33,326 nucleotides of DNA from Bdellovibrionales bacterium (GTDB lineage Bacteria > Bdellovibrionota > Bdellovibrionia > Bdellovibrionales > UBA1609). The stretch spans positions 217,015 through 250,340 of the forward strand of contig JAHDIR010000001.1 of assembly GCA_020630675.1 (NCBI GenBank), given 5' to 3'. This document shows positions 1 to 33,326 of the stretch, one piece after another. The notes beneath the pieces were generated by a model. It was not told where the DNA came from. It made no database searches and was given only the letters and a program-made list of their open reading frames with translations. The translations under genes were made by a program, and so were the position numbers. Every line of letters begins with the position of its first letter. The stretch's first letter is position 1.

Positions 1-1
1 C

Positions 2-133
2 CTAATTTTCTTCGTTGGTCTCGGTTTTTTCATAAAATTCAGTAACCCTAGTGGTTCAGTTTTGGGTCCTCTTGTGATCTTATTTCAACCATTTTTGTTG
101 CACTGCTTTCACACTCTGCAAATTTATAAGTAA
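2..133 (+). CDS. possible C-terminal end of an upstream membrane protein (partial)
   Basis: Reading frame 2 is open from the left edge to a TAA at 131-133, giving 43 residues rich in Phe, Leu, Val and Ile (for example LIFFVGLGFF at the start and LGPLVILFQPFLLHC later). The composition is that of a membrane segment. An open stretch of this length can occur by chance in AT-rich DNA, so this is only a candidate. It ends about 45 bases before the proposed pyrB promoter, which is a sensible place for an upstream gene to stop. The family cannot be recognised from the fragment. Confidence 0.3.
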   Translation, partial: LIFFVGLGFFIKFSNPSGSVLGPLVILFQPFLLHCFHTLQIYK

Positions 134-178
134 ATTCTTATGTCTAGAAAAGTAATTGGTATTATTTAGTTAAAATAC

Positions 179-207
179 TCGACAACCTCTCATAAGCTCA
201 CTATATT
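179..207 (+). promoter_or_regulatory. candidate promoter of the pyrB operon
   Basis: TCGACA (179-184), a 17-base spacer and TATATT (202-207) resemble a housekeeping sigma factor promoter. The -10 box lies 9 bases before the ATG at 217, so transcription would begin at or within a few bases of the start codon. No Shine-Dalgarno sequence precedes that ATG. Pattern match only. Confidence 0.45.
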
Positions 208-216
208 TTGATCTTA

Positions 217-1137
217 ATGTCATTAATTGGAAGATCCTTAGTTACGTTAAAAAATTGGTCCCAAAAAGAGGTTCAAGAGCTTTTTTTTCTGTCTTCGACC
301 TTTAAAAATAACTCCCATTCTCATATCAGTTCGCCGCCTGGAAAAGTTGTTGCTTTGGCATTTTTTGAGCCCAGTACTCGAACAAAATTAAGTTTTCAAA
401 TGGCTCTAGGTCGCCTTGGTCTAATGTCTTCTGACTTAGGAACTTTAAGTGACTCTAGCATGGTTAAGGGAGAGTCTTTTTCTGAAACCCTTAAAACCAT
501 TGAAGCCATGGAGCCTGACCTGATGGTGCTTCGGACCAACTCGTCCCAAGGCGAAATAGATATTATTAACCAATATTCTCGGCCAGTGATAAGTGCAGGC
601 TGTGGACCTTTGGGGCATCCCACCCAAGCCTTGGCGGATGCCTTTACTATTCGTGAATCTTATAATCTCCAAAATTTTAAAATTCTTTTTGTTGGTGATA
701 TAAACCACTCCCGAGTGGTTAGGTCTAATATAAACTTATTGAGTTTGTTTCCAAATGTGGAATTTGGTTTTTGTGGACCAAAAGAGTTTTTACCACCTTC
801 GGATCAATTTCCTCATTCAAAAAATTTTAGTCATCTAGAAGAGGCTTTATCCTGGGCTGATATTTGTATGGGGTTACGAGTTCAGCTTGAACGTCATGCC
901 TCTGCTAGTTTTTCGCCCGAAGACTATAAGAAAAATTATCGTTTAACTGCTGATAAATTAAATAAGCATTTTAAAAAAGAAGGTTTAATCTTGCACCCTG
1001 GTCCACATATACCTGAGGTTGATTTCGATCCGCAAATTTTCAATGACCCAAGATGTGTTGTTCGAAAGCAAGTAACCAATGGAGTTTTTGTGAGGATGTC
1101 AATAATGGCATCTTTTTTAGGTTTGGTAAAAAGGTGA
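217..1137 (+). CDS. pyrB: aspartate carbamoyltransferase catalytic chain
   Basis: Transfers the carbamoyl group from carbamoyl phosphate to aspartate, the committed step of pyrimidine synthesis, in the cytoplasm. From the ATG at 217 the protein has 306 residues, a normal length. Visible active-site motifs are STRT (53-56) for carbamoyl phosphate, the loop lysine in MVKGES (Lys84), GHPTQ with His134, the RVQLER motif that binds aspartate, and HPGP near the C-terminus. A TTG nine bases upstream (208) is in frame but would lie inside or before the predicted transcription start, so ATG 217 is preferred. carA begins 4 bases after the stop, making a pathway operon in which CarAB supplies the substrate for PyrB. 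No regulatory chain gene (pyrI) is seen. Confidence 0.95.
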   Translation: MSLIGRSLVTLKNWSQKEVQELFFLSSTFKNNSHSHISSPPGKVVALAFFEPSTRTKLSFQMALGRLGLMSSDLGTLSDSSMVKGESFSETLKTIEAMEPDLMVLRTNSSQGEIDIINQYSRPVISAGCGPLGHPTQALADAFTIRESYNLQNFKILFVGDINHSRVVRSNINLLSLFPNVEFGFCGPKEFLPPSDQFPHSKNFSHLEEALSWADICMGLRVQLERHASASFSPEDYKKNYRLTADKLNKHFKKEGLILHPGPHIPEVDFDPQIFNDPRCVVRKQVTNGVFVRMSIMASFLGLVKR

Positions 1138-1141
1138 TGTT

Positions 1142-2215
1142 ATGAGTTGGGGTAGTTTAGTTTTAGAAAGTGGAAAAGTTTTTCAAGGCCAGTTCATGGG
1201 CCAAAAAGAAAGCGTTGGTGAGGTTGTTTTCAATACCTCTCATAGTGGTTATGAAGAAATGGCAACAGACCCTTCTTATTATAATCAAATTTTAGTGATG
1301 ACCGCTCCTATGCAAGGAAACTACGGAGAGTCGAATGAAGTTTGGGAGTCTGAAAACATTTGGATCAAAGGTTTTGTGTGTTTGGAAATTCAGCAATCGA
1401 CTAGGGAAAGCTCTTGGCAGCAAAAATTAAATGCAAATGGTTGTCCTGTTTTCCATGAAGTAGATACAAGAAAATTGGTTTTACATTTGCGCGAACAAGG
1501 CACTGTTTGGGGAGCTTTGGTTAACGGTGTGGATGAGGCATCCATTGCTCGAGGGCAAGAAATGATCGCGCAAAATAAGGCTAGCTCCTCTCAGGATTGG
1601 ACACAAAAAGTTTGTACCTCTGAACCTTATACTCTTGAAGGCAAAGATAAATTAGGCCCTAAAGTAGCTATGATTGACTTTGGATGCAAAAAAAATATTT
1701 TACGTGAACTACAAAAGCGTAGTCGCGAAATTAAAGTATTTCCTTCAACGGTTGCCGCAAGTGAGATTTTACAGTGGGATCCTAATGCTGTATTTTTAAG
1801 TAATGGCCCTGGAGACCCCTCTTTTGTTGACCAGGGAACCGAAACGGTAAAAGAGCTCTTAGGTAAAAAATATATTTTTGGAATTTGCATGGGGCACCAG
1901 GTTTTAGCTCGAGCTTTAGGCGGAAGAACCTACAAACTCAAGTTTGGTCACAGGGGAAGTAATCACCCCATTCGTGATTCGATTACAAATACAATTTATA
2001 TGTCGGCACAAAATCATGGCTATGCTGTCGATGAAAAGTCAATGCCTTCCGACATAGAAGTGACCCACTTAAATTTAAATGACAATGTGGTTTCAGGTAT
2101 TAAATGTGAGCGTTTGTCTTGTGCGAGTGTTCAATTTCACCCAGAAAGTCATCCGGGGCCTCATGATGCTGCCAAAATTTTTGAACACTTCGCTCAACAG
2201 GCTCGGCAATGTTAG
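1142..2215 (+). CDS. carA: carbamoyl-phosphate synthase small (glutaminase) subunit
   Basis: Hydrolyses glutamine and channels ammonia to CarB. The N-terminal small-subunit domain has the usual NTSHSGYEEMATDPSY stretch. The C-terminal class I amidotransferase domain shows SNGPGDP, the nucleophile Cys249 in GICMGHQ, and the His333/Glu335 pair in SVQFHPESH. At 357 residues it is slightly shorter than the Escherichia coli subunit. ATG 1142 follows the pyrB stop by 4 bases, with the AGGTGA that contains that stop acting as ribosome binding site. Its last 7 bases overlap the start of the next gene, so the two are probably translationally coupled. Confidence 0.95.
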   Translation: MSWGSLVLESGKVFQGQFMGQKESVGEVVFNTSHSGYEEMATDPSYYNQILVMTAPMQGNYGESNEVWESENIWIKGFVCLEIQQSTRESSWQQKLNANGCPVFHEVDTRKLVLHLREQGTVWGALVNGVDEASIARGQEMIAQNKASSSQDWTQKVCTSEPYTLEGKDKLGPKVAMIDFGCKKNILRELQKRSREIKVFPSTVAASEILQWDPNAVFLSNGPGDPSFVDQGTETVKELLGKKYIFGICMGHQVLARALGGRTYKLKFGHRGSNHPIRDSITNTIYMSAQNHGYAVDEKSMPSDIEVTHLNLNDNVVSGIKCERLSCASVQFHPESHPGPHDAAKIFEHFAQQARQC

Positions 2216-2868
2216 AAAGTTTTTACGAAAAAATAATGAGTGTTTATGCTGAAGGTAAGCACAGAATTGAATTGCACAAAGCAAGATCTCAATTTTTTGA
2301 ATGGGCCGGACAATTCGATGAATCGTCCTACGACTTTGAAGTCAAAATGTCTTTATTTATGGATTGGTATTTAATAGATCGCCCCTTTGCCAATGGTAAA
2401 CCTCCTATTGATTGGGTGGATGAAGACCAAGCTTCTTTTAACGAAGAAGAGCGAAAAATTGCTGCCGCATTAAAAAACTCTCAACACGGCCTTTACGAAG
2501 CCGTTAAAGTAAAAAAAGAAAGTTTACTTATTAAAGATTTAATTTCTTCGCAAAAATATTTAATTTCTAATGTGAGAATATTAAGTGCTTTTAATAAAGA
2601 GCAATTTTTTGAAGCAAGAGTCGTTGAGCTTGATGAAAAACTTATTTTTTCCGAATCCTTTTGCTTTCATCCTCCGCAGGCAAGTAAATATATTTTAAAA
2701 GAAATTAAAAGTTTTAAAAAGAAGTTTAAAAAATCCTCTGAAGATGAGGCTGAAGAAGAGAAGAAAAAAATATTAAATAAGTTGTTTAGAATGAAACATA
2801 AATCAGAGCAGTATAAGCATTTGAAAATTGAAGATGTTTATTGTGAAGACTCTAAAGTGAAAGTGTAA
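2209..2868 (+). CDS. unidentified cytoplasmic protein embedded between carA and carB
   Basis: A 219-residue protein with no signal peptide or membrane segment. The N-terminal half is aromatic and acidic, with FFEWAG and [12 protein letters not shown], a pattern I associate loosely with uncharacterised proteins of myxobacteria and relatives but cannot name. The middle has alternating short hydrophobic stretches that look like beta strands ([19 protein letters not shown]). Residues about 165-205 are strongly charged ([18 protein letters not shown]) and probably form a helix or coiled coil. The ATG lies within the last codons of carA (7-base overlap), and carB starts 2 bases after its stop, so the gene is locked into the car operon. 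Function is unknown. A role tied to CarAB or pyrimidine metabolism is inferred only from position. Confidence 0.85.
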
Positions 2869-2870
2869 AT

Positions 2871-5800
2871 ATGGGTAAAAGAAAAGATTTAAAAAAAGTG
2901 GTTTTGTTAGGTAGTGGTCCAATAAATATTGGCCAAGCTTGTGAGTTTGATTACTCTGGAACCCAAGCTTGTAAGGCTTTAATGGCCGAAGGGTTAGAGG
3001 TGATTTTAATTAACTCTAATCCTGCGACGATAATGACCGATGTAGAAGTGGCGACTCGAGTTTACGTTGAACCCCTTAAAATCCCTTTTGTTAAAAAAAT
3101 TCTAGAAAAAGAAAAACCTGATGCCTTGATTCCTACTCTTGGTGGGCAGACAGCCTTAAATTTAGCTCTTGATTTAGAAAAAGAGGGAATACTTAAGGAA
3201 CTAAATATCGAGCTCTTAGGGGCCAAAGTTAAAACAATTGAAGCGGCCGAAGATAGAGCAAAATTTAGTAAAGTTTTAGATGATGTCGGTGCCAAGTATC
3301 CTAAAAGTATTATGGTTAAAACTTTTGAGCAAGGTTTGTCCGCTGCTGAAGAGCTAGGCTTTCCAATTATACTTCGACCCAACTACACTCTAGGTGGTGG
3401 TGGAGGTGGTGTTGCCTATTCCATGGAAGAGTACAAGGTTCGTTTAGCGACGGCTTTACATGAAAGTCCAACCTCTGAAGTTTTAGTCGATGAAAGTATT
3501 TTAGGATGGAAAGAGTATGAACTAGAGGTGATTCGCGATAAAGATGGAACTTTTGTGGTCATTTGTTCTATTGAAAATATTGATGCCTGCGGTGTACACA
3601 CCGGAGATAGTATCACCGTAGCTCCTCAGCAAACTTTGTCTGATAGAGAGTATCAAGACATGCGTGATGAAGCTCAAAAAATTATCAATGCCGTAGGCGT
3701 TGAAACAGGGGGGGCCAACGTTCAGTTTGCCGTTGACCCTAAAACAAAAGAGCGTGTTGTGATTGAAATGAACCCACGAGTGAGTCGTTCTTCGGCTTTG
3801 GCAAGTAAGGCCACAGGTTTTCCAATTGCAAAAATTGCGGCCTTATTGGCCATAGGTTATACGCTAGATGAACTAAAAAATGATATTACAGGAACAACAC
3901 TGTCATGTTATGAGCCTGCTCTTGATTATGTCGTCACTAAAGTTCCTAAGTTTTCATTTGAGAAGTTTCCTGGAGCTAAAGATGTTCTGAGTACGCAAAT
4001 GAAAAGTATTGGAGAGGTCATGGGCATAGGAAGGACTTTTAAAGAGTCTTTTCAAAAGTGTTTCTTGGGCCTTGAAAATGGTGACTCCTTAATGACTCCG
4101 CGGGCTTTAGATGAAAAAAAGATTAGCTATCCCAATAGTGAAAGAATGTATTATCTTTTTCAGGCTCTACGTGAAGGTTACACCGTAGAAAGATTGGCTG
4201 AGATGACGCTCATTAATGAATGGTACTTAGAGCAATTCGAAGACATTGCTCGTATGGAAAACGATTTAAAAACAAATGAACTAAACGCAGAAACTTTAAA
4301 AAAAGCTAAACGTTTAGGCTTTAGTGACTCCTCTATTTCAACGTTAGTTCATCGTTCGGAAATAGAAATTCGTGAACTACGACATAAAAATAATATCCGT
4401 CCTAAATTTTATAAAGTTGATACTTGTGCCGCCGAATTTAAATCAGAAACTCCTTATTTTTATTCAACGTATTGGTCTGAGCCAGACCCTGTACAACAAA
4501 ATCCCGACACTATTTTATTGCTGGGAAGTGGGCCAAACCGTATTGGTCAGGGAATAGAGTTTGACTACAGTTGTGTCAGAAGTGTGAAAGAGTTTCAAAG
4601 GCAAGGCTTTAAAGTCGCTATGCTTAACTCTAACCCTGAAACTGTTTCTACTGACTACGACACCTCTGACTCTTTGTATTTCGAAGCTTTACATGAAGAA
4701 ACTATTTTAGAAATTTTATTTCAATTAAACCCAAAAGGTTTTGTCTCTCAACTAGGTGGTCAAACACCTATTAATATTGCACCTAAACTGATTGAGGCTG
4801 GCTTTAATATGTTAGGCTCTAGTTTAGACTCAATGGATTTAGCTGAAGATCGTGGGCGTTTCATTCAAATATGTAAAGAGTTTGGTTTTAAAATTCCTCG
4901 CTCTGGCATGGCTTCAGGTTTAGAAGTTGCCTTAGAAAATATGAAGCATATTGGTTACCCGGCGATTTGCCGCCCCAGTTATGTTCTTGGTGGTCGACGC
5001 ATGGAAATTGTTGAAGATGAAAAAGAGCTTATTAGTTATTTTCACCGCCATAAAAATTTTATTAGTGAAAAAAGTCCTTGTTTAATGGACCAATTTTTAG
5101 ATCGTGCTCTTGAGGTCGATGTCGATTTGGTGAGAGGACCTGACTGGACAGTCGTGGGTGGAGTGATAGAGCATATTGAAGCTGCTGGAGTTCATAGTGG
5201 TGATAGTATGGGGGTCATACCTCCTCAAAGACTGAAAGAAGAAACTTGTGAGAAACTTCAGAAATTAAGTGTTTCTTTGGCCGAACAGTTAAACATTCTT
5301 GGTTTTTTGAATCTTCAGTTAGCTATCAAAGAAGATCAAATTTATATGATTGAAGCTAATCCAAGAAGCTCACGAAGTGTGCCTTTTATGGCCAAGGCTA
5401 CAGGAGTGCCTTTAGTCAACTTAGGTGTGAAGGCTATGTTAGGTTTAACTAAAGATAAAGTGCAGCCAGAAAAGTACAAGTGGAATAGAGGGCAAAAAAC
5501 GGCTGTCAAAGGCGTGGTTTTTCCTTTTAAAAAATTCTTAGAATCAGATTCCATATTAGGCCCTGAAATGAAATCTACTGGTGAAAGTATGGGGCGCGGA
5601 AGTAATTATTCAGAAGCTCTATTGAAGGCCCTGGTATCTAGTCGCTTCGAACTCCCTCTTAAGGGTGAGGTTTTTCTTTCTTTGAGAGATAAGGATAAAG
5701 AAGAGCTATTGCCCGCCGCCAAAGAATTAGAAAAAATGGGATACTCCTTGTCGGCCACAGGAGGAACAGCTCAGTTTTTATCTGATAACGGTGTAAGTTG

Positions 5801-6056
5801 TTTAAAAATCAAAAAAGTTCACGAAGGCAGACCTAACTGTGTAGATCGAATACAAAGTGGTGAAGTCGCATTTGTTATCAACACAACCTCAGGCAAACAA
5901 TCCGTCGAGGCCAGTTTTGGGATTCGTCAAAGTTGTACAGTTTATTCCGTACCTTGTTTAACGGAAAGTGATGCTGCAAATGCGTTTTTATTGGCCTTAA
6001 AAAAACATAAAGAAGGTGATTTTGAAGTTTATCCCTTGGAGCCAATGGTTAAGTAG
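2871..6056 (+). CDS. carB: carbamoyl-phosphate synthase large subunit
   Basis: Makes carbamoyl phosphate from bicarbonate, ammonia and two ATP. The 1061-residue protein has the standard four parts: carboxyphosphate synthetase half (about 1-400, with [19 protein letters not shown]), oligomerisation region (about 400-550), carbamoyl-phosphate synthetase half (about 550-930, with the repeated [18 protein letters not shown]), and a C-terminal MGS-like allosteric domain (about 935-1061, with [11 protein letters not shown] and VNTTSGKQS-like INTTSGKQS). It is essentially full length compared with E. coli. The ATG is 2 bases after the preceding stop with only a weak ribosome binding site, so translation probably depends on coupling to the gene before it. 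Confidence 0.95.
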
Positions 6057-6100
6057 TGAATGAGTTGCCTTGAATGGCTCCTGTAAAAAAATTAATTGAA

Positions 6101-6108
6101 AGGGGGAG
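6101..6108 (+). promoter_or_regulatory. ribosome binding site that fixes the pilH-like start
   Basis: AGGGGGAG sits just before ATG 6111. An in-frame TTG at 6096 would put this site inside the gene, so the ATG is the real start. Confidence 0.7.
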
Positions 6109-6110
6109 CA

Positions 6111-6992
6111 ATGATTTTACAAGTGAATGGTTTGCAAAAGTCCTACCGCACTGGCTTCTTGGGTAAAAAAACTAAAGTTTTGCATGATATGAGTTTTAGT
6201 ATTCGCGAGGGCTCAGTGGTGGGCTTTATCGGAGCCAATGGAGCTGGTAAAACTACAACTATCAAGTCTATTTTAGGTCTGATAAAACCTGATTCCGGTG
6301 AGATAAATTATTTTAATGATCAAAAAATAAGTCCAGACCTTTTCAAAGAAATTGGTTTTTTGCCTGAGCGCCCTAATTTTTATGGTTTTCTAACGGGGCA
6401 AGAGCTTCTGACATATTATGGAAAATTATCAAACAAGTACTCGGCCTCTGATTTAAAAACAAAAGTCATTGAAACACTCAAGCTTGTTCATTTATACGAG
6501 AGTAAAGATAAATTAGTAAAAGCTTACTCTAAAGGTATGATCCAAAGGGTGGGGATAGCTCAGGCTCTTTTGCATGATCCAAGATTTATTATTCTAGATG
6601 AACCTCTGTCAGGTTTAGATCCTGATGGTCGATATCAATTGAGTCAAATCATTCTACAGGCTGCTCGTAACGGCAAAACCATTTTTTTTAGTAGTCATTT
6701 GTTAGATGATACACAAAGGCTTTGCGATCATGTCGTAATTACAAAAAATGGAAGAGTTTCTTATGAAGGCTCTCTTGAGGAGCTTTTAAAGAAATCAAGT
6801 GTTAGCTATTCTGTTTCTTATTTACAAAATGGCAAATTAAAAAATATTGATATTCAAGGGGAGGGCCCATCTCTTAATATGGAGTTGGCTAAAATTATTG
6901 AATCTAAAGGTGTTGTGCAAGAAATACGACGTTTAAGTGGATCTTTAGAGGAAGCCTATGTTGGCTTAATTAAGGAGCAAGAGAGGTTATGA
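6111..6992 (+). CDS. pilH: ABC transporter ATP-binding protein, PilH-like (type IV pilus cluster)
   Basis: Cytoplasmic ATPase of an ABC-2 type transporter, 293 residues. Walker A is GANGAGKT (41-48), the Q-loop region is IGFLPERPNF, the signature is the variant YSKGM (139-143) instead of LSGGQ, Walker B is IILDEP followed by SGLD, and the switch histidine is at about 196 in FFSSHL. All catalytic residues are present. It overlaps its permease by 4 bases (ATGA). The following pilD-pilM-N-O-P-Q order matches the Myxococcus xanthus cluster, where pilH and pilI encode an ABC transporter needed for pilus assembly; the name rests on that synteny. It should not be confused with the chemotaxis-like PilH of Pseudomonas. 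Only 54 bases separate it from carB, so read-through from carB is possible. Confidence 0.75.
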   Translation: MILQVNGLQKSYRTGFLGKKTKVLHDMSFSIREGSVVGFIGANGAGKTTTIKSILGLIKPDSGEINYFNDQKISPDLFKEIGFLPERPNFYGFLTGQELLTYYGKLSNKYSASDLKTKVIETLKLVHLYESKDKLVKAYSKGMIQRVGIAQALLHDPRFIILDEPLSGLDPDGRYQLSQIILQAARNGKTIFFSSHLLDDTQRLCDHVVITKNGRVSYEGSLEELLKKSSVSYSVSYLQNGKLKNIDIQGEGPSLNMELAKIIESKGVVQEIRRLSGSLEEAYVGLIKEQERL

Positions 6993-7756
6993 ACTCCATA
7001 TTTCAAATATCTAAAATTACTTTTCAAGAAGTATTAAGAGATCGCTTGTTGTATGGTCTGCTCGTTGTGTCTTTTGTCATGCTGGGTTTTGCAATAGCTT
7101 TGGCCCAACTCAGTTTTGATGAGCAAGCAAAAATCACCATTGATTTTACTCTTATGGTTTTAAATATTTCTTGTGTCATTATTTCAATTTTTTTAGGTTC
7201 TCAACTTCTCAACCGAGAAATTGAAAACAAAACACTATTAACATTACTTACTCACCCTGTCAGTCGACGTTCTTTTTTAATAGGTAAGATTTTAGGCCTG
7301 CTCTTTGTTATTTTTGTAGTGTTTTTGTTTTTTTGTATACTATTGTTGTTGCAATCTTATTACTTTGAATTTGGAAGTTTTTTTCAGTTAAGCCTATCTA
7401 TGCTGGGAGTTTTGTTAGAGTCATTTATAATGGTCAGTCTAACCATTTTTTTGAGCTGCTTTTTAAAAGTTTATTTGGTTGTGACCGTTTCTGCAGCTAT
7501 CTATCTTGTTGGACACTGGGTAAGTAGCTTAAAAACTATCTCTGAAACTACTGACAATGAGTTGTTGGGGGTGGCTTATTTAGTTTTAAAATTTGCAATC
7601 CCTAATTTAGAGCTAATGAACTGGAAGTCCTACGTTGTAAATAATTTTGATTTAGGAGCATTTTATCTTGGTCAAGTGAGTTTATACAGTTTACTATGGA
7701 CTGGCATGTTTATTTTCTTTTCCGTTCTTATCTTTAGTAAGAGAGATATCACTTAA
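6989..7756 (+). CDS. pilI: ABC-2 type transporter permease, PilI-like
   Basis: 255-residue inner-membrane protein with about six membrane segments (roughly 20-41, 52-73, 98-125, 134-157, 159-178, 231-249). Between segments two and three is NREIENKTLLTLLTHPVSR, the conserved cytoplasmic motif of NosY/ABC-2 permeases. It starts in the ATGA overlap with the ATPase gene and has a GAGAGG ribosome binding site inside that gene. It shares one base (TAATG) with pilD. Partner of the preceding ATPase. By synteny with M. xanthus pilI it may take part in pilus assembly, but the transported substrate is unknown even there. The accessory gene pilG found in M. xanthus is absent from this position. Confidence 0.7.
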   Translation: MNSIFQISKITFQEVLRDRLLYGLLVVSFVMLGFAIALAQLSFDEQAKITIDFTLMVLNISCVIISIFLGSQLLNREIENKTLLTLLTHPVSRRSFLIGKILGLLFVIFVVFLFFCILLLLQSYYFEFGSFFQLSLSMLGVLLESFIMVSLTIFLSCFLKVYLVVTVSAAIYLVGHWVSSLKTISETTDNELLGVAYLVLKFAIPNLELMNWKSYVVNNFDLGAFYLGQVSLYSLLWTGMFIFFSVLIFSKRDIT

Positions 7757-8544
7757 TGTTTACTTCTTTAGATTCATTTTTTCAAATTTGTATTTTTTTA
7801 ATGGGAGCGGTTTGGGGGAGCTTTGCTAATGTTGTCATTTATCGTTACCCTGCCGGTAAAAGTGTTATTAAACCACGGAGTCATTGTTATTCATGTCAAA
7901 AAATGATTCCTTGGTATTTTAATATACCACTGCTGTCTTGGCTAATGCTTCGTGGGCAGTGCTTTTATTGCAAGGCTAAAATTTCTATTCGGTATTTTTT
8001 AGTAGAACTATTGATGGCTACATTTTTTGTTTTAGCCTTTCAAAAGTTCGGATTTACATTTTTCTTTTTTGAGTCCCTTGTTTTTATTTTTGCCTTAATC
8101 ACCGCCAGTATGATCGATTTTGATCACTATATTTTACCCGATATTTTTACATTAAGTGGTATCGTTTTGGGTTTGTTGGGGGCTTTACTAAACCCTGAAA
8201 GAGTTTTTATGCATTCATTAATAGGTATGAGTATAGGTGGAGGCTTTCTATTGTTTGTAGCTTATGCCTATTACTTTTTAAGAAAAGAAGAAGGCATAGG
8301 CGGCGGTGATATCAAATTAATGGCATGGGTGGGGGCTATTTTAGGCCCTTTTTCCATCCCTTTTGTGATGATTGTTTCTTGCACCCTAGGCAGCATCATT
8401 GGCATTGCTTTGATGTTGAAATCAAAAGCGGGTATGCAGCAGGCCATAGCCTTTGGTCCATATATTTCTTTAGCGGCCCTAATTTATTTGATTTGGGGTC
8501 CTGAAATTGTTCAGGCTTATTTGAACTCATTTCCTGCGCTTTAG
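7756..8544 (+). CDS. pilD: type IV prepilin peptidase / N-methyltransferase
   Basis: Cleaves the leader of type IV prepilins and methylates the new N-terminus, in the inner membrane. The 262-residue protein has the N-terminal GSFANVVIYR motif, a zinc-type CxxC pair (Cys44/Cys47 and Cys69/Cys72) marking the methyltransferase domain, and the two aspartates of the GxGD-type aspartic protease: Asp121 in ASMIDFDHYILPD and Asp185 in GIGGGDIKLM. About eight hydrophobic segments are present. Start ATG 7756 overlaps the permease stop by one base. The gene precedes pilM, as in M. xanthus. It is a complete bifunctional enzyme. Confidence 0.92.
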   Translation: MFTSLDSFFQICIFLMGAVWGSFANVVIYRYPAGKSVIKPRSHCYSCQKMIPWYFNIPLLSWLMLRGQCFYCKAKISIRYFLVELLMATFFVLAFQKFGFTFFFFESLVFIFALITASMIDFDHYILPDIFTLSGIVLGLLGALLNPERVFMHSLIGMSIGGGFLLFVAYAYYFLRKEEGIGGGDIKLMAWVGAILGPFSIPFVMIVSCTLGSIIGIALMLKSKAGMQQAIAFGPYISLAALIYLIWGPEIVQAYLNSFPAL

Positions 8545-8603
8545 TCCTATTTTTAACATAAATACTCCTTAAATCATTAGTATAAAGTCTTGTTTTCTAT
8601 GCT

Positions 8604-8626
8604 AAAAGTCGGGCTCATTGACTTTT
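8604..8626 (+). promoter_or_regulatory. 23-base interrupted palindrome over the pilM promoter
   Basis: AAAAGTC (8604-8610), a 9-base loop and GACTTTT (8620-8626) form a perfect 7-base inverted repeat. It covers the -35 box of the predicted pilM promoter, so it could be an operator. It could also be a weak stem-loop terminator for pilD, since the right arm ends in four T, but the T run is short. Confidence 0.4.
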
Positions 8627-8646
8627 GTAGGTGCCAACGAAATAAT
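8618..8646 (+). promoter_or_regulatory. candidate promoter of the pilM-pilQ operon
   Basis: TTGACT (8618-8623), 17 bases, AATAAT (8641-8646). Good match to a housekeeping-type promoter in the 165-base gap between pilD and pilM, leaving a leader of roughly 55-60 bases. It shows that pilM onward is likely expressed separately from the pilH-pilI-pilD group. No -24/-12 type site was seen. Confidence 0.5.
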
Positions 8647-8709
8647 TTAAGGAGCAGACTTTAGTTAAGGGTTTGTTCTTCAGAGATTTTTCATAAATAA
8701 GGGTTTTTC

Positions 8710-9750
8710 ATGTTATTTGGTAAAAAAAAGCTAATCAGTTTAGATATTGGTGCCAATAGCATAAAGTTAATTGAGCTAGCCAAGAGTCGTAAGTCTATGT
8801 CTGTTGAGCGCATTGCTGTTTTGCCAACGCCTATGAATGCAATAGTGAATGGTGAAATTAGAGATACGGATGCCTTGGCAACTGTGATCTCAAGAATTTT
8901 TGAAGAAAACAAAGTTGCAAAAAAAAATATAGCCATTGCTTTAAATGGTTCTCAGGTCATTGTAAAAAAAATAAGTATTCCTAAAATTGATGAAAGCTTA
9001 ATTGCCGAGCAAATTAAGTGGGAGGCCGAGCAGTATATCCCCTATGAAGTGAATGAAGTTAACTTAGATTATAATGTTTTAAAATCAAGTGATGATCCAG
9101 GTAATATTTCTATTCTTGTTGTGGCAGCTCTACGTGAAGCCATAGGTAAAAATTTAGAGTTAGCCACGATGAGTGGCTACTCTATTGATGTTGTCGATAT
9201 CGGTGGCTTTGCTTTGTTTAACGTTTTTAATCATAACTACGACTATGAAGACAGTGACCGCATAGTTCTTTTTAATATAGGTTCGCAGCTGACTAATTTT
9301 GTTGTTGTTGAAAATAAAGAGATCGTTTTTAGTCGAGATATTCCAGTGGGTGGGCATAGTTATACTCAAGAGATTGAAAAAGCTTTAGGTATAGACTTTC
9401 AAGAAGCAGAGGCTTTAAAAATTAGTGCTTCAAAAGGTGAGGAGGTTCCTCAAGAAGTCATTTCTACAATATCAATGGCTCATGATTATTTTTGTGATGA
9501 AATTAATTCGACGATTGAGTTTTTTCTAAACTCCAGTGAAAGCTCTGGCTTTACCTCCAGCTACGTCACAGGTGGTGGTTTGCGCGTTTTTGGCCTTTAT
9601 GAAAAAATGGTAAAAAACTACAAAGTAAAAAAACTAGATCCTTTTAAAAAAATGGAATTAAACCCTAAAACGGTCACCGCAGCAGCTCTTCATAAATTAT
9701 CTGATATTTCGTCCATTGCTGTAGGATTGTCTGTCGGTAAGGGGATTTAG
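8710..9750 (+). CDS. pilM: type IV pilus inner-membrane assembly ATPase-like protein PilM
   Basis: Actin-like cytoplasmic protein that docks on the N-terminus of PilN and links the pilus motor to the PilN/PilO/PilP alignment complex. The 346 residues are normal for the family. Visible family features are the first phosphate-binding loop LISLDIGANSIKLIEL near the N-terminus, the hallmark stretch IKWEAEQYIPYEVNEVNLDY in the middle of the N-terminal half, and the VTGGGLRVFGL phosphate loop near the C-terminus. ATG 8710 has AAGGG six bases upstream. A strong purine run (AAGGGG) at its own end serves the next gene. Confidence 0.93.
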   Translation: MLFGKKKLISLDIGANSIKLIELAKSRKSMSVERIAVLPTPMNAIVNGEIRDTDALATVISRIFEENKVAKKNIAIALNGSQVIVKKISIPKIDESLIAEQIKWEAEQYIPYEVNEVNLDYNVLKSSDDPGNISILVVAALREAIGKNLELATMSGYSIDVVDIGGFALFNVFNHNYDYEDSDRIVLFNIGSQLTNFVVVENKEIVFSRDIPVGGHSYTQEIEKALGIDFQEAEALKISASKGEEVPQEVISTISMAHDYFCDEINSTIEFFLNSSESSGFTSSYVTGGGLRVFGLYEKMVKNYKVKKLDPFKKMELNPKTVTAAALHKLSDISSIAVGLSVGKGI

Positions 9751-9751
9751 T

Positions 9752-10141
9752 TTGAACCTTTTAACGTCTGATTTTTTGACAGAAAAAGAGTTACCTCGCT
9801 CAATCAAGGGTGAGGCCCAAAATAATAAGCCCACAGGTTTAAATAACTTTTCAGGAAATATTTCTCCTAACTTTTCAGACATTCGTTTTTTTAAAAAAAA
9901 CAAAGGCTTTGTTTTTAATCAAAAATACAAGAAGCAAACTTTAGCTTTTATTAAAGATCCCTTCAAGAAAATGATATCATCTAGGCAAAGTAAACCAACA
10001 AATCGTTTGTGGGGTATGGTTTTGTATTTTGTCAAAAATATAAGCTATGTGAAAGCGACTCATGAAGTGCAATCTGATAAAACAATATTTTCATTAGAAA
10101 TTCATTCCCAAAATAAACAAGGAGGGGTCATTGAAAATTAA
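9752..10141 (+). CDS. unidentified small basic protein between pilM and pilN
   Basis: 129-residue protein, basic in its middle third (RFFKKNKGF, NQKYKKQ, DPFKKMISSR), with no signal peptide and no clear membrane helix; the only hydrophobic run is about 87-100 (LWGMVLYFVKNISY). The start is TTG 9752, two bases after the pilM stop, supported by AAGGGG at 9739-9744 with seven bases spacing. Its end overlaps the pilN start by 11 bases and carries the pilN ribosome binding site. pilM and pilN are normally adjacent, so this is an insertion into a conserved operon. The tail (ISYVKATHEVQSDKTIFSLEI) faintly resembles the opening strands of AMIN domains; this is a weak impression. Function is unknown, possibly a lineage-specific pilus factor. 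Confidence 0.75.
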   Translation: MNLLTSDFLTEKELPRSIKGEAQNNKPTGLNNFSGNISPNFSDIRFFKKNKGFVFNQKYKKQTLAFIKDPFKKMISSRQSKPTNRLWGMVLYFVKNISYVKATHEVQSDKTIFSLEIHSQNKQGGVIEN

Positions 10142-10757
10142 CCTCCTTAAAACCAAAGTAAAATCAGAGCCAGTCACTTCTCTTTCTTATCAAACTGGGC
10201 AAACGGTCGTTGATGACTCTATTCATTTAAGCTCTATAAGTAAACCGGATTCAAATGCTGCTGTATTGACAAATTTGTTTCTAATGTTTGTTTTTGTTGG
10301 AGGCCTTTATTATTACGAAGGTTATGCCAACGGTCAGTTTAAAAAACAGAGTCAAAAACTTAGCCAAGAAGTAGCAAAACTTCGTTCTGATGTTCAAAAG
10401 AAAAAAGTAAGTGTTGATGAGGCTAAAGTTTTTAAAGTTAAAAGTGATGAGTTTAAAAGAAAAATTGAAGCCATTAGAGAACTTTCTAAAACAAGACTTA
10501 TTGAGCTAAAAGCTTTAGATTATATTCAGAACATAGTTCCTGAAAGATTGTGGTTTACTGAAATTGTTAAAAGCGGAAATAATTTTTTTTTCATAGGAAA
10601 AACAGCTTCTGGCGATGATCTTGGTGTTTTTTTAAAGGAACTTGAGGGTAGTAGTTTTTTTAAAGACATACTTATTTTGAGGGCGAAAGAAACAAAAGAT
10701 AAAAAAGAAGGAACTCTTGTTGGGTTTGAAATTCAAGCAACTATGAGGAAAATATAG
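10131..10757 (+). CDS. pilN: type IV pilus alignment complex protein PilN
   Basis: 208-residue bitopic inner-membrane protein. The cytoplasmic N-terminus begins MKINLL, the INLL motif that binds PilM. A single membrane helix lies at about 44-62, followed by a coiled-coil stretch (about 68-125, QFKKQSQKLSQEVAKLRSDV) and a C-terminal ferredoxin-like domain that pairs with PilO (LDYIQNIVPERLWFTEI). The linker before the helix is longer than in typical PilN. The start is TTG 10131 with GGAGG at 10121-10125, and it overlaps the previous gene by 11 bases. pilO starts at the very next base after the stop. Confidence 0.88.
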   Translation: MKINLLKTKVKSEPVTSLSYQTGQTVVDDSIHLSSISKPDSNAAVLTNLFLMFVFVGGLYYYEGYANGQFKKQSQKLSQEVAKLRSDVQKKKVSVDEAKVFKVKSDEFKRKIEAIRELSKTRLIELKALDYIQNIVPERLWFTEIVKSGNNFFFIGKTASGDDLGVFLKELEGSSFFKDILILRAKETKDKKEGTLVGFEIQATMRKI

Positions 10758-11351
10758 ATGGAAAAATTACGATCTATGTCGCCTTTGATGGCTTGTATTA
10801 TTGGAATTAGTTTGGCCTTACTCTACTTCTTTACCACTTACAGAAGTACAGACGTCATTAAGAAATCGATGGCTCCTATTAGAAAGCAAAAACAAGACTT
10901 AACTCTTGAGCTACAGAATATGAATAAAGTCATTAATGATGCCATAGAGTACCAGCAAACTATAAATATGTTAGGCGCTACAATTAATAAAGTAATTAAG
11001 TATATTCCTGAAACGATGACTTCATCTATTATGATGAGGCGATTGACAGAAGCTGCCAGTGTTTCAGGTGTAAATATTATAAATGTTAAAGATAGTAGAA
11101 ATAATCGTAATCAAAAAGGTCAATCTAATCTTTATGAAAAAGTTCCCGTAAAAATAAGTCTTGAAGGAAACTTTAATCAAATTATGGTTTTCTTAGCAAA
11201 CTTAACTAAGCTAGACACTATTTTTACTATTAGTGATTTAAAAATTAAAACGGCTATTCGCAGAAATAGTGGACGAAAAGTGGAATTTTCTGCGACCTTT
11301 ATTGGTTATCGATATAAAGGTGAAGAGGGTTTGTCAGGAGAGGCTGGGTGA
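10758..11351 (+). CDS. pilO: type IV pilus alignment complex protein PilO
   Basis: 197-residue bitopic inner-membrane protein with one helix at about 9-26, then a coiled coil (about 40-75) and a periplasmic ferredoxin-like domain (about 80-185). The TMTSSIMMRRLTEAASVSGV and LEGNFNQIMVFLANLTKL stretches are typical of PilO. It dimerises with PilN and contacts PilP. ATG 10758 directly follows the pilN stop and has GAGGA inside pilN. Its stop TGA is shared with the GTG start of pilP (GTGA). Confidence 0.88.
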   Translation: MEKLRSMSPLMACIIGISLALLYFFTTYRSTDVIKKSMAPIRKQKQDLTLELQNMNKVINDAIEYQQTINMLGATINKVIKYIPETMTSSIMMRRLTEAASVSGVNIINVKDSRNNRNQKGQSNLYEKVPVKISLEGNFNQIMVFLANLTKLDTIFTISDLKIKTAIRRNSGRKVEFSATFIGYRYKGEEGLSGEAG

Positions 11352-12196
11352 AAAAAATAAACGTTTTTCCTTTCTGTATTTTGATCCTTTTAATGGGGGC
11401 TTTTGAATTAACTTTAGCCCAAAACACCTCGGCATCGAGCGCTCAACAAAGAAACGAAACGGTTTTACCAAAAGGTTCGTCCCCCTCAGAGATCGCTCCT
11501 CCGCCAGCCCCAAAAGCAAATTTGGTAGCACCAGTTCCCGTTGAAAAAAGTGCTGGCTCTTTGCCTAAAAATAATAATGGAGATGTAAAGCCATCACCAG
11601 GAAACTCTTCTGCTATAGACAATGAAAATAAGCCTGACACGTTAGGTAATGCATCGCAAACTACAGGCAATGCCTCTGGGGCTTCGGAACAGCCGATACC
11701 TCCTCCGCAAATAGACTCTCCTCCGCCAGAGGTTTCTGGTAATGCCAACCAAGACCCTAATTTAAATCAAGGGCAGGTTCCTCCAGCCGCTGATGACCCG
11801 GCTTTTATGGAAAGTGAAATTTTATCTTATTTAGAGCCTTATATTTATGATGTCGATGGACGTAGAGACCCTTTTCAACCCTATCAAGTTTTTAAAAACT
11901 CAGTCATTGATGAAAACACGGGCAAGGCTATTGAAACAGAAAATACAAGAGCTCCTTTACAGCGCTATAATTTAAGTCAGTTAAAATTAAAAGCTATTTT
12001 ATGGAGCGTAAAAACTCCTAGAGTAATTATACAAGACCCAACATCTAGAATGCACACCTTAATTACTAACGATCTTATTGGCAACAATGGTGGCTATATA
12101 GCTAAAATTCGAGAGGGAGAAGTGGTTGTTCTAGAAAAAGTAAATGTTCAAGGTCGACTTGTCAGTTCGACTAAATTATTGCGTTTAAAGCGCTAA
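11348..12196 (+). CDS. pilP: type IV pilus assembly protein PilP, apparently not a lipoprotein
   Basis: Periplasmic protein linking the PilN/PilO pair to the PilQ secretin. 282 residues, longer than usual (about 170-180) because of a Pro/Asn/Ser-rich linker at about 27-150. The C-terminal PilP homology domain (about 165-282) starts with the diagnostic GRRDPF and continues with LSQLKLKAILWS and NDLIGNNGGYIAKI. The N-terminus is a signal peptide with likely cleavage after TLA (about residue 24). The only nearby cysteine (Cys10) is inside the hydrophobic core and not in a lipobox, whereas PilP of Pseudomonas and Neisseria is a lipoprotein. It starts with GTG 11348 in a GTGA overlap with pilO. 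Confidence 0.87.
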   Translation: MKKINVFPFCILILLMGAFELTLAQNTSASSAQQRNETVLPKGSSPSEIAPPPAPKANLVAPVPVEKSAGSLPKNNNGDVKPSPGNSSAIDNENKPDTLGNASQTTGNASGASEQPIPPPQIDSPPPEVSGNANQDPNLNQGQVPPAADDPAFMESEILSYLEPYIYDVDGRRDPFQPYQVFKNSVIDENTGKAIETENTRAPLQRYNLSQLKLKAILWSVKTPRVIIQDPTSRMHTLITNDLIGNNGGYIAKIREGEVVVLEKVNVQGRLVSSTKLLRLKR

Positions 12197-12210
12197 GAGG
12201 AGAATTAAGA

Positions 12211-14433
12211 ATGAAAAAATATAATCTACTAAGGATGGTAGTATTAATTCTTTCTGTAAATTTAATTTTATTAGGCTGTACTTCAACCAATGATAATAGC
12301 TTAGATGAGCCAGACCTTGTTACTGAGGTGGAAGGCGCCTTAGAAGGTGAGTTAGATGAAATTGATGAGGATGGCGATATAGAAGTTTCAGAGGGGCCAA
12401 GTGACTTTTCTGATGACGATATTTCCCAAGACTTTGATGACAATGATAGTGATTTTGACGCCGCTGAAGATGATACTTCTGACTTTGAGAATGATTCAAC
12501 CAATGTTGCTGCTTTAGACGATGACTTTGAAAGTGACTCTGACTTTGATAGCGATGCTAATGGAGAAGATTTTTCAAGTGCAGAAGGTGACGGGGACTTT
12601 GATGACTTTGGAAGTGATGACATCACTCCTGAGCCTTTGGCCCAAAGTGTACCTGTTGAGGAGCCCTTCGAAAATAATGAAGTTGAGTCGTCTTTCGAAG
12701 AGCCAGTACCAACGGTGGCAGCGGCCTCATTAATAGAATCCATTGATTTTAAAGCTGCTGAAGGTGGAAATGGAATAGTTGTTATGAGCACATCTTCTCC
12801 TGTTGAGATATCACAACGGGATTACCCAGAAAAACGACAATTAATTATTGATATTGCCAACGCTAAAATTAAAAAATCTCTTGAGCGACCTTTTATTATG
12901 AAAGACTTTAATGGAACTCCTTTTGCTGGAGTGAATGCTTACTCTCAAAAAGGAACGAAAGCAGTGAGCGTCGTCATTCAAATGAAGCCTGGAGCTACGC
13001 TTCCAGATGTTCAGCAAGAAGGTAATTCTATATTAGTTATGGCCAGTGGAGGCATAAGCGTGGCCGAAGGTTCTGAACCCACTCCCGATGAAGCTGTTGA
13101 AGAAGAGCCAGAAGAAGCCGCTGTTTCAGGAGATTTTGCTGGAAAAGGAATTATGTCAGCGGCAAACTTTCATGATTTTCTTATGAGTAATGAAAGGTAC
13201 TATGGAAAGCCAATCTCTATTCAGGCTAATCAGGTCAATATTAGAGAGTTGTTAAATTTTATTTCAGAGGAGAGTGGAGCAAACATAATTATTTCTAAAA
13301 AAGTGAAAGGTGAAGTGTCTATTAAATTGCGTGAAGTACCTTGGGATCAGGCATTGGTCACTATCATGAAATCCAATAGTTTGGGTTATGTTAGAGAGGG
13401 GTCTGTCTTAAGAATTGCCACACTCAAAGAACTCGAAGACATTGCCAAGCAAATATATAATACTCAAAAAAATATTGATGGTCTTAGTCCTAAGAAGGTA
13501 AAGCTTTTTTCAATAAATTATGCCGATGTGAAATTTTTGACCAATAAAATCAAACCACTCTTGACGCCTAAAACTGGAATTGCTGTTCCGGATGCAAGAA
13601 CAAGCTCTATTTATGTAAACGATAACCAAAGAGCAATCTCTCGTGTCACTAAATTAATAAAAGAGCTCGATCGTGCACCTGCTCAAGTAATGATTGAAGG
13701 AAAAATCGTTGAAGCAAGAGAGAGTTTTATTAAGCAGGTAGGAGTTAATTGGTCGGCCACAGGTGGAACTTCTATTTTATCACCAGATGGAGGGCCATTG
13801 GGGGCCCCGACTATTTTGAGCCCCAGTGTTAATATTTCTCCCTTAGGCGCGGCTCAAGATTTAACAAGTGTTGGTGGAATTTTTAATTTAACCGTAGGCA
13901 CATTAAAAAATATTGGAAATCTTTCCGCAACATTAGCTATGAGCGAGCAAGAGAATTTAACAAAAATTCTTTCTTCCCCGCGAATCATTGCCATGAATAA
14001 AGAGCGAGCGGAAATATCTCAGGAGTCGCAAGTTTTATCTATAACCTCATCTGTAAACAATGGAACAGTCACAAAAATTATTCAAAGAACTCCTGTGCGT
14101 TTGAGACTATTGGTTACTCCTCAAATTACTAATAATGGAACTGTACTGATGGACTTTGAAGTCAACAGAGCCTTTGCCGGAGCTGTGGAAGATAAGGAAA
14201 CTTTAGCCCGATCAGTCAACAATCGAAGAGCCAAGTCAAAAATTTTAGTGAAAAGTGGCGAGACAGCAGTGATTGGTGGAATTTACGACACCTTAGGAGC
14301 AAACTCAGAGCAAGGTCCATTAGGTTTAAAAGATATTCCAATTATAGGTTGGTTGTTTAAAAGTAAGGTGAAAGAGACGATTAAAAATGAACTGTTAATT
14401 TTCTTAACTCCAAAAATTTTACAAAGAGGTTAA
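12211..14433 (+). CDS. pilQ: type IV pilus outer-membrane secretin PilQ, predicted lipoprotein
   Basis: Outer-membrane pore through which the pilus passes, 740 residues. Order of parts: signal peptide with lipobox LLGC (Cys23); very acidic Asp/Ser/Glu region at about 31-140 with repeated SDFD/DDF units; one AMIN domain (about 177-278) for peptidoglycan binding; a second acidic linker (about 288-305); secretin N-domains (about 335-405 and 430-487); and the secretin barrel (about 490-737) with LSSPRIIAMN and the closing LLIFLTPKIL. ATG 12211 has AGAGGAGA 7 bases upstream. The lipobox is unusual for PilQ, and M. xanthus PilQ has several AMIN domains where this has one. The acidic region might bind calcium or act as a spacer; this is a guess. 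Confidence 0.93.
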   Translation: MKKYNLLRMVVLILSVNLILLGCTSTNDNSLDEPDLVTEVEGALEGELDEIDEDGDIEVSEGPSDFSDDDISQDFDDNDSDFDAAEDDTSDFENDSTNVAALDDDFESDSDFDSDANGEDFSSAEGDGDFDDFGSDDITPEPLAQSVPVEEPFENNEVESSFEEPVPTVAAASLIESIDFKAAEGGNGIVVMSTSSPVEISQRDYPEKRQLIIDIANAKIKKSLERPFIMKDFNGTPFAGVNAYSQKGTKAVSVVIQMKPGATLPDVQQEGNSILVMASGGISVAEGSEPTPDEAVEEEPEEAAVSGDFAGKGIMSAANFHDFLMSNERYYGKPISIQANQVNIRELLNFISEESGANIIISKKVKGEVSIKLREVPWDQALVTIMKSNSLGYVREGSVLRIATLKELEDIAKQIYNTQKNIDGLSPKKVKLFSINYADVKFLTNKIKPLLTPKTGIAVPDARTSSIYVNDNQRAISRVTKLIKELDRAPAQVMIEGKIVEARESFIKQVGVNWSATGGTSILSPDGGPLGAPTILSPSVNISPLGAAQDLTSVGGIFNLTVGTLKNIGNLSATLAMSEQENLTKILSSPRIIAMNKERAEISQESQVLSITSSVNNGTVTKIIQRTPVRLRLLVTPQITNNGTVLMDFEVNRAFAGAVEDKETLARSVNNRRAKSKILVKSGETAVIGGIYDTLGANSEQGPLGLKDIPIIGWLFKSKVKETIKNELLIFLTPKILQRG

Positions 14434-14436
14434 AAA

Positions 14437-15060
14437 TTGAAACTATTTACTCTGTTACTTGTTTTATTTTGTATTTCTTGCAGTGAAGTCGAGTCCGAAA
14501 AGGTAAAAGTCGCAGCGGTAGTAACAAAGGTTTCAAGCGCCGGTCCTGGGCAAATTGTTCGTGACCCTTCTCAGCCGGTCATCGACGGCCTAGAAGCTCC
14601 GACGGTTGAATTAAAAAATGGTTATTTTTCTTTTGAATTAGTTATTGAAAATAACAGTGAAAACTCAGTTGTGTTGAGTAATATTTTAGTAGAAGTTTTG
14701 GAGCATGGAAATAATGATTTGGTTGTTCTTGAAAAAGAATTCTCGGGAGCCAGTATTTTCTTAGGCAGTTATCCAGGTTTTCAAGATTCAGCGGGGCGCT
14801 ATATTGTTCTTGTTGGTGGGGGGGAAAGTAAACGCATTGGCGTGACTCCTATCGATAACGAAGTTTCAAGTGCAAATCAAAATGTCACTCAATTTTATGT
14901 CGATGGGTTAGAGCGTAAAAGTATTACAAATTATCTATATGATGTACGAATTACTTTAGAAGGTATTTTCACTGAAGTTCCTAGGGGAGCTCAAGGAGTA
15001 AACCCCTTTGAGAGGGAAACCGAGTTTTTTGAACGAATTGTCTACTTTTCAGTCAAGTAA
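14437..15060 (+). CDS. small predicted lipoprotein downstream of pilQ
   Basis: 207 residues with a short signal peptide and a lipobox-like CISC ending at Cys15 (Ser at -1, Ile at -2, the unusual Cys at -3). The rest looks like a beta-sandwich (VELKNGYFSFELVIENNSENSVVLSNILV has been split here: VELKNGYFSFELV, then IENNSENSVVL). The start is TTG 14437, three bases after the pilQ stop, backed by AAGAGGT at 14424-14430. It lacks the TPR repeats of known secretin pilotins such as Tgl or PilF. As the last gene of the pilus operon it is a candidate secretin partner, inferred from position only. Confidence 0.8.
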   Translation: MKLFTLLLVLFCISCSEVESEKVKVAAVVTKVSSAGPGQIVRDPSQPVIDGLEAPTVELKNGYFSFELVIENNSENSVVLSNILVEVLEHGNNDLVVLEKEFSGASIFLGSYPGFQDSAGRYIVLVGGGESKRIGVTPIDNEVSSANQNVTQFYVDGLERKSITNYLYDVRITLEGIFTEVPRGAQGVNPFERETEFFERIVYFSVK

Positions 15061-15071
15061 AGAGCTTGAGG

Positions 15072-15092
15072 CTATTGGCACTGAGCCAAAAG
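15072..15092 (+). other. stem-loop after the pilus operon
   Basis: TTGGC (15075-15079), loop ACTGA and GCCAA (15085-15089) pair perfectly. The stem can extend with CT/AG across one mismatch. There is no T run after it, so it is not a convincing intrinsic terminator, but it may mark the 3' end of the pil message. Confidence 0.3.
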
Positions 15093-15101
15093 TTAAGATT
15101 T

Positions 15102-15135
15102 AGGGTTGGCGAACCCTGTTATTGTCGGCTATAAA
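15102..15135 (+). promoter_or_regulatory. candidate rarA promoter with palindrome over the -35 box
   Basis: TTGGCG (15106-15111), 18 bases, TATAAA (15130-15135). The perfect palindrome AGGGTTGGCGAACCCT (15102-15117; 6-base arms, 4-base centre) covers the -35 box and could be an operator. The -10 box ends 8 bases before ATG 15144, so the transcript would be almost leaderless. Confidence 0.4.
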
Positions 15136-15143
15136 TATTGTCT

Positions 15144-16448
15144 ATGGATTTATTTGAAGCCACCGAAAACCCTCATTTGAAGCCTTTGGCTGAGCGTCTT
15201 CGCCCAAGCTCTTTAAAAGATATTGTGGGTCAAAAAAAAGCTCTTCACCCAAGGTCTCCCTTAATTAAGAGGGTAGAGCAAGGGCTATTGCCAAATTTAA
15301 TTATTTGGGGGCCTCCTGGAACTGGAAAAACCAGTTTTGCTTTATTGTTGTGCGAAATTTTAAATTTTGATTTTGTTGTGGCAAACGCTATTGATACTGG
15401 TGTAAAAAAAATTAGAGACCTTGGTAATGAGGCTCATCAAAAAAAAATAACTCTAGGTCGGCAAACGGTCTTGTTTATTGATGAAATCCATCGTTTAAAT
15501 AAATCGCAACAAGATATACTTTTACCATTTACAGAAAAAGGCGACCTGATTTTAATAGGGGCCACCACGGAAAATCCCAGTTATGAGTTAAACTCAGCTT
15601 TGATGAGTCGTTGTCAGTTGTTAGTTTTTGAACGTTTGGAAGAAGAAGATTTAAAAATTTTAGTTTTTAAAGCTTTAAACTCTTTTGATTTAAAACCCCA
15701 ACTTGTTTTGTCCGAATCAGCGATCAAAGAAGTTATTGGTGATGCCAATGGCGATGCTCGCAAGCTTTTAAACACTCTTGATGCCATACTCACGGCTTAT
15801 AATGGTTCTGATAGTGATCAATGGGATTGGCCATTAGTTCCCGAACAATTTTATGAATTCTTTAAAAACACAAGCCTATATTATGATAAAGCCAGTGATA
15901 GTCATTATGATGCGATCTCGGCATTTATTAAAAGTGTAAGAGGAAGTGATCCTGATGCGGCTGTTTACTATTTAGCAAGAATGGTGGCCTCGGGAGAAGA
16001 TCCTGTTTTTATCGCTCGACGCTTAGTGATCTTAGCTTCAGAAGATATTGGAAATGCCGACCCTAAAGGGCTACCTTTAGCTATGGCGACGATGGAAGCT
16101 GTCAAAGCCATTGGCTTGCCTGAGGCTGGTATTTGTTTAGCTCAAGCCACCACATATTTATCATCAGCTCCAAAGTCTAATCGCTCTTACCTTTCTTATA
16201 AAAAAGCTTTAAGTGAGGTGAATAAATCTGGAAATTTAGAAGTGCCTAAATCATTGAGGTCTGCCAAAACAAAATTAATGAAAGATATTGGTTACGGTAA
16301 AGGCTATAAGTACTCTCATGATGGTGAGAAAGCTTGGCAAGAGCAAACATTTTTACCAGACAAAATAAAAGATATAAAATTTTATGAGCCATCAGAAAGA
16401 GGTTTTGAAAAAAATATAAGTGCTTACCTTCGCTGGATGAAGTCTTAG
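15144..16448 (+). CDS. rarA: replication-associated recombination protein A (MgsA/RarA AAA+ ATPase)
   Basis: Clamp-loader-like AAA+ ATPase that acts at stalled replication forks. 434 residues from ATG 15144. LAERLRPSSLKDIVGQ opens the protein, Walker A is GPPGTGKT (56-63), Walker B is VLFIDEIHR (109-117), and the sensor region GATTENPSYELNSALMSRC with its arginine finger follows. The C-terminal half carries the tetramerisation domain with ASEDIGNADP and YLSSAPKSNRSY, typical of RarA. An in-frame TTG at 15138 exists, but neither start has a ribosome binding site. The gene has its own promoter and is unrelated to the pilus block. Confidence 0.93.
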   Translation: MDLFEATENPHLKPLAERLRPSSLKDIVGQKKALHPRSPLIKRVEQGLLPNLIIWGPPGTGKTSFALLLCEILNFDFVVANAIDTGVKKIRDLGNEAHQKKITLGRQTVLFIDEIHRLNKSQQDILLPFTEKGDLILIGATTENPSYELNSALMSRCQLLVFERLEEEDLKILVFKALNSFDLKPQLVLSESAIKEVIGDANGDARKLLNTLDAILTAYNGSDSDQWDWPLVPEQFYEFFKNTSLYYDKASDSHYDAISAFIKSVRGSDPDAAVYYLARMVASGEDPVFIARRLVILASEDIGNADPKGLPLAMATMEAVKAIGLPEAGICLAQATTYLSSAPKSNRSYLSYKKALSEVNKSGNLEVPKSLRSAKTKLMKDIGYGKGYKYSHDGEKAWQEQTFLPDKIKDIKFYEPSERGFEKNISAYLRWMKS

Positions 16449-16458
16449 TATTTTAAAA

Positions 16459-16761
16459 TTATATTTTTTGAGCACAAACAGAAATACAACTTTCTTCAGT
16501 TTCCACTTTTTTAGAGTGTTTTGTGTTACTCGGGATGATTATTTTATCACCTGCACGAAGCAGAAGCTTATTACCTGATATGTCTAATATAAGCTCTCCA
16601 CTTAAAATCATACGGACTTCATCAAAAGGGTGCCTGTGAGTTTTTATACTTTTATTGGGTTCAATGATTTCTTCAAAAGGTTCAAGCCCTTCTCGCTTAA
16701 ACATAATGTAAATTTGTTTTTTATCGGGTAAGAGAGGAGCCTGCCACCGCTTAACTATCAT
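16459..16761 (-). CDS. small cupin-domain protein
   Basis: 100-residue single-domain cupin. The first cupin motif is THRHPFDEVRMILSGEL, giving His-x-His, Glu and Gly metal-binding positions, and the second is GDKIIIPSNTKHS with the last histidine. All four usual metal ligands appear present. No signal peptide. The reaction cannot be told from sequence; members of this shape include small isomerases, dioxygenase-like enzymes and sensors. It is convergent with rarA, with stop codons 10 bases apart. A 17-base palindrome lies upstream of its start (16819-16835). Confidence 0.75.
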   Translation of the reverse strand: MIVKRWQAPLLPDKKQIYIMFKREGLEPFEEIIEPNKSIKTHRHPFDEVRMILSGELILDISGNKLLLRAGDKIIIPSNTKHSKKVETEESCISVCAQKI

Positions 16762-17036
16762 CTTGGTAAATCCTGGAAAAGAGTTCTATTTTAAGATAAT
16801 TTACCTGGGTTTGCTTCGAATTGCTACACGCAATTAGTCTAGCTCAAACGACTCAAATAGCATTTAATTAGTTTTCATTGGCAGTAAGCTCTTCAAGGCT
16901 CTTAAACTGCTTATTTTATTTCCACGACGATGGGATATAAATAAATTAAATACTAAATTAGCACCCTAGGTCGGTCGATAATCAAGTACCTTATCTTGGA
17001 GGTATTCTTCAAGAAATATTGCTTGGGAGGCATATT
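16762..17036. other. divergent intergenic region
   Basis: Gap of 275 bases between the cupin gene (minus strand) and the next plus-strand gene. It contains the palindrome at 16819-16835 and two similar purine-rich sites, TTGGAGG (16996-17002) and TTGGGAGG (17023-17030), the second of which is the ribosome binding site of the gene at 17037. No clear promoter or RNA gene was found in it. Confidence 0.4.
16819..16835. promoter_or_regulatory. 17-base palindrome, possible operator
   Basis: AATTGC, 5 bases (TACAC), GCAATT: a perfect inverted repeat with 6-base arms, 58 bases upstream of the cupin start codon in a divergent promoter region. Spacing fits a dimeric helix-turn-helix regulator, but there is no other support. 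Confidence 0.3.
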
Positions 17037-17552
17037 TTGGCACAAACTGAAAATATTGATGAGGCTCAGTACCGAGACACAATTAATGATTACGTAAGTC
17101 AGGCAGAAGGCTTGGCCGCATTAGAAATTATTGGTGGTCACTTGGGAATTAAGCAGAATGTAGATGGAAAGTTTATTCAGTTAGATTTTGAATCTGTGGA
17201 TGGGGTTATAAAGCGGACAGATCCACAAGGTGCTGACTTTTTACAAATTAACTTAAGCGATGGAAAAAAATTATTACTGACAGATAAGCTAATAGGGTTT
17301 AAGCCCATTGCTTGTCAGGGTTTAGATATGTCTAAGCTTCCAAAAGTAGTAACGACTCCTGACTTAATTAGTGTGTTTGAAGCTATTGAGGAAACTTTGA
17401 GTGATGACGACTCAGCATTAGTAGAAGTTGAAGTCTTAAAAAAAGTTTTTAATTCTGTCATTCGTGGTGGTGAAGATATTGGCTTTGACCTAAAGAATGA
17501 AAAAACATGGCTTGGTCAAATAACATCCCTTCGTAATAAGTTCTTAGCTTGA
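17037..17552 (+). CDS. unidentified cytoplasmic protein, 171 residues
   Basis: Soluble, acidic protein without signal peptide. The central part has short beta-like stretches (KFIQLDFESVDGVI, FLQINLSDGKKLLLTDKLIGF), then the link LPKVVTTPDLISVFEAIEETL, then a mostly helical C-terminus (VEVEVLKKVFNSVIRGG, LGQITSLRNKFLA). This two-part build looks like a conserved family but I cannot name it. The start is TTG 17037, with GGGAGG at 17025-17030 and a 6-base gap. An in-frame TTG at 17019 would place that site inside the gene and is rejected. A stem-loop lies 19 bases after the stop. Confidence 0.75.
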   Translation: MAQTENIDEAQYRDTINDYVSQAEGLAALEIIGGHLGIKQNVDGKFIQLDFESVDGVIKRTDPQGADFLQINLSDGKKLLLTDKLIGFKPIACQGLDMSKLPKVVTTPDLISVFEAIEETLSDDDSALVEVEVLKKVFNSVIRGGEDIGFDLKNEKTWLGQITSLRNKFLA

Positions 17553-17570
17553 TTTTGAGTTAACAAAAAT

Positions 17571-17595
17571 TGGGTGCCTTTTTCTTAGACACCCA
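17571..17595. other. stem-loop between two plus-strand genes
   Basis: TGGGTG (17571-17576) and CACCCA (17590-17595) form a perfect 6-base stem with a 13-base T-rich loop. On the plus strand no T run follows. On the minus strand the stem is followed by ATTTTTG. It may slow or end transcription, but it does not look like a standard terminator for the upstream gene. Confidence 0.3.
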
Positions 17596-17622
17596 TGAAA
17601 AATTAGTTAAAAATAAGGGCCT

Positions 17623-19044
17623 ATGAAAAGGTCCAATATATCTTTCTTATATGGGTACCTAGTGTGCTCATTTTTAATTTTGATGTTTTGGTTTTTAGGC
17701 CAAAAACCTGGACTATTTTCTTTTGATACCTTGTTACTTCTTCAAGATATTCAGCAAGGGCGCTTTCATTCAGGTTGGAACTCTTATATTTTTTCAAATA
17801 TAGTGAGGTTTTTTTATTGGTTAACACCAGACTTAAGTAGCTTTGGTCTTTTTAATGTAATGACTTTAAGTGGGTTCATTTCATTTGCCTTTTATTGGTT
17901 TATCAAACGTAAAGTTCCGGTAGCTATCGTTACCTTTTTCTTTGCTTGGCTGTTGTACACTCCTCATGTTGGACTTTTTATGATGTCTTATGAGAGAGAA
18001 TACTTTACGGTTTGGTTAGGTTTACTTTCTGTTTTACTCATATTTTTTGATTTATCTAAAAGGCATGGTTCCGACTTAGAAGTCAGTGCCTTTTCTTTTG
18101 TTTTACTAACTATTGTTGTTTGTGCATTTGCCATGATTAAGCAGGATTCTATTTTAGCTATTCCCACCTTTGCATTCATATATTATTTGAATGCAAAGAG
18201 TAAAAAAAGGTTTTTAACTCAATGCCTTCCTTTGATTTTTTTATTTGGGATTTTAATAAATGTGATTTTTCCCTTGGCTTTACGAGCCTATCCAGTAAGC
18301 CCTATTTATTTGACGACGGCTTTAGTTAATCCCATTAAGTATATTTTGCAAAATGTAGATCATGATCAGATGAAAACTGAAGAATTAGCAAACATTAGTA
18401 AAATCATAAGTATTAGTGATTTAATTGAAGATAAAAATTTTAATGACATAGGTGCTCTTTGGAAAAAAGGAAAACATCAAACAGCAAGTCTAAAAGATTT
18501 TCGCCTGTTTATTCAGTCGTCTTTAAAGCTGATAGTGAGTCATCCTGCTTTATTTATAAAAGAAAGAGGGCGTTTGTTCTATTATGCCGGCGGTTTTGGA
18601 CCTTATAATAAATATAGTGAAGATCAGCTGATGTTACCGGAAAAAAATCGTCGTTTAAAAAATGTTCTAAAAACTGGTCATATTAAAAAACGGCCTTGGC
18701 CTGAAAAAACATGGTTATCTTTTCAGCTAAGGTGGCATGACTTTCACTCTAATTCCACTTTTTTCATTCCACATATTTTTTTCTCAAGTTTATTTCCTTT
18801 TTTAATGGCGTTGGTTGCCTTTACCTTTCTTTATATGAAATACAAATTGAATTACACAGCAGCGGTCTTACTTTTTATTGGGAGTAAGTATTTTGTTGTG
18901 TTTGCTTGTTCTCCGGCGGCTTACTATAAGTATTACTTTGGATTGTATGTGTTGGCCTTGTTTTTGCCCGTTATGATGTGGTCAGAAGTAATATTGCGTA
19001 GAAGTTCTTCACGTCAGTTTACCGATTTAAAAAAAAGTGAATGA
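17623..19044 (+). CDS. polytopic inner-membrane protein, possibly GT-C-like glycosyltransferase
   Basis: 473 residues with about ten or eleven hydrophobic segments and one large hydrophilic loop at about 255-345 that is probably periplasmic. The first extracytoplasmic loop begins KPGLFSFDTLLLL, with an acidic residue where GT-C glycosyltransferases keep a catalytic Asp/Glu. Near the C-terminus, CSPAAYYKYYFGLYVLALFLP resembles the late-segment motif of large membrane glycosyltransferase or O-antigen-type proteins (cut here to its key part SPAAYYKYYF). The assignment is weak: it is certainly a multi-pass membrane protein, and the enzyme class is inferred from shape. ATG 17623 has AAGGG upstream. 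Confidence 0.8.
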   Translation: MKRSNISFLYGYLVCSFLILMFWFLGQKPGLFSFDTLLLLQDIQQGRFHSGWNSYIFSNIVRFFYWLTPDLSSFGLFNVMTLSGFISFAFYWFIKRKVPVAIVTFFFAWLLYTPHVGLFMMSYEREYFTVWLGLLSVLLIFFDLSKRHGSDLEVSAFSFVLLTIVVCAFAMIKQDSILAIPTFAFIYYLNAKSKKRFLTQCLPLIFLFGILINVIFPLALRAYPVSPIYLTTALVNPIKYILQNVDHDQMKTEELANISKIISISDLIEDKNFNDIGALWKKGKHQTASLKDFRLFIQSSLKLIVSHPALFIKERGRLFYYAGGFGPYNKYSEDQLMLPEKNRRLKNVLKTGHIKKRPWPEKTWLSFQLRWHDFHSNSTFFIPHIFFSSLFPFLMALVAFTFLYMKYKLNYTAAVLLFIGSKYFVVFACSPAAYYKYYFGLYVLALFLPVMMWSEVILRRSSSRQFTDLKKSE

Positions 19045-19048
19045 GTTT

Positions 19049-19076
19049 TTGACAATTTATTTTTTGTGACCAAAAT
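19049..19076 (+). promoter_or_regulatory. weak candidate promoter for the gene at 19192
   Basis: An exact TTGACA (19049-19054) is followed after 16 bases by CAAAAT (19071-19076), a four-of-six match to the -10 consensus. It would give a leader of about 110 bases. Pattern match only. Confidence 0.3.
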
Positions 19077-19191
19077 ATCAATGTAAATTCGGTACTTTAG
19101 GGGGGGTGTCGTAAGTTTATTGAACCATGAAAAAACTTTATGTGTAAGCTTTGGTTATGTCGAACAATTATTGTTTGTGTTATAAGAGGTT

Positions 19192-19626
19192 ATGGCAGCT
19201 TTTAACCTTTTTTCGCTTCAACTCACTCAAGCCTTCACGATGGCCTTTGTATTTATCGGATTTTTTTTAGCATCTCCCAATGTTTCGGCAGTACCTATTT
19301 CTTTTTATTGCTTTGATCAATCTTATGAACTCAATGAGCTTTGTCTTGATCAGGACGAACAGGCTGTGACCTCTGAGCTAAACTCAAGCCAAGAGTTAGA
19401 AGAAGTTTCCGGACTTGTTTACATTTCTGAAGTTTATGAACTCACAAAGACATTACATAGTATTCACTGCCAATCTGGAGAAGTTCAAGGAACTCTTCTT
19501 GAAGAGCCTTGTAGCAGAAACAACGAAGGTCTTGATATAGGTTTTTTAAGTTTACAAGTTCTTGTGGATAATATGATTTTATCGGAAGATGATTTAACGA
19601 AGATTCAATTGTGTTCTAAAGATTAA
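19192..19626 (+). CDS. unidentified exported cysteine-containing protein
   Basis: 144 residues. A hydrophobic N-terminal segment (about 14-32) ends in NVSA, a good signal peptidase I site, so the mature protein of about 112 residues is probably periplasmic. It has five cysteines (in FYCF, ELCL, IHCQ, EPCS and QLCS), enough for two disulfides. The mature part is acidic. ATG 19192 lacks a well-spaced ribosome binding site; the ATG at 19240 (MAFVFIGFF) would give a more compact signal peptide and is an alternative start. The last 11 bases overlap the end of the gene on the opposite strand. Not recognised. Confidence 0.6.
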   Translation: MAAFNLFSLQLTQAFTMAFVFIGFFLASPNVSAVPISFYCFDQSYELNELCLDQDEQAVTSELNSSQELEEVSGLVYISEVYELTKTLHSIHCQSGEVQGTLLEEPCSRNNEGLDIGFLSLQVLVDNMILSEDDLTKIQLCSKD

Positions 19627-21124
19627 TTGGCTTTTTACACTCTTTATCGCCCAAAGCCAAACAACCTAATATATATTTAAAATAAGTAAAATCGTCATAG
19701 TCTGCTATGTAGGAACTGACATATAAAACCTGATCTTCGTTTGTTTCTATGTATATATTTTTATCATTAAACTGGTCATTAACATTTGAATGACTCACTT
19801 CTGTTTTAACCTGTGTTTTTGTTTTATTGTTAATATAATTTCGAATATTTTGTATTAAACCATCGGTGACTTCTAACTGTAGCTTTATAAGCTGAGACCC
19901 TTTGGCTAAGGTTGAAACAACAGGTTGAGCTAGAAAAAATGACATAAATAGGTTGCTAAGGTATGCCGACCTAGATTTATTGACTCGATCAAATGTTTGT
20001 AATCCACTTAACCAATCCATTATATTTATTTTATAATCTCCAAGAGTAAAATAAGTATCAACTCCAGACTTCAAAAAATAACTCAGACCTAACGAAAACT
20101 TAAAGATAGCCGTCGAGGGAATAAAAGTGGCATAAACTCCGACCGCTAAAAAAGTATTATTGATAATTTGATCTCTTCTTTCTCCTAGAATCATATTATG
20201 TTTAATTTTATTGATCATGGCATTCCAAGAAGAAAGCTTGGCAAAAACTCCATCCCTGGAGTTGTAAAAGTCGTTAAATTCACTTGGGTTAGAGTTATAC
20301 AAAAGTGAGTCGTACAGTAAGGCAATTTTTTGTAAGTCTCGATCTTTTTTAGTATTTTCAATGTGCAATACTCTTTCTTCAAGTAATAAAATATACTTCT
20401 GGTAAGCCTTGGCAATGATGTGAGGGGTGATTGTTGATTGTTCAATAAATAGAATTAGAGGTTCTGCTGCTAATAAGGCCATAATTTGGTTGAGGTAGTA
20501 ACTTCTCAGTTCATCCATTTTTTCATGCATATAATCTTGGAAACCAGGAAAAGCATATAACTTTTCTATATAAGCTAAGTCGACTTTGTGATTAGAAATT
20601 TCACGAGGTGGGTGGTAGCCTTTGTATTCTTTTTGATGTAAACCTTTAGAAATCCAATCGTTTAAAATTTGTCGTTTGTTGGTGTAAAAGAGTGAATTTA
20701 ACTGTTCAAGCTCCTTCTGCGTGTATTTTAACTTTTTCAGTTTGAGAGCTTTAAATGTATTTTTAGATAAAAAATGAACTTTGTAATTCTTTTGGTAGGT
20801 GCCCCAGTTTTTATAAGCTCCAACAAGTAAACGAAATTGACGGTTGGCCCTAATTAACTGAGAAAGTTTTGATTCAAAATAACCTGGTCCTTGCGGGCAA
20901 ACTCTAAATCTAGAAAAACAATGAAATTTTTCCGTTAAATTATCTTGAAAATGAGTGATCTCCTCAACGAGGTAACCTTTTGCTCCTTCAATCATTCTTT
21001 TCTCATGAGAACTGAAGAGTGTGTTTTCTTGCTTTTTGATAGCATAAGATGGAACCAAATGGGTCGCCCAGCTATGAGTGCCCATAAATAAGAATAAAAT
21101 GAGTATTTTCCATAAACGTACCAT
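19616..21124 (-). CDS. unidentified exported protein, 502 residues
   Basis: Signal peptide at about 1-21 (MVRLWKILILFLFMGTHSWA). The long Lys/Tyr/Leu-rich middle (about 30-310) looks mostly helical with coiled-coil character (RLLVGAYKNWGTYQKNY, LEQLNSLFYTNKRQILNDW). Two hydrophobic stretches follow at about 322-350 (FLAVGVYATFIPSTAIFKFS) and 392-410 (LFMSFFLAQPVVSTLAKG). Cysteine pairs occur near the N-terminus (FHCFSRFRVC) and the C-terminus (GCLALGDKEC). No domain is recognised. ATG at 21122-21124 is preceded by GGTGGAG. The tail overlaps the convergent gene by 11 bases. Confidence 0.75.
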   Translation of the reverse strand: MVRLWKILILFLFMGTHSWATHLVPSYAIKKQENTLFSSHEKRMIEGAKGYLVEEITHFQDNLTEKFHCFSRFRVCPQGPGYFESKLSQLIRANRQFRLLVGAYKNWGTYQKNYKVHFLSKNTFKALKLKKLKYTQKELEQLNSLFYTNKRQILNDWISKGLHQKEYKGYHPPREISNHKVDLAYIEKLYAFPGFQDYMHEKMDELRSYYLNQIMALLAAEPLILFIEQSTITPHIIAKAYQKYILLLEERVLHIENTKKDRDLQKIALLYDSLLYNSNPSEFNDFYNSRDGVFAKLSSWNAMINKIKHNMILGERRDQIINNTFLAVGVYATFIPSTAIFKFSLGLSYFLKSGVDTYFTLGDYKINIMDWLSGLQTFDRVNKSRSAYLSNLFMSFFLAQPVVSTLAKGSQLIKLQLEVTDGLIQNIRNYINNKTKTQVKTEVSHSNVNDQFNDKNIYIETNEDQVLYVSSYIADYDDFTYFKYILGCLALGDKECKKPINL

Positions 21125-21532
21125 AAATCAACTCCACCCTTTTTTTTGCAACCTCTTTGCCATTGTTAATTTTGGTAAATAACAAGTAGTTTTAGGTGTT
21201 TATTCAAAATAAATAGATTTTGTTGAGTATAACAAATACAGGGTAGCGACAAAAATAAGCGAGTTTAGGCCACTGTATTGGCTTTGCTGGTTTTTATATT
21301 TTTTTTTGAATTTAAGTTAAACAACATTTTTTTTTCTGTTTTCTAGATTTAGAGCGGGTGTAGGTTTTGTACTTACCTTTAGTCACGTACTGTTTTCACC
21401 AAAGAACTAGATCAAAGTTTATAAATTTCTTTAATATTGCAGAAGTTATAGTCACAATAAAAATAACTTAAATGTTTTTTAAGAGGTATCCGAAGAGACT
21501 TTTGAAAATACTATTTAACTTAGGTGAAGCAA
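21125..21532. other. 408-base divergent intergenic region
   Basis: Separates the exported-protein gene on the minus strand from the beta-barrel gene on the plus strand. It holds a promoter candidate for the minus-strand gene (21179-21207) and a weak plus-strand candidate, TTGCAG (21437-21442) with AAAAAT 16 bases on. T-rich tracts occur at about 21299-21308 and 21328-21337. No open frame of note and no RNA gene was recognised. Confidence 0.5.
21179..21207 (-). promoter_or_regulatory. candidate promoter for the 502-residue exported protein
   Basis: On the minus strand, TTGAAT (21207-21202), 17 bases, TGTTAT (21184-21179), about 55 bases before the start codon. Four of six positions match the -10 consensus. 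Confidence 0.35.
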
Positions 21533-22930
21533 ATGAAAAAAACAAAATTCTTTTTGATCGCATGTTTAAGTTTAACATTTAGTCTGTCATGGGCAAACGA
21601 TGTCGACATCTCTAAAGATAGTCACTTGACAGAAACGGACCTGTCCTATGATGAAAGTAATTTACTTTCAGCTCCAACGACGACAATAAAAGAGTCATTT
21701 ACGAGTGAACTTAAACAAAAAAAATATCCTTTAAACTTGGGGTGGACCAATATTGATGGGGCTGAGTTTTACGAGGTAGAAATTACTCGCGGACGAAACT
21801 GTAGTCGTCGTTACTTTAAAACAGCAAAAAATAATTTGCATATCGAAATTTACCCAAAGGCAAGATACCTTTGGAGAGTTATGGCTTATTCTAACGGAAA
21901 AATTCTGACGGAGTATTCACCTAAGCATAAATTATTTTTAGACTCTCCTTTAGGTGATCATATCACATCTAAAGTAGAAGCCCCTTATGCCAGTGATGAA
22001 CTGTCTTCTGATGAAGGTAGTCAAAACACAGCCTCATGCAGTTACCCCTCTGCTGAAACACTTAATAAAAATGCAGAAGTGAATACTGAGCCTGAAGTTC
22101 CTAAAGAACTTAATAATATAGTAGAAAATACCACAGAGGAAGAGCCGGTAACTACAGCAGCGGCTCCTGTTGTTGAAGAAGAAAAAAAGGTGGATCGTGT
22201 ACCGGCCTATTCTTACGCTAACAAATATTCTTTGTGGGGTAGGTCTTGGGTGAAAGGTGGAGCTAGTTTTAACGGTTATTTTCATAATCAAGATTTAGGA
22301 AGCGGAAATGAAATTACACACGAAACCGTCACAAGCCCTGCTCTTTATGGTGAGTTTGGTACTTTTATTGGTTCAAAATTTGGTCTTGTTATCAATGGAA
22401 CTATTAGTACAGGTGACTTTGAAGATGAAAACGGTCTTATCAAAGAAAGTTATACCACTCAAAGGTTAGCTGCTGAGGCAATTTATTTATTAGGTTCTGA
22501 TTGGAAAACCACTAAAAGTTCACAATTTCATTTAAAATTTGGAATTGGTTACTCTTCAACTCCTATTATTGAGGCTTTATCTGCTACAAATAGTTTTGGG
22601 TTAGTCGATAGTAAGGCCATTACGGTGCGAGCTGGATTAGGTTACAAAAATAGATTTACCAATAAATTTCGTCCTGAATTAGGTTTAACTTTAGCTTATC
22701 CGGTAAGTTTTGCCACCAATGGCAACAGCCTGGAGATTGATAGTGGATACACCATAGATTTTACAGCAGGTATTAACTACCAACTGTACAAGAACTACCA
22801 AATTGGTCTTTTTTGGCAAACAGAAGTTAATAGTCTTGATTATACGCAAGATGATAATTCAAATACCTTGGAGGGTAGTGCTTTTATTATCAATAATCAC
22901 TTAGGGGTTTATTTAGGCCTTGAGTTTTAG
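21533..22930 (+). CDS. outer-membrane beta-barrel protein with N-terminal FN3-like domain
   Basis: 465 residues from ATG 21533. Signal peptide at about 1-20 (ending SLSWA), then a fibronectin-III-like module at about 55-135 (YPLNLGWTNIDGAEFYEVEI and the closing YLWRVMAYSNGK), then an acidic linker rich in Glu, Thr and Pro (about 155-225), then a C-terminal half of alternating beta strands with Gly and aromatic residues, ending LGVYLGLEF with the terminal Phe required for outer-membrane insertion. ATG 21533 has AGGTG at 21522-21526; the in-frame GTG at 21524 overlaps that site and is rejected. Single gene with its own terminator. Role unknown, perhaps cell-surface structure or a porin-like barrel. 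Confidence 0.8.
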   Translation: MKKTKFFLIACLSLTFSLSWANDVDISKDSHLTETDLSYDESNLLSAPTTTIKESFTSELKQKKYPLNLGWTNIDGAEFYEVEITRGRNCSRRYFKTAKNNLHIEIYPKARYLWRVMAYSNGKILTEYSPKHKLFLDSPLGDHITSKVEAPYASDELSSDEGSQNTASCSYPSAETLNKNAEVNTEPEVPKELNNIVENTTEEEPVTTAAAPVVEEEKKVDRVPAYSYANKYSLWGRSWVKGGASFNGYFHNQDLGSGNEITHETVTSPALYGEFGTFIGSKFGLVINGTISTGDFEDENGLIKESYTTQRLAAEAIYLLGSDWKTTKSSQFHLKFGIGYSSTPIIEALSATNSFGLVDSKAITVRAGLGYKNRFTNKFRPELGLTLAYPVSFATNGNSLEIDSGYTIDFTAGINYQLYKNYQIGLFWQTEVNSLDYTQDDNSNTLEGSAFIINNHLGVYLGLEF

Positions 22931-22956
22931 GTTCTTTTGAAAGTAATTCTTAGTTT

Positions 22957-22989
22957 AAAAAAGGTCGTTTTGTGAAGCGGCCTTTTTTT
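22957..22989 (+). terminator. rho-independent terminator
   Basis: AAAAAAGGTCG, a 10-base loop, and CGGCC followed by seven T. The stem closes with GGTCG/CGGCC (one G-T pair) and extends through A/T pairs. It lies 27 bases after the beta-barrel gene stop. Confidence 0.88.
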
Positions 22990-23224
22990 ATGTCGTAAGT
23001 ACAGCTAGTTTTTTGTCTGTTTATATTTCTTCGGTCTTGGGCACCTAAGTCTATTATATAATAATTTACAAGCTAAGGGGCTATTAAGCCGAACTGGATT
23101 CAGCTATCATAACAGTACGGGTTAAATAAAAATACTAAAAGTATTTAGTTTTCAATGCTTCAATTGCCAGGTATAGGTGTATATGCATTGAGTTTATTAT
23201 AAATTTTGACTTGCTAGGTAACAA
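22990..23224 (+). promoter_or_regulatory. leader and promoter region of the exporter operon
   Basis: A consensus TATAAT lies at 23057-23062 with no good -35 at standard spacing; the nearest alternative is TTGGGC (23037-23042), 16 bases, TAATAA (23059-23064). Downstream are a small stem GGCT-ATTA-AGCC and a perfect 7-base inverted repeat AAATACT-AAA-AGTATTT (23130-23146). The long leader with inverted repeats suggests regulation, but no named riboswitch was recognised. Confidence 0.3.
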
Positions 23225-24868
23225 GTGGTTGAAAAAAGTTTAAGCCAAATTTTAAAGCCTATCTCAGATATTTTTTATTCTGAAAAGCGCAGTATTAGGT
23301 ACATTATACTACTCACGCTTTTATTTAACCTCTTTCTTTTAATGATTCCCTTTTCTATTCAGGCTTTCATTAATCAACTTGCCATTCAGGTTTATCAAGA
23401 GGCAACACTCGCTTTGTTTGCCGTCTTTTCTGGCTTAGTCATACTGGTGAGTGTTCTTCGCTTGGCTCAAATTGAAGTGGTTGAGAGGCTTGAGCGGCGA
23501 ATTTTTGTGAAAACCTCACTTTATTTTGCTCAATATTTTTCTGCCATAAAAGAAAAAATGTCGGAAGGTAGCTCCTCTCGACAAATCTTTCACCGCTTTT
23601 TTGAAGTGTTTTCTCTTGAAAAAGCCTTTGCTAAAACCTTAGTGGACGGCATTCAATTTATTATGCAGTTTGCAATGGGTTTAATTATAGTTTCATTCTA
23701 TCATCAATTTTTTCTAATATACTCATTAATTCTTCTCGCAACTTTATGGTTATCTATTGTATTAATTTCCCGAAAAATTATTATTCTTGGCCTTAATACC
23801 TCTGACAAAAAATACAACTTTTTAGCATGGTTGGAGCAATTAAGCTTTAACCAAAAGTTATTTTTCTCTAATCAAGGGCAAGATCTTGCTTTAAGAAAAG
23901 TAGAAGAAAAAGTTGATAACTTTCTTTCTTTTCGAGAAAGTTTTTTTAAAAATTACTTTCGACAAGTAAAATGGATTTTTTTAATTCAAATCATTGGAGG
24001 TCTTCTATTTCTTTCTTTGGGTGGTTTTTTAGTTTTTAAACAATTTATCACTTTGGGGCAGTTCATTGCCGCTGAACTCATAGTGACTTACTTATTATTG
24101 GCTTTAGGTAAGTTACCGAGCCTTCTAGAAAGTATTTATGGGGCCATTATTTCTACGCAAAAGCTCTATGGTAAAATATCTGAAGAGCCCGTTAAGTCCA
24201 CGTCTGGGTTAAATTGTTCTAAAAATCCTCACCAGTGGGAAATCAGAGGGCTTTCTCTGCACTCCTCTTCAACAAGAACATTATTTGAAAAATTATCTAT
24301 GACATTTTCTGCGCAAAAACACTCTGCTGTTTTGGCACCAGTTGGAGCCGGTAAGTCTATTTTTTGTCAAATACTGTTAAACCTTGAGGCTCCTATAAGA
24401 GGGGAAGTGTTATTAGATGGGCTTTCTTTAAATTCTTATAACCCAAGAAGTTTACACGAGGCAGTCGCTTTTGTAGGAAGTGATGTTCAGTTTTTTTCAG
24501 GAACCGTTAAAGATAACTTATCTTTTGACACTCACACTGTGAACCATATTCGATCGGTAATGAAATCCTTAGGCTTAATAGGTATAATGAGCGGGTACTC
24601 TCAGCAGTTTGATACCCTCATTTCTCATGATGGGTCTCCTTTGTCTGATAATGAAGCTAAATGTCTTATGGTTTTAAGGGGAGTTTTACAAAACGCTGGT
24701 ACTATTATATTTGATGGTGTTCTTGATGATTTAGAGGAAAACTTGGTTGAAAAGTTACTGAGCTATTTGCGTTTACAAAAAACAACAGTCATAGTCACAA
24801 CAACTAAAGATGTGATCGCTAAAAAAATGGATGGGATTTTTCAATGGAAAAACGAAAAAAATCATTAA
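23225..24868 (+). CDS. ABC exporter protein with a degenerate ATPase domain
   Basis: 547-residue fused membrane plus nucleotide-binding protein of the type I exporter class. Six membrane segments lie at about 26-48, 61-81, 145-163, 164-182, 250-271 and 280-298, with the ATPase-type domain at about 338-547. Walker A is APVGAGKS (371-378), lysine and serine kept, first glycine lost. The other motifs are altered: the Q-loop Gln is Ser (FVGSD), the signature is LSDNE (473-477) instead of LSGGQ, Walker B is IIFDG (Asp497 kept, catalytic Glu replaced by Gly498), the D-loop is DDLE, and the switch His is Thr526 (VTTTK). No peptidase domain is present. The start is GTG 23225 with a modest AGGTAA upstream. 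It heads an operon with adaptor and channel genes. It may bind ATP without hydrolysing it, or use a partner ATPase. Confidence 0.88.
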   Translation: MVEKSLSQILKPISDIFYSEKRSIRYIILLTLLFNLFLLMIPFSIQAFINQLAIQVYQEATLALFAVFSGLVILVSVLRLAQIEVVERLERRIFVKTSLYFAQYFSAIKEKMSEGSSSRQIFHRFFEVFSLEKAFAKTLVDGIQFIMQFAMGLIIVSFYHQFFLIYSLILLATLWLSIVLISRKIIILGLNTSDKKYNFLAWLEQLSFNQKLFFSNQGQDLALRKVEEKVDNFLSFRESFFKNYFRQVKWIFLIQIIGGLLFLSLGGFLVFKQFITLGQFIAAELIVTYLLLALGKLPSLLESIYGAIISTQKLYGKISEEPVKSTSGLNCSKNPHQWEIRGLSLHSSSTRTLFEKLSMTFSAQKHSAVLAPVGAGKSIFCQILLNLEAPIRGEVLLDGLSLNSYNPRSLHEAVAFVGSDVQFFSGTVKDNLSFDTHTVNHIRSVMKSLGLIGIMSGYSQQFDTLISHDGSPLSDNEAKCLMVLRGVLQNAGTIIFDGVLDDLEENLVEKLLSYLRLQKTTVIVTTTKDVIAKKMDGIFQWKNEKNH

Positions 24869-25941
24869 GATCTGTACTTAATGACGAAAGTCGAATTCGT
24901 CGTTTTATGGCTCAGGTTGAAAACCCAAGTTATGTGGCTAAATTTTTAAGTCGTGGTTTAGTTGTGTTGTTTATTTTGTCTTTGGGGCTTATTTTTATAC
25001 CCTGGGTGCAGACGTCTTATGTTAAAGGAAAAGTTATTGGCTTTAGTCATAGCGAGCGAGTCTTTGAAATTCAGGCCCCAATTGAAGGCCGACTTAAGCA
25101 ATGGTTTGTTAAAGAAGGAGAGCAAGTTGCCAAAGGCCAACTTCTTTTAGAACTGGCAGATAATGATCAAGAAATAATAGAACGATTAAAAATGAAGCTG
25201 ATTGCCATAGAAGCTCAACTCAGTGCTATGGATCAAAATGTAAAAACGGCTCAGTTAAATGTTAATCGTCAATCTAGGTTGCTAAAAGAGGGGCTGGCCA
25301 GTCAACTAGATGTAGAAAAAACCAAAATATCTTTAAAAAACCAAAAGGCAAAAAAAGCTAAAGTAGAAACAGAAGAGCAAAAAGTTCGTATTATGTTATC
25401 CCGCCAAAATCAGCTAAAAGTGTATGCCCCTAATGATGGAGTGGTGGTAAGAATTTTAAAAACTTCAGTTGGTGGGTCTCAGTATATTAAAAATGGAGAA
25501 GTTCTTGCTACATTAGCTCCTACTGTTCAGCAAAAGGCCGTTGAGTTTTGGATAGAAGGGAACGACATTCCTTTAATTCATGTTGGGCAAGAAGTACGAA
25601 TGCAATTTGAAGGGTGGCCAGCCATTCAGTTTTCTGGTTGGCCTGAAGCTAGTTTTGGAACCTTTTTAGGCGAAGTTAAGGTCATCGATGCTCTCAGTGA
25701 TCAAGGTGGGAAGTTTCGTGCTCTGATTTTACCTAAAGACGGAGAAGTCTGGCCCCCAGATCAAAGGTTACGGCAAGGAACACTAGTGATTGGTTGGGTA
25801 TTGCTCGGTGAAGTTTCATTGGGTTATGAGTTTTGGCGTCAAATGAATAAGTTTCCAAAAGACTATGTAGGACCAGCTCACCACAAGGAGCAAACGAAAA
25901 CTTCTTCAAAGAAATCTTCTTCAAAAGGAAAGTACAAATAA
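24844..25941 (+). CDS. periplasmic adaptor (membrane fusion protein, HlyD family)
   Basis: 365 residues: short cytoplasmic N-terminus, one membrane helix at about 33-56, first half of a lipoyl domain (FEIQAPIEGRLKQWFVKEG), a helical hairpin (about 110-185, with RLLKEGLASQLDVEKTKI), the second lipoyl half (LKVYAPNDGVVVRIL) and a beta-barrel region. The Lys/Ser-rich tail (KTSSKKSSSKGKYK) is unusual. It bridges the ABC protein to the outer-membrane channel. ATG 24844 lies inside the end of the ABC gene (25-base overlap), with GGATGGGA upstream, and the stop shares one base with the next start (TAATG). Confidence 0.88.
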   Translation: MEKRKKSLRSVLNDESRIRRFMAQVENPSYVAKFLSRGLVVLFILSLGLIFIPWVQTSYVKGKVIGFSHSERVFEIQAPIEGRLKQWFVKEGEQVAKGQLLLELADNDQEIIERLKMKLIAIEAQLSAMDQNVKTAQLNVNRQSRLLKEGLASQLDVEKTKISLKNQKAKKAKVETEEQKVRIMLSRQNQLKVYAPNDGVVVRILKTSVGGSQYIKNGEVLATLAPTVQQKAVEFWIEGNDIPLIHVGQEVRMQFEGWPAIQFSGWPEASFGTFLGEVKVIDALSDQGGKFRALILPKDGEVWPPDQRLRQGTLVIGWVLLGEVSLGYEFWRQMNKFPKDYVGPAHHKEQTKTSSKKSSSKGKYK

Positions 25942-27410
25942 TGAACTCTTTTTTAAGTTCATCCGTTTTTTCTTATTTAATAAAGTTTACCAATATTTTC
26001 TTTATTATATTTTTTAGCCCAATGGCATTTACAGACTCTTCAGAAACTCTAGACAAAAGTAAATCTTCTGTAATTACCGTTAACCATGTGGTGGGTGCCA
26101 TTACAAAAAACAGCCCCTTTTACCAAGAGCTGACATTAAATTTAGATAAAGAAGTTGCTGGTTTGCAGGCAAAGAAAGGAGCTTTTGATACTCAATTAAA
26201 ATCTAAGTATGACTCTATTGATAAAAGCTCTGTTTTTGATGGTTTTCAAGTTTCTTTAGAGCAGCCCCTTGGTTTCGCAGGCACTCAATTGTTTGGAACT
26301 TACCGTACAACCAATGGCTCATTACCTCTTTACTGGGACAAAGATGGAACTAACGCTGGTGGTGAGCTGGCCATGGGGTTGTCTGTAAAGCCTTTGCGAG
26401 GGTTATTTATAGATAAACGACGAGCCAGTTTAAAAAAGCAATCTTTAGCTCTAGAAGGGTTTAGACATGAATTCTCACAAAGTACTCTTGAGTTAATTTA
26501 CAAAGGGTTAGGGCTTTATTATTACTGGGCCTTGGCTCATCAAAAATTAAATGCCTTTCAGCAATTGTTAGATGTGGCTTTAAATCGAGATAGGTGGTTA
26601 AGAGTTCGAGTGAAAAAAGGAGATCGAGCTCGTATTGAAGTTGACGAAAACCAAAGGGTAATTTTAAACCGTCAGGCTGAGGTGGCTAAGCAAAAAACAA
26701 AAGCCCAGCTAGCATTTCGTCAGTTAAATTTGTTCTTAGGTAACCCTTACACCTCAGCTGAGTCGTCCTATCTTCCGGTTCGCTTAAAAGATGATAAATT
26801 TCCATTTCCTATGAAGCTTAGGGGTTTAAGAGCTTGGATCAAAAGTGCTAGTCAGCAAAGGCAGGATTTAAAAGCTTTGTCTTTGAAAATTGAAGAAAAA
26901 AAAGTGGAGTATCGTTTACAAAGTCAAAACCGTCTTCCTGATTTGTCTTTGTCGGGAGCGATGGCTCAGGATAGGGGAGCTTCTCGTGGGGAATTTGACG
27001 GTAATGAAGTTCGTATTCAAGGCACCTTAAGTTTTCCTTTATGGATGCGCGAAGCCCGTGGAAAAACAAGAATGGCTAAGGCAGACGTAGAAATGGCTAA
27101 GGTTAAGCGCCGTTATGGACAGCAAAAAATTGAAACACAATTAAAAAATAGTTGGGACACTCTTGCTTTATTAAAGAAACAACTGTCTCTAAAGCGCCGT
27201 GAAGTTGAATTGTCTGAAAAATTAGAAAAAGCCGAGCAAAAAAGGTTTCGTTACGGTGGCTCATCACTCATAAATATAAATATTAGAGAAACCGACTTCA
27301 TTCGTTCTCAAATTAAATACATAGAAATTCGTGCTCAAAGCCATATTGAGTCTATAAAATTTTATGTCACTGCGGGACAGTTGCCGCCGTCATTGCAGAT
27401 AAGTAAATAA
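25941..27410 (+). CDS. TolC-like outer-membrane channel (outer membrane efflux protein family)
   Basis: 489 residues. Signal peptide ends near SPMAF (about residue 30). Two long helical regions with heptad-like Lys/Glu/Gln runs (about 195-270 and 355-450) surround predicted beta strands (DLSLSGAMAQ, VRIQGTLSFPLWM), giving the repeated helix-strand plan of the family. The late motif EKRFRYGGSSLININIRETDF (here shown as RFRYGGSSLINI) is the usual GxSSLxxxNxRE signature of one exporter-linked subgroup. It forms the exit duct for the preceding ABC and adaptor proteins. ATG 25941 overlaps the adaptor stop by one base, with AAGGAAAG upstream. Confidence 0.87.
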   Translation: MNSFLSSSVFSYLIKFTNIFFIIFFSPMAFTDSSETLDKSKSSVITVNHVVGAITKNSPFYQELTLNLDKEVAGLQAKKGAFDTQLKSKYDSIDKSSVFDGFQVSLEQPLGFAGTQLFGTYRTTNGSLPLYWDKDGTNAGGELAMGLSVKPLRGLFIDKRRASLKKQSLALEGFRHEFSQSTLELIYKGLGLYYYWALAHQKLNAFQQLLDVALNRDRWLRVRVKKGDRARIEVDENQRVILNRQAEVAKQKTKAQLAFRQLNLFLGNPYTSAESSYLPVRLKDDKFPFPMKLRGLRAWIKSASQQRQDLKALSLKIEEKKVEYRLQSQNRLPDLSLSGAMAQDRGASRGEFDGNEVRIQGTLSFPLWMREARGKTRMAKADVEMAKVKRRYGQQKIETQLKNSWDTLALLKKQLSLKRREVELSEKLEKAEQKRFRYGGSSLININIRETDFIRSQIKYIEIRAQSHIESIKFYVTAGQLPPSLQISK

Positions 27411-27432
27411 ATATAAAAAAAGGAGGGGGCTT

Positions 27433-27789
27433 GTGTTTAAAATCATTATTTTTTGGGTTTTATTTGGTACAAATTGGGGTTTGGCTAATTCTTTAGATTT
27501 GAAAATAAGTATCACAGAGAAGGGTGGTGAAAAAATTGTATCAAAGAATATATACGGGGCTTTAACCAAGCAATTAAATATTTTTAAAGTCAGCACTGCT
27601 GATTCTTTGGTGAGTTGCGAAATTAATTTATTTAAAATGAATGAAGATGGCTACCACCCGTTTCAAGTCACTATGATTGATAGCTTACAAAGTGATTCTC
27701 TTGTTTTCTCTCATGGCTTTGAAGTTTCTAACAATATCAATATACTTTTAGTGGGGCCTAAGTACTATTGTGAGCTTGATAAACTATAA
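27433..27789 (+). CDS. small secreted protein at the end of the exporter operon
   Basis: 118 residues starting at GTG 27433, with a strong AGGAGG at 27421-27426. Signal peptide ends GLA (about residue 18). The mature protein of about 100 residues is mostly beta-like, with two cysteines (SCEIN and YYCELD) that could form a disulfide. It follows the channel gene by 22 bases, so it belongs to the exporter operon. It has no RTX repeats or Gly-Gly leader and carries a Sec signal, so it is more likely an accessory periplasmic factor than the exported substrate. Not recognised. Confidence 0.7.
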   Translation: MFKIIIFWVLFGTNWGLANSLDLKISITEKGGEKIVSKNIYGALTKQLNIFKVSTADSLVSCEINLFKMNEDGYHPFQVTMIDSLQSDSLVFSHGFEVSNNINILLVGPKYYCELDKL

Positions 27790-28228
27790 ACTTTAAAAAA
27801 ATCTTTTTCGTCATTTTAGCCTGACGCTTTTCACTCTTTTTGCTGTTCTGCTCTTTACGTTAATTAAATATTCGTCAAGTCCAGGTGGTCAAATTTTAAA
27901 GCATGTTACAGCTTGGTATGTTGGGTGTTTTTTAACTTTGGCTTTATTCCAGGATGTCACCATTCTGATCTTGCTCTTCATTATATTAATTTATCTCTAT
28001 CAGATTCCATAGCTAGACTCTATGTTTATCCTAAAACAAAAGACATTCTTTTTAAATCCCCAGATCATTCATTTTTTTAAAAAAGCAAGTTTTGCTCTTA
28101 TGAGTGTTCTTGTTCCTTTTCTGAGGGTGCGTTTTGAAGTTATGAGACGATCAATTAAAGATATTGGACGAAATGCCTGGAATAGGGTATCAACATCCCC
28201 TAATTTTATTAACAGAAAAAAATATTAA
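27783..28228 (+). pseudogene. probable decayed membrane-protein gene
   Basis: One reading frame (27797-28228) is open for 144 codons apart from a single TAG at 28010-28012, which is unlikely by chance in AT-rich DNA. It has no usable ATG, GTG or TTG at its beginning. Its first part encodes membrane-like segments (LTLFTLFAVLLFTLIKY and YVGCFLTLALFQDVTILI). Just upstream, the adjacent frame reads INFKKIFFVILA (from about 27786) and then hits TGA, a plausible original N-terminus joined by a frameshift near 27820, close after a run of seven A. The part after the TAG starts with ATG 28022 but has no ribosome binding site. Read as a former fifth gene of the exporter operon. No family is recognised. 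Confidence 0.4.
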
Positions 28229-28394
28229 ATTTGATAAATCACTGTCATAAAAATTTACACTTTTATTGATTAAAGCCGGTCATTTATTTTTTGTTGATGA
28301 AAATAAGCTCAAATATGACTCTTTTTAGTACAAAGTAGAGTTTCATTTTTGATTGTCTGTTTTACTTGATACACTAAATTATCTTGGGGGATTC
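28229..28394 (+). other. leader region before the lyase-like lipoprotein gene
   Basis: AT-rich with no open frame. Contains GGGGGA (28386-28391), the ribosome binding site that selects ATG 28395. A promoter must lie here if the gene is not read from upstream; the best guess, TTGTCT with TAAATT 16 bases on, is too close to the ribosome binding site to be persuasive. Confidence 0.3.
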
Positions 28395-29669
28395 ATGAGA
28401 GGTTTCAAATTATATTTGAAGTTGTTGGTGGCGTTGGTGTTGGTGTTGGCGTTTCAAAACTGCTCGAGTGAATTTAACTCTAATTTTCAAGATGGCAATA
28501 CTTTGACAAGCACAGTGCCAGAATCCACCTCTATCTCTGAACAAAAAGAACCTTCTCCTCCCAAGAAAGAGGAGCCTCCAGTAAAACCAATACGTGAGAT
28601 AACTTTAAATGGTGAGGGGCAAGTCTTGGATGGCAGTACTCATAACTTTTCATTGAGTGACTCAGGGGCGATCAATGGCGTAACTCGCTATGACATTTGG
28701 ATTGATGGTAAAGACTATTCAACCAGTGTTGTAGCACCGGCCACTTCAGTTGTGGCTTTTGGTTTACCAACAGATGGTAAAGAGCACACCGTTACTCTTA
28801 GACCTCCTGCAGGTTATACAGAAGATGAGTTTACCCCGTTCACAGCTAAATTTATTGCTGCCGATGCCACCGATATTGATGGCGAAATATTCCCTCTTAA
28901 TTTTGGTCATTCAAATATTCCATTTGGTTCTTTAACGAGTGATCACCTAGCAAGCTGGGTGCCAGGCTTACGAGCTTCTCGAAAAAGAGAGCACTTAAGT
29001 GTGGTTATGGAAAATGGCCAAGGGGTGCTTAGGCACAGGTATACGCCCTCTTCAACAGGCTCAGAAAGAGTTGTCTTTCAATATAATATTCCTCATCAAA
29101 GGTCTTACCGTATGAAGTACTCTGTCTATTTTGAACCCGGTTTCAAGTGGGGGAGTCAGTATCAGGGGGGGAAACTTGCCTTTGGTTTTGGTGGTGGAGC
29201 AGCTCCATCGGGTGGGCAAGTGAATTCAGCCGGGTTTACGGCTCGGGTGATGTGGAGAGGAAACTACTTGGGTGGGGGTAAATATGATGGAACGGGCCGT
29301 TTTGTTATGTATACCTACAATGCTGATCGAGATTTGAGTAAAAGTACGGTGGGGTTAGACACTCAGTTTGGAAACTATAGTATTCCTATTGGTCAATGGA
29401 TTGATGTGGTTTTTGAAGTCACTATGAATTCAGCAACTAGTAAATCAGATGGAAGTATGCGCGGGTGGGTGAACGGTAATTTACTGGTAAATAAAGGAAA
29501 TATGAAGTGGTGGGCTAGTGGTGACCAACCAAGAATTGATACTCTTTATTATAGTAGCTTTTATGGCGGTAGTAACGCCGGTTGGGCTCCACCAAATACA
29601 ACCTATATTAAAGTTCGTGATGTTGCTTTTGCCCCGGTGATTAATGGTTTATCGGCGATTTCTCCATAA
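28395..29669 (+). CDS. lipoprotein with polysaccharide-lyase-14-like domain
   Basis: 424 residues from ATG 28395. The hydrophobic signal ends AFQNC with lipidation probably at Cys23. A Ser/Pro/Glu/Lys linker (about 30-65) leads to an Ig-like domain (about 68-158, TLNGEGQVLDGSTHNF). The C-terminal jelly-roll-like domain (about 165-415) has QGGKLAFGFGGG (GGKL at 258-261), RVMWR (284-288), FVMYTYN, IGQWIDVVFEV and a final WAPPNTTYIKVRDV, which match my recollection of the PL14 lyase group (glucuronate- or alginate-cleaving). The substrate cannot be told. It probably sits on the outer membrane and acts on extracellular or prey/host polysaccharide. The in-frame TTG at 28353 is rejected because the GGGGGA site would be inside the gene. 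Confidence 0.7.
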   Translation: MRGFKLYLKLLVALVLVLAFQNCSSEFNSNFQDGNTLTSTVPESTSISEQKEPSPPKKEEPPVKPIREITLNGEGQVLDGSTHNFSLSDSGAINGVTRYDIWIDGKDYSTSVVAPATSVVAFGLPTDGKEHTVTLRPPAGYTEDEFTPFTAKFIAADATDIDGEIFPLNFGHSNIPFGSLTSDHLASWVPGLRASRKREHLSVVMENGQGVLRHRYTPSSTGSERVVFQYNIPHQRSYRMKYSVYFEPGFKWGSQYQGGKLAFGFGGGAAPSGGQVNSAGFTARVMWRGNYLGGGKYDGTGRFVMYTYNADRDLSKSTVGLDTQFGNYSIPIGQWIDVVFEVTMNSATSKSDGSMRGWVNGNLLVNKGNMKWWASGDQPRIDTLYYSSFYGGSNAGWAPPNTTYIKVRDVAFAPVINGLSAISP

Positions 29670-29851
29670 CTTCTAAGGACTAAAAAAATTTTATATTGTA
29701 GGACTGGTTTTGGAATGTACAGCTAAGTGAGAAGACGCTGTATGTGTCAGGTTGTGTTCTGCGCTATGCAGTTATGATCAGATCTTAATTTTTATTATGT
29801 CTGCGCCCGTGAGACCGAGGCTTTTGAATTTTCAACACATCAGAGTGGAAT
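29670..29851. other. intergenic gap without recognised genes
   Basis: 182 bases between the lyase-like gene and the tRNA on the other strand. No intrinsic terminator with a clear stem and T run was seen on either strand. The last 14 bases (29838-29851) hold one arm of the inverted repeat that flanks the tRNA. Confidence 0.4.
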
Positions 29852-29937
29852 TGGTGGAGGATACAGGGATCGAACCTGCGACCTCTTGAATGCAAATCAA
29901 GTGCTCTCCCAACTGAGCTAATCCCCCAGCTCTGATG
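29838..29937 (-). repeat. 8-base inverted repeat flanking the tRNA
   Basis: CATCAGAG (29838-29845) and CTCTGATG (29930-29937) are perfect reverse complements placed 6 bases beyond the tRNA 3' end and 2 bases before its 5' end. In the precursor RNA the 5' leader and 3' trailer could pair and extend the acceptor stem. Confidence 0.6.
29852..29927 (-). tRNA. tRNA-Ala (anticodon TGC)
   Basis: Reads on the minus strand from 29927 to 29852, 76 bases, with CCA encoded at the 3' end. The acceptor stem GGGGGAT pairs with ATCCTCC and includes the G3-U70 wobble that identifies alanine tRNAs; the discriminator base is A. The D arm has AGCTCAGTTGGGAGAGC, the anticodon stem is CTTGA/TCAAG with loop TTTGCAT (anticodon TGC, at 29894-29892), and the T arm has GGTTCGATCC. 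All arms are intact. It decodes GCA and, by wobble, other alanine codons. It stands alone, not in an rRNA operon within this window. Confidence 0.97.
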
Positions 29938-29946
29938 ATCCGTGAG

Positions 29947-29973
29947 AATGTAACAGTATTGATGATTGGTCAA
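29947..29973 (-). promoter_or_regulatory. candidate tRNA-Ala promoter
   Basis: On the minus strand TTGACC (29973-29968), 15 bases, TACATT (29952-29947). The spacing is short for a standard promoter, but the position would start the transcript about 12 bases before the tRNA, just before the inverted-repeat arm. Confidence 0.4.
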
Positions 29974-30122
29974 GTACACTTTGTGGTAATGCAAAGTTTA
30001 ATTTTGGTTAATAAAGGGCCTGAGGAAAAAGAGGTAAGTGTTCAAATTTATTTAATTAAACTTGAAAAAATGTCGATCTTTTCAACAAAAAAAAGACACT
30101 GTCGCAGCTTTATACAGTCAGA

Positions 30123-30151
30123 TTGTCTTATCTTGAGATAAATCAAATAAA
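30123..30151 (+). promoter_or_regulatory. candidate promoter of the DUF1592/DUF1552 operon with internal palindrome
   Basis: TTGTCT (30123-30128), 17 bases, AATAAA (30146-30151). The spacer contains the perfect inverted repeat TTATCT-TG-AGATAA (30128-30141), which could be a repressor site. The leader would be about 50 bases. Confidence 0.35.
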
Positions 30152-30211
30152 TACCCAAAAATGCCGATGAATTGCCATAGAATGGAGTCATAGGTGTATA
30201 AAGGGGGATCT

Positions 30212-32017
30212 TTGAGCTTTAGTCGCATTCATTCATTTTTACTAAAGGTAGCTGGCCCCTTAGTCATTATGCTGGCCTATAACAACTGCGCTCCCTCTTT
30301 TCAAGCAACGGGGGATGGAAGTAGTGCATTTAAATCAAATTCAGGTTCATTAAGCGATGAGCCAGCATTTGTTGGTCCTATGGATGACTTTGCTGGTGGT
30401 AGTCAGCAAAAGTCGATATTGAACACTTTATCCGATGGCTTTAAGTGTAATTCGGTCACAAAAGGGCAGGTGCTTCAAGTTCTAAATTACAATGTTGGGC
30501 CCTTAACCCATCGTCAATATGAATATACAGTTAATAACCTTTTTGGTATTACAGTTTATCCTGATTTAATTAACGATTATAGCAAAGTTTCTTATAATAA
30601 TAGCTTAGGGCGAGTAGCTCCTGGTATCGAGCTTGTTGAAGGTTTTTTCTCAAGCGCAGAGAAAGTATTATCTGCCATTAAGTCAACAGCCGCTGCCAAC
30701 TCTCGTGTATTTAAGTGTTCTAACCCAAACAACGAAAATGAGTGCTTAAGTGAGTTCACAGAAAATTGGGGAAGGCTTTTGTTTCGTCGCCCCCTTTCTT
30801 CAAATGAGTCTCAAAAAGTTTTAGATGTGGCCTTTGACCAAGGTGGTAGCTTAAACAACAAGATGGAAAGTGCACTATATTTATTGTTAGTTTCTCCTCA
30901 GTTTACATATCATTTTTATGGTTTAAACTTGGCCGTGAATAATTCAGACACACAACAAATCGACGAGTATGATTTTGCTAGTAAAATTTCTTTTTTCTTG
31001 TGGGGGCAGGCTCCAGAGGGTTGGCTGCTAGACTTAGCTGAGAATAACCAGTTGAGGCAACAACTACCAGAGGTGGTAGACCGCATGCTAGCTAGTGAAA
31101 AATCAACATATGTTGCCAGAGAGTTAGCTTATAACTGGTTTACTATGGGTAGTTTACGTGAAGTTGGAAATAAAAATTTTGGAGTAGATGGTGTGACAAA
31201 TGATCAGGCCAATTGGAACTTGGCTGAACAAGTTACTCACTTTGTTGATTATCACATTCAAAATAACTTACCGGTTTCTGATTTATTCAATACAGATGTC
31301 ATGTTTCATACAGACAAAACAGCAAAGCTTTATGGTTTAAATAGTAATGGATATAATGGTCAATTTAAAATGGTAAAAACCGGAGACCCAAATAGGTCTT
31401 CTGGTATTCTATCTCATATGGGTTTTTGGGCTAACAACTCATCAAATGGTGAGGTTAATGTTTTTACTCGAGGGCCTATGATAAAAACAAAACTTCTTTG
31501 CGATGTTCCTATTGGAGCTCCCTCTGGTCAGTTGATAGGAACATCTTTGGGAGAGAGTGATACCATTAAGGCGAGTGTAAATAAATTATCACAAGTGGCT
31601 CCATGTTCTTCTTGTCATATCGTGACAGACCCTTATGGGAAAGCTGTAGAAAATTTTGATAGTTTTGGACGCTATCGTGCAAATTACTCAAATGGTGAGG
31701 CTATTAATTACACTCAGTTAACACCAGAAGGTGTTAGTATTAGTTCAGTCAAAGACTTGGGTGTTCATTTCGCTCGCGATAAAAAAGACTTACTTAACTA
31801 CTGTGCGACAAAAAATTTACTGTCTTTAGCTTCAGGAAAAGATCTGTTTGATGATCGCCACATTGGAGCACTTAACTCAGTTGGGTCATGTTATACCCTT
31901 CAGTTTTATGGGCAAAATATCAGTCAAAACCAAGATATTAAAATGAAAGATTTAATTAAAAAAATAATTATTGCTGGCTCTAGCCTTATTGGTCAAACAG
32001 CAAAAGTGAGTGAATGA
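30212..32017 (+). CDS. DUF1592-type (PSD) lipoprotein with one c-type heme motif
   Basis: 601 residues from TTG 30212. The signal segment ends LAYNNC, with lipidation probably at Cys26. Domain order follows the planctomycete-type family: DUF1587-like LTHRQYEYTVNNLFGI, DUF1595-like NWGRLLFRRPLSSNE, DUF1592-like MESALYLLLVSPQFTYHF and FASKISFFLWGQAP, DUF1588-like TRGPMIKTKLLC and the heme motif CSSCH (Cys465, Cys468, His469) followed by DPYGKAVENFDSFGRYR, then a DUF1585-like tail. It lacks the N-terminal cytochrome domain found in many homologues. AGGGGGA at 30202-30208 selects the TTG; the GTG at 30194 is upstream of that site. It overlaps the next gene by one base (TGATG). Biochemical role unknown in the family, probably periplasmic or outer-membrane redox. 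Confidence 0.85.
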   Translation: MSFSRIHSFLLKVAGPLVIMLAYNNCAPSFQATGDGSSAFKSNSGSLSDEPAFVGPMDDFAGGSQQKSILNTLSDGFKCNSVTKGQVLQVLNYNVGPLTHRQYEYTVNNLFGITVYPDLINDYSKVSYNNSLGRVAPGIELVEGFFSSAEKVLSAIKSTAAANSRVFKCSNPNNENECLSEFTENWGRLLFRRPLSSNESQKVLDVAFDQGGSLNNKMESALYLLLVSPQFTYHFYGLNLAVNNSDTQQIDEYDFASKISFFLWGQAPEGWLLDLAENNQLRQQLPEVVDRMLASEKSTYVARELAYNWFTMGSLREVGNKNFGVDGVTNDQANWNLAEQVTHFVDYHIQNNLPVSDLFNTDVMFHTDKTAKLYGLNSNGYNGQFKMVKTGDPNRSSGILSHMGFWANNSSNGEVNVFTRGPMIKTKLLCDVPIGAPSGQLIGTSLGESDTIKASVNKLSQVAPCSSCHIVTDPYGKAVENFDSFGRYRANYSNGEAINYTQLTPEGVSISSVKDLGVHFARDKKDLLNYCATKNLLSLASGKDLFDDRHIGALNSVGSCYTLQFYGQNISQNQDIKMKDLIKKIIIAGSSLIGQTAKVSE

Positions 32018-33326
32018 TGTCTTTAAAAAAGTATATAGCTTATAAAAAAACTAAAAGAAGAGACTTTTTGGTGGGGGCGGGGACCTTAATCGCTTTGCCT
32101 TTTTTAGAGTCTCTTTATGCAAAAAACCTTTATGCTCAGTCAAATGCTCCATTACGTGTTCTTTTTGGGCATATTGACAATGGTGTTGATCAAATTGGCT
32201 ATGGGGGCATTCATTCTTCTTTGGTTCAACTATTTGAGCCTGTGAAATCGTTTACAAACTTTTATACAGGCATTCGAACAGATTCAATTGACGGTAACCC
32301 CCCTCACCCTCCATATATTAGTGCTTTTAGTCGAGGGGCTGGTGGCACAAGCTTTGAGCACTATGCCGCTCAAATTACAGGAGATGGGGCTTTAAAAGGG
32401 GTTTTGCCTATATCAGCTCATGATCGCTTTAAAGTACATAATGGTTGGTATATCTCTTATGTTAATAACAAGGCAGTGCGCCCATTATTTGATTTAAAAA
32501 CAATTTTAGAAAATGCAGTGCTGGCGAACTCAAATAGCACATCGACGCGCTCTGTTTCATCGCAATTAGCTCCAGCGACACAAAGAAAAAAAATGTCTTT
32601 AGATTATGTTATGGAAAGTTTAAGTAGCTTAAAAAACAAACTGTCACCTTCAGATAAACATATTCTTGATCATCACTTAACCCAAATAGAAACAATTGAA
32701 ACGAAATTAGGAGTAAATACTGACCAAGAGCAAGAGACTTCTGGCTCAGCTTGCCAAAAGATAAGCATAGGTAATAATTTAAATTGGCAACAAAGGCATG
32801 AGCTATTGTCTGAAATCATTTCTATGGCTTTTATTTGTGACTCTAAAAGATCTATTTCAATGGCGAGTAATGATGGAAGAAAAAATCCTGGTTATGAATT
32901 AATTATACCCAAGTACAAAGAGCTCTTAACGTGGTTAAGTGCCGGAGGTGTAAAAGACACTAAAGGAGATAATTTAGCAAAGCCAGATTATCACCTCACA
33001 ACTCATATCCATAGTACTGGCTCTGGTAATAACAAAGAAGTTAAAAAAAATATAGCTGCTATTATTGGGCAAAGAACAGGAGCTTCTGGTGAAGAGAATG
33101 TTAAAACGTACTTTCGAGGAATTCGCCGTGAAATTGATAAAATTAATGTTGGTCTTTACATCAACGTTGCCAAAAAACTGCAAGCCACTCAAGACGTCAA
33201 CGGTAAATCTGTTTTAGAAAACTCGCTGATTTATTTTGGCAGTTGTATGAGCGATGCAACTTCACACGCTCGTAAAAATATACTTAATGCATCCATTGGG
33301 CAGGCCGGTGGGCGCATAAGGTCTGG
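32017..33326 (+). CDS. DUF1552 protein with Tat-type signal (3' end outside the window)
   Basis: Open from ATG 32017 to the right edge (436 codons, no stop). The N-terminus has KRRDFLVGAGTLIALPFLE, a twin-arginine signal (Arg14, Arg15) with the LPFLE stretch typical of DUF1552 proteins, so it is probably folded in the cytoplasm before export. The body has RVLFGHIDNGVDQ, KMSLDYVMESLSSLKNKLS, a SDKHILDHHLTQIETIE helix, and LENSLIYFGSCMSD near the edge, all in the family order. The start overlaps the DUF1592 stop (TGATG), the standard pairing of the two families in planctomycetes and myxobacteria. The two products probably work together in the envelope; function unproven. Confidence 0.85.
   Translation, partial: MSLKKYIAYKKTKRRDFLVGAGTLIALPFLESLYAKNLYAQSNAPLRVLFGHIDNGVDQIGYGGIHSSLVQLFEPVKSFTNFYTGIRTDSIDGNPPHPPYISAFSRGAGGTSFEHYAAQITGDGALKGVLPISAHDRFKVHNGWYISYVNNKAVRPLFDLKTILENAVLANSNSTSTRSVSSQLAPATQRKKMSLDYVMESLSSLKNKLSPSDKHILDHHLTQIETIETKLGVNTDQEQETSGSACQKISIGNNLNWQQRHELLSEIISMAFICDSKRSISMASNDGRKNPGYELIIPKYKELLTWLSAGGVKDTKGDNLAKPDYHLTTHIHSTGSGNNKEVKKNIAAIIGQRTGASGEENVKTYFRGIRREIDKINVGLYINVAKKLQATQDVNGKSVLENSLIYFGSCMSDATSHARKNILNASIGQAGGRIRS

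Follow-up and report, generated by a model that had tools for sequence, protein, structure and literature searches.

We analysed a window of 33,326 nucleotides from a Bdellovibrionales genome, the forward strand of which encodes an ABC exporter-like protein, a HlyD-family adaptor and a TolC-family channel in one operon. The features of the locus are as follows:

22959..22990, + strand: terminator-like hairpin with a T run, recognised by eye and not listed by the pattern scan
23225..24868, + strand: pseudo-ABC exporter of 547 aa, with a type I secretion-like TMD and a degenerate NBD
23225..24229, + strand: transmembrane domain (TMD), approximately residues 1-335, six long helices of exporter type
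23699..23713, + strand: TM3-TM4 turn YHQFF (YHPxF in the family)
24053..24079, + strand: TM6 family motif LGQFIAAEL, which contains Glu284
24335..24358, + strand: Walker A-like APVGAGKS, residues 371-378; first Gly replaced by Ala, Lys and Ser kept
24473..24496, + strand: Q-loop region VGSDVQFF; Gln lost (GSD, Q to S)
24638..24661, + strand: signature region PLSDNEAK; LSDNE at residues 473-477, LSGGQ lost
24701..24718, + strand: Walker B TIIFDG, residues 493-498; Asp kept, catalytic Glu replaced by Gly
24719..24739, + strand: D-loop region VLDDLEE; DDLEE where the canonical form is SALD or SAVD
24794..24808, + strand: switch region VTTTK; TTTK, His replaced by Thr
24844..25941, + strand: HlyD-family periplasmic adaptor of 365 aa, with the family motif FEGWPAIQFSGWP
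25941..27410, + strand: TolC-family outer-membrane channel of 489 aa (PF02321, OEP), intact

The exporter gene has an intact frame opening with GTG, its stop is overlapped by the HlyD start over 25 bp, and the HlyD and TolC genes overlap by 1 bp. The first-pass annotation had described an open frame with intact adaptor and channel partners, and this description holds. Such partners in the operon are expected of the type I secretion class. The terminator-like hairpin lies just 3' of the upstream gene, ~235 bp before the exporter start. No second ABC exporter is present in the window (at first pass, no partner ABC gene had been seen nearby), and the other ABC exporters of this genome, which have canonical or near-canonical motifs, are unlinked to the operon. 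Upstream of the operon are genes for a 502-aa protein (19616-21124, - strand) and a 468-aa outer-membrane-like protein (21524-22930, + strand), both without a Pfam match. Downstream are genes for a polysaccharide lyase 14-like lipoprotein (28353-29669, + strand) and a PSD4/PSCyt3 (DUF1592/DUF1588) protein (30194-32017, + strand). A 118-aa open reading frame with a likely signal peptide (27433-27789, + strand) starts 22 bp past the TolC stop; it has no Pfam match, and may be an operon member or cargo.

The NBD is recognised as ABC_tran (Pfam PF00005, E=5e-11) and has the RecA-like fold with Walker A and Walker B (APVGAGKS, IIFD). Motif states were read from an alignment with ten canonical exporters of related genomes, and the departures listed at first pass proved right at every position. 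The hallmarks of the exporter class, LSGGQ, the Q-loop Gln, the catalytic Glu and the switch His, are all absent (LSDNE, Ser, Gly and Thr, respectively), and the protein lacks a C39 or C39-like domain. The AlphaFold model is a confident exporter fold with NBD (pLDDT 89), and its full-length Foldseek matches are PCAT1, HlyB, MsbA and TM287/288 (TM ~0.8-0.86 against PCAT1, HlyB and TM287/288).

The closest relatives of this exporter in 40 related genomes are not ordinary exporters: among them are one with a still more degraded NBD and three TMDs fused directly to HlyD without an NBD. The family was searched for with a profile of the adaptor (A3), the best conserved part of the operon. The window HlyD scores 530 bits against it, and family HlyDs bear FEGWPxxQFSGWP and far outscore other HlyDs. 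Matches occur in 72 of 369 genomes and 34 of 182 genera of the phylum, and in 10 of 141 genomes of the window's order. Six of 299 Pseudomonadota genomes matched at E<=1e-25, all at ~1e-103 or better; with no match between these two values, the family appears sharply bounded. In total, the three-gene operon was found in Bdellovibrionota, Pseudomonadota, Myxococcota, Bacteroidota and Verrucomicrobiota MAGs. The best 80 matches of a scan of public genomes are 80 named loci (at least 80 in total) and include Erythrobacter, Novosphingobium, Sphingobium, Kordiimonas and Corallococcus as well as Rickettsiales and Verrucomicrobia MAGs, some possibly misassigned (one is labelled Rickettsia typhi and two Klebsiella pneumoniae, implausibly). 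A laboratory strain, Novosphingobium aromaticivorans DSM 12444, also carries a member operon (SARO_RS19820-19815-19810), and an RB-TnSeq library of this strain has been described (PMC11737130). Given a seed alignment of degenerate members and a public scan of the best 80 matches, the clean Pseudomonadota score gap argues against, but does not prove the absence of, a missed intact majority. More distant members are encoded on Bacteroidota plasmids (Persicobacter, Aureibacter); we considered them as an intact outgroup and rejected them because their NBDs are degenerate too. In the literature searched, we found nothing on ABC exporters without an NBD alongside HlyD/TolC, or on a family of this kind.

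Across 147 loci, the exporter gene encodes TMD plus NBD in 107, TMD alone in 25 and a TMD-HlyD fusion in seven, with the TMD gene unresolved in the remaining eight. One of the fusions is L086/P0005. SGGQ occurs in none of 100 distinct family NBDs and the Q-loop Gln in one. The Walker A Lys is kept in 31 of them, the Walker B Asp in 27, the catalytic Glu in 22 and the switch His in 18; 62 have none of these four residues (K/D/E/H). Since the same set of positions is lost family-wide, chance does not explain five altered motifs in a frame that has stayed open. At first pass it had been asked whether homologues conserve these substitutions; aligned relatives show the same kinds of loss. The two nearest relatives of the window gene (L157 and L046, from other genera; support of 99, starred, on the tree) likewise retain Walker A together with the Walker B Asp, carry Gly at the catalytic Glu position and lack the switch His. 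Dead NBDs also have a consensus in common, PLSxxE...LKLAxALLxxPxxLVLSxLFD, which argues that drift is not their source.

Elsewhere in the family the NBD is missing altogether (32 of 147 loci). Nearly all TMD-only genes (23/25) end no more than 12 residues past the TMD match, approximately where the NBD would start; the other two (L154, L172) extend 94-106 residues past it and could be split or frame-shifted genes. Wherever this junction was measured (23 TMD-only loci), the end of the TMD gene runs 4-101 bp into the HlyD gene. A separate, split NBD gene beside TMD-only genes was rejected, as none was seen and the TMD and HlyD genes overlap. Frameshift or assembly error as the cause of NBD loss was rejected based on the many independent genomes and on a TMD-only locus in a single-contig genome (L183). 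On the HlyD tree (a quick search with SH-aLRT support and an undefined root), NBD absence needs at least five changes, three to TMD-only and two to fused forms, each forced by starred branches. The TMD-HlyD-TolC operon stays intact where the NBD is lost, and TolC is retained in nearly every operon.

Low dN/dS had been named at first pass as what a conserved role would predict for dead NBDs, and close pairs of relatives agree with it. The values were calculated by the Nei-Gojobori method for other members, the window gene having no close homologue. For dead NBDs they are about 0.03-0.11, and for NBDs without any of K/D/E/H 0.025-0.10 (L104/L121, 0.025; L113/L114, 0.087; L053/L144, 0.034), comparable to those of TMD and HlyD, although some pairs reach 0.35 and many comparisons are saturated. 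These ratios indicate that the dead NBDs of relatives are under purifying selection. The loss of motifs is old as well as family-wide.

The TMD is the part retained in every relative, NBD-less ones included. Gln46, His160, Lys196, Gln279 and Glu284 (window numbering) are conserved in NBD-bearing and NBD-less members alike (120 members), and the window TMD carries all five. His160, in the YHQFF turn, is 98% conserved in the family and is Ser in HlyB; Glu284, in TM6, is found in 93% of the family, including 27/27 NBD-less members compared, and is Asn in HlyB and ComA. This conservation suggests retained TMD activity, and we infer, at most, that such activity might be ion coupling.

The operon of some relatives, in several lineages, contains or adjoins bicarbonate/CO2 uptake and other inorganic-carbon genes, as confirmed by Pfam. 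DabB-DabA is encoded directly 3' of TolC in three loci (L153, L154, L161), DabA directly upstream of the operon in two (L061, L068), and DabAB divergently, across a LysR gene, in L100/L159. SulP and a beta-carbonic anhydrase are encoded downstream in L171, SbtA upstream in L033, and an overlapping PEP carboxylase in L089. Counted by genus, DabA is found together with the family in 16 genera against 6.4 expected (p=2e-5, confounded by kinship and genome size), and the DabA-linked loci are few and not independent. We rejected SbtA as a general neighbour: only one (G035) of the 59 SbtA-bearing genomes of the phylum has it adjacent, so SbtA alone is weak evidence. The window contains no inorganic-carbon genes, neither DabA nor SbtA was found in its genome, and most family loci, from sphingomonads and others, have no carbon neighbour; the hint is therefore limited to a subset of the family. 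For that carbon-linked branch, the best lead is a function in inorganic-carbon or pH homeostasis. In the literature searched, we found no link of DabA, SbtA or SulP with HlyD/TolC.

Other genes recur near family operons. Beta-carbonic anhydrase genes lie a few genes away in L171 (genome G231), L150, L157 and L083, clearly contiguous and co-directional only in L171. Fifteen family loci have nearby a LysR regulator of a single type, with an NYHHL-like start, and in six loci (L153, L154, L157, L161, L174, L178) a LysR gene recurs together with a conserved protein of ~117-128 aa, for which the one tested had no Pfam match. A sodium:solute symporter gene adjoins the operon in ten loci (PF00474 in two tested), upstream of the ABC gene in L142-L146, L149, L152 and L155 and downstream of TolC in L071 and L164. 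In several branches that are not related to one another, the gene immediately 5' of the exporter encodes an ArsR-type regulator (L074, L078, L116, L158, L179, L182). In Erythrobacteraceae, a conserved opposite-strand gene pair precedes the operon (L067, L079, L090, L094, L115, L117 and other sphingomonad loci), whose products look by eye like a fused DedA-like membrane protein and an oxidoreductase of SelD/NDH type. Type I secretion exporters would be expected to have a linked substrate, either an RTX protein or a double-glycine peptide. The idea of a small secreted cargo conserved in the family was set aside after a scan of ORFs of 45-220 aa near the operon: the matches listed include no small-protein cluster common to the family, and most are antisense ORFs judged spurious, ArsR regulators or lipoproteins specific to one clade.

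We propose that the window gene product, the pseudo-ABC exporter, is the part of a tripartite envelope complex that sits in the inner membrane, and that the family to which it belongs works independently of ATP hydrolysis (probability about 0.72). The other two parts would be the HlyD adaptor and the TolC channel, and the complex as a whole would derive from the exporters of type I secretion. Since the ATPase is always altered, mostly unusable and lost at least five times while its partners are kept, such complexes probably work without burning ATP; this independence is read from sequence, and missing motifs are not proof that ATP goes unused. The conserved, non-hydrolytic role put forward at first pass gains from the complete lack of SGGQ (0/100), from the Glu-to-Gly change and His loss common to the nearest two relatives, and from intact operons that lack the NBD. 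The working part would be the TMD dimer with the adaptor: either a conduit with a gate, or an ion-coupled transporter or anchor for HlyD-TolC. The window branch keeps the Walker A Lys/Ser and the Walker B Asp but has Gly in place of the catalytic Glu. Its NBD is probably a clamp, either ATP-binding or structural; it may still bind ATP and hold the dimer closed, in a structural or regulatory role. In other branches the NBD would be a structural domain, or is gone. Candidate energy sources are none at all, the proton motive force or the cargo itself. A bolder form of this proposal, which we offer only tentatively, is that ATP was abandoned for good, that the TMD, through conserved residues such as Glu284 and His160, turned into an ion-coupled conduit, or a passive gated one, leading to HlyD-TolC, and that one branch works in carbon/pH homeostasis with DabAB, SulP plus carbonic anhydrase, or SbtA.

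It is also conceivable, though unlikely, that the TMD has no transport function and is only an anchor or assembly platform for HlyD and TolC, tethering the inner to the outer membrane. Direct TMD-HlyD fusions and TMD-only forms would suit such a tether, as would an adaptor that is the best conserved part; the five conserved polar residues of the TMD, however, exceed an anchor's needs, and TolC ducts are kept in nearly every operon.

Less probable is an NBD that hydrolyses ATP through unorthodox residues, in which case the protein would be a conventional exporter, of type I or for small molecules. Retention of the Walker A Lys/Ser and the Walker B Asp in the window branch is consistent with this, and 13 of the 100 family NBDs retain all of K/D/E/H, so some branches may still hydrolyse ATP, although in these 13 the signature is altered and the Q-loop Gln absent. 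Against it, the window protein and both of its nearest relatives have Gly for Glu and no switch His, and the same operon is found in relatives without any of K/D/E/H or without an NBD.

We consider it very doubtful that the window protein is half of an asymmetric heterodimeric exporter whose intact half is encoded elsewhere, as in TM287/288, TmrAB and BmrCD, or, as the first-pass annotation had suggested, that it pairs with another ATPase. Degeneracy on one side is a familiar feature of these pairs, and the genome does encode other exporters with canonical or near-canonical motifs. Known pairs, however, are normally co-encoded, whereas these exporters are unlinked, and neither the operon nor related loci encode a competent ABC half. 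An intact partner ABC gene adjacent to the operon was rejected: the 680-aa ABC gene upstream in L058/L062 looks, judged from its sequence, like MacB, a different ABC type. The absence of a co-encoded partner and the existence of NBD-less members, in which the operon has no NBD and TMD-HlyD fusions keep the same gene set, together weaken this explanation; a generic ATPase encoded elsewhere could still serve. Finally, a decaying pseudogene, which the low identity to the nearest relative (34%), the long end branch (0.96) and the absence of the operon from same-genus genomes (adaptor profile search) might suggest, is highly improbable given the intact frame, the overlapping intact HlyD and TolC genes, the confident fold, dead motifs common to two other genera and strong purifying selection on dead NBDs elsewhere; intact homologues in sister species, the sign of decay named at first pass, did not emerge, the same-genus genomes simply lacking the operon.

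ABC transporters are defined by their ATPase. Here, we describe a widespread, selected family that keeps the exporter TMD, adaptor and channel yet repeatedly drops the ATPase, in a stepwise series from a near-canonical NBD through one that is probably ATP-binding but hydrolysis-dead to motif-less, absent and fused forms. ATP-free work by an ABC-exporter TMD becomes directly testable through this family. Its proteins are labelled "ABC transporter ATP-binding protein" in public genomes, and their function is thus probably misassigned. The link to DabAB and carbon uptake is a new lead on bacterial CO2/bicarbonate handling across two membranes.

Several known systems resemble this one in part. DabAB, SbtA and SulP carbon uptake systems are encoded in or beside the operon of relatives in several lineages; to our knowledge, these systems do not use HlyD or TolC. 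TM287/288, TmrAB and BmrCD are, like the window protein, exporters of the type IV fold with a degenerate ATP site, but the window operon encodes no catalytic partner and relatives of its exporter can lose the whole NBD. MacAB-TolC and the RND and MFS tripartite pumps are built from the same combination of inner-membrane component, adaptor and TolC as an envelope-spanning duct, and the RND and MFS pumps run without ATP; here, in contrast, the inner-membrane part is an ABC-exporter TMD rather than MacB, RND or MFS. The type I secretion exporters (HlyB, PrtD and the ComA/PCAT class) have the same ABC, HlyD and TolC gene set and a GQL motif in TM6 that is also found in the family. The best PDB matches of the TMD profile are ComA and HlyB, and the model of the window protein can be superposed on PCAT1 and HlyB. 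The differences lie in the missing C39, LSGGQ, Q-loop Gln, catalytic Glu and His of the window protein, in the NBD-less family loci, and in Glu284 and His160 where HlyB has Asn and Ser.
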